From Capsulimonas corticalis (GTDB lineage: Bacteria > Armatimonadota > Armatimonadia > Armatimonadales > Capsulimonadaceae): DNA of 64,000 bases. The notes under the pieces are model-generated. The model saw nothing but the letters and a program-made list of their open reading frames with translations, made no database searches and was not told the DNA's origin. The stretch is taken from positions 4,712,001 through 4,776,000 of the forward strand of contig NZ_AP025739.1 of NCBI RefSeq assembly GCF_003574315.2, in the 5' to 3' direction. This document shows, piece after piece, positions 1-64,000 of this stretch. Positions within the stretch are counted from its first letter, which is position 1, and the number at the start of each line of letters is the position of its first letter. Made by a program: the position numbers and the translations under genes.

Positions 1-371
1 TGACGGTGGAGCAGTGGGGCGTGGCGAGCGTGCAGCTGCGCAACGCCTATCTGGACGAGTGGTTTCAGGAGAAGAACAGCGCCCAGGAGTCGTCGCTTCG
101 CTATCAATCCGAGGAAACGACGATCCATGGTCACACGGCGCTGGCGATGACCGGCCGCCGATGGGGACTGACGTACTGGGGGGCGCAGGCGATCCCGCAG
201 CTCACGAGACTTCAGCTGCCCGCGATCCATTACGCCGCGCGAATTTGGGAGTGCCCGGAGACAAATAAGATTTTTCTGATTCAGAGTTATACACGCCGCT
301 TGGATCCCACGCTGGTGGACCGGATCGTGGAGCGGACCGTTTGCCATCCCGTTCCGGAAGAGGCGTCATGA
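1..371 (+). CDS. C-terminal part of an unrecognised protein, cut by the window edge
   Basis: The frame is already open at the left edge (first in-frame codon at 3) and ends with TGA at 369-371, so only about the last 122 residues are visible and the start lies outside. The visible part has no membrane segment, contains several Trp-centred stretches (QWG, RRWGLTYWG, RIWE) and ends in HPVPEEAS. I do not recognise a family. Its stop overlaps the ATG of the PqqD-like gene as ATGA. That suggests translational coupling and membership of the same operon as the ABC exporter downstream. Confidence 0.6.
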   Translation, partial: TVEQWGVASVQLRNAYLDEWFQEKNSAQESSLRYQSEETTIHGHTALAMTGRRWGLTYWGAQAIPQLTRLQLPAIHYAARIWECPETNKIFLIQSYTRRLDPTLVDRIVERTVCHPVPEEAS

Positions 372-892
372 AACAGGGACGTTTTTCCGGACTGGCGGAG
401 TACCTGCCGTTTTTGCGCGAGCGGAAGCCGCCGCTGACACGGGAGGAGATGCTGCGCCTGAGGCCTCTGCGCCGCAGCGTCGTCACCTGGACCACGAAGC
501 CGCAGGACGCGAGTGGCGACGAGGATGTCTCGGAAACGCCCGATCCACTGGTGGTGCTTTCCGCGCCGCGCACGATGGGGCCGCTAACGCGCTGGGTGAC
601 GCGCCTGCTGAGCGCGCCGGTGGATCGGCGCGTCGAGCTCGATGAATACGGCTCGGCCATCTGGACCATGTGCGACGGGACCCACACCGTCCGCCAGCTC
701 GCCGATTTTACCAGCGCCAAGTACAAGCTGAACAAACGCCAGGCCGAGGTCAGCGTCCTGGCCTTTATGAAGATGCTCGCGCAGCGCGATCTCATTGGAT
801 ATCATACGGAAGGAAAGAGGTCCGCTCATGTCCGACCCAACTCCGGCGGCGCCGCGCAACGGTCACGCTCCGGTTCCCGCCGCCGCCATTAG
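368..892 (+). CDS. PqqD-like protein
   Basis: A 174-residue protein. Residues about 85-148 resemble the PqqD fold: a hydrophobic strand, EYGSAIW, a DGTHTVRQLAD turn, then helices ending in a QRDLI segment. PqqD proteins are peptide chaperones that bind the leader of ribosomally made peptides. Stand-alone PqqD-like domains also occur next to transporters, where their role is unclear. The first 80 residues are charged and unrecognised. The start at 368 overlaps the previous stop as ATGA, and the last 65 nt overlap the permease gene. No radical-SAM enzyme or precursor peptide gene is visible here, so a peptide-modification role is only a possibility. Confidence 0.7.
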   Translation: MKQGRFSGLAEYLPFLRERKPPLTREEMLRLRPLRRSVVTWTTKPQDASGDEDVSETPDPLVVLSAPRTMGPLTRWVTRLLSAPVDRRVELDEYGSAIWTMCDGTHTVRQLADFTSAKYKLNKRQAEVSVLAFMKMLAQRDLIGYHTEGKRSAHVRPNSGGAAQRSRSGSRRRH

Positions 893-1508
893 CAAGCCGG
901 TGAATAAAAAACAGATCAACCTGCCCTGGCGCAAGGCCGTTGAAATCGCGATGAACTCGCTGAAGATCCGGTTCTGGCGCTCGCTGATCACGGCCGGCGG
1001 TATCTTTCTTAGCATCGCCTTTCTTTGCTTTTCCCTGGCGACCTTGTGGCTCCAGCAGAAACCGACCGATCCCGATCTGATGGCGGATTACCACCAGGCC
1101 GTCTATCGGCAGATCTGGCTGGTCGTGATGTCGGTGCTCGTCTGCATCACAGGGATCACGAATTCGATGCTGATGTCGGTGGCGGAGCGCTTTCGGGAGA
1201 TCGGCACGATGAAGTGCCTGGGTGCGCTGGACTCGCTGATCGTTCGGCTGTTTTTGATCGAAGCGATGTTCATGGGTGTCGTCTCGTCGTTCGGCGGCTG
1301 GGTGTTGGGAGTGCTGACCGTGGCGCTGGTCCGATGGGCGACGCTCGGATGGGCCGTGGGCGTCGGCGCGGTCACGCCGCTGATTATCGGCAAGCTCTTT
1401 TTCTGGTGTATCGGCTCTGGAGCGTTCCTGACGGTGATCGCCGCGTTGCTCCCGTCCGTCCGCGCCGCGCAGATGCCGCCCGCCGCCGCGCTGCGCAGCG
1501 ATGTCTAA
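828..1508 (+). CDS. FtsX/MacB-like ABC transporter permease, minimal form
   Basis: A 226-residue inner-membrane protein. I place membrane helices near residues 52-75, 95-116, 140-165 and 188-210. The segment ERFREIGTMKCLGA (about 120-133) is the typical cytoplasmic coupling helix of the FtsX/MacB family, and the C-terminus carries the usual AALLPSVRAAQMPPAAALR ending. Family members normally have a roughly 200-residue extracytoplasmic domain between the first and second helices. Here only about 20 residues separate them. The ATG at 828 was chosen because GGAAAGAGG lies just upstream. The gene overlaps the PqqD-like gene and is followed 32 nt later by its ATPase. Confidence 0.85.
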   Translation: MSDPTPAAPRNGHAPVPAAAISKPVNKKQINLPWRKAVEIAMNSLKIRFWRSLITAGGIFLSIAFLCFSLATLWLQQKPTDPDLMADYHQAVYRQIWLVVMSVLVCITGITNSMLMSVAERFREIGTMKCLGALDSLIVRLFLIEAMFMGVVSSFGGWVLGVLTVALVRWATLGWAVGVGAVTPLIIGKLFFWCIGSGAFLTVIAALLPSVRAAQMPPAAALRSDV

Positions 1509-1540
1509 ACTCTTTCTCGTTCACGATATCGGAGAACCGA

Positions 1541-2293
<753 letters not shown>

Positions 2294-2299
2294 GCAGAG

Positions 2300-2449
2300 A
2301 GGCCCTCACCCCCCGGCCCCTCTCCCAAAACTGGGAGAGGGGGAGTCAGAGGGAGTTTTTTGATTTGGATCAAAGATCCAAATCTTTTTCTGATCTTAAC
2401 CCTCTCCTAAGATTGGGAGAGGGTGGCCCGAAGGGCCGGGTGAGGGCCT
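2300..2449. repeat. Intergenic inverted repeat with an internal hairpin
   Basis: The outer arms (GGCCCTCACCC near 2301 and GGGTGAGGGCC near 2438-2448) and the following CTCTCCCA / GGGAGAGG blocks form an imperfect long inverted repeat. It lies between the convergent exporter operon and the propeller gene. CCCTCACC-type palindromes of this kind occur as dispersed intergenic elements in many GC-rich bacteria. A different hairpin and T-run sit in the middle. Confidence 0.75.
2362..2389 (+). terminator. Rho-independent terminator inside the inverted repeat
   Basis: A perfect 10-bp stem, GATTTGGATC / GATCCAAATC, with an AAA loop is followed by TTTTTC and preceded by TTTTTT. It fits termination of the exporter operon transcript. 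Confidence 0.75.
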
Positions 2450-2458
2450 TCCTAACGC

Positions 2459-3673
2459 CTAAAGCGGTCGGACGAGGCTCAGGGCGCCGTCGCCGGTGTA
2501 GACAAGCATCAGGGTGCCGTCTGGCGAGGTGGCGGTCTGCCGGATCGATGTGTCCATGCTCTTGGGCGCGAAGACTCGGCCCTGGTTGTTCACATTGTAC
2601 AGGGCTTTGTCGCCGACGGACACGGCGATGATGGAGCCGTCGGGGGAGACGCTGACCAGGTTGGGCGGGAACAGCAGACCGCCGCGACGGACGACTTCCT
2701 TGCCGTTGTGATCGAGTAGCAGGAGCCAGCGCTGCTCGGCGGAACGGTCGCCCTGAGCGATGTTTTGCAGATAGGAGAGCGCGACATAGCGGCCGTCGGC
2801 GGTGATGCGGGCTTTGAGATCGGAAGCGTCCGGCCCAAGCGCGTGCGACCAGAGCGGAACGCCGTTGCCGCCGCGCTGCCAGAGATACAGAACGCCGTCG
2901 CTGTGATGGATGTTCGAATACGAGATCCCCAGAACATACTGCCCGTCCTGCGAAAACTGCGCCTCAAAGAGCCGGTTCAGCACGGTTCGCCGCTTCCCGG
3001 CGTCGCTCGGGTATTTCCAAAGCAGTTGTCCCTGGAAGTTGTAACACGCCACGCCGCTGTCGTCCCAGGTGCCGGCGACGACGCACTGGGTCTTGGTGTT
3101 CACCGCGACCGAGTTGCCGATTCCGTCGATCGACCACTGGTTGCACGAGAGCTGCGGGCGCATGGTGAAGAGATAAAGCGAGTGGTTGCCGGTGACGACG
3201 GCGGCTGTCTTGCCGTCCTGCGACATGGAGGCGTCCCAGATCGCGCCGTCCAATGTGCGCCGCGTCACGCTGTCCGCATGGATGCCGCGGACGATCGTCA
3301 CGCTCGGGCGAGTCGGGTTGAGCGGCGCGTAGGTAATGACGGAATCGCCGCCGGCGCTGACGCAGGCTTTCGTCGCGCCCGGATCGGGGATGCTCCAGAT
3401 CTTCTTGCCGTTTTGATGCCGCAGCGTCACGGTGTTCTTGTCGGAGGCCACCACGGCGAAGAAGGCGTTGTCGGGAGAGATGGAGGCCGAGCGGAAATCG
3501 GTGACCGGAAGCGGCTGCGGCCAGACGGCGGAGAAGGTGTACTTGGGCTCCGGCGACTGCCCCTGCGCGATCGCCAGATGTGCGAACGGGTTATCGGAAC
3601 GCTGCCAGAGAGCAGTCGCCCCGAACACAAATCCCACTGCGAGAGTGCTGACGATCCAGCGCTGGACAATCAC
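2459..3673 (-). CDS. Beta-propeller-like protein with an N-terminal membrane anchor
   Basis: A 404-residue protein. An N-terminal hydrophobic segment (about 6-22, VSTLAVGFVFGATALW) should act as signal anchor, placing the rest outside the cytoplasm. The body contains repeated SPDN/SQDG/SPDG turns (for example SISPDNAFFAVV, SMSQDGKTAAVV, SVSPDGSIIAVS, TSPDGTLMLVY) typical of WD40- or PQQ-like blades. No catalytic motif is apparent. A GTG start at 3673 lies 5 nt after the pdxT stop, so the two genes probably share a transcript. The function is unknown. A link to vitamin B6 metabolism should not be assumed from the proximity alone. Confidence 0.75.
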   Translation of the reverse strand: MIVQRWIVSTLAVGFVFGATALWQRSDNPFAHLAIAQGQSPEPKYTFSAVWPQPLPVTDFRSASISPDNAFFAVVASDKNTVTLRHQNGKKIWSIPDPGATKACVSAGGDSVITYAPLNPTRPSVTIVRGIHADSVTRRTLDGAIWDASMSQDGKTAAVVTGNHSLYLFTMRPQLSCNQWSIDGIGNSVAVNTKTQCVVAGTWDDSGVACYNFQGQLLWKYPSDAGKRRTVLNRLFEAQFSQDGQYVLGISYSNIHHSDGVLYLWQRGGNGVPLWSHALGPDASDLKARITADGRYVALSYLQNIAQGDRSAEQRWLLLLDHNGKEVVRRGGLLFPPNLVSVSPDGSIIAVSVGDKALYNVNNQGRVFAPKSMDTSIRQTATSPDGTLMLVYTGDGALSLVRPL

Positions 3674-3678
3674 CGTAA

Positions 3679-4278
3679 TTAACCTTGCCCGATCATGGAA
3701 AGGAAGTAGCGATGCACGCGGGCGTCGCCCACCAGTTCCGGGTGAAACGCGGTCGCAAGAATCTTGCCCTGGCGGACGAAGACCGTTTTGCCTTCGTAGG
3801 AAGCCAGCGCCACGACGCCGTCTCCCGCTTCCGAAATATAAGGCGCGCGAATGAACAGCGCATGCAGCGGAGTGTCGCTCACTTCCGGAGCATCGACCGT
3901 TGTTTCGAACGAGTCCGTTTGCCGGCCAAAGCCGTTGCGGGTGACGGTGACGTCGAGCAGGCCGAGGGTCGGCTGGCCGCCGCGCTCACCCGTGCCCGCC
4001 GCGATGCGCTGGGACAGCAAGATCAGACCCGCGCAGGTTCCATAGATGGGTTTACCCGCTTCGGCGGCATTTTTAATCGCGTCATCCATCCCGTAGCGCG
4101 CGAGCATTTTGCCAATCGTCGTGCTTTCGCCGCCGGGGATCACAATCGCGTCGGCTTGTTCGATCTCACGGGGCAGGCGGGCCGACGCCGCGTCGGCGCC
4201 CAGGCTCTGGAGCATTTCGATATGCTTCGCGTAATCGCCTTGCATGGCGACCACCGCGACTTTTGGCGAGTTCGCCAT
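3679..4278 (-). CDS. pdxT: Pyridoxal 5'-phosphate synthase glutaminase subunit PdxT
   Basis: A 199-residue class-I glutamine amidotransferase that supplies ammonia to PdxS for pyridoxal phosphate synthesis. It has the VVAMQGDYAKH N-terminus, the GGES loop (49-52), nucleophile Cys82 in YGTCAGLILL, and the His179-Glu181 pair in AFHPEL. The length matches the family. The ATG at 4278 was preferred to an upstream in-frame start because it matches the family N-terminus. The partner pdxS is not in the window. The beta-propeller gene follows on the same strand after 5 nt. Confidence 0.96.
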   Translation of the reverse strand: MANSPKVAVVAMQGDYAKHIEMLQSLGADAASARLPREIEQADAIVIPGGESTTIGKMLARYGMDDAIKNAAEAGKPIYGTCAGLILLSQRIAAGTGERGGQPTLGLLDVTVTRNGFGRQTDSFETTVDAPEVSDTPLHALFIRAPYISEAGDGVVALASYEGKTVFVRQGKILATAFHPELVGDARVHRYFLSMIGQG

Positions 4279-4402
4279 GATGCAGGAAGTATCCTTATGG
4301 GTCAAGAAGATGGAATGACTGTATTTTACCACATTCTTTTGGCGATTTCCGGCGCCGCCGCGCATTCATCTCAATAGGCGCGTCGCAAGCGGGCGGGCTC
4401 TA

Positions 4403-4411
4403 TGGTAAAAT
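4403..4411 (+). promoter_or_regulatory. Extended -10 promoter giving a predicted leaderless mRNA
   Basis: TG-g-TAAAAT forms an extended -10 box. It ends 6 nt before the ATG at 4418, so transcription should start at or next to the start codon. No Shine-Dalgarno sequence is present. Confidence 0.55.
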
Positions 4412-4417
4412 TGACGT

Positions 4418-5410
4418 ATGCTATCCTTCACATCTCGTACGCTCGCACTGCTTACGCTCGGCGCCGTTCTCGCGCCGCCGGCGCACGCCGCCTCCCATAA
4501 GACGGCGGGAAGCCACATGGTTGTTCCCGCCGAACATCGTGTTTTACTTCCCGAATACACCCCGGTTCGAGTCCGGCTGCTGCAGGACCTCAAATCCGGC
4601 GCAACCCCGGAAGGCGAGGTGGTCAGCTATGAAGTGCTGCAAAACGTTTACGCGCCCGGGCATGTTCTCGTGATCCCCGCCGGTTCGCAGGCGTTTGGCC
4701 GCGTGATCGATTCCAAGGCTCACAAATCCGTCGGACTGCCCGGCAAGATGACCTTCACGTGCAATTATGTGCTGGCGCCGGACAAAACCCGGGTTCCGAT
4801 CCGGACGGCGGCGCTGGCGAAGTCCGGCATCGATCTGACGAACGCCTCCCCGGCCGCCTTCGTCTTTACCGGCGGTTTGATCGGCCTCGCGATCAAGGGA
4901 GGCGATATCACCGTTCACCAGGGGCAGACCTATCTGGGCTATGTCGATCAGGACACCACGCTATTCCCCGCGCCGTCGGAACTGAAGGGCGTGGGGAACG
5001 GCTTTCTCGATAACGGCACGGTGTTTACCCTCAGCAGCGGCGAGGAAGTCCAGGGCAAGCTGCTGGCGTTTGATGGACGGACTTACAAAGTCCAGACCGC
5101 CGCGAAGGTCGTGATGTTGGACGCCGGGAATGTCGCGTCGACTCGGCGTACGAAGCCCGGCTCCCGCGACTATATCCCCGATGCGCCGCAGGCCGTGCGC
5201 GGCGGACCGGAGATCGAGGGGCTGCCTCGGCAAGTGGAGATCACGATGGTCAGCAGCGATATCGCCTATGGAATGCTGCTCAGCTATGATGGCTACATCT
5301 ATGTGCTGAACGCCTTCGACGGGATCCATATGATCGAGGCCGCCGATGTCCAATCCGTCCACTTCCAGGGCGGGATCCATAAAGCGCACGGCCCGCTGCA
5401 CGGACGCTGA
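4418..5410 (+). CDS. Secreted protein of unknown function
   Basis: A 330-residue protein with a clear signal peptide (residues 1-24, cleavage probably after AHA). Residues about 40-150 (LLPEYTPVRVRLLQDLKSG, then VIPAGSQAFGRVIDS) resemble the beta-rich core seen in TrbI/VirB10-like and related secreted proteins. That resemblance is weak and not a functional call. A GGLIGLAIKGG segment near 152-162 is only mildly hydrophobic. The second half has repeated short beta units (FTLSSGEEVQGKLLAFDGRTYKV and MVSSDIAYGMLLSYDGYIYVL). These look like two copies of a small domain. It appears monocistronic with a leaderless start. Confidence 0.7.
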   Translation: MLSFTSRTLALLTLGAVLAPPAHAASHKTAGSHMVVPAEHRVLLPEYTPVRVRLLQDLKSGATPEGEVVSYEVLQNVYAPGHVLVIPAGSQAFGRVIDSKAHKSVGLPGKMTFTCNYVLAPDKTRVPIRTAALAKSGIDLTNASPAAFVFTGGLIGLAIKGGDITVHQGQTYLGYVDQDTTLFPAPSELKGVGNGFLDNGTVFTLSSGEEVQGKLLAFDGRTYKVQTAAKVVMLDAGNVASTRRTKPGSRDYIPDAPQAVRGGPEIEGLPRQVEITMVSSDIAYGMLLSYDGYIYVLNAFDGIHMIEAADVQSVHFQGGIHKAHGPLHGR

Positions 5411-5423
5411 TACTCCCGATCCG

Positions 5424-6542
5424 TTACCCGAAGTGATTGCGGTCGCCGGCCATGTTGTGGTCCCAGGAGCTGGTCTGCCAGTTGTCGAGCGCTCCCGGCT
5501 CGGCGATCCAATTCGGCAGCGGATACAGCATGGTGTCGCCGAGCGCGTGGACATAGGGCTCATACAGCGCTCGGATCTTTTGCAGCTTGGCGTCCGCATC
5601 GGGGCCGTCGCGCAGCGGCGCGCCGGCCTCCGCCAAAATGCGGCGCGCCTCCGCAAGCTGCTCCGCCGGCAAACGGTCCTGCTCGGGATTGCTCGGCTTG
5701 GTGTTGAAGACGAGCGAGATGTCCACGGCGGCGTGCCGCGCCATCGCGAACGTCAGCCGCGCCTGCGTCGCCTTGATCCCGTCCACGCCGACGATCAGCA
5801 GCGCGCAGGTGTCCATAATCAGCGTGAGGGTGGACAGCCAGGACGCCCGGTCATGCTGCGATCGGTAGTACGCCAGCACGGCGTAAGAGAGCTGGCTCTC
5901 CAGCAGCTCCGCGGACCAGTGCTCCCATTCCTTCAGCAGCGCGTCGAGCGCGCCGACATCCTCGTTCACCTGATATCTCCGCAGCAGCTCCACGGCGGCG
6001 GGCGGCGTGCCGGCGCGCGCGTCCAGCAGCGAGATCGTAATTTCCCTTCGTGAGAACACCTGGTAGAGCACCGGCAGATAGCCGATGACGAGCGCAAAGA
6101 AGCCGAGCCCAACTCCCGATTCGGCGACGGCGCAGGCGCGCCCGAGACGCGAGACCGGCGTAACATCGCCGTATCCCAGCGTGAAAAACGTCGTGCCGCT
6201 CATGTAGACATGGCTGGAATACGATTGCGAATGATAGGAATCGGCCAGCGGCATCCCCATCGCCCATTGCAGCGTTCCGAAAGCCACGATTAGCCCGACC
6301 GCCCAGATCGCCATCAGCATCGGCAGGGACATGGGCCCAAAATAGCCGAGAAATGTTTCACGCCTGCCGGGGTCGCCGATGCGCTCGGCGATTCTTTTCC
6401 AAATTCTCCAGCCGTATCGATAGAGCAGACGGGTCATGCGCAAACTGCGGGACACCGTGCGCGGGAGGACGATCGTTTCGAACGCCTCCCACAGAATAAA
6501 GACCAGGCAGGTAAGGCTCAGGAGACAAGCGACGGTTCTCAT
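5424..6542 (-). CDS. Potassium channel family protein
   Basis: A 372-residue membrane protein. Predicted helices lie near residues 3-26, 74-95 and 134-162. Between the last two is a pore loop with the selectivity filter TLGYGD (121-126), as in K+ channels of the two-helix pore type. The remaining 200 residues are cytoplasmic, helical and Trp/Leu-rich. They contain no glycine-rich nucleotide motif of an RCK/TrkA domain, so the gating domain is unrecognised. The ATG at 6542 was chosen because a TATAAT box ends 6 nt before it. The gene is divergent from the ABC-F gene. Confidence 0.85.
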   Translation of the reverse strand: MRTVACLLSLTCLVFILWEAFETIVLPRTVSRSLRMTRLLYRYGWRIWKRIAERIGDPGRRETFLGYFGPMSLPMLMAIWAVGLIVAFGTLQWAMGMPLADSYHSQSYSSHVYMSGTTFFTLGYGDVTPVSRLGRACAVAESGVGLGFFALVIGYLPVLYQVFSRREITISLLDARAGTPPAAVELLRRYQVNEDVGALDALLKEWEHWSAELLESQLSYAVLAYYRSQHDRASWLSTLTLIMDTCALLIVGVDGIKATQARLTFAMARHAAVDISLVFNTKPSNPEQDRLPAEQLAEARRILAEAGAPLRDGPDADAKLQKIRALYEPYVHALGDTMLYPLPNWIAEPGALDNWQTSSWDHNMAGDRNHFG

Positions 6543-6548
6543 ACGTAT

Positions 6549-6554
6549 ATTATA
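6549..6554 (-). promoter_or_regulatory. -10 box for the K+ channel gene, leaderless start
   Basis: On the minus strand a perfect TATAAT is followed by 6 nt (ATACGT) and then the ATG at 6542. No Shine-Dalgarno sequence fits in this space. Confidence 0.6.
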
Positions 6555-6579
6555 CAAGGGTCTCGCGCTTTGACGCTGC

Positions 6580-6609
6580 TTGACTCCAGGAGGCGGACGC
6601 GGCTACAAT
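6580..6609 (+). promoter_or_regulatory. Promoter of the ABC-F gene
   Basis: TTGACT (6580-6585) and TACAAT (6604-6609) are separated by 18 bp. The ATG lies 14 nt after the -10 box, so the leader is very short. Confidence 0.65.
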
Positions 6610-6623
6610 AGCGCGAGATAATT

Positions 6624-8612
6624 ATGAGTATATTGACCGTTTCGGATTTGGAAAAGGGCTTCGGCGTCGACTTATTGTTTCGCGGAGTGACCTTCAGCAT
6701 CGCCGCCGGGCAGAAAATGGGGCTTGTCGGACGCAACGGCTGCGGCAAGACGACCCTGCTGCGGATTTTGATGGGATTGGAAACGCCCGACGCGGGACGG
6801 GTGTCGCTGGCGAACGGCCGTCGCCTTGGGTATCTGCGCCAGGAAGCGCCGGTTCACCCGGAGCACACGATCTGGGAGGAAGTCCAGCAGATCTTTGAGC
6901 CTCTGCGTGAGATGGAGGCGACGCTTCAGGTGCTGGAGCATGAGATGACCGATGCGACCACGGACGAAGCGCTGGAGCGGGTGATGGCCCAATACTCCGA
7001 TATGCGCGACGCCTTCGAGGCCGCCGGCGGTTACCATTACTCCAATGACCTGGAAATGGTGATGGAGCGCCTCGGTTTCACCGAGGCCGACCACACCAAG
7101 CTCGTCGGATCGTGCTCCGGCGGCGAGCAGACACGTCTGGCCCTGGCGAAGATCGTTCTGTCCAAGCCGGACATTTTGATCCTGGACGAACCGACGAACC
7201 ACCTGGACATCGGCGCGACGGAGTGGCTGGAAGGATTCCTCAAGAGCTACGAAGGCGCCGTGCTGCTTGTCAGCCACGACCGGTACTTCCTGGACGCCGT
7301 CACCGATACGATCGGCGAGGTCGAGAATCAAAAGCTGACCGTGTACCGGGGCAACTACTCGCACTACCATCAGCAGAAGCAAGAGCAGCTCCAGCGCCAG
7401 CAGGACATGTACGAGAATCAGCAGGCGGAGATCGCTCGGCTCAACGACCTCGTCAAGCGCAACATGGCCGCGAACGCCACCCAGGCGCACCTGCGCCTGA
7501 AGACTCAGGGCCGTATCGAGCGCATGGAGAAGATCGACCGCCCGAAGACGGACACCAGCAGCATGCACGCGCGGTTCGACGCCGCTGGCGCCGGCCGGGT
7601 GGGGCGCGAAGTGATCCAGATGGAAGACCTCGCGAAGTCCTACGGCGACCGCACGCTCTTCTCCCATGTGAACGCGACCGTGGAGCGCGGCGAGCGCGTC
7701 GGCCTTGTCGGTCCGAACGGCGCGGGCAAAACGACGATGGTGAAGATCTTACTGGGCCTGGAAACGCCAAGCCAGGGCCTGATCCACTTTGGGCACAACG
7801 TCCGGCTGTCGTACTTTTCGCAGCACGCGACGGACAGCCTGGACACCAGTCTCTCGGTCCTCGACACCGTGCTCGGATCGGCGGACATGACGAGCACCGA
7901 AGCGCGCAACTATCTCGCCCGCTTTCTATTCATGGGCGACGATGTCTTCAAGCAAGTCGGCATGCTGTCGGGCGGCGAGAAGAACAAATTGGCCCTGGCG
8001 TGTATGATCCTGGAGCCTTGCAACCTGCTGATCCTGGACGAACCGACGAACCACCTGGACATTGCGAGCTGCGAAGTGCTGACCGAGATGCTGTCGAACT
8101 ACGACGGCACCCTGATGATCGTCTCGCACGACCGTTATCTTCTGAACGCCACGACCAACAAGACGCTTGCCCTCACCGGCGACGGCGGCGTGGTCAACTT
8201 CGAAGGCAACTACGCCGCCTGGCGCGAAGCTCAGAAAGCGAACTTGCCGGCCGCCAAACCAAAGGTCGAACCCGCGAAGAAAGCCGCTCCGGCGCCCGCG
8301 CCGGTCAAGGCCGCCGCATCCGCCCCCGTCGCCGCCACGAACGGCGCGGGCGGCGGCGGCAAGTCCGGCCTCAACTTCCGCGATCTCAGCAAGGCGCGAA
8401 CGAAGGCGAAAGAGCTTGTCGTCAAGACCGAAGCCACCGTCAACAAGATCGAAGCGCGGATCGGGGAGCTGGAGACCAAACTCGCCTCGCCCAGCGATTC
8501 GGTTCAGGAAATGGTGACGCTCGCCGCCGAGCACACCCGTCTGCAAGACGAGCTGATGACGGCGCTGGCGGCGTGGGAGAAGGCGGTCGCGGATCAAGAG
8601 GAATTGGGATAG
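6624..8612 (+). CDS. ABC-F family ATPase (ribosome-associated type)
   Basis: A 662-residue soluble protein with two ABC domains and no membrane segments. Walker A motifs are GRNGCGKTT (36-44) and GPNGAGKTT (about 362-370). Signatures are CSGGEQTRLALAK and LSGGEKNKLALA. Both Walker B motifs read ILDEPTNHLD. The linker between domains is long and Gln/Arg-rich, as in ABC-F proteins that reach into the ribosomal E/P sites. After an Ala/Pro-rich spacer (about 540-580) a C-terminal coiled coil resembles that of Uup/YdiF. Assignment to a particular ABC-F subgroup is uncertain. No antibiotic-resistance role should be inferred. Confidence 0.93.
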   Translation: MSILTVSDLEKGFGVDLLFRGVTFSIAAGQKMGLVGRNGCGKTTLLRILMGLETPDAGRVSLANGRRLGYLRQEAPVHPEHTIWEEVQQIFEPLREMEATLQVLEHEMTDATTDEALERVMAQYSDMRDAFEAAGGYHYSNDLEMVMERLGFTEADHTKLVGSCSGGEQTRLALAKIVLSKPDILILDEPTNHLDIGATEWLEGFLKSYEGAVLLVSHDRYFLDAVTDTIGEVENQKLTVYRGNYSHYHQQKQEQLQRQQDMYENQQAEIARLNDLVKRNMAANATQAHLRLKTQGRIERMEKIDRPKTDTSSMHARFDAAGAGRVGREVIQMEDLAKSYGDRTLFSHVNATVERGERVGLVGPNGAGKTTMVKILLGLETPSQGLIHFGHNVRLSYFSQHATDSLDTSLSVLDTVLGSADMTSTEARNYLARFLFMGDDVFKQVGMLSGGEKNKLALACMILEPCNLLILDEPTNHLDIASCEVLTEMLSNYDGTLMIVSHDRYLLNATTNKTLALTGDGGVVNFEGNYAAWREAQKANLPAAKPKVEPAKKAAPAPAPVKAAASAPVAATNGAGGGGKSGLNFRDLSKARTKAKELVVKTEATVNKIEARIGELETKLASPSDSVQEMVTLAAEHTRLQDELMTALAAWEKAVADQEELG

Positions 8613-8697
8613 TCTAAAGGTTGATACACCGCACTTCAATGGGTGGTTTTCTCTGCTCGCATTCCGCTCTCAAATGCGTAATCCTGCAAATTACCCG

Positions 8698-8726
8698 TTG
8701 ACAACCGTCCTGGCAATCGGTATAAT
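8698..8726 (+). promoter_or_regulatory. Consensus sigma-70-type promoter for the tRNA pair
   Basis: TTGACA (8698-8703) and TATAAT (8721-8726) are separated by exactly 17 bp. The first tRNA begins 60 bp downstream. Confidence 0.85.
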
Positions 8727-8785
8727 AACAACCAATCGACCGGCGCATTGTCGTCACCGCGCCGCGCAGCGGCCGTGGGGACCAT

Positions 8786-8861
8786 GCCCTCGTAGCTCAG
8801 TGGATAGAGCAACGGTTTCCTAAACCGTGTGTCGGCGGTCCGATTCCGCCCGAGGGCGCCA
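8786..8861 (+). tRNA. tRNA-Arg (anticodon CCT)
   Basis: Acceptor arms GCCCTCG and CGAGGGC pair perfectly. The D arm contains AGCTCAGTGGATAGAGC. The anticodon stem ACGGT/ACCGT encloses TTCCTAA, giving anticodon CCT (codon AGG). The T arm reads GGTCCGATTCC and the CCA end is encoded. Confidence 0.95.
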
Positions 8862-8898
8862 CATCCACTGACTCCATCGCCGGACGGTCGTGCATACT

Positions 8899-8987
8899 GG
8901 AGAGGTCGCATAGTTGGTCTAGTGCGCCCGCCTCGAAAGCGGGTGAGGGTCAAACCTCCGAGAGTTCGAATCTCTCCCTCTCCGCCA
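8899..8987 (+). tRNA. tRNA-Ser (anticodon CGA)
   Basis: Acceptor arms GGAGAGG and CCTCTCC pair. The anticodon stem CCCGC/GCGGG encloses CTCGAAA, giving anticodon CGA (codon TCG). A long variable arm (GAGGGTCAAACCTC) is the hallmark of a class-II tRNA. CCA is encoded. Confidence 0.95.
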
Positions 8988-9005
8988 TTTCCCCAAATCG
9001 TTCCG

Positions 9006-9043
9006 CAATCAAAGCTCCGTACGCGTACGGGGCTTTTTGATTG
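9006..9043 (+). terminator. Terminator of the tRNA transcript
   Basis: CAATCAAAGCTCCGTAC folds onto GTACGGGGCTTTTTGATTG with a run of five T in the 3' arm. The hairpin overlaps the last codons of the convergent LysM gene. Confidence 0.8.
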
Positions 9044-9983
9044 TCATCATGTTCTGAACATCCCGATGAATCTCCGCGCCGTTGGCGTATGTCACAAGAT
9101 ATGTGACGGTGCGCAGGCCGGCTTCGCTTTCGGGGGCGTTCGCGATGATCTTCTCATCCGCCTGAAATTGTTTCTTCACTAATACTGTCAGCGGCAGTGG
9201 GTTCTTCTGGATGATCACGGTGTCGCCTGGCTTCAGCTTGTTGAGGTTGCGGCCGGCGTTCGCGATCAGAAAATCAGAGAAACTGATGTGGTTTTTGCGG
9301 GCGATCGCATACCCCGTTTCGTGTGGCTTGACCACGTAATCCTTGGAGGGCGGGGGCGTCCAGCTAAAAGTCGCCGCTTCCTCGGGAGTCGGCTTGATGC
9401 GCGCCGGGTCGACGGCTTTGCGCGCGACGAGCACGTTTTCCGAAAAGGTCGGATCGCCGATGACTTTCGCGTCGGGCGGCGCCTGCGCGAAGTGGTCCTT
9501 GATCAGGGTGAGCGTTTTGTTGGCGTCGTCTTCCGTCGGCAGCGCGACGGTCACACGCTTGTTGACCGAGATCGCGTATGCGTAGACGTGCAGCTTGAGA
9601 CGCGATGCGATCTTGTCCTGCGCGGTGTCGGGGCTGTCGATCGGCTCGCTGCCCGAGGTGCGCACGAACTGCACTTTTTGCAGGCGGACGATATCCTTCG
9701 CGCCGACGTCAAATCCGGCGGCTTTGCGCTCCGCCGCCGCCAGCACGGTGGTGGCGGTTTGCTGGTTTTGCAGCGTGACGATCGGCTTGCCGTCGAGCAG
9801 GATCGAGACCGGCTGCCCGAGATGGCGCTGATAGACAACGTAGCCGCCGCCCGCGAGCAGGGCGACCACGGCGACGCCGGCCAGCGCTTTGAACAAGCGC
9901 AGCTGACGCCGCAGCGCGGCGTCGGCCCTCAGGATCTCTTCGGTGGACTCTGGAATTTCCGCGTGGGGCGTTTGTTCGCTCAT
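9009..9983 (-). CDS. Membrane-anchored LysM and G5-like protein
   Basis: A 324-residue protein with a cytoplasmic N-terminus, one membrane helix (about 33-51) and an extracytoplasmic body. Residues 215-259 (DYVVKPHETGYAIARKNHI to LKPGDTVII) form a LysM-like peptidoglycan-binding repeat. Residues 262-316 (TVLVKKQFQADEKII, then TVTYLVTYANGAEIHRDV) look like a G5 domain, as found in YabE/resuscitation-type cell-wall proteins. No peptidase motif is present, so it is probably a wall-binding or adaptor protein. It lies downstream of the two S41 protease genes on the same strand, but a strong terminator separates them. Confidence 0.75.
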   Translation of the reverse strand: MSEQTPHAEIPESTEEILRADAALRRQLRLFKALAGVAVVALLAGGGYVVYQRHLGQPVSILLDGKPIVTLQNQQTATTVLAAAERKAAGFDVGAKDIVRLQKVQFVRTSGSEPIDSPDTAQDKIASRLKLHVYAYAISVNKRVTVALPTEDDANKTLTLIKDHFAQAPPDAKVIGDPTFSENVLVARKAVDPARIKPTPEEAATFSWTPPPSKDYVVKPHETGYAIARKNHISFSDFLIANAGRNLNKLKPGDTVIIQKNPLPLTVLVKKQFQADEKIIANAPESEAGLRTVTYLVTYANGAEIHRDVQNMMTIKKPRTRTEL

Positions 9984-10018
9984 AGGTTTTTGAAAGGTCC
10001 GAATTCGCGTGTTAAGAG

Positions 10019-10056
10019 CAAAAAACGCCCCGCAGTCGTGAGGGACTGCGGGGCGT
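10019..10056 (-). terminator. Terminator of the S41 protease operon
   Basis: Read on the minus strand, a perfect 12-bp stem (CGCCCCGCAGTC and its complement, 10027-10056) with a CTCAC-type loop is followed by a T-run. It lies just after the ctpA stop. Confidence 0.9.
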
Positions 10057-10072
10057 GGCGGTTATCGAGATT

Positions 10073-11407
10073 CTATTCCCAGGGGCGAGCGCTGGCGACT
10101 CGGGTGCGCTGAACGAGCTCCGTCAGAGCGCGCTGCAGCTGTGTGTCGTTCTTCAGATCGTAGAACGCTTCCGGGTGCTCGCGCAAGTAGGCGTACATCT
10201 TGCGCTGATCGTCGTCGGTATACGACACCGTGATGTTCGGCTCGATTCCCTTGTGGTTGATATCGTGCTTCATCGCCGTGTAGTAATGCTGAGTCGTGAT
10301 CGCCACGGCGCTGCCGTCGCGCAGCCCCATGATGGTCTGCACGAGGCCCTTGCCGAAGGTCTTCTCGCCGACCAGGGTGCCGGAGCCGGTGTCCTTGATG
10401 GCGCCGGAGACGATCTCGGAGGCGCTGGCGCTGTCGCCGTTCACCAGCACGACCAGCGGGTAATGCATGTGGTTTTTGTGCAGGCTCGGGATCACGTCCA
10501 GCGACTGCATCGGGCCGGTGCGGTCCTTGATCCAGACGATCGGGCCGGAGGGAACGAAACGGCTGGCGACGCGCTGGGCGATATCGAGCAGGCCGCCCGG
10601 ATTCTCGCGCAGGTCGAGGATCAGCCCTTTGACGCCCTGTCCCTGGAGATCCAGCAGCGCCTTGTCGATCTGGACGTCGCTTTCCTCGTTGAACACGCTC
10701 AGCGAGATATAGCCGATCTTGTTGACCGGATCGATGATGCTGTGCTGAACGACTTCCTGCTGGACCGTTTCGCGCGGCATGGTGATAACGACGGGCTGGG
10801 GGGCGTCCTTACGCAGCAGCGTCAAGGTTACCTTCGTGCCGGCCGCGCCTCGGATCAGCTTCACGACCGCTGTGTCCTTCATCTTCAGGGTCGACTTGCC
10901 GTCGACTTTCAGAATGATATCGCCCGCCATGACTTTGTAGCGCAGGGCGGGGCCGCCTTGCAGGACGCGCACGACATAGATCTGTTCGGCCTTGTTCGTG
11001 CCAAGCAGCGCGCCGATCCCCACGAACTCGCCATGGTTGTCGTCCACCATGTCCTGATACGCCTTGGGGTCCATGAAGCGCGTGTAGCGGTCCTTCAGGG
11101 ATCCCATCATGCCCCGGATGCCGTTGTAGGTCATCTGGGTCGGGTCGATATCCTTGCCGTAGTAGTTGGCGCGCAGTGTGGTGAGCACATCGGCGTAGGT
11201 CTGATAGGGCGTGTACTCGGCCGTTTGTCCCTGCGCGGCGGTCATATAGGCCGTTTCCAGGCGCTGCGGCACGAGCATGACGGCGGAGCGCAGGTCCTGC
11301 GCGCTGCGGACGCCGTGGAAGTCCCGGAAGCTGACGCCTCCCGCGAACGCGACGAACAGCAGCGACGCCACTCCCAGAGCCCTTCCGGTGATATTTTGAA
11401 TGGTCAT
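10073..11407 (-). CDS. ctpA: S41 carboxyl-terminal processing protease, catalytically intact
   Basis: A 444-residue exported protease of the CtpA/Prc type, which trims or degrades envelope proteins. It has an N-terminal membrane/signal segment (about 8-26) and a PDZ domain (about 125-205). The S41 core carries catalytic Ser328 in NGDSASASEI and Lys353 in KTFGKGLVQ. The GLILDLRENPGGLL strand is characteristic. It is encoded downstream of, and 45 nt after, a second S41-like gene that has lost these residues, which suggests the pair is co-expressed and may interact. The gene symbol is by family, since several Ctp paralogues are usual. Confidence 0.93.
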   Translation of the reverse strand: MTIQNITGRALGVASLLFVAFAGGVSFRDFHGVRSAQDLRSAVMLVPQRLETAYMTAAQGQTAEYTPYQTYADVLTTLRANYYGKDIDPTQMTYNGIRGMMGSLKDRYTRFMDPKAYQDMVDDNHGEFVGIGALLGTNKAEQIYVVRVLQGGPALRYKVMAGDIILKVDGKSTLKMKDTAVVKLIRGAAGTKVTLTLLRKDAPQPVVITMPRETVQQEVVQHSIIDPVNKIGYISLSVFNEESDVQIDKALLDLQGQGVKGLILDLRENPGGLLDIAQRVASRFVPSGPIVWIKDRTGPMQSLDVIPSLHKNHMHYPLVVLVNGDSASASEIVSGAIKDTGSGTLVGEKTFGKGLVQTIMGLRDGSAVAITTQHYYTAMKHDINHKGIEPNITVSYTDDDQRKMYAYLREHPEAFYDLKNDTQLQRALTELVQRTRVASARPWE

Positions 11408-11452
11408 TGTCGAAGTCCTAAATCCTGGTCTCTCTGTCCAAATCCCAAAGGG

Positions 11453-12916
11453 TCAAACGTGGGTCGGGGGCAGTCCCGCGACCTGTCCGGAAAGCAGGCC
11501 GATCGCCTGGTTCAGCGGCTCATCGGCCGCCGCGCCCGGCTGCGTGACCACATCGGGCTTGATCCCGACTTCGCTGAAGCTGGAGTGCGACGCGGTGAAC
11601 AGCTGTCCAACCGTCATCGTGAAGCCCGAGCCATCCCGCAGAGCGACCGGGGAGACGTCGGTGGCGTCGCCGAAGGTCTTCTCGCCGACCAGCTTGGCGC
11701 CGCTGCGCTGCAGAGTGTCCGCAAGCAGCTCCGCCGTATTGGCGGTGCCGTGGTTGACGAGGACCACGATCGGATAAGCGATGGTCTTGGATGACGTGAT
11801 CGCGATCGAGTTTTCCTTCTTGCCCTTGAGCTGGACGATACCCAGCGATTTGGCGTTGGTCAGCTTGCCCGCGATAGCCGCGCCGGCGTCTAGGAGGCCG
11901 CCCGGCGAGTTTCGCAGGTCGACGATCAGGCCCTTGGTGTCGGTCCCGAAACCGGTGAGCGCCGAGCCGAGCGAGTCCGCCGCCGTGTCCGTGAACTGCG
12001 TGATCTTGACGTAGCCGATGTTGCCCGGCAGCGACTTCGAAGCCACCGGCGTCACCTGCGTCGGCGTGGAGTTATCCAGCGTCAGCGTAATCGGTTTGTC
12101 CTGTCCGGAACGCGACACCGTCAGCACGAAGCTCTTGGAGTTGTCGCTGATCAGTTGGTTCTCGGCCAGCGTGAGCGTGAGGGCCGAGTCGATCTTCTTT
12201 TGAATATCTTTGGCTAGTTTGTTGAACGCGACCGGGTCGTTCTGCACGGCCTTCAAATCCTTGGCGGCGGCGGTGACCGGGTCATAGGTCGCGACCCATT
12301 TTCCGTTGATATCCGTGATCACGTCTCCGGGCAGCAGGCCGGCTTTTTCGGCGGGACTGCCGGGCAGCGGGGCGACGACGGTCAGGCGGTACTCGATATA
12401 TCCGGGGATTTCGTTTTCCTTGGTCGCTTTGGGATCGCCGTGCTGGAGAGATCGGATAAGAGTGGTCGCGCCGATTCCCTGATAGGATCCGCGAATCTCA
12501 TCCTTGAGCTCCTGCATCTGCGCGGGCTCCAAAAATCGGGACTGCGGGTCTCCGAGCGAAGCGACCATCGCGGAGGCGGCGCCGTGGGCGAGGATCGAAT
12601 CGTCCGGCACGCCTTCCACATAGTTGCGCTTCAGCTTCAGATAAACTTCCTGGAACGTGGCTCCGGGACCGTCCGCGCCGCCGGTGTCATCGGTGTCGAT
12701 ATCGAACCCGAGGGGCTTGGCCTTGGCGGCTCCGGAGGGAAAGGACACCAGTTGGAGGCTCTTGTTATGGGCGGAGTCCGCCTGAGCGACCTGATGGTGA
12801 AAGAGGTTGTGGCCAAGAGAGTGACCGGGACCGAGCTGCATCCCTAAGGCGAACGTACCTGCGGTCAGCGCGGTGAGCGCAGCGCCGGCGACTATTCCAC
12901 GTGTTGAAATCGTCAC
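11453..12916 (-). CDS. S41-like protein lacking the catalytic dyad (predicted pseudoprotease)
   Basis: A 487-residue exported protein with the full S41 layout: a signal or anchor segment (about 8-26), an N-terminal helical domain, PDZ (about 145-210, then a long insertion to 290) and a C-terminal S41 core. The core keeps GLIVDLRNSPGGLLD. Where active enzymes have GTASASE it reads GTANTAE, so the nucleophile position is Asn393. Where they have FGKG it reads FGDA, so the general-base Lys is Asp417. Both changes lie in otherwise conserved sequence and the frame is intact, so this looks like a maintained inactive paralogue. A GTG start at 12916 is assumed. Confidence 0.85.
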   Translation of the reverse strand: MTISTRGIVAGAALTALTAGTFALGMQLGPGHSLGHNLFHHQVAQADSAHNKSLQLVSFPSGAAKAKPLGFDIDTDDTGGADGPGATFQEVYLKLKRNYVEGVPDDSILAHGAASAMVASLGDPQSRFLEPAQMQELKDEIRGSYQGIGATTLIRSLQHGDPKATKENEIPGYIEYRLTVVAPLPGSPAEKAGLLPGDVITDINGKWVATYDPVTAAAKDLKAVQNDPVAFNKLAKDIQKKIDSALTLTLAENQLISDNSKSFVLTVSRSGQDKPITLTLDNSTPTQVTPVASKSLPGNIGYVKITQFTDTAADSLGSALTGFGTDTKGLIVDLRNSPGGLLDAGAAIAGKLTNAKSLGIVQLKGKKENSIAITSSKTIAYPIVVLVNHGTANTAELLADTLQRSGAKLVGEKTFGDATDVSPVALRDGSGFTMTVGQLFTASHSSFSEVGIKPDVVTQPGAAADEPLNQAIGLLSGQVAGLPPTHV

Positions 12917-13255
12917 TGGGAATCACGACCTTTCCGTCAATGAGGGCGGCGGTCCGCCAACGTAAGCGATACGGCATTATACCATGCCGGTCTCCTCTAT
13001 AATAACGGAAAAACCGCCCGCAATGTTCCTGAATGATCCTGCGTGCTTTAACAGGGGTTTCGGGTATGATACCACTAGAGTATCTCGCGAGATATCTTGC
13101 TCAATCCGCATACGCCGCGCACGTTCACCCGGATGTGCGTCAATTTCCAATACGGGTTTGAAAACAATCAACTTATGGACGATCGACAATCTTCCCAGAT
13201 TTTCTCGGGCGATTCGCCAGACAATGACTATGCGGAAGGCCGCGATGGTGGAAGT
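12917..13255. other. Intergenic region between divergent genes
   Basis: This 339-bp gap contains the minus-strand -10 box described separately and, on the plus strand, a TATAAT at 12998-13003 that could serve the R3H ATPase gene. No convincing -35 box goes with it. Part of the gap may be coding, because the ATPase frame is open back to 13097, with possible starts at 13097 (TTG) and 13175 (ATG). Confidence 0.5.
12976..12984 (-). promoter_or_regulatory. Extended -10 promoter of the S41 gene pair
   Basis: Minus-strand TG-g-TATAAT lies about 60 nt upstream of the GTG at 12916. GGAAAGG precedes that start codon as a possible ribosome-binding site. Confidence 0.6.
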
Positions 13256-14959
13256 ATGACAGTATTTGGTCAGAACGGACATGCAAATGGAGTGGCGGTT
13301 CCGCCGCTCTCGGCGAACCAGCTTCGAGTCACCGACAATTTGTCGCAGCTGCTGGAAGTCCTGCCGCCGCCTTTGCGCGCCGTGCTGGAGCACGAAGAGA
13401 CCGTCGAAGGCCTGATCGAAATCGTACTCGACCTGGGCCGAGACGCCGAGGCGCGCTTCTCCGACGGCCGCGTGGTCTGGCTGCGTGAAGGCATCCCGGT
13501 CACGAATGAGGATATCGCCTTCGTGACGGCGCGCGTCGGCGCCTTCGGCAAGGACAACCGCGCCGGTATCGAGCGCACGCTGCACCGCATTTCGGCGATC
13601 CGCAATCGTCAGGGCAAGATCATCGGTCTGACCTGCCGCATCGGACGCGCCGTCTTCGGCACGATCGATATCATCCGCGATATCGTGGAGTCCGGCAAGA
13701 GCATCCTGATGCTCGGACGGCCCGGACGCGGCAAGACGACCAAGCTGCGCGAAGTCGCCCGCGTGCTGTCCGATGAGTTCGGCAAGCGCGTTATTATCGT
13801 CGATACCTCGAACGAGATCGCCGGCGACGGCGATATTCCGCATCCGGCCATCGGCCGGGCGCGTCGCATGCAGGTGCCGACGCCCGAAGATCAGCACGGC
13901 GTCATGATTGAAGCCGTCGAGAACCACATGCCGGAAGTCGTCGTGATCGACGAGATCGGCGTGGAGCAAGAGGCGTTCGCCGCCCGCACCATCGCCGAGC
14001 GCGGCGTTCAGCTCATCGGTACGGCGCACGGCAACTCGCTGGAAAACCTGCTCATGAACCCGACGCTTTCGGACATGGTCGGCGGAATCCAGGCGGTCAC
14101 GCTGTCCGACGAAGAAGCCAAGAAGCGCGGCACGCAGAAGACGGTCCTGGAGCGCAAATCGCCGCCGACATTCGATGTGATCATCGAGATCATGGAAGTC
14201 GACAAGCTCGCGATCCATCACGACGTCATGCGCACGGTCGATAAGATGCTGCGCGGCGGACAGCCGCGCCCCGAGATCCGCGTGCGCAACGCCAACGGCC
14301 AGGTGGACATCATCCAGAAGTCCGACATCGAGGCGCAGCGCGAACCGGTCGAGCGGACAGGTTCGCTGTTCGACGACGGCGGTCACGGGCATAATGGCGG
14401 GGGCGGCGTGCGTGAAGGCTCGCGGATCGCGCCGCCGGCCGCCGACGGCGGACCGGCCGCGCCGACGCTCAGCAATGGGAAACCGCTGCCGGCGACGGTC
14501 ACGATCTTCCCGTACGGCGTCAGCCGCAGCCGCCTGGAGCGGGCGATCCGCACCCTGCGCGTCCCGGCCTTTATCGGCAACAACGTCAAAGAGGGCGATG
14601 TGATCATCGCCTTGAAGGCGAATTACCGCAAGGAGCCGGCGAAGCTGCAAGAGGGGATCAGCCGCAATATCCCAACGTACGTGATCAAGAGCAACACATA
14701 CGTTCAAATCGAAAACGTGCTGCGCGAGATCTTCCGGATGCCCATCGAAATCTCCGAAGAGGACATGGCGGTGCAGCTCGCCGAAGAAGCGATCGAAGAG
14801 ATCATCAACGATCCGAGCGGCGGCCTGAACTCGCTGGAGTTAGCTCCGCAAAGCTCATTCCTGCGGCGCCTTCAGCACCAAACGGCCGAGAACTACAAGA
14901 TGCTCTCCGAGAGCATCGGCGCGGAACCGAACCGACGCGTTCGGATCAGCAGGCCATAA
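13256..14959 (+). CDS. R3H domain-containing AAA ATPase (Ycf45/SpoIIIAA-like)
   Basis: About 567 residues. The middle third is a P-loop ATPase of the Ycf45/SpoIIIAA type, with Walker [26 protein letters not shown], Walker B VVVIDEIG and [11 protein letters not shown]. The [18 protein letters not shown] and [13 protein letters not shown] stretches are nearly invariant in the cyanobacterial family. After a Gly/Pro-rich linker the C-terminus ends in an R3H-like single-stranded nucleic-acid-binding motif ([24 protein letters not shown]). Its biological role is not established. I chose the ATG at 13256 because GGTGGAAGT precedes it and the family N-terminus starts near here; ATG 13175 and TTG 13097 remain possible. 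The tmk gene follows after 10 nt. Confidence 0.88.
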
Positions 14960-14969
14960 GGACGAGTCG

Positions 14970-15590
14970 ATGTCGTTGTTCGTGACATTCGAAGGCGTCG
15001 AGGGCGCCGGTAAGACGACGCAGATCGTCCGCCTCGCCACCCGTCTGCGCTCGCAGGGCCGCCAGGATATCCTGGTGACCCGCGAGCCGGGCGACGGCCC
15101 GCTTTGCCGTGAACTGCGGCAATTGGTTTTGGATCCGCCCGTCGGCGTCTCTGTCGACGAGCGGGCCGAGCTTTTTATCATGCTCGCGGACCGCAGCCAG
15201 CACGTCGCGCACACCGTTCGGCCTCATCTGGACAACGGCGGCGTGGTGCTCTGCGACCGCTATATCGATTCCAGCATGGCCTACCAGGGTTTTGGGCGCG
15301 GACTCGATCGCGACGCTGTCGCGTCGATGAACGCTTTCGCCACCGGGGGGCTGCTGCCGCATCGGACGCTGCTGCTGGATGTCGATCCCGGCGTGGGCCT
15401 CACCCGGCAAACCAACCGCACGCGGATGGAAGCCGAGGCGATCGCCTTCCACGCCAAGATCCGCGAGGGATTTTTGCAAATGGCCGCCGCCGAGCCCGGC
15501 CGGTTTCGCATCATCGATGCGTCCCTGCCTCCGGACAATGTCCATGATTTGGTCTGGGAGGCAGTCCAAGATTTACTGGACGACGAATGA
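14970..15590 (+). CDS. tmk: Thymidylate kinase
   Basis: A 206-residue dTMP kinase of normal length. It has the P-loop EGVEGAGKTT (about 9-18), TREPG, the CDRYIDSSMAYQG motif and a LID region rich in Arg (RQTNRTRMEAE). It phosphorylates dTMP to dTDP for DNA synthesis. It overlaps the downstream c-di-AMP receptor gene as ATGA. The order tmk, darA/yaaQ, holB is the same as in Bacillus, where yaaR also intervenes. Confidence 0.96.
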   Translation: MSLFVTFEGVEGAGKTTQIVRLATRLRSQGRQDILVTREPGDGPLCRELRQLVLDPPVGVSVDERAELFIMLADRSQHVAHTVRPHLDNGGVVLCDRYIDSSMAYQGFGRGLDRDAVASMNAFATGGLLPHRTLLLDVDPGVGLTRQTNRTRMEAEAIAFHAKIREGFLQMAAAEPGRFRIIDASLPPDNVHDLVWEAVQDLLDDE

Positions 15591-15931
15591 AACTGGTTGT
15601 CGCCATTATTCGCGAGCGGGAAAAGCAGCGGCTGCACGATCTCCTCATGGACGAGGGGATCACTTATACGAAGATCGGCAGCACCGGCGGATTTTTGCGC
15701 CAGGGCAACTGCACGCTGCTGATCGGCGCGCAGGACGCCGCCGTGGAGCGCGTTTTGGAGTTGATCCGTTCGGCGTGCAAGTCCGAGGAACGCTTTGTCA
15801 ACGTGGCGAGTTTCGGCGAGCAGGGAGTTCTTTCCGGAGCGATGGCGGCGCTGCATCCCCAGGCGGTTTCGGTTGAGTCCGGCGGCGCCGTCGCCTTTGT
15901 TCTGGATGTGGACAGCTTCCACAAATTCTAA
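15587..15931 (+). CDS. PII-like cyclic-di-AMP receptor, DarA/YaaQ family
   Basis: A 114-residue protein matching the YaaQ/DarA family. It starts with MKLVVAIIREREKQRL, has the glycine-rich T-loop region (KIGSTGGFLRQGNCTLLIG) and ends in GGAVAFVLDVDSFHKF. Family members form trimers that bind c-di-AMP. The downstream target is not settled. Translational coupling to tmk (ATGA) and the following holB gene reproduces a widely conserved gene order. No diadenylate cyclase is visible in this window. Confidence 0.92.
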   Translation: MKLVVAIIREREKQRLHDLLMDEGITYTKIGSTGGFLRQGNCTLLIGAQDAAVERVLELIRSACKSEERFVNVASFGEQGVLSGAMAALHPQAVSVESGGAVAFVLDVDSFHKF

Positions 15932-15949
15932 CGGTTCGTATTCCACTCC

Positions 15950-17038
15950 ATGCTTGAAGAAATTGTCGGGCAGGCCAACGCGGTCGCCACGCTGGAGCAC
16001 GCGTTCCCGCAAGGCCGGTTGACCGGCTCCTATTTATTTGTCGGTCCGGACGGCGTCGGCAAAACGACGACGGCGCAGCTATTCGCCGCCCAGCTCTGCG
16101 GCGCGACGGCTCCGGATGACTCCGTCACGCGGCGCGTCTTCGCGGGGACTCATCCCGATGTCCGCATGGTGGAGCCGGCGGGGAAATCCAACACCATCCA
16201 TGTGGCGCAGCTCTGGCCGCGCTCGGAAAGCAAAGATTACCCGAGCGAGCGCGCCATGCTGCGCGATCTGCATTTCGAGCCGATGGCCGGCCCCAAGCGC
16301 ATCTTCATCATCAAGGAAGCCGAGGGATTGCGCGGCGGCAATGAAGCCTCCGCGAACAGCATTCTGAAGTCTTTGGAAGAGCCGCCCGCCTACGCGCACT
16401 TTATCTTGACCGCAGCGTCCACGGCGGGGCTACTTCCGACGATAGTTTCCCGCTGCCAGGTGATCCATTTCGGGCTGCTGCCGGCGGGCGAGATCGAGAC
16501 GATCCTGATCGCGCGCCACGGCGCGGATCCCGATCAGGCGCGCTTTCTCGCGGCGTACTGCGAAGGGCGGATCGGCCGCGCGATCTCTCTGCTGCGTTCG
16601 CCGGATCTGCTGGCGGGCCGCGATGAACTGCTCGATCTCGCGGACAGGGCGCTGCGCGCGCCGCAGATCGCCAGTTTCAAACTGGCGGAGGAATTTCGTA
16701 AGCTAGCGCCCAAGCTTAAAGCGGACAGCGGAGACGCCGCCGCCGATGAAAAAGAACGCGGCGCCCGGGAGCCGGTCCTGAACGCGCTGAGCATGCTCGC
16801 CGTGTATTTCCGCGATTTGACGGCGCTGCGCGTGATGGGGCCATCCAAAGCCGTCATTATCAACGCCGACCGCGCGGAGCATCTGAAGAAAGGCGCGCCT
16901 CTTTATTCCGAGGAAGCGCTGGTGAAGGCGCTGTCGCTGATCTTCGCGATCCGCCAAGGGATCGAGCGCAACGCCAACGCGCAGCTCGCCACGGAACTGC
17001 TGTTCGCGGAGCTCGCCGCGCTGCGGACGGCTCGGTGA
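15950..17038 (+). CDS. holB: DNA polymerase III delta' subunit
   Basis: A 362-residue clamp-loader subunit. It starts MLEEIVGQANAVATLEHAF and has a P-loop (GPDGVGKTTTAQLFA, about 29-43), a sensor-type NSILKSLEEPPAYAHFILT segment and VSRCQVIHF. The zinc-binding Cys4 module usually found after the P-loop helix in DnaX-like and many delta' proteins is absent. Only one Cys remains there, followed directly by HPDVRMVEPAG. The family function is loading the beta clamp together with DnaX and HolA. Confidence 0.92.
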   Translation: MLEEIVGQANAVATLEHAFPQGRLTGSYLFVGPDGVGKTTTAQLFAAQLCGATAPDDSVTRRVFAGTHPDVRMVEPAGKSNTIHVAQLWPRSESKDYPSERAMLRDLHFEPMAGPKRIFIIKEAEGLRGGNEASANSILKSLEEPPAYAHFILTAASTAGLLPTIVSRCQVIHFGLLPAGEIETILIARHGADPDQARFLAAYCEGRIGRAISLLRSPDLLAGRDELLDLADRALRAPQIASFKLAEEFRKLAPKLKADSGDAAADEKERGAREPVLNALSMLAVYFRDLTALRVMGPSKAVIINADRAEHLKKGAPLYSEEALVKALSLIFAIRQGIERNANAQLATELLFAELAALRTAR

Positions 17039-17096
17039 TTGATTCCCGCATCCTCGGCGGTGGGAAATGGCGCGGCGGTGCGCCGGAGGCGCGTGT

Positions 17097-17504
17097 ATGT
17101 ATCTGGTGCTCTACCGTAAACCGCATACCGTCATCGGTTTCGCCACCGGAGAACCGCCGTCTTCGTTTGAAGTCGCCGGCAACCATTACGAGCGCGTCAC
17201 GACTCCAAAAATCACCGCCACATGGCGCGTGGACGAGCAATCCTACCCCGTCGCCATCTTCTGCCGTCTGTCTCCTGGTCACCGCTGGCCGGCCGATATC
17301 GAAATCCTCCCGCGCATGACCTGGGAAGGCGACTGCCTCGTCTTCTGGCTCACCACTGAACGCGACTTCGAACGCCGCGATCTCCTCTGCGACGACGTCG
17401 TCCTCTACCGCTCCGGCCCCCGCAGCTACGCCTTCTGCTTTTCGCTCGTCGGCGTTCATCACCCGCCGGTCGCGCACCCGTTAGTCTGGCCCAGACCATA
17501 CTGA
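17097..17504 (+). CDS. Hypothetical protein
   Basis: A 135-residue soluble protein that I do not recognise. It begins MYLVLYRKPHTVIGFATG and has alternating beta-strand-like segments rich in Trp, Arg and aromatic residues (SPGHRWPADIEILPRMTWEGDCLVFWLTTERDF). The start at 17097 was chosen because GGAGGC lies 6-11 nt upstream. It follows holB on the same strand and is followed by a large inverted repeat that could end its transcript. Confidence 0.6.
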   Translation: MYLVLYRKPHTVIGFATGEPPSSFEVAGNHYERVTTPKITATWRVDEQSYPVAIFCRLSPGHRWPADIEILPRMTWEGDCLVFWLTTERDFERRDLLCDDVVLYRSGPRSYAFCFSLVGVHHPPVAHPLVWPRPY

Positions 17505-17527
17505 GTTCGGATTGCAAACGTGTCTCC

Positions 17528-17716
17528 GGCGCTTCTGCCGCCCCCTGCAAACCCACCCCGGCCCTTCGGGCCACCCCTCCCGCCGACGGGAAGGGTTTGT
17601 AAGATTGCCTCTGACGAAAGCCGCCTGCGATAACACGCTCTGAAATAACCCTTCCCGTCGGCGGGAGGGGTGGCCCGAAGGGCCGGGGTGGGTTTGCAGG
17701 GGGCGGCAGAAGCGCC
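17528..17716. repeat. Perfect 70-bp inverted repeat with a 49-nt loop
   Basis: The arms 17528-17597 and 17647-17716 are exact reverse complements over 70 bp by eye. Each arm contains smaller palindromes (GGCCCTTCGGGCC, CCCGCCGACGGG). It lies between the convergent ends of the hypothetical gene and the HEAT-like gene. It has no coding capacity and no flanking target-site duplication that I could recognise. Confidence 0.9.
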
Positions 17717-17729
17717 AGGGGAGGGCGTT

Positions 17730-18215
17730 CTACCGCCGCACAACCGCGCCGTTTTTCGCAATGGCTCCAATAATATCCGACGCGACCGTACGGACGTTGG
17801 CGTCGGCGTCATGTACGGCGACTTGTCCGAGGGTCGCCTTTGCCGTCACGACCTCCATCGGCCGGCGATAGGTGACGTCGTGGACCGCCAACATTGCGCC
17901 GAGCGACTGCACCGCCGCCAGGCGCCACTGAGCGTCAGGGTGCTTTTGGGCCGTCTGCATGGCGAGCGCGACGTTATCGGGGTCCGTGGACGAAAGCTTT
18001 TGCAGCAGCGCCGGGTCTTTTTTTTGCGTGCGCCATTGAGAGGCGATTTTGCTTTCGCGCGGGCTGTCCCAGAAACAGTACTTGACGACGTAGACGGTCG
18101 GCGTGAGAAACAGGATCAGGGCGGTGACGCCGGTGATGCGCAGGATCCATTGCAGCGGCTTTGGGAGGGGAGGGCGCGCTTCGGAAGAGCGCGCGGAATT
18201 TTCTGAGTCGGTCAT
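17730..18215 (-). CDS. Small membrane-anchored protein, possibly HEAT-like
   Basis: A 161-residue protein with a short charged N-terminus, one membrane helix (about 25-45, LRITGVTALILFLTPTVYVVKY) and an alpha-helical C-terminal part. Phrases such as DPDNVALAMQTAQKHPDAQWRLAAVQSLG and DADANVRTVASDIIGAIAK resemble HEAT-type helical repeats. The start at 18215 rather than 18224 was chosen because the -10 box overlaps the latter codon. Function unknown. Confidence 0.65.
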   Translation of the reverse strand: MTDSENSARSSEARPPLPKPLQWILRITGVTALILFLTPTVYVVKYCFWDSPRESKIASQWRTQKKDPALLQKLSSTDPDNVALAMQTAQKHPDAQWRLAAVQSLGAMLAVHDVTYRRPMEVVTAKATLGQVAVHDADANVRTVASDIIGAIAKNGAVVRR

Positions 18216-18222
18216 GGAGAAC

Positions 18223-18228
18223 ATTATA
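18223..18228 (-). promoter_or_regulatory. -10 box for a leaderless start
   Basis: Minus-strand TATAAT is followed by 7 nt (GTTCTCC) and then the ATG at 18215. Confidence 0.55.
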
Positions 18229-18268
18229 CCTGGGCAGGGACGCGGCGCGGATTTCGCAGGTTACAGGG

Positions 18269-18298
18269 TTGTAATCGTTTATTTGATTGTGCTATAAT
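18269..18298 (+). promoter_or_regulatory. Promoter of the glutamate synthase gene
   Basis: TTGTAA (18269-18274), an 18-bp spacer and an extended -10 box TG-c-TATAAT (18290-18298). The mRNA leader would be about 115 nt. I see no recognisable riboswitch in it. Confidence 0.6.
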
Positions 18299-18418
18299 AT
18301 TTACCCTTTATAAGGTCTGCATTTTGCCGCGACAACGACGTTCGCCGAATGTTTTCTCTTGGTTTTATCGCCCGACTGACCCTGTCCCGAGCTTGTAATA
18401 TAAAGAAGGATGCTGCCC

Positions 18419-21400
18419 GTGCTCAACTATCGCGAAAATGACGAACATGACGCTTGTGCTTTGATTGCTTACGTCCGTAAGGATGGAACGCCCTCGCACG
18501 GGACTGTCAAACGCGCCATAAACGCACTCGAAAAGATGGGCCATCGCTCCGGTGGAGTGGATGGCGAAGGGGACGGCTGCGGCGTCCAGACGGATATTCC
18601 GCGCCTGCTATGGGCGCGTGACCTCCAGGACGAAGGCGGCCAGGACTCGAAGCTTGCCGAAGATCCCCGGTTCTTTGTCGGCCACTTCTTCATTCCGATG
18701 AAGTTCGCCGGACAGGCCGACCAGATCAAGGACCGCGTGCGCGGCCTGCTGAAAGCTCAGGGGATCACGATCCTTGTTGAGGACCACGGCGACGTTCGTC
18801 ATGACGCGCTTGGCAAGATCGCCCGCTCCAACGAGCCGGAGTTCTGGCAGGTTGCGGGTCTGACGCCCGAGTTCGCGCCCGGCGCGGGACTTGCGGGCGA
18901 CCGCGCCCTGTTCGCCGCCCAGCTGTCGATCGAGAAGGACACGCCGGTCCATGTCGTGTCACTGTCCCGCCACATCGCTATCTATAAGGTTCACGGCAAC
19001 GCGGATATCCTCGATCACTACTATCCGCAGCTCTCGTCGCCGGACTTCCAGAGCGTGATCTGTTTGGGCCACTCGCGCTATTCGACCAACACGCTTTCGA
19101 ACTTCGAGCGCGTGCAGCCGTTTGCCCTGCTTGGCCACAACGGCGAGATCAACACGGTCGATAAGCTGCGCCGCGAAGCGCAGATGCTCGGCATTCCGAT
19201 CACGCACGACGGCTCGGACTCGCAGGACATGGACCGCGCGATGCACGGTCTGATCGTCAACCATGGCCTGTCGCTGATCGAAGCCTCGGAAGTGATCTTC
19301 CCGCCGATGGCTGAGGAAGTCGACGCGCTTCCCGACGACCTGCGCGCCCTGTACCGCTTCTACCGCTGGGTCCTCGGTCCGCTGGCGCAAGGCCCCGCCG
19401 CCATCGTCTCGCGCTACGGCGACGAGTGCGTGTTCGGCGTGGACGCTCTTGGCCTGCGCCCGCTGTGGTTCGGCGAATCGGCCAGTGAATACTTCTTCTC
19501 TTCGGAGCAGGGCGTCGTTCCGGTTTCCGTCATTCTCGGCCATCCCAAGCCGCTGGCTCCGGGCGAAAAGGTCGCGATCCAGGTCCGACGCGGCGAAGGC
19601 ACGGATGTCATTCCGTATCACGAGCTGCAGCGCGCCGCGCTGACCCGCTCGCGCGGACACTGGGACCTGAACCAGGTGCATAGCTCGCTCAAGATCGGCA
19701 AGGAAGTCACGGCGTACGACGCCAGCCTTGCCCTGAATGCGCCCGAAGCGCTTCCGCTGGAAGCCAACCGCGTCGCCGCGTTCAACTGGGCGACTCAGGA
19801 CGTCGATTACATTGAAGCCCTCTGCAAGACCGGCAATGAGCCGATCGGCTCCCTGGGTTACGATGGACCGCTGGCGGCCCTGTCGCCCGAGAAGCAGTCG
19901 CTCGCCGATTACTTCAAGGAAGCCGTCGCCGTCGTCACTAACCCGGCCATGGACCGCGAGCGCGAGATGGAGCACTTCTCCACCCGCATGACGCTGGGAC
20001 CGCGCCCGGGCCTGACCGAAAACGACGCGCTGCCGGCGCACGCCATCGAACTGAAGGTTCCGATCCTGACGGATATCGCCGCCACCGGTTCGGATCTGGA
20101 CGCGAAGCTGATCGCCGAAGCGGCCTCGAAGGTCGGATCGACCTCGCTGGAAGGCGTCTTCGCCTACTTCGGACCGGAAAAAGTCTCCGTGCTTCCCATT
20201 GTCTACTCGACCTCGGAAACGGTGGAGACGACCATTGAGAAGCTGGCGGCGCGCGCCGTGGAGCTGGTGCAGGGCGGGGTGGAGATCCTCGTTCTGGACG
20301 ACAGCACGGCGTTCACCGAGAACACCATTCCGGTGGATCCGCATCTGGCGCTGATTACAGTAGACCGGGCGCTCCGCGCGAAGGCCGTCAGCGACGAGCT
20401 GGGCGCGGCCGCGCTGCGGCGTTCGACCAGCCTGGTGCTGCGCTCGGGCGGTCTGCGCAACCTGCACGACATCATCTTCGCGGTCGGCAACGGCGCGGAC
20501 GCGGTTGTACCTTACCTGATGATGCGGCAGGCGATTGCCGGCGGCCCCGCCGACACCACTGAAGAAGACAAGGCGACGCGTCTGTATAAACTTCTTTCGA
20601 CCTTGCAGAAGGGCTTGGAGAAGGTCATCTCGACGATGGGCACGCATGAGCTTCGCGGCTATGGCCGTATGTTCGCCTCCGTCGGCCTGCATTCGGAAGT
20701 CGCCAACGCGCTGGAGATCCGCAACTTCTGCGGCTCGTCCAAGGCCGGCTACTCCTTCCTGCGGATGGATGAGCAGGCGCGCAAGCGTCTGGAGACGGCG
20801 CGCGCCGAGGCTCCGGTGAAGAAGCGCGAGGATCTCCGCTTCTACCCGAAGGTCTGGAAGCTGGCCGGTCAGGTCGGCGCCGGAACGGCCGCATACTCCG
20901 CCTACACCGAAAAGGTGCAGGGCCAGGAGAAGGATACGCCGGTTTCCCTGCGTCACCTGCTCGACATTCGTCTCGACAAGCGGACGCCGATCGACCGCAA
21001 CCTGTCGAACACGCGGGTCAAGGAGCATGATCTGCCCCTGATGATCTCGTCGATGTCGTTCGGTTCGCAGAGTGAGATCGCCTTCCGGGCGTACGCCGAA
21101 GCGGCTCGCCAGCTCAACATCGTTTGTATGAACGGTGAGGGCGGCGAAATCAAGGACATGTACGGCAAGTTCCGCAAGAACCGCGGACAGCAGATCGCCT
21201 CGGGACGTTTCGGCGTCAACATCGAGATGCTGAACGCCAGCGACTTCCTGGAGATCAAGATCGGCCAGGGCGCCAAGCCCGGCGAGGGCGGCCACCTGCC
21301 CGGCAAGAAGGTCTCGGTCAAGGTCGCTCTGGCGCGTCACGCGACGCCCGGCGTCGACCTGATCTCGCCGTCGAACAACCACGACATCTACTCGATCGAG

Positions 21401-23038
21401 GATCTGGCCCAGATCATCGAAGAGCTGCATACGGCTAACCCGCGCGCCAAGGTCTCCGTCAAGGTGCCGGTCGTTCCGGGAATTGGAACGATCGCTCTGG
21501 GCGTCGCCAAGGCGGGCGCCGACATCATCACCCTTTCGGGTTATGACGGCGGCACCGGCGCGGCGCGTATCCATGCGCTCAAGTTCGTCGGCATGCCGGT
21601 CGAAATCGGCGTGAAGGAAGCCCACCGGGCTCTGGTGCAGGCGGGCGTTCGCGATGAAGTCGAGCTTTGGTGCGACGGCGGTATGAAGAACGGCGTGGAC
21701 GTCGTCAAGATGATCCTGCTCGGCGCCAACCGCTGCGGCTTCGGCACCCTCTCGATGGTGGCGACGGGCTGTACGGTCTGTCACGGCTGCCAGCTCGACA
21801 CCTGCCATGTGGGTATCGCCACGCAGATCGAGACGCTGGAGCAGGCCCAGGCGCACGGCCTCAAGCGGTTCGTTCCGCGCGAGCCGGTCACGGCGGTCGA
21901 TGCGCTTTGCCGATTGTTCGGCAGCATCGGCGACGAGATCCGCGACCTGACTGCGCAGCTGGGCTTCCTGAACACGCAGGAGATGGTCGGGCAGAGCGAT
22001 CTGCTGATGCAGACTCGCGGCCAGGAGCTTGTCGATCTGTTTGAATTGACTGCGCCGGTCCTGCCGATGATCACCTACGGCCTGGCGGCGACCGCCGGTA
22101 ATGAGGACGCGTTCAGCGACAAGGTCGCCAAGCGCATCCGCCGGCCGCTGTCCTACATGAGCAAGCTGATCTCTTCGATGGTTGCGGAGCAGACCGAGAA
22201 CGGCGCCGATGTGGTGCTGTTTGAAGACGATCGCGTCAACCCGACCGACCGCGAGCTGGGCACTCATCTCGCCGGCGCCATCGTGCGCGGCGAAGTGAAC
22301 CATACGCCGCTGAAGACCGCCGACCTCACGTTCCAGGATGTTATCCCGGGCAACGGTCTGGGCGCGTTCAACAGCCCGTTCGTGAACGTTCGCGTTCAGG
22401 GCGGCGCGCAGGACGGCGTTGCGAAGGGCGCGCATGGCGGCAAGGTCGTCATTCTGCGCGGTCTGAACGATCGCGGCGAGCGCGTGGACGGTTCTGTCGG
22501 CAAGGGCTTCGGCTACGGCGCGCAGGGCGGCACATTCCTGATCCAGGGCGACGCCGACTCCCGCTGCGGCATCCGCCTCTCGGGCGCCGACATCGTCATC
22601 GGCGGCGAGATCCGCGAGCCATTGAACGATGCGCTCGGATGCCTTGGCGCCCGCGCCAACATCAAGGGCTTCGCCTTTGAGTACATGACCAGCGGACGCG
22701 CCGTGGTTCTGGGCGATCCCGGACCGTGGATGTGCGCCGGCATGACGGGTGGCGTTGTTTACATCAAGCTGAACCCGGAGATGGGCCTGGACCGCGCGGC
22801 GATCAAGCGCCGCATCGGACGCGGCGCGAATGTCGCCGTGGCCGATTTGAACGACAAGGACAAGCAGAGCATCGCCGAGCTGCTGACGGTTTACGCGCAC
22901 GAGCTGCGCAACGCCGACCAGCACACGGAGGCCGACCGCACCGACGGCCTGGTCGCTCGCATGCTGCGCGATGAAGCGCCGTTCGTCAAGGTACAGCCGG
23001 TCAACTTGCAAGTGGATCAGACCGTTTCCACCGAGTAA
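18419..23038 (+). CDS. gltB: Glutamate synthase large subunit
   Basis: About 1539 residues, forming glutamate from glutamine and 2-oxoglutarate. The N-terminal class-II glutaminase begins after a short propeptide with nucleophile Cys13 (HDACALIAYV) and has MGHRSGG, HSRYSTNT and HNGEINTV. The central and FMN domains follow, with a 3Fe-4S Cys cluster (C1118-x2-C1121-x2-C1124-x4-C1129). The C-terminal GXGXG beta-helix is Gly-rich (GAQGGTFLIQG). I prefer the GTG at 18419 because AGAAGGA (18404-18410) is 8 nt upstream; ATG 18410 directly abuts that motif. No gltD lies next to it, so the electron donor (NADPH subunit elsewhere, or ferredoxin) is open. Confidence 0.95.
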   Translation: MLNYRENDEHDACALIAYVRKDGTPSHGTVKRAINALEKMGHRSGGVDGEGDGCGVQTDIPRLLWARDLQDEGGQDSKLAEDPRFFVGHFFIPMKFAGQADQIKDRVRGLLKAQGITILVEDHGDVRHDALGKIARSNEPEFWQVAGLTPEFAPGAGLAGDRALFAAQLSIEKDTPVHVVSLSRHIAIYKVHGNADILDHYYPQLSSPDFQSVICLGHSRYSTNTLSNFERVQPFALLGHNGEINTVDKLRREAQMLGIPITHDGSDSQDMDRAMHGLIVNHGLSLIEASEVIFPPMAEEVDALPDDLRALYRFYRWVLGPLAQGPAAIVSRYGDECVFGVDALGLRPLWFGESASEYFFSSEQGVVPVSVILGHPKPLAPGEKVAIQVRRGEGTDVIPYHELQRAALTRSRGHWDLNQVHSSLKIGKEVTAYDASLALNAPEALPLEANRVAAFNWATQDVDYIEALCKTGNEPIGSLGYDGPLAALSPEKQSLADYFKEAVAVVTNPAMDREREMEHFSTRMTLGPRPGLTENDALPAHAIELKVPILTDIAATGSDLDAKLIAEAASKVGSTSLEGVFAYFGPEKVSVLPIVYSTSETVETTIEKLAARAVELVQGGVEILVLDDSTAFTENTIPVDPHLALITVDRALRAKAVSDELGAAALRRSTSLVLRSGGLRNLHDIIFAVGNGADAVVPYLMMRQAIAGGPADTTEEDKATRLYKLLSTLQKGLEKVISTMGTHELRGYGRMFASVGLHSEVANALEIRNFCGSSKAGYSFLRMDEQARKRLETARAEAPVKKREDLRFYPKVWKLAGQVGAGTAAYSAYTEKVQGQEKDTPVSLRHLLDIRLDKRTPIDRNLSNTRVKEHDLPLMISSMSFGSQSEIAFRAYAEAARQLNIVCMNGEGGEIKDMYGKFRKNRGQQIASGRFGVNIEMLNASDFLEIKIGQGAKPGEGGHLPGKKVSVKVALARHATPGVDLISPSNNHDIYSIEDLAQIIEELHTANPRAKVSVKVPVVPGIGTIALGVAKAGADIITLSGYDGGTGAARIHALKFVGMPVEIGVKEAHRALVQAGVRDEVELWCDGGMKNGVDVVKMILLGANRCGFGTLSMVATGCTVCHGCQLDTCHVGIATQIETLEQAQAHGLKRFVPREPVTAVDALCRLFGSIGDEIRDLTAQLGFLNTQEMVGQSDLLMQTRGQELVDLFELTAPVLPMITYGLAATAGNEDAFSDKVAKRIRRPLSYMSKLISSMVAEQTENGADVVLFEDDRVNPTDRELGTHLAGAIVRGEVNHTPLKTADLTFQDVIPGNGLGAFNSPFVNVRVQGGAQDGVAKGAHGGKVVILRGLNDRGERVDGSVGKGFGYGAQGGTFLIQGDADSRCGIRLSGADIVIGGEIREPLNDALGCLGARANIKGFAFEYMTSGRAVVLGDPGPWMCAGMTGGVVYIKLNPEMGLDRAAIKRRIGRGANVAVADLNDKDKQSIAELLTVYAHELRNADQHTEADRTDGLVARMLRDEAPFVKVQPVNLQVDQTVSTE

Positions 23039-23052
23039 TTGCAACACACAGG

Positions 23053-23083
23053 GCCACGTCTCCCCGGAGGCGTGGCTTTTTTC
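23053..23083 (+). terminator. Terminator after gltB
   Basis: GCCACGTCTC pairs with GAGGCGTGGC (one bulge) and is followed by TTTTTTCTT. The next start codon is only 3 nt after this run. Confidence 0.85.
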
Positions 23084-23085
23084 TT

Positions 23086-23655
23086 ATGGCGCTCAGTTAT
23101 ACCTCCATCAACGACCTGCCCGAGCTGCGTACGCCCCGCTTGATCCTGCGCCCCATCCAGCAGGACGACGCCCCGGCCGTGTACGACGCTATTGACCGCA
23201 GCCGCGACAACTTCAGCCGCTGGTTCATCTGGTCTCGCGAGAGCACGCTCACCGGCGTCCAGCAGAACATCCGCGAAACCATCTCCTCCATGATCGCCGG
23301 CACGGAATGGCACTACGCCATTTTCGAGAAAGAAGCCGGATTCTGCGGCCGGATCGGCCTCTCCCAGATCAATCAAGAAGCCCGCTCCGCCGAACTTGGC
23401 TACTGGCTCGCCGAAGAGTTTCAAGGTCGGGGCCTCATGACCGAAGCCGTCCGCACCCTCCTGATGCTCGCGCTGAGCAGCGCCGTCTCGCTGCGCATCG
23501 ACGCCTACGCCGACACGGAGAACGTCGTCAGTCAGCGCGTTCTCACCAAATGCGGCTTCCGCGAAATCGATGTCATCAAGCACATCGTCCGCCATCCCGA
23601 ACACGGCTGGCGCGACCACAAACACTACGCCATCCTCACGCAGAACGATCGATAA
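23086..23655 (+). CDS. GNAT-family N-acetyltransferase, RimJ/RimL type
   Basis: A 189-residue acetyl-CoA-dependent acetyltransferase. It has RTPRLILRPIQQDDAPAV at the N-terminus, AELGYWLAEEFQGRGLMTEAV with the acetyl-CoA pyrophosphate-binding motif at about 113-118, and the family ending SQRVLTKCGFREI. Such enzymes acetylate ribosomal protein N-termini or small molecules; the substrate cannot be told. The ATG follows the gltB terminator by 3 nt with no Shine-Dalgarno sequence, so its promoter must overlap the end of gltB or it depends on readthrough. Confidence 0.88.
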   Translation: MALSYTSINDLPELRTPRLILRPIQQDDAPAVYDAIDRSRDNFSRWFIWSRESTLTGVQQNIRETISSMIAGTEWHYAIFEKEAGFCGRIGLSQINQEARSAELGYWLAEEFQGRGLMTEAVRTLLMLALSSAVSLRIDAYADTENVVSQRVLTKCGFREIDVIKHIVRHPEHGWRDHKHYAILTQNDR

Positions 23656-23784
23656 CCGCGCGCCATTCTCCCAAAAAGTTACTTTATTTTTCCCGCATGT
23701 TTTGTCGATTTCGCCGCCCTCCAAACGACTATCTTATGTCAGGCCAGACTTACGACGATCGGAAAACCGAAGGAGCATCTTCCC

Positions 23785-24201
23785 ATGCAAGCTAACGCGT
23801 ATTTAGAGTTCAATGGACAGTGTGAAGCGGCGTTTAAGTTCTACGAGCAGAACCTTGGGGGCCAGATCATCATGATGATGAATCATGAGGGACTGCCGGC
23901 CGAGGACAAGCAGCAGATCCCCGAGGATATGCAGAACATGATCCTGCATGCGCGCCTGGATTTGGGATCGACCGTGATTATGGGATCCGACACCCCGACG
24001 AACCGCCCCGTGAAGCCGCAGGGCTTCTCCGTCTCTCTCCTCGTGGATACGCCCGAGGAAGCCGAGCGTATCTTCAAAGCGCTTTCAGAAAACGGATCGG
24101 TGAGGATGCCGATAGAAGAAACCTTCTGGGCGCACCGCTTTGGAATGGTCACCGACCAGTTCGGCACGCCGTGGATGGTCAACTGCGAAAAGACGATGTA
24201 A
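23785..24201 (+). CDS. VOC superfamily protein, PhnB/YjdN-like
   Basis: A 138-residue protein starting [26 protein letters not shown], the signature of PhnB/YjdN-like members of the vicinal-oxygen-chelate (glyoxalase) superfamily. It ends in [19 protein letters not shown]. Two beta-alpha-beta-beta-beta units fit the length. These proteins are usually dimers of unknown substrate. AAGGAG lies 9 nt before the ATG. A terminator follows. Confidence 0.9.
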
Positions 24202-24217
24202 TTCCGGTCTTTGGCGG

Positions 24218-24258
24218 CGCCCGGCGGATGAGATTTCGTCCGCCGGGCGTTATTTTTT
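24218..24258 (+). terminator. Rho-independent terminator
   Basis: An 11-bp perfect stem, CGCCCGGCGGA / TCCGCCGGGCG, is followed by TTATTTTTTT. Confidence 0.92.
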
Positions 24259-24332
24259 TCAAATCATCGAACCGTTTTCGCTGCTGTCGGCGTTTATCGC
24301 ATGACGTTCATTCCATGACTCAGGAAAACATC

Positions 24333-25208
24333 ATGCATCGTACCGATTCTCGTATGCGACATGCCTTCACGCTGATCGAGCTTCTCGTTGTCGTCGCGAT
24401 CATTGCGATTATCGCCGCGATCTTGTTCCCCGCATTCGCCAAGGTGCGGGAGAAGGCGCGTCAGATCACCTGTGTATCCAACGAAAAGCAGCTTGGTCTC
24501 GCTTTGCTCCAATACGTTCAGGACAACGACGAGCGCATGCCGGGCGACCATCGGGGCGTTGCATACCCAACGGGAGCGGGGTGGGGCGCCGAGATCTTCC
24601 CATACGTCAAGAGCATCGCCGTCTACAAATGTCCGGACGACCCCACCGGGCAAACCCAGAATCTCAATGGTTTGAACGAGATCGACGATCCTGTTTCCTA
24701 CGCCATGAACACCAACTTAGACGGCGGTCAGCCCGGCGGCTTTCTGGCCGGCCAGCTTGCCCCCGCCTGTACTGTCCTCTTCGTGGAAGTGCAGGGCGCC
24801 CAGGCCGACCTCCTCAACGCGAACGACGACAGCAGGACCACCGTCAGCGCCTCTCCCGGCGTGGATGGCGGCGACACCAGCAACGGCTATCTCGACTACT
24901 TCTGCTCCGCAAACTACGCCACCGGTCCCAGCAGCAGCGCCGGCATGGGCAACCCGCCGCGCACCGGCAATTCCTACGAGCGCCTTGGCTCCCCGCGCCA
25001 CACCGACGGCTCCAACTTCGTCCTCGCCGACGGCCACGTCAAATTTCTGCGCCCCCAATCCGTCTCCCCCGGTTACGCCAACACCGATCCCAACAACGAC
25101 CAGGACCACGGCGTCAACCAATTCGGCCTCCCCGACGGCATCGCCGCCGGCACAGGGACAATGGGACGAGCGCCCAAGAACTTTGCCGCCACGTTTAGTC
25201 CTCTTTAG
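24333..25208 (+). CDS. DUF1559-type prepilin-like protein
   Basis: A 291-residue secreted pseudopilin-like protein. A short leader ends in RMRHA, then the cleavage-site helix [24 protein letters not shown]. The position before Phe is Ala rather than the usual Gly. [28 protein letters not shown] is the region shared with DUF1559 proteins, and the C-terminus has the H-x9-DG motif ([17 protein letters not shown]). Such proteins are multiplied in Planctomycetes and Armatimonadota; individual roles are unknown. The ATG at 24333 has AGGAAAA upstream. The other two copies in the window start at 60034 and 61266. Confidence 0.92.
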
Positions 25209-25233
25209 GAGCGCCCGTTTCATGCGCCGCAGA

Positions 25234-25644
25234 TTAGTGCTGCTGCGCGTTCCAACCATGGGATTGCCGCTGCCATTCGCGATGGAATGGCGATGCGATA
25301 GCGGCGGCTGCCAGCTCAGTCGCGTAACCTTTTCCCCAGTATTCTCGTTTAAGCAGATAAAGCAGTTCTGCCTACGGCTGAGTATCGCTCGCGCAATATG
25401 CGATTCCTCCCCAGCCTATCGCTTCGTCACTTTCTTTTAGAAAGATAGTCCAGGGGGCAATATCAATACCAATATGGTTTTTGATCCATTGTCCCGTTTC
25501 CTGATAGGTAAAAGCGCGTGGAGAGGCGAAGCCGACATCAAACATCTTCATAACCTCCGGGTGGCCGAAGAGGTCGTAAAGAGTGTCCTGATCAGCCGGG
25601 ACGGAGGGGAGCAAGGTAAGCCGATCTGTGGTTAATCTGTCCAA
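25234..25644 (-). pseudogene. GNAT acetyltransferase split by an in-frame TAG
   Basis: The first 90 codons (from 25644) encode MDRLTTDRLTLLPSVPADQ, a typical RimJ/RimL N-terminus, and stop at TAG 25374-25372. Reading on in the same frame gives AELLYLLKREYWGKGYATELAAAAIA, which is the missing acetyl-CoA-binding half (WGKGYATE). The frame then loses family similarity and ends at 25234. The gene therefore seems inactivated by a nonsense change plus loss of the C-terminal part. A sequencing error at the TAG cannot be excluded. Confidence 0.8.
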
Positions 25645-25807
25645 TATAACTGTTTTTCTTGAACTGTTCTCAGGGAAGCTGCCTTCATTCGGTAGAATTC
25701 GCAGCTAAGCGTCTTCCTGGATTGACCATCGGGTGGCCATGATAATATACCACCATGATTACAAGGCCCGTGCTTCCGAAAGCGCTCCGAGAACGCAAAG
25801 TCACCCG

Positions 25808-25836
25808 TTGACATACATTGTGAAAAAAGGTACAAT
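25808..25836 (+). promoter_or_regulatory. Promoter of the mqnD-like gene
   Basis: TTGACA (25808-25813) and TACAAT (25831-25836) with a 17-bp spacer. AGGAGG follows, 6-11 nt before the ATG at 25863. Confidence 0.85.
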
Positions 25837-25862
25837 TGGCGCAACAGCAGGAGGTTCCGACA

Positions 25863-26732
25863 ATGAGCGTCTCACCCGCGACCGATTCACAGCAGCGTGT
25901 TCTGACTTTGGGGCACAGCCCCGACTCTGACGACGCATTTATGTTTTATGCGCTTGCCGAAGGCAAGATCGACAGCGAGGGACTGGAGTTCGAGCATGTG
26001 CTGCGGGACATCCAGACGCTGAACGAATGGGCGCGCGAGGGGAAGCTGGACACCACGGCGATCTCGCTGCACGCTTACGCTTATGTCCAGGACAAGTATG
26101 CGCTGCTCGCGCACGGCGCGAGCATGGGCGACGGTTATGGGCCGATGGTCATCACCACGGAGCCGATCACGCCGGAGGAGCTGGAAGGGAAGCGCATTGC
26201 GATCCCCGGCCCGCTGACCACGGCGTATCTGGCGTTTCAAATCTACATGGACGGCAAGAAGTTTGAGCCGGTCTTTACGTACTTCGACGCCATTATGGAT
26301 GAAGTGCGGGCGGGCAATGTCGACGCCGGCCTGATCATCCATGAAGGACAGCTCACGCATAAAGCCGAAGGCTTTCACACCATCGTGGATCTGGGCGTCT
26401 GGTGGAAGGACCGCACGGCGACGCCGCTGCCGCTGGGCGTCAACGCCATCAAGCGTGACCTGGGCGTGGAGCTTTCCGAGAAGATGTCGCGCGTGATGCG
26501 CCGCTCCATCGAGTTCGCGCTGACGCACCGCGCGGACGCGCTGGCGCACGCCATGCAGTACGCCCGCGATTTGGAGACGGAGATGGCGGACAAGTTTGTC
26601 GGCATGTATGTCAATGAATTGACGCTGGATCTGGGGGAGCGCGGAAAGAAGGGCGTGGAGCTGCTTCTGACCGAGGCCGCCGAGCGTAAGCTGATCCCGC
26701 CGGTACAGCAGCCCGTGACGTTTGTCGATTGA
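25863..26732 (+). CDS. mqnD: MqnD-like 1,4-dihydroxy-6-naphthoate synthase (futalosine menaquinone pathway)
   Basis: A 289-residue protein of the MqnA/MqnD family, which has a periplasmic-binding-protein fold but works in the cytoplasm. LGHSPDSDDAFMFYAL, VLRDIQTLNEWAREGKLDTTAISLHAYAYV, GLIIHEGQLT and VDLGVWWKDRTATPLPLG align with MqnD, which converts cyclic de-hypoxanthine futalosine to dihydroxynaphthoate. MqnA is a close relative, so the exact step is slightly uncertain. The gene lies just upstream of cydAB, which would use menaquinol, although terminator 26739-26767 separates the units. Confidence 0.82.
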   Translation: MSVSPATDSQQRVLTLGHSPDSDDAFMFYALAEGKIDSEGLEFEHVLRDIQTLNEWAREGKLDTTAISLHAYAYVQDKYALLAHGASMGDGYGPMVITTEPITPEELEGKRIAIPGPLTTAYLAFQIYMDGKKFEPVFTYFDAIMDEVRAGNVDAGLIIHEGQLTHKAEGFHTIVDLGVWWKDRTATPLPLGVNAIKRDLGVELSEKMSRVMRRSIEFALTHRADALAHAMQYARDLETEMADKFVGMYVNELTLDLGERGKKGVELLLTEAAERKLIPPVQQPVTFVD

Positions 26733-26738
26733 ATCGAA

Positions 26739-26767
26739 AGCCGGGCGTCATAGCCCGGCTTTTTTTG
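26739..26767 (+). terminator. Terminator after the mqnD-like gene
   Basis: AGCCGGGC / GCCCGGCT stem with a GTCATA loop followed by TTTTTTTG. Confidence 0.92.
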
Positions 26768-26776
26768 TGCGATAGA

Positions 26777-26794
26777 TTGTGATTTATTTCACAA
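26777..26794. promoter_or_regulatory. Rex- or CRP/FNR-like operator upstream of cydAB
   Basis: The 18-bp palindrome TTGTGATTTATTTCACAA matches the Rex consensus TTGTGAA-N4-TTCACAA at all but one position. It also fits the CRP-type pattern TGTGA-N6-TCACA exactly. It lies 27 bp before cydA. Rex and CRP/FNR proteins both commonly control cydAB, so the sequence alone does not decide between them. Confidence 0.6.
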
Positions 26795-26821
26795 TCGTGG
26801 CGTTTAGACTGGAATTTAGGG

Positions 26822-28300
26822 ATGCATCTGGATTTACTTGTGCTGTCGCGGATCCAATTCGCGATGACGATCATGTTCCATTACCTCTTCCCGCCGCTTT
26901 CGATCGGCCTGGGCGCGGTGCTGGTGTTTATGGAAGCGATGTACCTGAAGACGAAAGACCCGCAGTACGAAGCGATCACTCGTTTCTGGACGCGTATCTT
27001 CGCCGCGAACTTCGCGATGGGGGTGGCGACGGGGATCGTCATGGAGTTCGAGTTCGGTACGAACTGGGCGGCGTTCTCGCGCTATGTGGGCGACGTGTTT
27101 GGCTCGGCGCTCGCCTCCGAGGGGATCTTCGCGTTCTTTCTGGAGTCGGGATTCCTCGCCGTGCTTGTCTTCGGCTGGGATCGTGTGTCGGCGCGCTTCC
27201 ATTTTCTCGCGACCTGCATGGTGGCGATGGGGGCGACCTTTTCGGCGATCTGGATCGTGGTCGCGAACTCCTGGATGCAGACCCCGCGCGGCTTCCATAT
27301 CATCGGCAGCGGTCTGACGGCGCGCGCGGAGATCACGGACTTCTGGGCGATGGTGTTCAACCCGTCCACCATCAACCGGCTCACGCATACGCTGATCGGC
27401 GCGTATATCCTCGGCGCCTTCTTCGTCATGAGCATCTCGGCGTACTATTTGCTGAAGGATCGGCATATCGATTTCGCGCGTAAGAGCTTCAAGACGGCGC
27501 TCGTCTTTGGGACCGTGATGTCTCTCGCGGCGGGATTGACCGGAGATTTGAACGCGCGCATGATCGCGCGTTACCAGCCCGCGAAATTCGCTGTCGCCGA
27601 AGGCAATCTCCATACGGAAAAGGGCGGGACGGCGTTCGGCCTCTTCGGCATCCCGGATGCCAATGGGGAGCGAATGCATTATGAAGTCGCGATCCCTGGC
27701 TTGCTGAGCGTTCTGATGTATGGCGATCCCCATAAGCCCGTCCCGGGCTTGGACCAGATCCCGCGCGCGGACCGTCCGCCGGTCATCGTCCCATACATGT
27801 CGTACCATGTGATGATCTTTATCGGGACCTATCTGGTGGGACTATCGGTCCTCGCGTGCTTCTTATGGTGGCGTGGAATACTCTTCCAGCAGCGATGGCT
27901 GCTCTGGGTATTTGTCTTCTCCGTCGTTGGGCCGTATCTCGCCAACGAAGCCGGGTGGGTGACGGCGGAAGTCGGACGGCAGCCATGGATCGTGTACGGC
28001 CTGTTGCGTACGAGCGAGGGACTTTCGAAAGCGGTGCAGGCGAACCAGGTGCTCGGCAGCATCGTGATGTTCATGGTCGTGTACGCGCTGCTCTTCGCCG
28101 TCTGGGTCCATGTGCTCAACGACAAGATCGGACACGGCCCAGACGCGCCGCATGAGCCGCCGTCGACATCCACGACCGCCGGGGGAGTGCTCGCGGTTCA
28201 CGCCGCCACGGAAGACCCGGCAGGCTACTCTCTCACCGCCGATTCGGATAGCTGGGAAGGATCCGGCGCCGAGGCGAACCATCAGGAAGGACGGCATTGA
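26822..28300 (+). CDS. cydA: Cytochrome bd quinol oxidase subunit I
   Basis: A 492-residue polytopic membrane protein that binds haems b558, b595 and d and oxidises quinol. The N-terminus [29 protein letters not shown] carries the conserved His region. [34 protein letters not shown] and [15 protein letters not shown] are diagnostic. It is followed with no gap by cydB. The palindrome at 26777 suggests redox or anaerobic control. Assembly genes cydDC are not in the window. Confidence 0.97.
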
Positions 28301-29317
28301 TTGGATCTGAATACGTTCTGGTTTTTATTGATCGGCGTCCTGCTGATCGGCTACGCCATTCTGGACGGGTTTGATCTGGGGGTGGGGGCGCTGCACCTGT
28401 TCGCGCGCAGCGACCATGACCGCCGGGTCTTTCTCAACGCCATCGGCCCGGTTTGGGACGGCAACGAAGTCTGGCTCGTCACCTTTGGCGGCGCGCTGTT
28501 CGCCGCGTTCCCCAAAGCCTACGCCACCGCGTTCTCGGGGTTCTATCTCGCGTTTATGTTTCTGCTCTGCGCGCTCATCTTCCGGGCGGTCGCGATTGAG
28601 TTTCGCAGCAAGCAGGAGCCGACGATCTGGCGCAGCTTCTGGGACGTCGCGTTCTTCGCCGCCAGCGTCTCGTCGTCGCTTCTGTTCGGGATCGCCGTTG
28701 GGAACCTGATCCTCGGCTTGCCCATCGGCGCGGACGGAGACTTTCGGGGGCAGCTTACGGATCTCGTGCGGCCCTACGCCCTGCTTGTCGGCTTCTTCAA
28801 CCTGTCGATGTTCATGATGCACGGCTCGATCTATCTCTACCTGAAAACGGACGGCGAGCTTCAGCAGCGCGTGCGCGGGTGGATCTACACCACCTTCGGC
28901 GTGTTCTGCTCGCTGTATGCGATCACGACCATCGCGACGCTCCAGGCGCTGCCGGGCGCCACGCGCAACTTCGCGCACTTCCCCTGGGTGTGGGGCGTGG
29001 TGGTGCTGAATGTGCTCGCCATCGCCAATATCCCGCGCGCCCTGCACAAGCAGGCGCCTTCCTATGCGTTTTTCTCGTCGTCGTGCAGCATCGCGGCCTT
29101 GGTCGTGCTGTTCGGCGTCGCGATCTTCCCGAATATGATCATCAGCAGCCTCAACCCGGCTTGGAGCCTGACGATCTACAACGCCGCCTCCTCGCAAAAG
29201 GCGCTGGGACTGATGCGCAACATCGCGTTTCTGGGGCTGCCGTTCGTGCTCACCTACACGATCGCGATTTACTGGGTTTTCCGAGGAAAGGTGAAGATCG
29301 AGAAGCACAGCTACTGA
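28301..29317 (+). CDS. cydB: Cytochrome bd quinol oxidase subunit II
   Basis: A 338-residue polytopic membrane protein. LNTFWFLLIGVLLIGYAILDGFDLGVGALHLF and GPVWDGNEVWLVTFGGALFAAFPKAYA are the standard CydB signatures. The start is a TTG directly after the cydA TGA; AGGAAGGA lies about 8 nt upstream. Subunits I and II together form the terminal oxidase. Confidence 0.97.
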   Translation: MDLNTFWFLLIGVLLIGYAILDGFDLGVGALHLFARSDHDRRVFLNAIGPVWDGNEVWLVTFGGALFAAFPKAYATAFSGFYLAFMFLLCALIFRAVAIEFRSKQEPTIWRSFWDVAFFAASVSSSLLFGIAVGNLILGLPIGADGDFRGQLTDLVRPYALLVGFFNLSMFMMHGSIYLYLKTDGELQQRVRGWIYTTFGVFCSLYAITTIATLQALPGATRNFAHFPWVWGVVVLNVLAIANIPRALHKQAPSYAFFSSSCSIAALVVLFGVAIFPNMIISSLNPAWSLTIYNAASSQKALGLMRNIAFLGLPFVLTYTIAIYWVFRGKVKIEKHSY

Positions 29318-29334
29318 TCTTCACCCTCCCGTCG

Positions 29335-30273
29335 TCACCTTCCGTCAGGGCGCGACGATGGAAACGGGGCGCCTGTCAGGCGCTCGGAAACCTCCCATAA
29401 GCGCGCGGCGGTCTTTGTGTCCTGGCCCTGGGCAGGTATCTTAGCGTCGGCGGGCGCGCCGCGAAATCCCTGGAATCCGTCCGGCCCGTAGTAACCTCCG
29501 GGCCGTGCGCCTGGGGCGGTGGCGGCGTACAAGATCGGCAGGGCGCCTTGCGCGGCCGATTGGAAGACAAACGCTCCCAAAAGAAGCCGGAAGACCGCCA
29601 GCGGGCTCCGTGCGCCGGCGCCGTTATCGATCAGGTCGGTGCGCGCAAAACCAGGGTGGGCGGCCATACTGGCGAGCCTCCATCCTTCGGCGTCGCTCCG
29701 GCGCTGCAGCTCCAATGCGAACAAAAGACACGCCAGCTTCGACTGGCAATAGGCCCGCATGGCGTCGTAGCCGCGCTCGGACTGCAAGTCGTCGAAGTTT
29801 ATCTGGCCGGTTCGATCCGCGACGCTGCTGAGGCTGATCACCCGTGGGTTTTGCGCGCGCCGCAGCAGCGGCAGGAGCCGCTCGGTCAGCGCGAAGTGTC
29901 CGAGATAATTCGTGCCGAACTGAAGCTCAAACCCGTCCGATGTCACCTGACGCCGTGGCGGAGCCATCACCCCGGCGTTGTTGATCAGCATGTCCAGCCG
30001 TTCCCGCTCCGCGCTGATCCGAGCGCCGAACGCTTGGATGGAATCCAGACTGGCTAGATCCAGGCTCTCGAAACGGACGCTGGCTCCAGGAACGCTCGCG
30101 CGGATCTTGCGCACGGCCGCCGCTCCTTTATCGGCGCTGCGGCCAGCCACAATCACCTCCGCCCCGGCGCCCGCCAGCGCGAGCGCGGCCTCCAAACCCA
30201 ATCCTCCCGTCCCCGTCACTATGGCGGAGCGCCCCACTTGAGAAGGGATCTCGGATACAGTCCAGCCTGCCAT
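29335..30273 (-). CDS. Short-chain dehydrogenase/reductase, retinol-dehydrogenase-like
   Basis: A 312-residue NAD(P)-dependent oxidoreductase. The cofactor loop reads VTGTGGLGLE, one residue shorter than the usual TGxxxGxG. NNAGVM, the catalytic Ser in SLSSVADR, and YCQSK as the YxxxK motif are present. AAHPGFARTDL follows. The length and N-Y-L-G-H-F segment resemble the retinol-dehydrogenase/WWOX-like subgroup. AAAGGA precedes the ATG. It is downstream of a second SDR gene on the same strand with a 26-nt gap, so both are probably under the TetR-type regulator. Confidence 0.88.
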   Translation of the reverse strand: MAGWTVSEIPSQVGRSAIVTGTGGLGLEAALALAGAGAEVIVAGRSADKGAAAVRKIRASVPGASVRFESLDLASLDSIQAFGARISAERERLDMLINNAGVMAPPRRQVTSDGFELQFGTNYLGHFALTERLLPLLRRAQNPRVISLSSVADRTGQINFDDLQSERGYDAMRAYCQSKLACLLFALELQRRSDAEGWRLASMAAHPGFARTDLIDNGAGARSPLAVFRLLLGAFVFQSAAQGALPILYAATAPGARPGGYYGPDGFQGFRGAPADAKIPAQGQDTKTAARLWEVSERLTGAPFPSSRPDGR

Positions 30274-30299
30274 GGTGTTGTCCTTTCACGGAAGATTGC

Positions 30300-31055
30300 T
30301 CAGGAAATCATGTGGTTGATGGTATCGAAGACAGAGTCGAATTGGCCTGTCTCCGCCGCGAAGCGCAGTAACTTAGCTCTCTCCACGCTGATTTCCGTGG
30401 CCGACGGCTGCGTGGTCAAAATCTCCATCGTTTCGGCGATAAACTCGTCCAGAGGCATCATCCGGGGATCGCCCGCAGACTCCGCCAGGAGGCCCGTAGC
30501 CACGCCGGGCGGGATCAGCTCGATGACCTGCGTCGTTGTGTCGCGCAGCTGGAACCTCAGTGATTGCGTGTAAGAGTGGAGGGCCGCCTTGGCGGCGGAA
30601 TAGGTGGGAGTTAGCGCTAGGGGGACAAACGCCAGTCCTGAGGAGACATTGATAATCGTCGACTGCGCCTGGCGCTGCAAATGCGGCAGCAGGGCGGCGG
30701 TCAGACGCAGCGGCCCCAAAATATTAGTTGCGATCGTTGCTTCCATATCAAGCAAATTATTCTTGGGATTGAGCAGATTTTCCGAGCGCATAATGCCGGC
30801 GTTGTTGATCAGGACGTTGAGCGCGGGAAAGTCGCTCACGATCTGGGCGGCGAAGCCGCGGATCGACTCCGGATTTTCAACATCGAGCGCCGCGGACGCC
30901 ATGCCCGGATTTGCGGCGGTGACTTCGTCCAGGACCTGCTTGCGCCGGCCGGCAATGATGACCGAATTACCGAGCGCATGGAAGGCTTCCGCCAACCCCC
31001 GGCCGATCCCTGAGCCGCCGCCCGTGATGAGAATGGTATTGTTTGTGGTATTCAT
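30300..31055 (-). CDS. Short-chain dehydrogenase/reductase, DltE-like
   Basis: A 251-residue oxidoreductase with a standard TGGGSGIGRG cofactor loop, NNAGIMRSE, the Ser in NVSSGLAFVP and YSAAK. These resemble the DltE/YdfG group. The ATG at 31055 (MNTTNNTILITGG) was preferred over an upstream start. It is divergently transcribed from the TetR-family gene; the shared intergenic region holds palindromes that could be the operator. The substrate is unknown. Confidence 0.88.
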   Translation of the reverse strand: MNTTNNTILITGGGSGIGRGLAEAFHALGNSVIIAGRRKQVLDEVTAANPGMASAALDVENPESIRGFAAQIVSDFPALNVLINNAGIMRSENLLNPKNNLLDMEATIATNILGPLRLTAALLPHLQRQAQSTIINVSSGLAFVPLALTPTYSAAKAALHSYTQSLRFQLRDTTTQVIELIPPGVATGLLAESAGDPRMMPLDEFIAETMEILTTQPSATEISVERAKLLRFAAETGQFDSVFDTINHMIS

Positions 31056-31087
31056 GTTCGAAATACGGTATCCTTTATTTGTTATGC

Positions 31088-31110
31088 TGACATTTATTGT
31101 CACAATGTCA
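31088..31110. promoter_or_regulatory. Second operator-like palindrome
   Basis: TGACAT (31088-31093) and ATGTCA (31105-31110) form a 6-bp inverted repeat with 11 nt between. It lies 3 bp from the longer palindrome and may be a second site or overlap the SDR promoter. Confidence 0.35.
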
Positions 31111-31113
31111 TTA

Positions 31114-31138
31114 TTGACAAATTTCGTCAATTTGTCAA
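31114..31138. promoter_or_regulatory. Probable TetR-type operator
   Basis: TTGACAAATT and AATTTGTCAA form a perfect 10-bp inverted repeat with a 5-nt centre. It lies between the divergent SDR and TetR-family genes, 12 bp before the regulator start. This is the usual place for autoregulation. Confidence 0.65.
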
Positions 31139-31150
31139 GGTGTAAAGTCC

Positions 31151-31750
31151 ATGGATGAAAAAAAAAGAGAAAAAGTGATTCAGGCCGCCCAGCAGGTCTT
31201 CTGGCGATACGGCTTCCGCCGCGTTACGATGAACGAACTGGCGGAAGCGGCGCAGATGTCCCGACCGGCTCTGTATTTGGTTTACCCGTCCAAAGAAGAG
31301 ATCTTTACGGCGGTTGTTGAGCGGATGTTTGAGACGAAGTTTGAGGAAGTGCGCCAGGGCGTCCGTGGCTTGACGACGGTGGAGGAGCAGCTGACGTTCG
31401 CCTTTGAAGCCTGGTCCGTCCAGGCGTACGCGATGATTCAGTCGTCGCCGGACGCAAAAGACCTGCTGGAAAGCAGCTATGAGTTTGCCGCCGAGGCGAC
31501 GGCCCACTGGTACGCCCAGTTTACGGCGCTTGTGGCGAGCATCCTGGAGCCGCTGGCGCCGAGCGGGAGCGGGGGGAGTATGACGGCGGATCAGATCTCG
31601 TATGTGATGGTGAACGCGGTTCCCGGCTTCAAGCGGACGGCGGAGAGTGTCGAGCATCTGCGCCGGATGATCGGCGATCTGATCAAGATCGTGCTGGCGA
31701 GCCTGCCGGCAAATGCGCTCCCCAGGGGCACGGAAGGATCGGCGAGCTAG
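31151..31750 (+). CDS. TetR/AcrR family transcriptional regulator
   Basis: A 199-residue repressor-type protein. The N-terminal helix-turn-helix reads VIQAAQQVFWRYGFRRVTMNELAEAAQMSRPALYLVYPSKEEIF (about 9-52), followed by a helical ligand domain. It is divergent from two SDR genes and probably controls them and itself through the palindrome at 31114-31138. The inducer is unknown. Its stop codon shares CTAG with the stop of the convergent acyltransferase gene. Confidence 0.92.
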   Translation: MDEKKREKVIQAAQQVFWRYGFRRVTMNELAEAAQMSRPALYLVYPSKEEIFTAVVERMFETKFEEVRQGVRGLTTVEEQLTFAFEAWSVQAYAMIQSSPDAKDLLESSYEFAAEATAHWYAQFTALVASILEPLAPSGSGGSMTADQISYVMVNAVPGFKRTAESVEHLRRMIGDLIKIVLASLPANALPRGTEGSAS

Positions 31751-32907
31751 CGCGATGAGGGAAGGTGGACGCCGCGACGCCGCAGGAACGGCCGTTCAAA
31801 GGCTAAAAAGAAGCCGTAGCAGCAGGCGATAATTATCGGGACGCCCACAAACAGCAGCGCCATTGCGCCGCGCTCGCCGGAGAGGGCGTGATGGAACGGC
31901 GTGACGCCGTACCGCCAAAAGAGATTGATGAACGGGATGTGCATCAAATACAGGCTGTATGACATCGCTCCCAGCGCGACGAGCGGTTTGGCGCTCAGCA
32001 GGCGCTGGCACAGACCGGGGCGGGACGCGACGATGAGCAGGGGCAGAACAAAGACCGACATGGCGAGATCGCCCCAGGCCTCGTCGATGTTCCAGGGGGT
32101 GTGGCTCGCGAACAGCCCGACGACGCACGCAAACCCCAGCGCCGCGAAAATGTCCCAGCGGACGCGCTGGCGAAGATCGGCGTGCTTTGGCGAATAGGCG
32201 ATTTCGGCGGCCAGCATCCCGATGGCGAACAGGACGACGAACTGCGGGCACGCCGCCGGGAGGGCGGCGCGCGCCGGTAGGTACAGGGCGACGCCGACAA
32301 TGGTTGCCGCGAGCATCGTGATCCCGGGACCGACCTTGCGCCAGCCGAGCAGCAGGAGGGGGAACGCGAAGTAGATCCACCATTCGACCGCCAGGCTCCA
32401 ATAGGGTGTGTTGATCGTCGCCCAGTTGTTTGGCGTCAGATGGTGCAGCATTGTCAGGTGCAGCGCGACATCCAGCAGCGAGCCCTGTCCCGTCCGATCC
32501 CAGGTCAGGCCGACCGGGCGCATGATCGTCGCGCCCAGCAGTAAAATGATTCCCATCGAGAGATAGTAGGGCGGAATGATACGCCCGATGCGGCGCTTGA
32601 GGAAACTGAGAAAGCCGCCCTTGAGATGGCCGTCGTGACGGATCACCGGGAGCATGAGACAGAACCCGGACAGGATGATAAAGAGGGCGACGCCGAAGTG
32701 TCCGTAGGCGAGCCAGTAGACGTGCGAACCCCAGCCCGCCGCCGGCCGCTGCGGCAATGGGTAGTTCGTCATGAAGACGTGATCGAACACCACCAGCAGC
32801 GCGGCGATGGCGCGCAGGCTGTCCACATAGTCGAGGCGATGGGCCGCCGCTTCGGGCCGCCGTGCGGAGGAGACCTTTGCGGGAGTCGATTCGAGAATCG
32901 CCGCCAT
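31747..32907 (-). CDS. Acyltransferase family 3 (OafA/YrhL-like) membrane protein
   Basis: A 386-residue protein with about ten membrane helices. The N-terminal YVDSLRAIAALLVVFDHVF is the family hallmark. GVALFIILSGFCLML, RRIGRIIPPYYLSM and YWSLAVEWWIYFAFPLLLL follow. Such enzymes O-acylate surface polysaccharides, peptidoglycan or antibiotics. The context (LptD-like gene 28 bp upstream on the same strand) fits envelope work but does not define the substrate. Confidence 0.92.
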   Translation of the reverse strand: MAAILESTPAKVSSARRPEAAAHRLDYVDSLRAIAALLVVFDHVFMTNYPLPQRPAAGWGSHVYWLAYGHFGVALFIILSGFCLMLPVIRHDGHLKGGFLSFLKRRIGRIIPPYYLSMGIILLLGATIMRPVGLTWDRTGQGSLLDVALHLTMLHHLTPNNWATINTPYWSLAVEWWIYFAFPLLLLGWRKVGPGITMLAATIVGVALYLPARAALPAACPQFVVLFAIGMLAAEIAYSPKHADLRQRVRWDIFAALGFACVVGLFASHTPWNIDEAWGDLAMSVFVLPLLIVASRPGLCQRLLSAKPLVALGAMSYSLYLMHIPFINLFWRYGVTPFHHALSGERGAMALLFVGVPIIIACCYGFFLAFERPFLRRRGVHLPSSR

Positions 32908-32935
32908 CTTCGGCGGCGAAAGTACGTCCTCAGTT

Positions 32936-35518
32936 TTAATAGATCTGTCCTAGTCCTGTGTCCAGCGCTTCGCCCAGTTGTCCGGTAGCGAACGGCTGAA
33001 CCGCTGGGAAGGCCTTCAGCCGGAAATTGAACGTAAGGGTGCGGCCTGGACGGATGCCCAGTTGCGTGTCCTGGTAGATCAGCGTGCCTTCCCAGTCGTG
33101 CCAGCTGCGGGTGAGCGCCAACCCCTGATAGTCGAATGAGTTCTGATATCCATTATAGCCGCCAATCGCGCGCAGGCGCCAGCCGGCGTCCTCGTTCTTA
33201 TCCCGGAAGAAGGGAAGATCGAGCTGCGCGTTGATCGCGGAAAAGCGATGCTGGCTCGGCGCGTAGCGGGTGTTGACATCCAGCGCCAACCCCTCGGAGC
33301 CTCGAACTCGGAAGTAGTTGGTCAGGTCCAGCAGTCGATGGCTGTTCTGATCGTACGAGGCGGACGTGCGTAGCTGGAAGTGACCGTCGGGCTGAATGAT
33401 CATCTGCACCGACACGCTCTGCCACGGCGCCGCCGGGCCAAACGTCGTCTCCTTGGCGGCGTTGAAGTCGTAGCCGGTGGCGATCATGAGGTGGAACTGC
33501 TTGGATTCCTGAAGCGAATAGTTGAAGTTCGCCGTATTGTTATTGCCCGAAAAATCGAATTGAAAGGGCGTGAATCCATAGGGTCGCAGGTAGTTATAGC
33601 CGAAACCCGTGGAGGAGTTCCTGCCGATCTTGAGCCGGTAATCTCCGCGCCCCGTAAGCAGATATTCGGCGGTGTTGTCGCCGTAAAATCGCTGGATAAA
33701 CGAGCCGCCGTAGTTGAGCGTATTGCGGTCGTTGAGCTTGAGCGTGCTGCTGCCGGTGTCCAAGCCAAAGCTAATGCGCTGCGTCGATGTCGACGATGTC
33801 GGCTCGTTAAACGATCCCAGCGACAGATCCAATCGCGTGGTCGACGGGAGAAATTTACTCAGACTCGGCAGTCGGGTGGCGTCGGTCGCCAGCCGGAACT
33901 CCGGCAGACGCTCCAGACCGCCGAAGAACGTCGATCCGACCTGGCTGTTCTGAAGCTGCGTGAACTTCGAGGTGAGGATCTGGAAGTCGAACTGCTTTTG
34001 CTGCTGGGCGTACTCGATATCCGTGTCCAGCTCGCTGCGCTTGTTCGCGGCCACGCCGGTATAGCTGTCGGAATTATTGGACAGCGTGAAAAGCGTGTGC
34101 AATTGTTCGCTGTTCGTCGGCCGAAACGTCTGATCGAAGGCGGTGGATGAGTTTATCGAGCTGCCGACGCCGTAATCGCTGGTGTCGATGCTGGTCCGGA
34201 TGGCCGTGCTCAAGTTGCCGACATCGCGGCTGAGATTGAACTGCGATGAGAGCGAGCGGTTCTGGGAGCCGCCCACCAGGTAGGAGTTTTGCTGGAACTG
34301 GGACGTGATGTTCGCCAGCACCGTGCCGAACTGCTGCTGGTGGTTCAGGCTGCCGCTAATGTTGTCCTGTCCGGTGCTCCGGTCCGCGAGGTGGTAGAGG
34401 GAAACAAGCCCGGCCCCATGCTTCAGATCGCTGGTTTCCCCGTAGTTCTGATCGAATCCCAGTCCCAGGCCCTTTTTCTGCATCGCATCGATCTTCAGGA
34501 TGCCCGGAAGCGTGGTGGACAGCGCATACCCGATGGCGAACTTGGCGAAGTAGCCTTCATCCGGAGTTTGGCCCACCACGGGAAAGAGTGTCTGCCGTGA
34601 CAGCCGACGGTCCAGCGGGACGACAAACCAGGGCAGGGTGATGATTTTGCGTTTCTTACGATACAGCGTGACGTTCTTTCCGACCAATCGCTTGCCGGGG
34701 ATGACGTAGAGCTGCTTCGCGAGAAAATAGTAGTGCGGCTCTAAAAAGTCGCAAGTCGTGAACCGGCTGCCGCGCGCGTCGATCAGGCCGGGCCGCCCGT
34801 TGATCTCGCCGCCATAGACAAGCACCGGCAGGATGACCCCGACTTGCAGCCGCTGCGGGGCGATCGACGTCTCGGCGTTCAGCACCGTATAGGTGTCCTT
34901 GCGCAGATTGATGCGCAGGCTGCCGTCCGGACCGGAGCTGACCGTCTCGCCGTTCGGCGCATGCAGCACGGCGTTTTTAGTAAACACCGCCTCGCCGGCG
35001 TCGAGGTCCACATCGACCTGATCGCTGTTGAGTGTGTATTGCTTGTACTTGACGCGGACATTCCCCTTGCCGGTCCACTTTCCAGCCGTGGTCTGCTCGA
35101 ACGAATCGGCGTTTTCCAGAATGACGGATGTGTTGGGGTCGGCGTCTTCATCGCCGACAAATCCCGGAGCGTTCGCGCCCGGCAGCGGTGTTTCCACTCC
35201 CGAAGGCGTCCCCGGCGCGGCGTTCGTCGGCGCCGCGCCGGACGGGGCGGGGGGAGCGCCCGGTTTGGCGTCGGTCCCCGGCGCGTTCAGATCCGTGGGC
35301 GCCGGGGCAGGGGCGACGGGCGCGGAGGTGTCGGCGGGAGGCGTCACGACCGGCGTATTGACGGGAGCGGGAGTCGTGGGCGGGGCGACGAGATCGGAAG
35401 GCGTCGCGCGCGGCGCCGTGTCGATGTCCGCCCCGTAAGCGCCGCCGGCGAGGGAGCACAGAGCGGCGCCGAGGAGGCATGAGTTTCTTCGGAAGGAGGA
35501 GCGGGTTCTGGAGGGCAA
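32936..35518 (-). CDS. LptD/OstA-like outer-membrane protein
   Basis: An 860-residue exported protein. A signal peptide ends near residue 29 (AGGAYGA). A Pro/Ala/Thr-rich linker (about 30-115) follows. Next is an OstA/LptA-like beta-jellyroll (about 130-215, KGNVRVKYKQYTLNSDQVDVDLDAGEAVFTKNAVLH), then a long region of alternating beta-strands (about 230-860) fitting a large barrel. LptD inserts lipopolysaccharide in the outer membrane. No LptE or LptA is visible here. The start is a TTG with GGGAG 6 nt upstream. The low-complexity linker is unusual for LptD. Confidence 0.8.
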   Translation of the reverse strand: MPSRTRSSFRRNSCLLGAALCSLAGGAYGADIDTAPRATPSDLVAPPTTPAPVNTPVVTPPADTSAPVAPAPAPTDLNAPGTDAKPGAPPAPSGAAPTNAAPGTPSGVETPLPGANAPGFVGDEDADPNTSVILENADSFEQTTAGKWTGKGNVRVKYKQYTLNSDQVDVDLDAGEAVFTKNAVLHAPNGETVSSGPDGSLRINLRKDTYTVLNAETSIAPQRLQVGVILPVLVYGGEINGRPGLIDARGSRFTTCDFLEPHYYFLAKQLYVIPGKRLVGKNVTLYRKKRKIITLPWFVVPLDRRLSRQTLFPVVGQTPDEGYFAKFAIGYALSTTLPGILKIDAMQKKGLGLGFDQNYGETSDLKHGAGLVSLYHLADRSTGQDNISGSLNHQQQFGTVLANITSQFQQNSYLVGGSQNRSLSSQFNLSRDVGNLSTAIRTSIDTSDYGVGSSINSSTAFDQTFRPTNSEQLHTLFTLSNNSDSYTGVAANKRSELDTDIEYAQQQKQFDFQILTSKFTQLQNSQVGSTFFGGLERLPEFRLATDATRLPSLSKFLPSTTRLDLSLGSFNEPTSSTSTQRISFGLDTGSSTLKLNDRNTLNYGGSFIQRFYGDNTAEYLLTGRGDYRLKIGRNSSTGFGYNYLRPYGFTPFQFDFSGNNNTANFNYSLQESKQFHLMIATGYDFNAAKETTFGPAAPWQSVSVQMIIQPDGHFQLRTSASYDQNSHRLLDLTNYFRVRGSEGLALDVNTRYAPSQHRFSAINAQLDLPFFRDKNEDAGWRLRAIGGYNGYQNSFDYQGLALTRSWHDWEGTLIYQDTQLGIRPGRTLTFNFRLKAFPAVQPFATGQLGEALDTGLGQIY

Positions 35519-35540
35519 TGCATGCTCCCAAAAGGCGGGG

Positions 35541-36026
35541 TTAAGCGTGAATGGCGATTTCCGGGTCGGGCGTGTCGCCGTTGTCGCGCCACTCGGCGGC
35601 GGCCGCGAAGGCGGCGGCGAGGGCGACGTACACGGAGAAGATCGCCCGTCCGCTCAGCTTCTTCTCGATGCCGGGCGTCAGCCGCTTGGGCACAACCACA
35701 TAATCGATAAAGTAAGCAAAGGCGCTCGCGGCCACGCCGGTCGCGGTGTTGCCGCGCGTTTTCGTCATCGAGAGGGCGGCTTCATGCAAAACGGCCCAGC
35801 TGATCATGGCCGTGGTGTTGACGGCGAGGCCGATGGAGGTGGCGCGCGGCGAATACTCATCCGGCTGCGAGATCTCATCGCCATCGACAACGTGGGTAAT
35901 GGAGTTGACGGCGGACCAGGGGGATCCCGTTTCGCGCTGGCTGGCGACCATTACCGAGGCGACCGACGCGGCGGTCAAAAGAACGCTCGTCTTGAGCGTG
36001 TTGAGGAGGAAGCGTTTCCAAGTCAT
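35541..36026 (-). CDS. Membrane protein of unknown function
   Basis: A 161-residue protein. Three or four hydrophobic segments (about 12-27, 63-80, 98-112, 130-147) suggest an integral membrane protein. Fragments such as SPWSAVNSITHVVDGD and FAYFIDYVVVPKRLTPGIEKKLS show conserved-looking polar motifs, but I do not recognise the family. ATG 36026 was preferred to GTG 36044. It lies 22 bp upstream of the LptD-like gene on the same strand and could be cotranscribed. Confidence 0.65.
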   Translation of the reverse strand: MTWKRFLLNTLKTSVLLTAASVASVMVASQRETGSPWSAVNSITHVVDGDEISQPDEYSPRATSIGLAVNTTAMISWAVLHEAALSMTKTRGNTATGVAASAFAYFIDYVVVPKRLTPGIEKKLSGRAIFSVYVALAAAFAAAAEWRDNGDTPDPEIAIHA

Positions 36027-36098
36027 GGGGAGAGTGTACCTCACAAAACGCCGGATGTGTTCCGTCTCGGCGCGCCTAGCGGGACGCCCGCGCCGGCC

Positions 36099-36734
36099 TC
36101 AGGCGCGCCCGATCGATTGAGCCGCAATTCTCTGGAACGCCGATGGAGTAATCCCTTGTTCCAGGCGCCTCCGTATGATCTGGGCGCATTCATGAGGGCT
36201 CATGATGGAAGTGTCTACTTCAAGATCGTATACGCCGGGGATATGGACCTCCCGCTGCCAGCGCAGCACCGGCGGCGGAATCGGCGCGCCGTCCGTATGA
36301 TCCGCGTTCCATCCCGTTTCTTTGCGCCGCTGCATGATCGCTTCGATGGGGCAGCGAACGCCCACGAACAAGACCGGCAGTCCCTCCAAACGCCGCGCGC
36401 CGTCCGTCAATATCCCTCGGGGAGTTGCGTAGGCGTCATGATGTCCGACATCGACCGCCACGTTCAGGCCCAGGCGGCTGTGCGCGGCAATCGATTCGTA
36501 CAAGGCTCGATACAGCACTGCAACCAGAGGTTCGAGATCGGGGCGCTCTCCTCCGGGGCGCAGACCGATGCCGGGCTGATACCGCGCTGGAGTCGCCTGC
36601 ATCATCCGATCGACTCCCAGGTTGATCCACACGCCGTCAAACGTTTCCTGGATCGCCGTGACGATGCTCGATTTGCCCGAGCGCGGCGTCCCGTTCAAAA
36701 TGACAATCTGGCCCGGCGTCTTGTTTGGATCCAT
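36099..36734 (-). CDS. Chloramphenicol phosphotransferase-like P-loop kinase
   Basis: A 211-residue protein related to the CPT family. The P-loop is ILNGTPRSGKSSI (about 11-23). WINLGVDRMM carries the Asp used as base in CPT, and VAVDVGHHD and FVGVRCPIEAIMQRR follow. The family name comes from a Streptomyces chloramphenicol kinase; most members are kinases of unknown substrate, so resistance should not be assumed. ATG 36734 gives a compact family-like N-terminus. Confidence 0.8.
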   Translation of the reverse strand: MDPNKTPGQIVILNGTPRSGKSSIVTAIQETFDGVWINLGVDRMMQATPARYQPGIGLRPGGERPDLEPLVAVLYRALYESIAAHSRLGLNVAVDVGHHDAYATPRGILTDGARRLEGLPVLFVGVRCPIEAIMQRRKETGWNADHTDGAPIPPPVLRWQREVHIPGVYDLEVDTSIMSPHECAQIIRRRLEQGITPSAFQRIAAQSIGRA

Positions 36735-36849
36735 GGTGCTATTCTCGCTTTGGATGGGGACTTCGCATGAATACTCAATCCCCTTACTGAGCCGCGTGGG
36801 AAGGCGTTCCCGAAGGACGCGATCCGTAAAGCGCGCCTCAGGGCTGCTG

Positions 36850-36858
36850 TGGTATAAT
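36850..36858 (+). promoter_or_regulatory. Extended -10 promoter with leaderless start of the CCA enzyme gene
   Basis: TG-g-TATAAT ends at 36858 and the ATG follows after 8 nt (ATCGCGCG). There is no room for a Shine-Dalgarno site in the mRNA. Confidence 0.65.
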
Positions 36859-36866
36859 ATCGCGCG

Positions 36867-38261
36867 ATGACTGACACGGCCGAACATGTGCTGGACGCGC
36901 TGCGGGATGCGACGCGCGGGACGGATTACGAGGGCCGCCTTTATCTTGTCGGCGGCTTCGTCCGCGATAAAGTCATGGGGCTGTCCTCGGACAAGGACGA
37001 TATCGATCTCGTCCTCGAAGGCGACGCCCTGGCGCTCGCCCATTTTCTTCACGAACGCGGCGTCGCGCAGCATTTCCCCGTTGTCTACCCACGCTTTGGC
37101 ACCGCGATGGTGGTGGTGCTGGGCCGCGACGTGGAGCTAGTCACGGCGCGCGTGGAATCCTACGCCGCCGACAGTCGCAAACCCGACAGCGTGAAGCCCG
37201 GCACGATCACCGAGGACGCGCTGCGCCGGGACTTCACGATCAACACGCTTTTGGAGCGGCTGCATACGGGCGAGGTGATCGATCCGACGGCCAAGGCCTT
37301 CGACGACCTGCGCGATCGTATCATCCGCACGCCCGCCGAACCGCGTCTGACCTTCACCGATGATCCCCTGCGCATGATGCGCGCGGTGCGCTTCGCCGCG
37401 CGCTTTGGCTACGCCGTCGAGTCGGCGACCTGGGCGGCCGTTCTGGAAGCCGCGCCGCGCCTGGCCATCATCTCGCGTGAGCGCATTCGCGATGAGTTCT
37501 GCAAAACGCTAATGACGTCGCGCCCGACTCTGGGCATGGAGCTGTTTCGAACCAGCGGGCTGCTGGCCGAGTTCGCGCCCGAACTTCTGGAGATGGTCGG
37601 GGTAACGCAAAACGAATTCCATGCGTATCCTGTCTGGGAGCATACGATGCACGCCCTCGGCCGCCTGCCGCTGGAGGCTTCCTTGATCCTGCGCCTCTCC
37701 GTTTTGTTTCACGATATCGGCAAGCCGCGCACGCGCACCGAAGACGAGGGCGCCCGGATCCATTTCTACGGCCATCAAGATGTCGGAGCGCAGATGGCGC
37801 GCGAACTGATGGGGCGTCTCAAGTTTTCCAACGACGAGATCTCGGCCGTCACGCGTCTTGTCGGCGAGCACATGCGTATCGGCGAATACAAGGCTGACTG
37901 GACTGACTCCGCCGTGCGGCGCCTGATCCGTGACCTTGGCCCGAATCTCGGCGACCTGTTCGCGATCCACCGCGCCGACGTCTCCGCGCTGTCCGACGAC
38001 CACCAGGACATGTCCCGCGCCGTCAGTCTGCGCGAACGGATCGCCGAAATCGAGAGCCGCGAGGACATCAGCCGCCTCACCTCGCCGCTGGACGGCCGCG
38101 CGATTATGAAGCTGTTCGCCCGCCCGCCCGGCCCGTGGCTTGGCGAGATCAAAGACTACCTGACCAACGAAGTGATTGAGGGGCGTCTCGCCCCAGACGA
38201 TACCTCCCGCGCCGCCGATCTGGCGCGAGAAAAATACGGAGAAACAACCAAGCCGTCATGA
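36867..38261 (+). CDS. CCA tRNA nucleotidyltransferase / poly(A) polymerase family protein with HD domain
   Basis: A 464-residue class-II nucleotidyltransferase. It has LVGGFVRDKVMG and DDIDLVLEGD with the catalytic carboxylates, RDFTINTLLE, and RAVRFAARFGY for RNA contact. An HD metal-binding motif follows in LFHDIGKPRT (about 282-290). The enzyme adds or repairs the CCA end of tRNAs; an A-adding-only role is possible. The two tRNAs in this window encode CCA, so repair may be its main job for them. It overlaps the DedA gene as ATGA. Confidence 0.9.
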   Translation: MTDTAEHVLDALRDATRGTDYEGRLYLVGGFVRDKVMGLSSDKDDIDLVLEGDALALAHFLHERGVAQHFPVVYPRFGTAMVVVLGRDVELVTARVESYAADSRKPDSVKPGTITEDALRRDFTINTLLERLHTGEVIDPTAKAFDDLRDRIIRTPAEPRLTFTDDPLRMMRAVRFAARFGYAVESATWAAVLEAAPRLAIISRERIRDEFCKTLMTSRPTLGMELFRTSGLLAEFAPELLEMVGVTQNEFHAYPVWEHTMHALGRLPLEASLILRLSVLFHDIGKPRTRTEDEGARIHFYGHQDVGAQMARELMGRLKFSNDEISAVTRLVGEHMRIGEYKADWTDSAVRRLIRDLGPNLGDLFAIHRADVSALSDDHQDMSRAVSLRERIAEIESREDISRLTSPLDGRAIMKLFARPPGPWLGEIKDYLTNEVIEGRLAPDDTSRAADLAREKYGETTKPS

Positions 38262-38881
38262 TACATCTGATCAACTGGGTGACTCACCTGATCGCCACTC
38301 TCGGTTACCCTGGGGTTGTGCTCCTGATGGCGCTCGAAAGCGCCTGTATTCCCATTCCCAGCGAAGCGATTATGCCCTTCGCCGGCTCGCTGATCGTCAC
38401 CGACCCCGCGCGCCATTTCAACATCCACGTGCTCGCCTTCGTGGGCGCCTTCGGCAACCTGCTCGGCTCGATTGTCGCCTACTGGGTCGGCGCCATCGGC
38501 GGCCGCCCGTTTCTGGAGAAATACGGCAAATACGTCCTGATCAGCCATCACGACATGGACCTCGCCGACCGCTTCTTCCAGCGCTACGGCGAATGGACAG
38601 CCCTCTTCAGCCGTCTGCTGCCCATCGTCCGCACCTTCATCTCCCTGCCCGCCGGCATCGCCCGCATGAACTTCCCCAAGTTCTGCCTATTCACCTTCAT
38701 CGGCGCGCTTCCCTTCTGCTACCTGCTGACCTACGCTGGCATCAAACTCGGCGAGCACTGGCATCAGGTTCATACCTGGCTGCAAAAGGCCGACATTTTC
38801 ATCGGCGTGATTATCGTCGCGCTATTCGGCCTGTGGCTGTGGCGGCACTTGAAGCCATCTCCAAAGCCATCTACAAATTAA
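38258..38881 (+). CDS. DedA family membrane protein
   Basis: A 207-residue membrane protein. YPGVVLLMALESACIPIPSEAIMPFAGSL and RFFQRYGEWTALFSRLLPIVRTFISLPAGIARMNFPKFCLFTFIGAL are the DedA signatures, including the re-entrant loop and the conserved G-x-R-x-x-P-type stretch. Family members are undecaprenyl-phosphate or phospholipid scramblases/flippases. It is translationally coupled to the CCA enzyme and followed by a terminator. Confidence 0.93.
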   Translation: MIHLINWVTHLIATLGYPGVVLLMALESACIPIPSEAIMPFAGSLIVTDPARHFNIHVLAFVGAFGNLLGSIVAYWVGAIGGRPFLEKYGKYVLISHHDMDLADRFFQRYGEWTALFSRLLPIVRTFISLPAGIARMNFPKFCLFTFIGALPFCYLLTYAGIKLGEHWHQVHTWLQKADIFIGVIIVALFGLWLWRHLKPSPKPSTN

Positions 38882-38885
38882 ACAC

Positions 38886-38926
38886 AACAAAAAACAGATG
38901 GAATTTAGCCATCTGTTTTTTTGTTG
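38886..38926 (+). terminator. Terminator after the DedA gene
   Basis: CAACAAAAAACAGATGG folds onto CCATCTGTTTTTTTGTTG with a 7-nt loop. The flanking A and T runs could let it work in both directions. Confidence 0.9.
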
Positions 38927-39075
38927 CGACCGGATCATACTTGCTTTGTATTTCGTATGAATGTGGTAAACTAGCATTGTAATATTGGAATTCGTTTCAC
39001 TAATATTACACCTATACAGTGCCGTAGCTTTGAACTTCATGAAGCCTACCCGATAGTAAACGGAGACCTATATTT

Positions 39076-41025
39076 ATGACTGGTTCACTCAAAAAAGCAG
39101 TAACAGCTTCGCTTGTTACCGCTTTGGCTCTTGTATTCGGCGCCACGCAGCAAAGCTTTGCCGCTCCTTATACTGGAGCGCCTATTTCTCTTCCAGGTGT
39201 TATTCAAGCCGAAAACTACGACACCGGTGGAGAAGGTGTCGCTTATCATGATACGACTCCTGGAAACGTTGATACGGGCGACGGCACGCGGATAACCGAA
39301 GGGGTCGATAATTGGCTCTGGCAAAATCATACCTGGATGGTTGGCTGGACGCAACCCGGGGAATGGCTCAACTATACCGTAAATGTTTTAAAGACAGGTC
39401 CGTATAGATTTCACACATACGCTAGCTCCGCCGGAAATAACGCTGGCGGCGTGTTTTCAATTTTAGTGGATGGCAGCTCTGTCACTGGTAATTTACAAGT
39501 TCCTAACACTACCATTGAGACAAATCCGGTTGACATCGTAAGCCCAACCGTGAACCTTACTGTCGGGCAACATGTCGTCCGATTATACATTAATGCCACT
39601 GGCCCAAATCCGAATTCTTGTGGCAACTTTGATCAGATCACAGTAACGGCGGAAAGCACTCCTTATGGTGGTACTGCATTTGGTCTGCCGGGAATCATTC
39701 AGGCTGAGAACTATGATAATGGTGGGGAAGGCTTTGCGTATCACGATACGACTCCTGGAAACATCGACACAGGTGATGGCACGCGGATAACCGAAGGGGT
39801 CGATAATTGGCTCTGGCAAAATCATACCTGGATGGTCGGCTGGACCCAGCCGGGTGAATGGCTCAATTACACTGTATATGTGCAAGCTACTGATAGCTAT
39901 AAATTTCATGTATTAGCGAGTTCGGCGGGAAACGTAGTAGGCGGTACATTTCATATTGAGGTTGATGGGGTGAATGCAACCGGCACGCTTCACGTTCCAC
40001 AGACAACCGGGGAAACGTTTCCTGTGGATGTGCCAAGCCCATCAGTATTTATGACAATAGGGCAGCATATATTGCGATTGGTGATCGACAGTACTGGTCC
40101 TAACACAAATTCTGCTGGGAACTTCGATTATATCTTCGTTTCAAACGATTCACAAAAGCCATTTCTTACCGCTACAGCCGGAAACGCGAAAGTAGATCTG
40201 TCGTGGACGCCAATATTTGGGGCGACTGGATACGTATTATATAGGAAGGTTGGCTCCGCAGGTAGCTTATCTCCATATCTGTCATTGCCAGTGACAACAA
40301 ACTTTACAGATGTCGATGGTGCGGTGTTTCAATATCGTAACTATACATATGCGATTGCGGCTATGTTTGGAACAAGTGCAGCACCACAATCAGCAACCGT
40401 AACTGCAACACCCGTTCCATCGTTTGATTGGAGAGAGACGATACTAGATCTTGGGAATGGTACTACAACCGTTCCGCCTGATATTACTATATGCCCAGGA
40501 GGACCCGCTACGACTTCTATCAATTCATCAACATGGACGCTTGTATCGAGTCTGACGCCAACGAGCGGCCGTGGAACGATAGGCCCTTTTAGTGGCGAAT
40601 ATTGGGAGCTGACTGCTACTGCCAATGTCTTTCATGGTCGGATGGCCGTCAGAAGTGGCGCTGGTTGTCAAATTGCCGTAGTTGGTCATGATAATCGGTA
40701 TGGTCCTGTGCAAACTTATTTGCCAGATCCCATATCTCCCATACCGCATGGTGGGTATCCAATCATTACGTCAGCTATGACGTCATTTCTTTACGAAGAG
40801 AACTGCCTTTACAGTCCAGGATCGTTTCCAGGATGGACGGCGTCGTTTTCTATCGGATTAGGAGGAGGCGTTGAGGACAACCAATACACACAGTATCTTA
40901 TTTATGCAAAATCGATATCCACTCCCGGTGTTCCTACAAGCTCGATTCTGGATACTTACGCGATAGATGGAATAGGCTCGTGGAGGCATGTGCCAGTGAA
41001 TGGTGTGTCAACCTGGAACGACTAA
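39076..41025 (+). CDS. Secreted protein with two CBM6-type carbohydrate-binding modules
   Basis: A 649-residue exported protein with a signal peptide (about 1-29, QQSFA). Two tandem modules (about 35-190 and 200-358) share IQAENYDTGGEGVAYHDT, TEGVDNWLWQNH and GEWLNYTV, as in CBM6. A fibronectin-III-like segment follows (about 365-450), then 200 residues I do not recognise. There is no catalytic domain, so it is probably an adhesin or polysaccharide binder. A 59-bp stretch is identical between modules (39283-39341 and 39778-39836). Codon use is clearly AT-richer than in neighbours, which suggests acquisition from elsewhere. Confidence 0.85.
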   Translation: MTGSLKKAVTASLVTALALVFGATQQSFAAPYTGAPISLPGVIQAENYDTGGEGVAYHDTTPGNVDTGDGTRITEGVDNWLWQNHTWMVGWTQPGEWLNYTVNVLKTGPYRFHTYASSAGNNAGGVFSILVDGSSVTGNLQVPNTTIETNPVDIVSPTVNLTVGQHVVRLYINATGPNPNSCGNFDQITVTAESTPYGGTAFGLPGIIQAENYDNGGEGFAYHDTTPGNIDTGDGTRITEGVDNWLWQNHTWMVGWTQPGEWLNYTVYVQATDSYKFHVLASSAGNVVGGTFHIEVDGVNATGTLHVPQTTGETFPVDVPSPSVFMTIGQHILRLVIDSTGPNTNSAGNFDYIFVSNDSQKPFLTATAGNAKVDLSWTPIFGATGYVLYRKVGSAGSLSPYLSLPVTTNFTDVDGAVFQYRNYTYAIAAMFGTSAAPQSATVTATPVPSFDWRETILDLGNGTTTVPPDITICPGGPATTSINSSTWTLVSSLTPTSGRGTIGPFSGEYWELTATANVFHGRMAVRSGAGCQIAVVGHDNRYGPVQTYLPDPISPIPHGGYPIITSAMTSFLYEENCLYSPGSFPGWTASFSIGLGGGVEDNQYTQYLIYAKSISTPGVPTSSILDTYAIDGIGSWRHVPVNGVSTWND

Positions 41026-41358
41026 TAGATATTGGAACAAACAGGCGTACGCCTTGCGTATTGGAAGTATACGCAGGGCGAAGCAAATAAGCTTGTAATA
41101 AACTCGTATTGATACCGGGAAAAATTATATGAACTCCGGGTCAAAATGGTGTATAGTATAAGAACAAAGCATCGTCTCCAGCGTCGCCAACGCGCGGCGC
41201 TCAAGGGCCAACGCGGACAATGAACGTCTGTTACTGTATAACTGCATATACCTTCACAATGTGTCCGAGGTTAGTCTGACGGATGGATTAGGAGAACAGT
41301 AAGGACGAGCGCTGGAACTCGCCCCCTTTACTTGACGAAGTCGTAAGTTGCGAAAGAA
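41026..41358. ncRNA. Non-coding gap with a candidate small or leader RNA
   Basis: No gene-like reading frame occurs here. GTATAGTATAAG at 41151-41162 could be a -10 region, though no clear -35 box fits. About 195 nt later a very strong terminator ends at 41417. The possible transcript has a closing helix TCCAGCG (about 41177-41183) with CGCTGGA (about 41308-41314), and an inner GCGGACA/TGTGTCC pairing. It does not match 6S, SRP, tmRNA or RNase P motifs that I know. Confidence 0.35.
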
Positions 41359-41417
41359 GACGCAGCCTCGGTGGTTACGCGGAGAAATCCGCGCCCGCCG
41401 AGGCTGCGTCTTTTTTT
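41359..41417 (+). terminator. Strong two-part terminator hairpin upstream of prkA
   Basis: GACGCAGCCTCGG pairs with CCGAGGCTGCGTC, and the apical part CGCGGA-GAAA-TCCGCG carries a GAAA tetraloop. TTTTTTT follows. It ends 82 nt before the prkA start. Confidence 0.92.
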
Positions 41418-41498
41418 ACCCGGACATATTGTCTCTCACTCGCTGGCGAAGTTCGATCGAACGTCATTGACGGAGTAGTTTCCTTGAAAGGGGAAAGA

Positions 41499-43430
41499 AT
41501 GAGCAATTGGGATATTCTGAAACAAGCAGAGGAACAGCGCTTACAGGCCGACAAGCTTCATTGGGAAGGAACATTTACGGATTATCTGGACGTTCTGGCG
41601 AAGAATCCGAAAATCGCGGACCTTTCGCACGCGCGTCTGTACGATATGGTGATTGCCGCCGGCGTGGACGATCCCGGCGACGGATTGCCGAAGAATTATA
41701 AGTTTTTTGAGGACGAGCTGTTCGGAATGGAAAAGACCATCCAGCATCTCGTCGAGGAGTACCTCGCTCCGGCCGCGCGCCGCCTCGACATCCGCAAGCG
41801 CATTTTGATGCTGGTCGGCCCCGTCGGCGGCGGCAAATCCACGCTGGTGACGCTCATCAAGCGCGGTCTGGAGAAGTACTCCCGCACGGACGAGGGCGCG
41901 ATCTACGCCATCAAAGGCTCGCCCATGCATGAGGAGCCGCTGCACCTGATCCCCGAGGAGCTGCGGCCCGCCTTCAAAGAGCAGTTCGGCGTGCATATTG
42001 AAGGCGATCTCGATCCCGTGGACGCTTATCGCCTGAAGCATGAGTGGGGCGGAAAGATCGACGATGTGCCGATCGAGCGCATCACCCTGTCGGAACGCGA
42101 GCGGCGCGGTATTGGGACGTTTAAACCCGCCGACCCCAAATCCCAGGACGTCGCCGAGCTGACGGGCTCCGTCAATATCCAGGCGCTGACCGAATACGGT
42201 CTCGAATCCGATCCACGCGCGTATAACTTTGACGGCGAACTCAATATCGCGAACCGAGGCGTGATGGAGTTCATCGAAATGCTGAAGGCCGAGAAGCGCT
42301 TTCTGTATGAGCTGAACACCGTCGCCGGCGAGCAGACGATCAAGGCCAGCCGCTTCGCACTCATCTACGCCGATCTTGTCGTCATTGCCCATACGAACGA
42401 GTATGAATACAACTCGTACTTTGGAAACAAAGAAAACGAAGCGATGATCGACCGCATCTTCGTGGTGCGCGTCCCCTACAATCTGCGTCTGACGGAAGAG
42501 ATCAAGATCTACGAAAAGCTAATCGGCCAATCGCAGCTCTCCGACGCCCGCACCAATCTCAAAGCCATTCATATCGCGCCGCATACCCTGCGCACGGCGT
42601 CGATGTTCGCCATTTTGACTCGTTTGAAGCCCTCCAAAAAATCGGGGCTTTCACTGATGACCAAGCTGAAGCTGTACGACGGCGAGAAGCAGGTCGGCGA
42701 CTGGGATCAGAAGCATATCCGCGAACTGCAGGATGAGTTCATGGACGAAGGCATGAGCGGCGTCAGCGCCCGCTTTGTCATCAACCGGATCTCGGCGGCG
42801 CTGGTCAAGGGCGGCAAAGGGTACGTGACGCCGATCGACGTTCTGCGCGGCCTGCGCGACGGTCTTCAGGAGTACACCACCAGCGAAGAAGAGCATCGGC
42901 GGCTGCTTGGCTTTATCGACGAGACCCGCAAAGACTACGATGAGCTGGCGAAGAAGGAAGTCCAGCGCGCTTTTGTCTACAGCTATGAAGAAAGCGCCAA
43001 GACGCTGCTGGAGAACTACCTGGACAACGTGGACGCCTTCTGCAACCGCACCAAGGTGAAGGACCCGATCACGAGTGACGATGTCGATCCGGATGAGCGC
43101 CTGATGCGCAGCATCGAGGAGCAGATCGGCGTGAGCGAGAACGCCAAGCGCGAGTTCCGCGAGGGCATCATGCGCTCGGTGGCGTCCGTGTCGCGTCGCG
43201 GCGGCTCGTTTGGCGTCGGCAGCGACGAGCGGCTGAAGGAAGCGCTGGAGAAGAAACTCTTCAGCGATTTGAAGGACGTGGTGAAGATCACGACTTCGTC
43301 CAAGACGCCCGACCAGGAGCAGCTGCGCCGAATCAACGATGTCGTCGATCGTCTGGTAAAGGATCAGGGATACACCGAAGAGTCGGCTAACGAACTGCTG
43401 AAGTATGTCGGCACGCTGCTGAACCGTTAG
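41499..43430 (+). CDS. prkA: PrkA-type AAA ATPase/serine protein kinase
   Basis: A 643-residue protein of the PrkA family. It has an N-terminal AAA core with P-loop GPVGGGKST (about 107-115), YAIKGSPMHEEPLHLIP, and NRGVMEFIEMLKAEKRFLYELNTVAGEQ. The C-terminal PrkA domain is AYSYEES-like and helical. PrkA has been described as a kinase and, more recently in Bacillus, as an AAA protease; which activity applies here is open. The ATG at 41499 with AAAGGGGAAAG is preferred over an upstream TTG. It heads a four-gene cluster with an M50 protease, yeaH and spoVR. Confidence 0.95.
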   Translation: MSNWDILKQAEEQRLQADKLHWEGTFTDYLDVLAKNPKIADLSHARLYDMVIAAGVDDPGDGLPKNYKFFEDELFGMEKTIQHLVEEYLAPAARRLDIRKRILMLVGPVGGGKSTLVTLIKRGLEKYSRTDEGAIYAIKGSPMHEEPLHLIPEELRPAFKEQFGVHIEGDLDPVDAYRLKHEWGGKIDDVPIERITLSERERRGIGTFKPADPKSQDVAELTGSVNIQALTEYGLESDPRAYNFDGELNIANRGVMEFIEMLKAEKRFLYELNTVAGEQTIKASRFALIYADLVVIAHTNEYEYNSYFGNKENEAMIDRIFVVRVPYNLRLTEEIKIYEKLIGQSQLSDARTNLKAIHIAPHTLRTASMFAILTRLKPSKKSGLSLMTKLKLYDGEKQVGDWDQKHIRELQDEFMDEGMSGVSARFVINRISAALVKGGKGYVTPIDVLRGLRDGLQEYTTSEEEHRRLLGFIDETRKDYDELAKKEVQRAFVYSYEESAKTLLENYLDNVDAFCNRTKVKDPITSDDVDPDERLMRSIEEQIGVSENAKREFREGIMRSVASVSRRGGSFGVGSDERLKEALEKKLFSDLKDVVKITTSSKTPDQEQLRRINDVVDRLVKDQGYTEESANELLKYVGTLLNR

Positions 43431-43454
43431 CCGCGTGATTGCGAGGAGCAACGT

Positions 43455-44615
43455 ATGGCGGAAGAACGCCGGACTCCCGCCCCGGGGACAAACCCAACCC
43501 CGGGGCCCGCATGGGCGTTTAAGATCGCGACCGTGGCCGGAATTCCCATCCGGGTCCACTTCACGTTCCTGCTCTTTCTGATCTGGATCGCCTTCGGCGT
43601 CCGGGGCGGTCCAGACAGTCTTCGCGTCGTATATGTCCTCTCCGTCTTTCTCTGCGTCCTGCTGCACGAACTGGGACATAGTATCGTCGCGCTCCGGTAC
43701 AACATCCCGGTCGCCGATATCACGCTCTATCCCATCGGCGGTGTGGCGCGTATCGAAAAGCGGCCGACCGCCAAGCAAGAGCTCTGGATCGCGCTGGCCG
43801 GTCCCGCTGTCAATGTCGTGATCGCGGCTCTGTTATGGGCGGCGCTGGGCTTCCCGGGACCGGACAAGATCATCCCGGATCTCACCAGCGCCTCGTCCGC
43901 AGCCGCGGTTCGTAAGCTGATCGAGCAGGTCATGCTGACAAATGTGACGCTGGTGCTGTTCAATATGATCCCGGCCTTTCCGATGGATGGGGGCCGCGTT
44001 CTGCGCGCGATCCTCGCGCTGAATGTGGGACCGCAGCGCGCCACGGCGATGGCCGCCGGGATCGGACAGCTGATCGCAATTGTCGCGGGCCTCTGGGCAG
44101 TTCTGTCCGGGAACTGGTTCTATATGTTCATCGCCCTGTTCGTCTATATCGGCGCGGGGCAGGAGGCGTTTGTTTATAGTCAGGCGGCGCTGCTCGAAGG
44201 CGTGTCGGTGGCGAAGGCGATGATGACGGATGTCCGCACGCTCACCGTCGGCAGCACGCTCAAGGAGGCGGCCGATTTGCTACTCGCGACGTCGCAGCAG
44301 GATTTTCCGGTTCTGCACGGCGACAGCGTCGAGGGCGTTTTGACTCGGGATGGGCTCCTTCGGGGCCTGGCGGCGGAGGGACCCGGCGCCTATGTCGCCG
44401 GCGTGATGGCGCGGCAGTTTCAGATTGTCGCTCCCGGACAGTCGCTTGCGGAGAGCCTGCCGGAACTAGAGAACGGACCGCTGATCGTCCTGGACCCCGC
44501 CAATGGCAATCGGCTTCTGGGAATGGTGACGGCGGAAAATGTATCGGAGTACTTTGCGGTGACCCGCATTGTCGCCGCGCGAGCCCAGGCGCAGGGCTCA
44601 CAGGGAGAACGTTAG
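43455..44615 (+). CDS. Site-2 protease family (M50) metalloprotease with CBS domains
   Basis: A 386-residue membrane protease. About six hydrophobic helices surround the zinc site: HELGH (about 72-76) and NMIPAFPMDGGRVLRA (about 170-185). After the membrane part two CBS motifs follow (about 250-380, MTDVRTLTVGSTLKEAADLLLATSQQDFPVL). These suggest nucleotide sensing. Enzymes of this type cleave membrane-anchored regulators such as anti-sigma factors or SpoIVFB substrates. It starts 24 nt after prkA and directly abuts yeaH, so it is inside that operon. Confidence 0.92.
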   Translation: MAEERRTPAPGTNPTPGPAWAFKIATVAGIPIRVHFTFLLFLIWIAFGVRGGPDSLRVVYVLSVFLCVLLHELGHSIVALRYNIPVADITLYPIGGVARIEKRPTAKQELWIALAGPAVNVVIAALLWAALGFPGPDKIIPDLTSASSAAAVRKLIEQVMLTNVTLVLFNMIPAFPMDGGRVLRAILALNVGPQRATAMAAGIGQLIAIVAGLWAVLSGNWFYMFIALFVYIGAGQEAFVYSQAALLEGVSVAKAMMTDVRTLTVGSTLKEAADLLLATSQQDFPVLHGDSVEGVLTRDGLLRGLAAEGPGAYVAGVMARQFQIVAPGQSLAESLPELENGPLIVLDPANGNRLLGMVTAENVSEYFAVTRIVAARAQAQGSQGER

Positions 44616-45791
44616 ATGACAGAACCGCTTTACTCTGTATCGACCGACGCTTGGGATTTGCACCGCCGCGCTGACCGCGATCGACAGAGACATAACGACA
44701 AAATCAAAGAAGTGATCCGCGAAAACCTGGGCGACATCATCGCGCAGGAGGACATCATCACGGCCGATCGCGGCAAGATCGTGAAGGTGCCCGTACGCGG
44801 CCTGGAGCTTCCGCATATTCGCTTTGACCCGTATGACCGGGAACGGGTGGGGCAGGGGCCGGGCGGCACCAAGCAGGGCGATATCATCGCGCGCGGCCCC
44901 GCCGAGGAGCAGGGGCAGGGGACCGGCAAGAAGGCCGGACAAAGCCCCGGCGTCGACTACTACGAGGCCGAGTTCAGCGTGGATGAACTCGCGCAGATGG
45001 TGTTTGAGGATCTGGCGCTGCCGAACCTGGAGGAAAAGGGCGTCAAGCAGATCATGTCCGAATCCGCCGTCTTCAATACGATCACCAAGAAGGGCATTGC
45101 GTCCAACCTGGATCGCAAGCGCACGCTGCTGGAAGCCTACCGGCGCAACTCGCGCCTGGGCAACTCCAACAAATGGGAAGTTCGGGACGAAGACAAACGG
45201 TTCAAAAACTACGACATCGTGACCGAGCCGCAGCGCAACGCCGTGGTGTTCGCGATGCGCGACGTGTCGGGATCGATGGGCGAATTCGAGGCGTATATCT
45301 GCCGCTCGTTCTACTTCTGGATGCTGCAATTTTTGAAGACCAAGTACACCAACACGGAGATCGTCTTCATCACTTGCCACACCGAAGCCAAGGAAGTGAC
45401 GGAAAACCAGTTCTTCAGTCTGGGCGACAGCGGCGGCACGCGCATGTCGAGCGCCTATAAAATGGCGATCGATATTATCGAGAAGCGCTATAATCCGCGC
45501 GAGTGGAACATCTATCCGTTCCTGTTCTCGGACGGCTACAACTGGGGCGACAGCGAGTGCGTCGAGCTTGTCAAAAAAATGCGCGACATGTGCAACTTGA
45601 TCGGCTACGGCGAGATCGGCAGTGACGGCTGGCAGTCCACCATGGGCTTCGCGCCGCTCGGCCAGGCCTATGAAGAAGCCTTCGAGCACGACCAGCGCGT
45701 GGTGCTGGTAAAGATCAACGACAAACAAGACGTCTGGCCGGCGCTGAAGAAGTTCTTCGCCAAGGGGCATCCTGAAGTCGCGGCGCGGTAG
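44616..45791 (+). CDS. YeaH/YhbH family protein (DUF444)
   Basis: A 391-residue protein. VRGLELPHIRFDPYDRERVGQGPGG, a disordered Gly/Gln linker, and the von Willebrand-A-like core AMRDVSGSMGEFEAYICRSFYFWML with a DxSxS metal site (about 213-218) mark the DUF444 family. YeaH works with PrkA (YeaG) in E. coli stress and nitrogen-starvation responses and with SpoVR-like proteins elsewhere. Its ATG is the base after the TAG of the protease gene. Confidence 0.95.
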   Translation: MTEPLYSVSTDAWDLHRRADRDRQRHNDKIKEVIRENLGDIIAQEDIITADRGKIVKVPVRGLELPHIRFDPYDRERVGQGPGGTKQGDIIARGPAEEQGQGTGKKAGQSPGVDYYEAEFSVDELAQMVFEDLALPNLEEKGVKQIMSESAVFNTITKKGIASNLDRKRTLLEAYRRNSRLGNSNKWEVRDEDKRFKNYDIVTEPQRNAVVFAMRDVSGSMGEFEAYICRSFYFWMLQFLKTKYTNTEIVFITCHTEAKEVTENQFFSLGDSGGTRMSSAYKMAIDIIEKRYNPREWNIYPFLFSDGYNWGDSECVELVKKMRDMCNLIGYGEIGSDGWQSTMGFAPLGQAYEEAFEHDQRVVLVKINDKQDVWPALKKFFAKGHPEVAAR

Positions 45792-45828
45792 ACATTGTAT
45801 TTCATTCGATCACTGGCGTCCATGAGCG

Positions 45829-45975
45829 CCCCGGTTATAAAACCCGGGTCTGGGAGCGCAAGGCGCTAAGCGTCCGTGCCGGACGCAAATGCCAGCTATC
45901 GACAACATGCTCCTCCGTCCGGCACGGACGGTTAGCGGCTCCTGCCGCTCCCAGACCCGGGTTTTATAACCGGGG
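45829..45975. repeat. Large inverted repeat between yeaH and spoVR
   Basis: Arms 45829-45885 and 45916-45975 pair over about 57 bp. The outer 30 bp (CCCCGGTTATAAAACCCGGG and on) are perfect; the inner part has small gaps, then GTCCGTGCCGGAC matches again. The loop is about 30 nt. There is no T-run, so it is not a standard terminator, although it may reduce spoVR expression or stabilise the upstream mRNA end. Confidence 0.85.
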
Positions 45976-46041
45976 ACAACGCGACCGGATATCCATCCGA
46001 GGCCATGGGACGCGGCTTGGTCGTTATCCTCTCTTGATCGA

Positions 46042-47523
46042 ATGGGGTTACCTACTATCATGGGCATGTCTCTCTCGGAACGTGATGAGCTGGAGCGGTG
46101 GATTGAGATCATCTGGGATCAGGCGCGTGAGTTCGGCCTGGATCCGTATCCCACCCATTTTGAAGTCGTCCCGCAGCATGTGATCTATGAGCTGGGCGCG
46201 TATGGACTGCCGGCGCGCTTCTCGCACTGGACCTTTGGGCGCGATTACCATCGCCAAAAGACGTCGTACGAATACGGCATGTCCAAGATCTATGAGATCG
46301 TTTTTAATACCGACCCGTGTCAGGCGTTTTTGGTCGAAGACAACTCCATGCTGTCCCACAAATTCGTCGCTGCGCACGTGCTCGGGCACTGTCACTTCTT
46401 CAAGCACAACTCCTACTTCCAGCACACGAACCGCCGGATGATCGAGCAGATGCGGGTGCACGCCGAGCGGATCGCCGAGTATGAGAAGCAGTTTGGCTGG
46501 CGCGAGGTCGAGAACTTTCTCGATACCGTCATGACCGTGGAGATGCACTTCGACCCGTCGGCGCCGCTCGTCAAGCGCAAGTCAGCCGAGCAGCACGAGG
46601 ACGACCGGCTGCGCGAAGGCCAGCCGATGAATACGGATTACGACGACATCTGGAACGTTGCCGGCCGCCCGGATCGGCCGAAGCCAAGGGCGCGCAAATT
46701 CCCGGAGGAGCCCGAGCGCGATTTGATGCGCTTCCTGATGGAGTACGGGCGCGACCTGGAAGAGTGGCAGCGCGACATCATCGAGATCGTGCGCAGCGAG
46801 ATGCTCTACTTCCTGCCGCAGATGCGCACGAAGATCATGAACGAGGGCTTCGCGTCATACTGGCACGAGAAGATTCTGGAGAGCCTGGACCTTACCAGCG
46901 AAGAGCACTGGGAGTTCCGGCGTCTGCACTCCTCGGTGCTGTCGCCGTCGGGATCGCGCGCCCAAATCAACCCATATTACGTCGGCTTCCAGATTCTGAA
47001 GGACATCGAGCGGCGCTGGGACGGCGTGATGGAAGTCGGCGACGACGAGGAAACGGACTGGATGGGCCGCACCATCGCCCGCCCGACCGGCGAGGGCCGC
47101 GCCAAGCTGTTCAGCGTCTGCGAGGAAGACAACGACGTGACGTTCCTGCGCCGTTACCTCACGGACTCGCTCGTCAAGAAGCTCGATCTCTACACCTACA
47201 AGCTTCAGGAAGTGGACGGCGAGAAGATGTGGGTCGTGCAGGACACCGATTGGCGGCGCGTCCGCGACTCCATGGTCGACTCCATGACCAACTTCGGTCA
47301 GCCGATCTTGACGGTCGAAGACGGAGACTACCAGCGCCATGGCGAACTCTACTTGAAGCATGCTTATGACGGCAAGCGCCTGGACCTGGAGTACACCGAG
47401 CGTGTGTTGAAGAACGTCCATCGACTTTGGGGGCGTCCGGTGTATCTGGAATCCGTCGCCGACGACAAAAAGATCGTCTTAAAGTGCGGTGACAATGGCG
47501 AGATTACTCAGGAAGTGGCATAA
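46042..47523 (+). CDS. spoVR: SpoVR family protein
   Basis: A 493-residue cytoplasmic protein. FGLDPYPTHFEVVPQHVIYELGAYGLPARFSHWTFGRDYHRQKTSYEYGMSKIYEIV, HVLGHCHFFKHN and NEGFASYWHEKIL are diagnostic for SpoVR/YcgB. The family is linked to spore cortex formation in Bacillus, yet it occurs widely in non-sporulating bacteria together with PrkA and YeaH. No spore genes are seen here. Starts at 46042, 46060 and 46066 are all possible; none has a strong Shine-Dalgarno site. Confidence 0.95.
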   Translation: MGLPTIMGMSLSERDELERWIEIIWDQAREFGLDPYPTHFEVVPQHVIYELGAYGLPARFSHWTFGRDYHRQKTSYEYGMSKIYEIVFNTDPCQAFLVEDNSMLSHKFVAAHVLGHCHFFKHNSYFQHTNRRMIEQMRVHAERIAEYEKQFGWREVENFLDTVMTVEMHFDPSAPLVKRKSAEQHEDDRLREGQPMNTDYDDIWNVAGRPDRPKPRARKFPEEPERDLMRFLMEYGRDLEEWQRDIIEIVRSEMLYFLPQMRTKIMNEGFASYWHEKILESLDLTSEEHWEFRRLHSSVLSPSGSRAQINPYYVGFQILKDIERRWDGVMEVGDDEETDWMGRTIARPTGEGRAKLFSVCEEDNDVTFLRRYLTDSLVKKLDLYTYKLQEVDGEKMWVVQDTDWRRVRDSMVDSMTNFGQPILTVEDGDYQRHGELYLKHAYDGKRLDLEYTERVLKNVHRLWGRPVYLESVADDKKIVLKCGDNGEITQEVA

Positions 47524-47554
47524 GTTATGCATACGATGTAAGCGATCATAAGAT

Positions 47555-47583
47555 TCCCAGCGCCGCCGGAGACGGCGCTGGGA
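47555..47583. terminator. Hairpin after spoVR without a T-run
   Basis: TCCCAGCGCCG and CGGCGCTGGGA form an 11-bp stem with a 7-nt loop. A GATG follows rather than T residues, so termination is doubtful. Confidence 0.45.
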
Positions 47584-47598
47584 TGAAAGAGCATCGCG

Positions 47599-49032
47599 AT
47601 GCATGGTTTACCCAGCGCACGTCAAGAAAAATCGGCGTTCCAGAAGCTTCGCCACTCGATCGAAGTCAAGCGAATCGCCGGGCGCTCCGCCGCTCTCGCG
47701 GAGGCGCTGCAAAACTATCCCCTGCAAAAACTGCTGGCCCAGGCCAAAGGGCGCGTGGTCGAGACCGCTCGGGTCCGGCCGCTTGAAGAGCGGGCGTCGC
47801 GTGAGGCGCGCGCGCAAATCATCGCCTTAACTCAGATCGCCGAATCAATCTCCGATAAGCCTGCGCGCGCCGTCCTCTTCCGAACCGTCCTGCCGATCTT
47901 CGGCGAAGCGCTGGGTTTTCAGGGCGGTGAGTGGTCCGTGTGCAAGGCGACGGTCCGCGCGCTGGGAACGATCTGGGGCGACGACAAGATTGTCTCGCTG
48001 CTCGCCTACATTACCGAAAACCATAAAGACATCGTGGTGAGCCGCGCGGCGGCGACACAGCTGGCGAAGATCGGCGGCGCCGAGGCGTTCCGGGCGCTGA
48101 CCAACGCGCTCGGCCATCGAGATCGGGACGTTCAGCGGATTGCCGAACAAACGCTGGAGCTGCGCAGCAACTACAGTTTTGCCGTTGCTGCTCTCGAAAA
48201 CGGCCTGAAACATGTCTCGCCCGAAGTCCGCCGCCGGTCCGCGAATGTGCTGGATCGTCTGAGCTGGAAGCCCGGCGCCCCGGAAATGGAAGGCTGGCGA
48301 ATGGCGGCCCGCCAGGATTGGGAGGGAGCTGTGTCTGCGGGCGCCGCGTCGATCCCCGCTCTGGAAGGAGCGATGAAGGGGAAGGACGCCCGGGTGCGCG
48401 AGCAGGCGGCGAAATCTCTGGAGGCGATGGCGTGGCGTCCGCGACAGTATGCGATGACGGCCTGGTATCATGCGGCGCGGCGCGACTGGGACGCGGCCGC
48501 GGAATTGAAAATCAGCGCCACCGCCGCGCTGGCCAATGCGCTGGACGACGAGGACGAAACCGTCAGCGACCCGGCCGGCGCCTGCCTCGCGCGCATCGGC
48601 GCCTATTCCGTTCCGACACTGGCGTGTTCGCTGCGGGATAGCTGGGATGTGCGAATGCAGCAGCGCGCGTCCCACGCGCTCACAGTGATCGCGCGCAATA
48701 CGCAGGAGCGCGGCAATCCCCAAGTTACTTCGCTTTATATCGACGCCGTTCCAGCGCTGACCGAAGCGCTCGCCGACGGTCACAACCAGGTCCTGCTGGA
48801 GCCCGGTTATGCGCTGGCGGAGATCTCCGAACACGTCTTCGACTCGACTCAAGTCTTTGCGGTGTTCGAGGATTCCATCGATCGGATCCGCGAGGTTGTC
48901 AGCGCCCAGCATCCGATCGTCCGCAAGGAGCTGGAGGAGTGCCTTCGGCGAATCCAGGCTTCGGCAAACGCCGGCGCCCCCGGCGGCTCCCGCTATATTG
49001 GCCTTGGCGACCGCAGCGGCAGCCGAAAGTAG
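47599..49032 (+). CDS. HEAT-repeat protein
   Basis: A 477-residue alpha-helical protein. From about residue 80 it shows repeated helix pairs ending in motifs such as ALGHRDRDVQRIAEQTL, VSPEVRRRSANVLDRL, GKDARVREQAAKSLEAMAW, and DEDETVSDPAGACLARIG. These are typical of HEAT/Armadillo scaffolds. Two copies of a longer unit (about MEGWRMAARQDWEGAVSAGAASIPALEGAM and MTAWYHAARRDWDAAAELKISATAALANAL) suggest internal duplication. No catalytic site is visible; a protein-binding role is likely. GAAAGAG lies upstream of the ATG. Confidence 0.8.
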   Translation: MHGLPSARQEKSAFQKLRHSIEVKRIAGRSAALAEALQNYPLQKLLAQAKGRVVETARVRPLEERASREARAQIIALTQIAESISDKPARAVLFRTVLPIFGEALGFQGGEWSVCKATVRALGTIWGDDKIVSLLAYITENHKDIVVSRAAATQLAKIGGAEAFRALTNALGHRDRDVQRIAEQTLELRSNYSFAVAALENGLKHVSPEVRRRSANVLDRLSWKPGAPEMEGWRMAARQDWEGAVSAGAASIPALEGAMKGKDARVREQAAKSLEAMAWRPRQYAMTAWYHAARRDWDAAAELKISATAALANALDDEDETVSDPAGACLARIGAYSVPTLACSLRDSWDVRMQQRASHALTVIARNTQERGNPQVTSLYIDAVPALTEALADGHNQVLLEPGYALAEISEHVFDSTQVFAVFEDSIDRIREVVSAQHPIVRKELEECLRRIQASANAGAPGGSRYIGLGDRSGSRK

Positions 49033-49079
49033 CGTTCGCTCCCCGTACAGGAAATACATATTAAAGGCAGTTGCCAGGA

Positions 49080-49625
49080 ATGCAGATTCACAAGACAGAA
49101 GTGGAAGTCGTTCGCGGCAGCGTCACCGATCAAGAGGTGGACGCGATCGTCAACGCCGCCAACACGAGCATGCAGGGTGGGGGCGGGATCGATGGACGTA
49201 TCCACCGGGCTGCGGGGCCGGCGCTGATGGAGGAATTGCGGCGCGTCGCGCCGCACGGCGCTAAAACAGGCGTCGTCGTGGTGACGGGAGCACACAAACT
49301 GCCGCAGAAGTATATTTTTCATACCGCCGGCCCCGTTTGGAACGGCGGCAAGTCGGGCGAATCGGAAAAGCTGACCAGCAGTTACCGAGGATGTCTGGAA
49401 GCCGCCGATAAGCTCGGACTATCCAGCATCGCTTATTGCTCGATCTCCACCGGCGTTTATCGCTATCCTTTGGATCTGGCCGCCCAGGTCTGCATCAGCA
49501 CAATTCAGGAATATCTGCTCTCCCATCCGGAAACGCGGCTGCGGCGTATCGTTCTGGCAATGTTCGGCCCGGCCGAGTTCGACGTGTTCGCACAGGCGCT
49601 GGCGCGGCCGCTGCAAGAGAGCTGA
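49080..49625 (+). CDS. Macro domain protein, probable ADP-ribose (O-acetyl-ADP-ribose) hydrolase
   Basis: A 181-residue single-domain protein. VEVVRGSVTDQEVDAIVNAANTSMQGGGGIDGRIHRAAG is the macro-domain ADP-ribose-binding core with the catalytic-type NAAN and GGGGIDGRIH loops. AYCSISTGVYRYPLDLAA is the second loop. This is the MacroD/YmdB type that removes ADP-ribose or deacetylates O-acetyl-ADP-ribose. ATG 49080 gives the normal N-terminus; an upstream TTG is possible. No ADP-ribosyltransferase partner is adjacent. Confidence 0.93.
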   Translation: MQIHKTEVEVVRGSVTDQEVDAIVNAANTSMQGGGGIDGRIHRAAGPALMEELRRVAPHGAKTGVVVVTGAHKLPQKYIFHTAGPVWNGGKSGESEKLTSSYRGCLEAADKLGLSSIAYCSISTGVYRYPLDLAAQVCISTIQEYLLSHPETRLRRIVLAMFGPAEFDVFAQALARPLQES

Positions 49626-49644
49626 AAAATAGTTGCGCCAGGGA

Positions 49645-49674
49645 TTGACTTCCGAAGGGCCGTTCGCGTATACT
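49645..49674 (+). promoter_or_regulatory. rRNA promoter P1
   Basis: TTGACT, an 18-bp spacer and TATACT. It is the first of four promoters in the same style before the rRNA operon. Confidence 0.8.
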
Positions 49675-49772
49675 ACCTCTCGTTGCCGGGCCAAAGAGCC
49701 AGTGACACAGAGCTAAGACGCTCTACTCCGAAGCTCCTTCCCAAGTATGCTGAAAAATACTTTCTCCAAGGG

Positions 49773-49802
49773 TTGACAAACTCAAGCGAGAAAGCGTATA
49801 CT
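49773..49802 (+). promoter_or_regulatory. rRNA promoter P2
   Basis: TTGACA (49773-49778), an 18-bp spacer and TATACT (49797-49802). It is followed by ACTCCTCGCCGCTCAGCC, shared with P3. AT-rich sequence upstream may be an UP element. Confidence 0.9.
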
Positions 49803-49921
49803 ACTCCTCGCCGCTCAGCCAAAGTCGCTGACGGTGACGAAGCGAAGACCGCTTCCCCGAAGCTCCTTCCCGTATACGAAGCAATCCTGAAAAAGGCTGC
49901 TAAAAAAGATTTTCTGAAGGG

Positions 49922-49951
49922 TTGACAAACACTTCGAAAGTCAAGTATACT
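49922..49951 (+). promoter_or_regulatory. rRNA promoter P3
   Basis: TTGACA, an 18-bp spacer and TATACT, with the same downstream sequence as P2. Confidence 0.9.
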
Positions 49952-50072
49952 ACTCCTCGCCGCTCAGCCAAAGACGCTGGCGACGAGAAGCGAAGAGTGC
50001 TTCGATCGAGAGTTTGCTGGATGAAAATCGCAAGCTTCGAAAACAAGATTTGAAAAGATTTCTGATCAGGGG

Positions 50073-50102
50073 TTGACAAACGCTGCAAAGCGAGTGTATA
50101 AT
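50073..50102 (+). promoter_or_regulatory. rRNA promoter P4
   Basis: TTGACA (50073-50078), an 18-bp spacer and consensus TATAAT (50097-50102). It is the strongest of the four on paper and the closest to the 16S gene. Confidence 0.92.
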
Positions 50103-50226
50103 ATCCCTCGTCAGTCAGCCGAAGAGCGAACTTTACGAGAGTAAAGTGAAGGCTTCGGAGCCGATAAGAGCAAGAACGAACCTCCGCGCTGCAAGGGTAA
50201 CCGAGTGGGGGTGAGCAGAGTTTGAC

Positions 50227-50259
50227 TTCAGAGCAATCTGAATTTCAGAGCGATCTGAA
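50227..50259 (+). other. Twin hairpins with GNRA tetraloops in the rRNA leader
   Basis: TTCAGA-GCAA-TCTGAA (50227-50242) is followed after one base by TTCAGA-GCGA-TCTGAA (50244-50259). The stems are identical and both loops fit GNRA. Confidence 0.75.
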
Positions 50260-50295
50260 TTATAGTCACGCTTTTCTTACCTATGACCGCAAGGC

Positions 50296-50324
50296 CTATC
50301 CTCAGGATAGCGTGGTTTTTTATT
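50296..50324 (+). terminator. Terminator-like hairpin in the rRNA leader (possible attenuator)
   Basis: CTATCC-TCA-GGATAG is followed by CGTGG and then TTTTTTATT. In this position it would act before the 16S gene unless transcription is antiterminated. Confidence 0.5.
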
Positions 50325-50412
50325 GCTCGAAATCTGGGGTTGATCTTGATATTTGTCAAGCTTTACTCTGGAAACCTGGACAGGGTGCCGAATAGGGCAG
50401 TGTTTGGGGCGG

Positions 50413-50451
50413 CGATGCACATTGATAACTAAATAGTGAAATCGTGTAAAC
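50413..50451 (+). other. 5' strand of the 16S processing stem
   Basis: This segment (CGATGCACATTGATAACT and on) is complementary to 52396-52433 with only a few mismatches or single-base bulges. The pair would form the RNase III-type stem enclosing pre-16S RNA. Confidence 0.85.
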
Positions 50452-50721
50452 AACAACCTTTGAGTGCGTACTCCTCATACTAGGGCTAAGGCTTTCTATT
50501 TATAGAATTCTGTAGTCTTCTGGAGAGGAACGAATAACGAATAAGGGGTCAGGGATAGTCCGCGGTTTCTGCATAATGGATATATTGGTGTAGTTTACTA
50601 TAGCATATATTCGCGGAAACTTAGCAAAACTATTGGAACTATGGACCTAGCCGGCCATAGTATCTCAAACGCATCTCATGATTTTAGGATCTGGGGCTTC
50701 GGCTTCAGTCTTTAAATATTA

Positions 50722-52240
<1,519 letters not shown>

Positions 52241-52395
52241 TGAGCTGCTGCTAGTCTAAGCAAAGACGTTCAGAATACGAAAGTATAATGAACTGGCAGG
52301 CTTAGCGAAGCGCGCTCTATCAGGTCGATCTATCCCTTGAGAGAGCAGATATCTAGTATATCTCTCTCGAATGACTCCTTATTCGTCACGAAAAG

Positions 52396-52433
52396 GTTGA
52401 CACGATTTCCTATTTAGTTTTCAATGTGCATCG
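52396..52433 (+). other. 3' strand of the 16S processing stem
   Basis: Reverse complement of the segment at 50413-50451 with about four differences. Confidence 0.85.
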
Positions 52434-52523
52434 TTTTTTCTTTCACAAGAGAAGACGATACGGTCGTGAGCCATCATCGAATGGGGCGACTGCACAGTGA
52501 TCGATCCAAAGTGATCGGTCATT

Positions 52524-52554
52524 CTTCTGTTCTTTGACAACTTCATATTGCGCG
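52524..52554 (+). other. 5' strand of the 23S processing stem
   Basis: These 31 nt are complementary to 55723-55753 with one mismatch, forming a long RNase III-type stem around pre-23S RNA. Confidence 0.9.
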
Positions 52555-52704
52555 TGATACGTTTTCAAACTGCGTATCACGAATACACATGACATGTGCA
52601 AGAGCATGTTGTGTGTGGGTAAATAGCGTACAATTTTGCTGAGTGGCTATGACTTTGATTTATCATTGTGCATAGTACTCTTAGCGAACACTTTGTGTTT
52701 ATTT

Positions 52705-55638
<2,934 letters not shown>

Positions 55639-55722
55639 AAATAAACTACAATAAAACTTTGTAGATATAAACTACAAAATAAAACACAAATGCAATCATA
55701 AAAGATTAGTACGTGAATTTAC

Positions 55723-55753
55723 CGCGCAATATGAAGTTGTCTAAGAACAGAAG
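55723..55753 (+). other. 3' strand of the 23S processing stem
   Basis: Complement of 52524-52554 with a single mismatch. Confidence 0.9.
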
Positions 55754-55792
55754 ACATACAATTTGAGGCTGAAACAACAGCTTCTACAGATT

Positions 55793-55907
<115 letters not shown>

Positions 55908-55989
55908 TTAAACATCAATCACGAAAGTGATGACAATCAATCACGAACAGTGATGAAACAGAAGCATCCAAAAGATGTGAACCAGAAAC

Positions 55990-56025
55990 AAACAAGCCTC
56001 ACAGCATAAGCTGTGAGGCTTGTTT
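55990..56025 (+). terminator. Terminator of the rRNA operon
   Basis: A perfect 15-bp stem, AAACAAGCCTCACAG / CTGTGAGGCTTGTTT, with a 6-nt loop. Two small TCAC/GTGA hairpins precede it at about 55915-55955. Confidence 0.88.
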
Positions 56026-56077
56026 GCATATGATATGGGACCAAACGTCTCGATATTCCTCTCATTGCGACTTCATG

Positions 56078-56086
56078 TGGTAAAGT
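56078..56086 (+). promoter_or_regulatory. Extended -10 promoter with leaderless start of the SARP gene
   Basis: TG-g-TAAAGT ends 6 nt before the ATG at 56093. The arrangement is the same as at 4403-4418. Confidence 0.5.
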
Positions 56087-56092
56087 ATTGGT

Positions 56093-59000
56093 ATGGAGAC
56101 GGAAAGACAAGCTGGCGGGCCGGATATCTGGCGCATCGAACTCTTTGGCGGCCTGACGGCTTCGCGGGGCGATCGGAAAATTGAGCGCTTTCCGACGCAA
56201 AAGGTGGGCGCTCTGCTCGCGATGCTGGCGTTTTATCCACGCCAGCGGCACACCCGTGAAGAATTGATCGATATGCTCTGGCCGGACGCGGATCTGACGG
56301 CGGCGCGCAACCGACTCAGTCAGGCGCTGGTCTGGCTGCGCCCGCAGCTCGAGCCGGAAGGCGTCGAGCGGGGAAGCGTTCTCATCGCGGACCGCGTCAA
56401 TATTTCGCTGACGCCGTCGACCTTCACGACGGATACCGCGGATTTTGAGGCTCTTGTCAAAGACGGTCAGCGTGAAAACGGCGCCGAAGCACGTATCGAT
56501 ATATTATCACGCGCCGTCGGCCTCTACCAAGGGCCGCTCCTCTCCGGATACTATCAAGATTGGATACTCGATGAGCGGCAGCGTCTCCTCGACGCATTTC
56601 TTCTGACATTGCGTTCGCTGGTTTCCCTGCATGAGCGAGCCGGGGACAGCGAACTCGCGCTGACTTACGCGCGCAAAGCCCTCGCCGCCGATCCGCTTCA
56701 GGAAGAAGCGCACGCCGATGTGATCCGCCTGCTGGCTGAAAGCGGACAGAGCGCCGCCGCGCTGCGGCAGTTTCAAGAGCTGAAACGCGTTTTGGACAAG
56801 GAGCTGGCCGAGGAGCCGTCGCCGGCGACGCTGGCGCTTGTCGATCGCATCAAGCAAAACGCCTCTACTCCCGTCGCCGCGCCGATCGCGGCCCCGATCC
56901 GGACGGCCCCGCTTCCCGCCCCGCTCACTCGTTTGTTCGGACGAGACGAGGAGATAGAGCGCGTCCGCCAGACGCTGATCTCCGGCGGCGCGCGCTTAGT
57001 CACATTGATCGGCCCCGGCGGCTCGGGAAAGACGCGTTTGGCGCTTGCCGCCGGCGCGCGCGTGGAGCAAGATCGCTCGGGAAGCGTGGTGTTCGTCGCC
57101 CTCGCCGATCTGGACGCGGCGCCGATGATCCTCGCGGCGATCGCCGCCGCCCTGCGACTGCCGGCGGATACCGCCGGCGCGCTTCTCGATCAGGTCATGG
57201 AGGCGCTCGCCGCTCGCCCGTTTCTCCTCATTCTGGACAACCTGGAGCACTTGGTGGGCGGCGCCGGATCGCTCGTGCGTGATCTCTTGGAGAGAGTCTC
57301 TTCTCTGACCATCCTCGCGACGTCGCGCCAGCGTTTGGGGCTGGAATTCGAGCGTGAGATCGCCGTTCCGCCGCTGCATATCCCCACCGGGAGCGCGGAT
57401 CCGCAGGAACTGCTGGAGTCCGCAAGCGTGCAGCTTTTCGTCGATCGCGCGCGCGCCGTCAATCCCGACTTTGGCGTGACCGCCGCCAACGCGGTCGCCG
57501 TGGCGCAAGTCTGTGAGCGCCTGGAAGGGATTCCGCTGGCGATCGAGCTTTGCGCCGCATGGGCGCAGACACTCACGCCAGCGCAGATGCTGGAGAAATT
57601 GGAGCGCCGCTTCGATCTGCTGGTCAGCCGGCGCAGCGATATCACCCCACGGCATCGGACTCTGAGAGCGGCGCTGGAATATAGCTATCTTCAGCTGCCC
57701 TCGGACCTGCAATTGGTCTATAAATCGGTCTCCGTGTTTCGCGGGAGCTGGAGCCTGGAGGCGTCCGAATCGATTTTGGCCGGAGCATCCGAGCAGGCGG
57801 CCGCCTCCGGATCTTCCGGAGGGCTCTGGCCGGCGCTGCGAGCGCTGACGGAACTGCGGGAGCGTTCGCTGATCGTGGCGGAAGAAACCGACACGGCCAT
57901 GCGCTTCCGCATGCTGGAATCCCTGCGCGAGTTTGCGAGCGAGCAGCTCTCCTACGCGGAGCGCGCGGCGCTGCGACGGGCGCACGCGCTCTGCTTTTTG
58001 CAGATGTCGGAGCAGGCGAACTCCCGCGTGGCGGGATCGGATCAGGATCGCTGGCTGGCGACTCTCGATCTGGAGCAGGAGAACCTGCGCGCCGCGCTGA
58101 GCTGGAGCCTGGAGACGGAAGAGTCGAATGTCGGGCTTCGGCTGGCGGGCGCGATGGGGGGATACTGGTCCGTGCGCGGAACGCTCCAGGAGGGCGTCGA
58201 CTGGCTGGAGCGTCTTCTGGCGCTGCCGGCGCACCATATCGACCCCGATGTCCAGGCAAAAGCCTGGAGTATCTTAGGCTATCTCTTATGGTCGCAAGGC
58301 GATTTCGCTTACGCCCGCACCGCCCACGAGCAAGCGCTGGAGCTGAGGCGTGGGATCGCCGATGAGGCCGGGGTTGCGGAGTCGCTATATCATCTGGGAA
58401 TCACCGCCTATCGTGAAGAAGATTTTCCGTCCGCAAAGTCTTTTCTGGAGGAAAGCCTTGCGAATTCGCAGGCTCGCGGCGACCGCTCCGGGATCGCCCG
58501 CGTTTTGCTCAATCTGGGGAATATCGCCTATGAGCGCCTGCAATACCAAGAAGCTCGCGACTTCATCCAGCAAAGTCTGGAAATCGAGCAGCAGCTTGGC
58601 AATCGGCGTCGAAGCGCCAACGCGCTGCATAACCTTGGACTCATCGCGCGGGACAATCGCGAATACGAACTGGCGGAGACGCTGATCCAGGAGGCGCTGG
58701 CTGTCAATCGGTCCATGTTGGACAACTACAGCATTGCAAACACCCTGGCGAACTTGGGCGCGGTGGCGGCGTTCCAGGGACAATCCGAGCGCGCTCGGCG
58801 GCTGCTTGCCGAAGGTCTCAAGCTCGCCTACGAAATCGGTAACAAGCACATCATTGCCTACTACCTCTTCCCCATGGGGATGCTTGAAGCCGAATCCGAG
58901 CGCTGGGCGAACAGCGTTTATCTGCTGTCGGCGGCTCGTCGTGTCTTCGAACAGATCGGCAGCGCCCTGGGCGCGATGGACGCGCCTCGCTTTGAGAATA

Positions 59001-59134
59001 CGCTTGCCGACGCCCGCGCTCACCTGGATGACGCGGCGTTCCATTCAGCCTGGTCACGCGGCCAATCGGAGGCGCTTGGCCGAATTGTCATGGACGCGCT
59101 GGCTTACAGCTTGGATGAGAGATCGAACCCCTAA
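56093..59134 (+). CDS. SARP/AfsR-type transcriptional regulator with NB-ARC-like ATPase and TPR repeats
   Basis: A 1013-residue regulator. The N-terminal winged helix (about 15-100, FPTQKVGALLAMLAFYP, LWPDADLTAARNRLSQALVWLR) is followed by a bacterial transcriptional activation domain (about 108-260). Next is a STAND/NB-ARC ATPase with P-loop GPGGSGKTR (about 306-314) and the LILDNLEHL Walker B. The C-terminal third is a row of TPR units (for example EAGVAESLYHLGITAYREEDF, NALHNLGLIARDNREYELAETL). Such proteins sense a ligand and activate transcription after ATP-dependent assembly. The target is unknown; no biosynthetic cluster is next to it. Confidence 0.9.
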   Translation: METERQAGGPDIWRIELFGGLTASRGDRKIERFPTQKVGALLAMLAFYPRQRHTREELIDMLWPDADLTAARNRLSQALVWLRPQLEPEGVERGSVLIADRVNISLTPSTFTTDTADFEALVKDGQRENGAEARIDILSRAVGLYQGPLLSGYYQDWILDERQRLLDAFLLTLRSLVSLHERAGDSELALTYARKALAADPLQEEAHADVIRLLAESGQSAAALRQFQELKRVLDKELAEEPSPATLALVDRIKQNASTPVAAPIAAPIRTAPLPAPLTRLFGRDEEIERVRQTLISGGARLVTLIGPGGSGKTRLALAAGARVEQDRSGSVVFVALADLDAAPMILAAIAAALRLPADTAGALLDQVMEALAARPFLLILDNLEHLVGGAGSLVRDLLERVSSLTILATSRQRLGLEFEREIAVPPLHIPTGSADPQELLESASVQLFVDRARAVNPDFGVTAANAVAVAQVCERLEGIPLAIELCAAWAQTLTPAQMLEKLERRFDLLVSRRSDITPRHRTLRAALEYSYLQLPSDLQLVYKSVSVFRGSWSLEASESILAGASEQAAASGSSGGLWPALRALTELRERSLIVAEETDTAMRFRMLESLREFASEQLSYAERAALRRAHALCFLQMSEQANSRVAGSDQDRWLATLDLEQENLRAALSWSLETEESNVGLRLAGAMGGYWSVRGTLQEGVDWLERLLALPAHHIDPDVQAKAWSILGYLLWSQGDFAYARTAHEQALELRRGIADEAGVAESLYHLGITAYREEDFPSAKSFLEESLANSQARGDRSGIARVLLNLGNIAYERLQYQEARDFIQQSLEIEQQLGNRRRSANALHNLGLIARDNREYELAETLIQEALAVNRSMLDNYSIANTLANLGAVAAFQGQSERARRLLAEGLKLAYEIGNKHIIAYYLFPMGMLEAESERWANSVYLLSAARRVFEQIGSALGAMDAPRFENTLADARAHLDDAAFHSAWSRGQSEALGRIVMDALAYSLDERSNP

Positions 59135-59137
59135 AGC

Positions 59138-59171
59138 ATGGCGGCTCCGATTTGACGCGAGCCGCCATTTC
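59138..59171 (+). terminator. Terminator after the SARP gene
   Basis: ATGGCGGCTC / GAGCCGCCAT, a perfect 10-bp stem with an 11-nt loop, followed by TTCC and a T/C-rich run. Confidence 0.65.
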
Positions 59172-59328
59172 CATCCTTTCTCCTATGCGGAATTGAAATA
59201 TTTCATATTCGGACCGCGCTTCCAACTTTTCTCATGAAATTGGCGATATTGTCAGTACAGCACTGAAGCAAGCAATCCCCTCATTGCTATTACGTCTTTG
59301 CGATCATCGCCAATCAGGAGGCGCTCAC

Positions 59329-59742
59329 TTGAACCCGAATAATGCCGTCGCTCTTGCGGCGCTTTGCGCGCTTCTGGCCGCAGGCGGCGCGATCGTTCAC
59401 GATTACTCAGAGACGCGCGTCGCCGCGGCGTCGCGTGTTCGGCCATCCAGTCCATCGTCGCTCCCGTGTGTCGCGGAGATGAAACGGCGGTTTATGTCCG
59501 CAAACTGTCCGCCGCTGTCGGAGGAGCTCACGGAGTATCGGTCGCTGTCTGACTGCGCCACGATGGAGCATGATCTGCATGAGCTCCACGCCGTTCAAGC
59601 GACGCATCGCCGGCATGTCGCGATTTTGATCGAGCGCTATGTTGCGGCGCAAAATTATCCCCATCTCGCGCGCCATTCTGCGTGCGCCGCCCAAAAAGGA
59701 GGTCACATCTCTGTGAATAAAAATCAAATCTCGTCCTATTGA
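59329..59742 (+). CDS. Small membrane-anchored hypothetical protein
   Basis: A 137-residue protein starting with TTG; AGGAGG lies about 8 nt upstream and decides the start. The N-terminal NNAVALAALCALLAAGGAIVHD is a signal anchor. The rest is polar with four scattered Cys (PCVAEMKRR, SANCPPL, SDCATMEHD, HSACAAQK), which could form disulphides outside the cytoplasm. I do not recognise the family. It precedes the duplicated prepilin locus and stops 291 bp before it. Confidence 0.6.
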   Translation: MNPNNAVALAALCALLAAGGAIVHDYSETRVAAASRVRPSSPSSLPCVAEMKRRFMSANCPPLSEELTEYRSLSDCATMEHDLHELHAVQATHRRHVAILIERYVAAQNYPHLARHSACAAQKGGHISVNKNQISSY

Positions 59743-59761
59743 TCGCCTCAGAGTAATGTTC

Positions 59762-60236
59762 GAGTTATTTTGGACTAAGCCAGTAGAATACAAATGAAAC
59801 TAGACGCGGATGGACAGAACGCCTCGAACGATTGGGGTGTTTTGTGCGATGGATCCGTATGAATGCTAGTTTTCCTACAATGAAGTTGGAAAATTTAATC
59901 CGCGGCTGACCTGATCTCAGGAGGCTTGAGAGAACAACGTGCTGCCGTTCTCTTTATATAACACTGCTCCCATCTTAACCTCGGATGACGAGCAGGTCTT
60001 CGATGTCTTTTTGACCGCAAAGGAAATTTTCTAATGACGCACCATTCTTTTATCAATCGGCGCCGCGCCGGCTTTACCCTCATTGAGCTGCTCGTCGTGA
60101 TAGCCATTATAGCGATTCTCGCCGCGATCCTTTTCCCTGTCTTCGCTAAGGCGCGTGAGAAGGCCCGCCAGATCTCCTGCTCGTCCAACCTGCGCCAGAT
60201 CGGCCTCGCCACCCTTCAGTACGTTCAGGACAACGA
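59762..60236 (+). repeat. Direct repeat, copy 1 (leader and start of prepilin gene)
   Basis: This block recurs at 60994-61468, offset 1232 bp, without indels. From 59805 to 60164 I see no base difference. Around the presumed promoter one 7-nt block (AAGCCAG versus CGCGTTG) differs between identical flanks. Confidence 0.93.
59805..59954 (+). ncRNA. Structured leader RNA, copy 1
   Basis: On paper the leader forms a three-way junction. P1 is CGCGGAT (59805-59811) with ATCCGCG (59898-59904). P2 is AACGCC (59818-59823) with GGTGTT (59836-59841). P3 is TTTTCC (59870-59875) with GGAAAA (59888-59893). A separate hairpin AGAGAAC/GTTCTCT (59929-59953) followed by T/A-rich sequence lies downstream. The P3 arm TTTTCC could also pair with GGAAA of the ribosome-binding site at about 60022. 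I do not recognise a known riboswitch class. Confidence 0.55.
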
Positions 60237-60801
60237 CGAAACCTTCTTCCCGCTCAACGAGAGCGGTCCCGCGGGTGTCCGTCTATGGGATGGCTATCGC
60301 GACTTCGCCAATAGTAAATTTGATGCAAAGGAAGGCTTCTTACAGCCGTATATGAAGAACACGCAAATCATGGACTGCCCTTCGGCGGCCGGAGCGGTAC
60401 CCATCAGTACGAATTTCGCGACTGAGATTATTACAGCTTACGCGACGAATGGGAATCTCTTCGTCCAAAACCATACCTTGATGTCCGTGACGCTCGCCCA
60501 GGTGCAAGCGCCATCGGACACCATCTTTATGGCGGACGCCGCTGCATTAAATTCGGACGGCACGCTGGGGCGAACGGAGACATTGAATCTCCCCTCCGAC
60601 GGCGGCGGCAATGTCCACGGCCTGCATACCGGCTTTGCGAATGTGCTCTGGGTGGACGGCCATGTGAAGGCAGTCCATCCCACGCCGAATGTGACCGACG
60701 CCGCGACGCTCGCCACTTTTACGGCGAATAACATGGGCAACATCCTGCCGTCGGCGTCGTTAAGCACGGATCCCGACTACTACTTCAAGCTCGATAAGTA
60801 A
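60034..60801 (+). CDS. DUF1559-type prepilin-like protein, copy 1 of a tandem pair
   Basis: A 255-residue secreted pseudopilin. A basic leader ends in RRRAG, then [33 protein letters not shown], the prepilin-peptidase site and N-terminal helix. [22 protein letters not shown] follows. The H-x9-DG motif is [12 protein letters not shown] near residue 200. Residues 1-68 match the second copy; after that the two proteins diverge strongly. AGGAAA lies about 8 nt before the ATG. It belongs to a surface-protein family amplified in this phylum; specific function unknown. Confidence 0.93.
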
Positions 60802-60846
60802 AGCGTTTCCCCGCGCTTCAAAGCGGCGTATCTTCTTCCTGCTGCC

Positions 60847-60877
60847 ATGCCCGTCTTTCCACGAAAGACGGGCATTT
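60847..60877 (+). terminator. Terminator between the two prepilin genes
   Basis: ATGCCCGTCTTTC / GAAAGACGGGCAT with a 3-4 nt loop followed by TTTCGG. It should separate the transcripts of the two genes. Confidence 0.75.
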
Positions 60878-60993
60878 CGGTCGTGCGGTCCGCGAGAAAC
60901 GACTATCAGATCATCCGGAAAGAAATTTCCTTCAATTTAGGGCAAAAAAATCCCAACTTTTTTCCGATTATTGACGATGTCACGGAAATATCA

Positions 60994-61468
60994 GAGTTAT
61001 TTTGGACTCGCGTTGTAGAATACAAACGAAACTAGTCGCGGATGGACAGAACGCCTCGAACGATTGGGGTGTTTTGTGCGATGGATCCGTATGAATGCTA
61101 GTTTTCCTACAATGAAGTTGGAAAATTTAATCCGCGGCTGACCTGATCTCAGGAGGCTTGAGAGAACAACGTGCTGCCGTTCTCTTTATATAACACTGCT
61201 CCCATCTTAACCTCGGATGACGAGCAGGTCTTCGATGTCTTTTTGACCGCAAAGGAAATTTTCTAATGACGCACCATTCTTTTATCAATCGGCGCCGCGC
61301 CGGCTTTACCCTCATTGAGCTGCTCGTCGTGATAGCCATTATAGCGATTCTCGCCGCGATCCTTTTCCCTGTCTTCGCTAAGGCGCGTGAGAAGGCTCGC
61401 CAGATCTCCTGCTCATCCAACCTGCGCCAGATCGGTCTCGCCACCCTTCAGTACGTTCAGGACAACGA
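60994..61468 (+). repeat. Direct repeat, copy 2 (leader and start of prepilin gene)
   Basis: Second copy of the block at 59762-60236. Differences seen are a 7-nt block near the promoter, a T/C and an A/T change before the leader fold, and a few mostly synonymous changes after 61396. Confidence 0.93.
61037..61186 (+). ncRNA. Structured leader RNA, copy 2
   Basis: It is identical to the leader at 59805-59954 as far as I can see, with P1 at 61037-61043 and 61130-61136. The presence of the same fold before a diverged gene supports a function for the leader, but recent duplication or gene conversion would also give identity. Confidence 0.55.
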
Positions 61469-62048
61469 CGAAACCTATTTCCCGTATTTCAGCGCACCGT
61501 CTGGTTACCCTGGAGTCATCTTTTGGGATGGCGGCCGCAATTTTATGACCGGCAAGTTTGATACCTCGGTCGGCTTCATACAGCCGTACATGAAGAGCGC
61601 CCCGATTATGGATTGCCCGTCCGCAGCAGGAGCCGTTCCCGTCGACACAAACTTAGGGAACGAGATTTTCGCCGCATATGGTGTCAGCAATTACATCGTA
61701 TTCGGCGGCAGTGCGGGGACTCCGGCGAATCTGTCGCAGTTATCCGCTCCTTCGGATACCATTTTCATGGCGGACGCCGCCCAGTTCAAGAACGGCAGCC
61801 CCGGCGTACTGACGCGATCCGATCACTTCAATGGTCCTGGCGATAACGAGATCCATGGCCTGCATACCGGTTTTGCGAACATCTCTTGGGCAGATGGTCA
61901 TGTCAAGGCGATGCGTCCCACGCCTCCGACGGCCGACGACGGCGCTGGAAATACCGTGGCTATGTATGTTTCTAATGGCCTGGGCAGTATCATTCCGCCG
62001 TCATCGGTAAGCACCGACCAAGAGTATTATTACAAGCTTCAAAAGTAA
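61266..62048 (+). CDS. DUF1559-type prepilin-like protein, copy 2 of a tandem pair
   Basis: A 260-residue pseudopilin with the same first 68 residues as copy 1 (RRRAG / FTLIELL site, then a shared helix), and H-x9-DG as [12 protein letters not shown]. The middle part differs (for example [18 protein letters not shown] against [15 protein letters not shown]), while short anchors such as [11 protein letters not shown] and [11 protein letters not shown] are kept. The second copy has its own leader and start region, and terminator 60847-60877 lies between. Confidence 0.93.
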
Positions 62049-62057
62049 CGATTACCG

Positions 62058-62086
62058 CCGGCGCGGCGACTTATTCGCCGCGCCGG
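62058..62086. terminator. GC-rich hairpin after prepilin copy 2
   Basis: CCGGCGCGGCGA / TCGCCGCGCCGG, a perfect 12-bp stem with a 5-nt loop but no T-run. It may act with Rho or as an mRNA 3' stabiliser. Confidence 0.55.
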
Positions 62087-62130
62087 AACCTCGATTGAAG
62101 TTGTAGCATATCCTCGAAAGCGTACTTATC

Positions 62131-63357
62131 ATGAAGACTTCCATGTCCAACCATCACGTCACGGCCTTACTTGCCGGGCTAGGACTGCTTGCGACTGTTC
62201 CGCTGGCGCATGCCGCTGAGCCCGAGAAATATCAGACAATCTCCGCTAAGACGATCCAGTGTGATGAAACGTCATTTCGCGCGGATTCGGACGGTAATCT
62301 CCAGCCGAAGATCAAGTTTCATGTCACCATCGAAGGCCCGAAGCATGTTCGCATCGACGCGTCCGGGATCGATGACCCGAAGCCGGCGTTTTATGTTTAC
62401 AGCGGCGCGAAGGAGTACGAGTATATCGGCTCCGACAGCAGCTATCGTATCTTTGACGGGCCGACGGACAGCGGTTCGGCTTCGGCGATCCGCAATCTTT
62501 CGTGCGTCGATTTCATCTTGAAATCGGATCTCAACGACAAAGTGGATGACGGCGTCAAGCGGACCATCACGAAGGTTACCGTCGATGGAATGCCGATGAT
62601 CCTGCGCACCGATTCTCGGGGACCATCCAAGGACAAAGAGGGCGTGGATACCATCTATGAAGACTGCCTTTGGTATCACGCGGATACGCTGCTGCCGTAC
62701 AAGCGAACCGGGTTTATGGTGCAGGGCGACAAGCGCACGCCGACCCTGGGCGTGGAGTATACGAACTACGTCCTCAACAAACCCGTGGCCGCGACGAAGT
62801 TTGTTTGGGCGCCGCCTGCCGGCGCCAAGGAATTCGTCATGCATACCCCTCCCGCTCCGCTGGCGGCTGGCGTGACGGCTCCGGATTTCACGGCGATCTC
62901 GCCCGACGGTAAGCAAGTTAAGCTGTCGGACTTCAAGGGCAAGCCCGTCATCCTCGATTTCTGGGCGACCTGGTGCGGCCCCTGCCAGGCGGCCATGCCG
63001 CATCTGGAGAAGATTTACCAGCAAGTCAAAACCAAGGATGTCGTTATCCTCGCCGTTTGTGTTTGGGACAAGAAGCCCGACTATGAGAAGTGGGTCACGA
63101 AGAACATCGGGAGCAAATATAACTTCCCGGTCGCATTCGATCCCGCCGGCACAACGGACGGCGCGAGCATTGCCGGCAAGCTGTACCAGGTCTCCGGCAT
63201 CCCGACACAATTCGTCATCGATAAAGACGGCAAAATCGCCGCAGTCAGCGTCGGATACGACGAAAGCAAGCATGTCTTGGAAGATGCTCTCGGAAAACTC
63301 GGCGTCACCGTCGCGATGGCGGACGCCCCCGCGATTACTGTCGCCGCCAAGCCCTAG
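62131..63357 (+). CDS. Exported TlpA/ResA-like thioredoxin-fold protein with an N-terminal lipoprotein-sensing-type domain
   Basis: A 408-residue exported protein. Its signal peptide ends in PLAHA (about residue 28). The N-terminal half (30-250) is beta-rich with TFRADSDGNLQPKIKFHVTIEG-like strands, similar in layout to LolA/DUF2092-type domains attached to some TlpA proteins; that is a weak match. The C-terminal half is a thioredoxin fold with AAGVTAPDFTAISPDGKQVKLSDFKGKPVILDFWATWCGPC (active site WCGPC near 279-283) and a cis-Pro loop SGIPTQFVIDKDG. It probably acts as an envelope thiol-disulphide reductase. Confidence 0.88.
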   Translation: MKTSMSNHHVTALLAGLGLLATVPLAHAAEPEKYQTISAKTIQCDETSFRADSDGNLQPKIKFHVTIEGPKHVRIDASGIDDPKPAFYVYSGAKEYEYIGSDSSYRIFDGPTDSGSASAIRNLSCVDFILKSDLNDKVDDGVKRTITKVTVDGMPMILRTDSRGPSKDKEGVDTIYEDCLWYHADTLLPYKRTGFMVQGDKRTPTLGVEYTNYVLNKPVAATKFVWAPPAGAKEFVMHTPPAPLAAGVTAPDFTAISPDGKQVKLSDFKGKPVILDFWATWCGPCQAAMPHLEKIYQQVKTKDVVILAVCVWDKKPDYEKWVTKNIGSKYNFPVAFDPAGTTDGASIAGKLYQVSGIPTQFVIDKDGKIAAVSVGYDESKHVLEDALGKLGVTVAMADAPAITVAAKP

Positions 63358-63404
63358 CGGCGAGAGCGCATTTTATTGAATTATGGATGAGCATCACGCC
63401 TATT

Positions 63405-63629
63405 ATGAAAGTTACTTACGATTCTCAATCGGATCGTGTGCGCATTCTCTTTAGCAATGCGCCCATCGAACGCAGCGCCGCCGAGGCGGCCGGATTAACC
63501 CTCGACTACGATGACAAAGGCCACGTTGTGGGATTGGAGCTAGCGCAGGCCTCTCTGCGCATGCACGATCCCCGCGCCGTGGAGTTCGTGGAGGAAAGCG
63601 ACGCCATCGCCAACGAAGGCGTCGCCTGA
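63405..63629 (+). CDS. DUF2283-like small protein
   Basis: A 74-residue protein. MKVTYDSQSDRVRILFSN, GLTLDYDDKGHVVGLELAQAS and a C-terminal helix fit the small DUF2283 family, whose function is unknown. The family usually starts MKITYD, so the ATG at 63405 is preferred over 63387 even though neither has a clear ribosome-binding site. It lies 48 nt after the TlpA-like gene and may be cotranscribed. Confidence 0.75.
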   Translation: MKVTYDSQSDRVRILFSNAPIERSAAEAAGLTLDYDDKGHVVGLELAQASLRMHDPRAVEFVEESDAIANEGVA

Positions 63630-63665
63630 TCTTCGCTGAGCTCTTACCTCAAGCCACAACACCAC

Positions 63666-63696
63666 AACGCCCATTTCTTTTTCAGAAATGGGCGTT
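63666..63696. terminator. Hairpin between convergent genes
   Basis: AACGCCCATTTC / GAAATGGGCGTT with a TTTTTCA-type loop. T-runs are absent on both sides, so termination efficiency is uncertain. It lies between the DUF2283-like gene and the convergent partial gene. Confidence 0.6.
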
Positions 63697-63739
63697 GCGG
63701 CGTTGTATGAACCAACTCTTGCAAGCGAAGACGTTCGGA

Positions 63740-64000
63740 TTATCGATCGTTTAGCTTCACCCAAGTCACGCCGTCTTTCAGCGCGATCGGGTACGCTCCG
63801 TGCTCCAGCGCCGGCGTTTCCGAGGGGTGGTAGGCGCCGACACCGGAGATCTTTGCCGGCTGCTCGATTAGAAGCCGCGCCAGCGGAGTTTCTTTGGTTT
63901 TGGGGACGAGACCGATCCGCACGGCGTTAGTTTTGGTGTTAACCTCGACTGTGTCGAACGCGCCGGCGTCGAGGGTGAGCCAGAGACCGCGCGGAGCGAT
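63740..64000 (-). CDS. C-terminal part of an unrecognised protein, cut by the window edge
   Basis: The frame is open to the right edge and stops at 63740, so about 86 C-terminal residues are visible. The piece has beta-strand-like text (RGLWLTLDAGAFDTVEVNTKTNAVRIGLVP, then LIEQPAKISGVGAYHP and DGVTWVKLND). It resembles the beta-sandwich ending of large secreted glycoside-binding or DUF5695-like proteins. That is a guess from composition. The start lies beyond 64000. Confidence 0.5.
   Translation of the reverse strand: MAPRGLWLTLDAGAFDTVEVNTKTNAVRIGLVPKTKETPLARLLIEQPAKISGVGAYHPSETPALEHGAYPIALKDGVTWVKLNDR

Follow-up and report, generated by a model that had tools for sequence, protein, structure and literature searches.

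The window (the whole 64,000-nucleotide stretch of Capsulimonas corticalis DNA that was analysed) carries two intact S41 open reading frames (ORFs), arranged head to tail on the minus strand with the upstream gene at 11453–12916 followed by the downstream gene at 10073–11407. Beyond these two genes, no PF03572 matches were found in the single-contig genome of 7,645,051 bases. The locus comprises the following features:

11453..12916, minus strand: upstream gene for a predicted S41/PDZ pseudoprotease (ORF of 487 aa, GTG start; N-terminal membrane or signal helix)
12149..12300, minus strand: PDZ insertion region of the upstream protein, about residues 206–255 (from alignment and model)
11738..11740, minus strand: Asn393 codon AAT, replacing the catalytic Ser (coordinates counted from the first base of the ORF, 12916)
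11666..11668, minus strand: Asp417 codon GAC, replacing the catalytic Lys (coordinates likewise counted from 12916)
11408..11452, minus strand: intergenic gap of 45 nt, from the upstream stop to the downstream ATG
10073..11407, minus strand: downstream gene for a CtpA-type C-terminal processing protease (ORF of 444 aa, ATG start; Ser328-Lys353-Gln357)
10025..10056, minus strand: terminator-like hairpin with a 13-bp stem and a T run, directly after ctpA (consensus match only)
9009..9983, minus strand: LysM-G5 gene, next after ctpA (PF01476 and PF07501)

Both proteins exceeded the cut-off of 24 bits for PF03572 (Pfam), the downstream protein with 175 bits and the upstream protein with 112 bits. 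An earlier note on this DNA had described the frame and core of the upstream gene as intact, and the ORF is indeed complete. Both proteins also matched PDZ models above cut-off (for the upstream protein PDZ_6, with 37 bits against a cut-off of 27), and in the upstream protein the PDZ domain lies between the N-terminal helices and the S41 core. Under TIGR00225 (NCBIfam; cut-off 218.6) the downstream protein passed with 299 bits, whereas the upstream protein remained below with 179.8 bits. A MAG contig of Capsulimonas sp. holds the gene most similar to the upstream one (79% identity).

Because neither promoter-like nor terminator-like sites were found in the 45-nt gap and a strong terminator-like hairpin follows ctpA, the simplest reading is that the upstream gene and ctpA would be expressed from one two-gene transcript. 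The single operon proposed in the earlier note is thus apparently present, judging from a consensus match. The LysM-G5 gene, of which the product probably binds peptidoglycan, sits past this hairpin and therefore perhaps forms a separate unit.

Alignment placed S328, K353 and Q357 of the downstream protein in the same columns as N393, D417 and V421 of the upstream protein. The residue numbers given earlier for the catalytic dyad, Ser328 (SASASE) and Lys353 (FGKG) downstream versus Asn393 (GTANTAE) and Asp417 (FGDA) upstream, proved exact, and the replacement of the third catalytic residue (Val421 for Gln357) can now be added to them. Comparison with the PDB by phmmer, along the lines of the structural check that the earlier note had suggested, agreed with this residue equivalence, as GTA-N393-TAE paired with GTA-S-ASE of the photosystem II D1 protease (1fc6) and D417 paired with the Lys in TFGKG of the same structure. 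Another alignment with an intact dyad in the upstream protein, which would have spoken against the earlier note, was looked for and rejected, since there is no Ser or Lys nearby to use. By sequence, the upstream protein would thus be a non-peptidase homologue.

The pair recurs far beyond this genome. Tandem S41 pairs were present in many families of the phylum Armatimonadota among the first 61 genomes, and a profile made from 41 upstream copies was run on 201 Armatimonadota genomes and further loci were fetched, giving 123 tandem pairs in all, from 21 family codes (a hand count from tables; the pairs come from related genomes and are not independent events). Ser and Lys occurred together in 0 of the 126 scorable upstream copies, so that no relative with the dyad in its upstream copy came to light, whereas all 121 scorable downstream copies carried Ser-Lys-Gln, a contrast beyond chance. 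All 122 oriented pairs lay on the same strand with the inactive gene first, and in 111 of these the downstream open frame started at or before the upstream stop. Other Armatimonadota families have a single S41 copy at the locus, which was always Ser-Lys-Gln. Four genomes that seemingly lacked the family though their relatives have it (G105, G168, G170 and G172) yielded adjacent weak or split matches on re-search, and therefore probably have the pair; re-search of G138 and G162 gave none.

In a quick tree from which the Ser and Lys columns had been masked, the 41 upstream copies sampled first formed one clade (SH-aLRT 96), apart from all active copies, and the downstream partners grouped with active CTPs. 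This topology fits one main loss, after which the freed positions would have changed further.

Retained in the inactive clade are the N-terminal helices, two PDZ motifs (GxGIG and PAxxAGLxxGD) and the DLR core motif. PAxxAGLxxGD is 90–100% conserved in this clade, and much of the remaining core is looser than in the partners. An insertion of 25–56 residues in the PDZ domain was present in 38 of the 41 inactive copies and in none of the 39 active ones, the stretch after the PDZ strand measuring 39–70 residues in the former 38 versus 14–25 residues in the active copies (exactly 14 in 33 of 39). In the upstream protein of the window, 50 residues separate the flanking aligned positions against 14 in its active partner, and the AlphaFold2 model predicts this insertion to be helical (helices 213–216, 218–223 and 228–244). 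The three inactive copies without the insertion (L083:1-1254, L097:6848-8305 and L110:6093-7610) all belong to family f3, have Arg or Leu replacing Asp, and may represent an early or reverted form of the subfamily. The C-terminal tail of the inactive copies is shorter than that of the partners (median of 28 versus 50.5 residues), and with so short a tail the upstream protein may fail to make the C-terminal contacts seen in the CtpA hexamer. CtpA itself ends in a conserved short C-terminal end (...PW or ...PWE) in the window and at loci L066, L068, L069 and L070.

AlphaFold2 models of the two proteins were built alike, from 41 alignment rows for the inactive protein and 39 for its partner, and reached a mean pLDDT of 83.8 and 87.8, respectively. 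The upstream fold matched CtpA and CtpB with Z scores of 28–33. The inactive model scored higher with resting CtpB (4c2e, Z 31.7) than with active CtpB (4c2c, Z 27.9), while the partner model scored higher with active 4c2c (Z 35.2), peptide-bound 4c2g (Z 35.2) and 8sxg_A (Z 37.6) than with resting 4c2e (Z 25.3). Foldseek agreed with this split, the target-normalised TM to the all-resting HpCtpA 9ksp being 0.66–0.73 for the inactive model and 0.54–0.58 for the partner. The best chains were 9jr1_A and 8sxe_B for the inactive model and 9jr1_B and 8sxe_A for the partner model, the two thus preferring different chains of the same assemblies; the argument is carried by the entries with a labelled state, 4c2c, 4c2g, 4c2e and 9ksp. 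These comparisons are suggestive of two proteins that would fit opposite protomers of the published asymmetric CtpA dimers, the upstream one resting and the downstream one active, with one prediction per protein from about 40 sequences each and a choice of state by AlphaFold2 that can be arbitrary. The ordered part of the upstream model is wholly S41/PDZ without a TPR fold, and no TPR family was found among the Pfam matches.

In Pseudomonas aeruginosa CtpA, one protomer per dimer is active (PMC11021448), and in the asymmetric dimers of Helicobacter pylori CtpA one subunit is active while the other rests (PMC12749690). P. aeruginosa CtpA-LbcA (8sxe–8sxh) resembles the present case in that CtpA is of the same CTP type (Z 36–38 with the downstream model) and needs a partner, as the downstream protein might as well; however, LbcA is a helical TPR lipoprotein and no S41 homologue, unlike the upstream protein, and both CtpA protomers derive from one gene. 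The two proteins of the window appear each to match one of the states of H. pylori CtpA (9jr1, 9ku3 and 9ksp), but that protease is homomeric and adaptor-independent, its asymmetry being conformational and not genetic. Bacillus subtilis CtpB (4c2c–4c2h) shares the order of N-terminal helices, PDZ and core, and has resting and active states under PDZ control, but is a one-gene homodimer with catalytic residues in both subunits.

Among other proteases with partners and other pseudoproteases, NlpI is a TPR lipoprotein, MamO has an HtrA/trypsin-like fold and CspC a subtilisin-like fold. Escherichia coli Prc-NlpI is a partner-controlled tail-specific protease with peptidoglycan hydrolases among its targets (as cited in PMC12749690), although Prc belongs to the CTP-1 subfamily and NlpI is not S41. 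MamO of magnetotactic bacteria promotes proteolysis by its active relative MamE (PMC4794232), and thereby resembles the present pair as a bacterial pseudoprotease with an active relative, but the MamO-MamE system is magnetosome-specific and evolved separately. CspC of Clostridioides difficile is likewise a bacterial pseudoprotease with a regulatory role (PMC6636752), albeit in spore germination. Pseudoproteases and CTP partners are thus already known, whereas searches of the open-access literature found no earlier description of a tandem active/inactive CTP pair, let alone of one that extends across much of a phylum.

Taken together, we consider it probable (roughly 0.6) that the upstream protein is a non-catalytic partner subunit of CtpA, the product of the next gene. 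An ancient gene duplication in Armatimonadota would have fixed the asymmetry of CtpA genetically, with the upstream gene yielding an exported, non-catalytic protein of the CTP (S41A) fold that would occupy the resting seat of the assembly. In most families the helical insertion enlarges the PDZ domain of this inactive copy, a domain that might serve to sense substrates, to deliver them or to gate the partner. Cleavage, probably of peptidoglycan hydrolases or other proteins of the envelope, would be left to CtpA. That the upstream protein serves more specifically as the permanent resting protomer of the CtpA assembly is a tentative proposal, for which the odds are a little short of even. Slightly more tentative still is a heteromer on the scale of the phylum, in which one half of the asymmetric CtpA dimer would have lost its activity for good and become a subunit that senses substrates. 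We infer the physical partnership, which of the two proteins would control the other, and the substrates; the earlier note's idea that the inactive copy acts on the active one as a regulator, adaptor or scaffold is favoured by the constant gene order and by the two conformations that the models predict. Since several Armatimonadota families have one active CtpA alone, the partner would not be universally needed. This, the shorter C-terminal tail of the upstream protein and the greater degeneration of the active site in family f14 weigh against the partner reading.

If this reading is correct, the one-active-protomer state that is conformational in other CtpA proteins would have been made permanent as an encoded active/inactive pair, and a CTP would be under the control of an inactive relative, in contrast to the partners LbcA and NlpI, which are unrelated to the proteases they serve. 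The pair would then amount to a natural experiment in which duplication made a division of labour permanent, so that the features of the regulatory and the catalytic half become separable.

The main rival reading, which we regard as unlikely but deserving of real weight, is that the upstream protein works independently in the envelope, as a PDZ-based binding protein, a chaperone or a ligand carrier, forms no complex with CtpA and shares its operon only through acting in the same process. Such a role would suit the conservation of PDZ and fold but not of the catalytic site, and the S41 fold is indeed used by the annotated retinol-binding protein RBP3 (interphotoreceptor retinoid-binding protein), a match in both sequence and fold; moreover, the partnership with CtpA is one that we infer. 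RBP3 is an animal protein that is unpaired with an active S41 protease. Against an independent binder stand the invariant gene order (122/122 pairs, 21 family codes), the fit of the two models to complementary states of one assembly, and the retention of N-terminal helices matching the dimerisation region.

The residues at the former active site bear on whether the upstream protein could still be an enzyme, working by an altered mechanism through different residues. At the Ser position, the 126 upstream copies carried Gly (59), Asn (32), Ser (13), Arg (12), Asp (6), Lys (3) or Ala (1), and at the Lys position Asp (83), Ser (9), Pro (6), Asn (5), Glu (5) or others (18), while Gln was kept in half of the copies. 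The persistence of Ser in 13/126 and of Gln in half, together with the common Asp at the Lys position, might hint at such a mechanism, but the Ser position varies freely, and conservation across the inactive clade revealed no new invariant nucleophile or base. The invariant residues (Gly, D333, L334 and T391) and the near-invariant ones (R335 and E396) either recur in the active copies or are conservatively matched there (at 391, Thr for Ser), which makes a changed mechanism improbable. Two upstream copies of family f9 (L196:3884-5284 and L213:3765-5240) have Lys at the Lys position with Gly at the Ser position, a Lys that may be either retained or regained. The inactive copies of the large family f14 are more degenerate at the active site, so some of these may have drifted further in function.

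Among close relatives, dN/dS was 0.04–0.15 for the upstream and 0.03–0.11 for the downstream genes (one genome pair in the set being without usable dS), indicating that the upstream copy is under clear purifying selection, and it evolves somewhat faster than its partner (mean p-distance of 0.69 versus 0.59). Although this greater distance might suggest a decaying duplicate or an assembly artefact without function, that scenario is refuted for the clade as a whole by the open frames in all scored copies, the low dN/dS and the spread of one clade over 21 family codes and many independent assemblies, and retains a negligible probability. The decay that would have contradicted the earlier note was thus not seen, and its claim of one active-type copy and one inactive-type copy, the latter kept by selection, is supported. 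The upstream protein combines a protease fold, a degenerate active site and purifying selection, by which it would qualify as a pseudoprotease. Both the loss of catalytic residues and the conservation of the upstream copy are well supported, and the retention of an intact sister protein that has lost these residues, next to the cell-envelope protease CtpA, is more suggestive of an inbuilt regulatory partner than of a duplicate in decay. The pairwise distances of the upstream and downstream families correlate (r 0.90), but shared phylogeny alone would give that, and this correlation was therefore set aside as evidence.

The gene neighbourhood points to a role in peptidoglycan turnover, a process in which bacterial CTPs are known to act (PMC11021448, PMC12749690). 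Ahead of the pair, several families have ftsX and a gene for an M23 protein that contains a PcsB coiled-coil domain (PcsB/EnvC-like; 8 and 9 of the 123 pairs, respectively). The pair is followed by a polysaccharide deacetylase gene in 26/123 and by a LysM-G5 gene in 9/123, the window included, while most of the 123 pairs have other neighbours. Several single-copy families have the M23 gene directly before ctpA, so that, by comparison, it is the inactive gene that separates M23 from ctpA where M23 precedes the pair.

Outside the phylum, the S41 homologues of Acidobacteria at L054, L057, L059, L060, L062 and L063 have Gly-Asp-Gln (in one case Gly-Asp-Leu) in place of the catalytic residues. The stretches fetched around them, of up to 4 kb on each side, yielded no second S41 gene. 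As these homologues were placed elsewhere in the tree, the idea that their loss was the same event as that in Armatimonadota was rejected, and the separate clade and the lack of a paired S41 gene in the fetched stretches indicate an independent case with the same Lys-to-Asp change. In seven genomes reached via other-phylum loci (a small sample), the best match to the family scored 189 bits and covered the core only, against at least 228 bits, mostly over the full length, for nearly all pair-bearing Armatimonadota outside f3.

Elsewhere in the window, a divergent cluster at 13097–17038 begins with a gene for a SpoIIIAA-like ATPase with an R3H domain, followed by genes that by eye resemble those for tmk, a DarA-like small protein and the DNA polymerase III delta' subunit. 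A complete rRNA operon (16S, 23S and 5S; Rfam) at 50722–55908 accounts for a long stretch without large ORFs.
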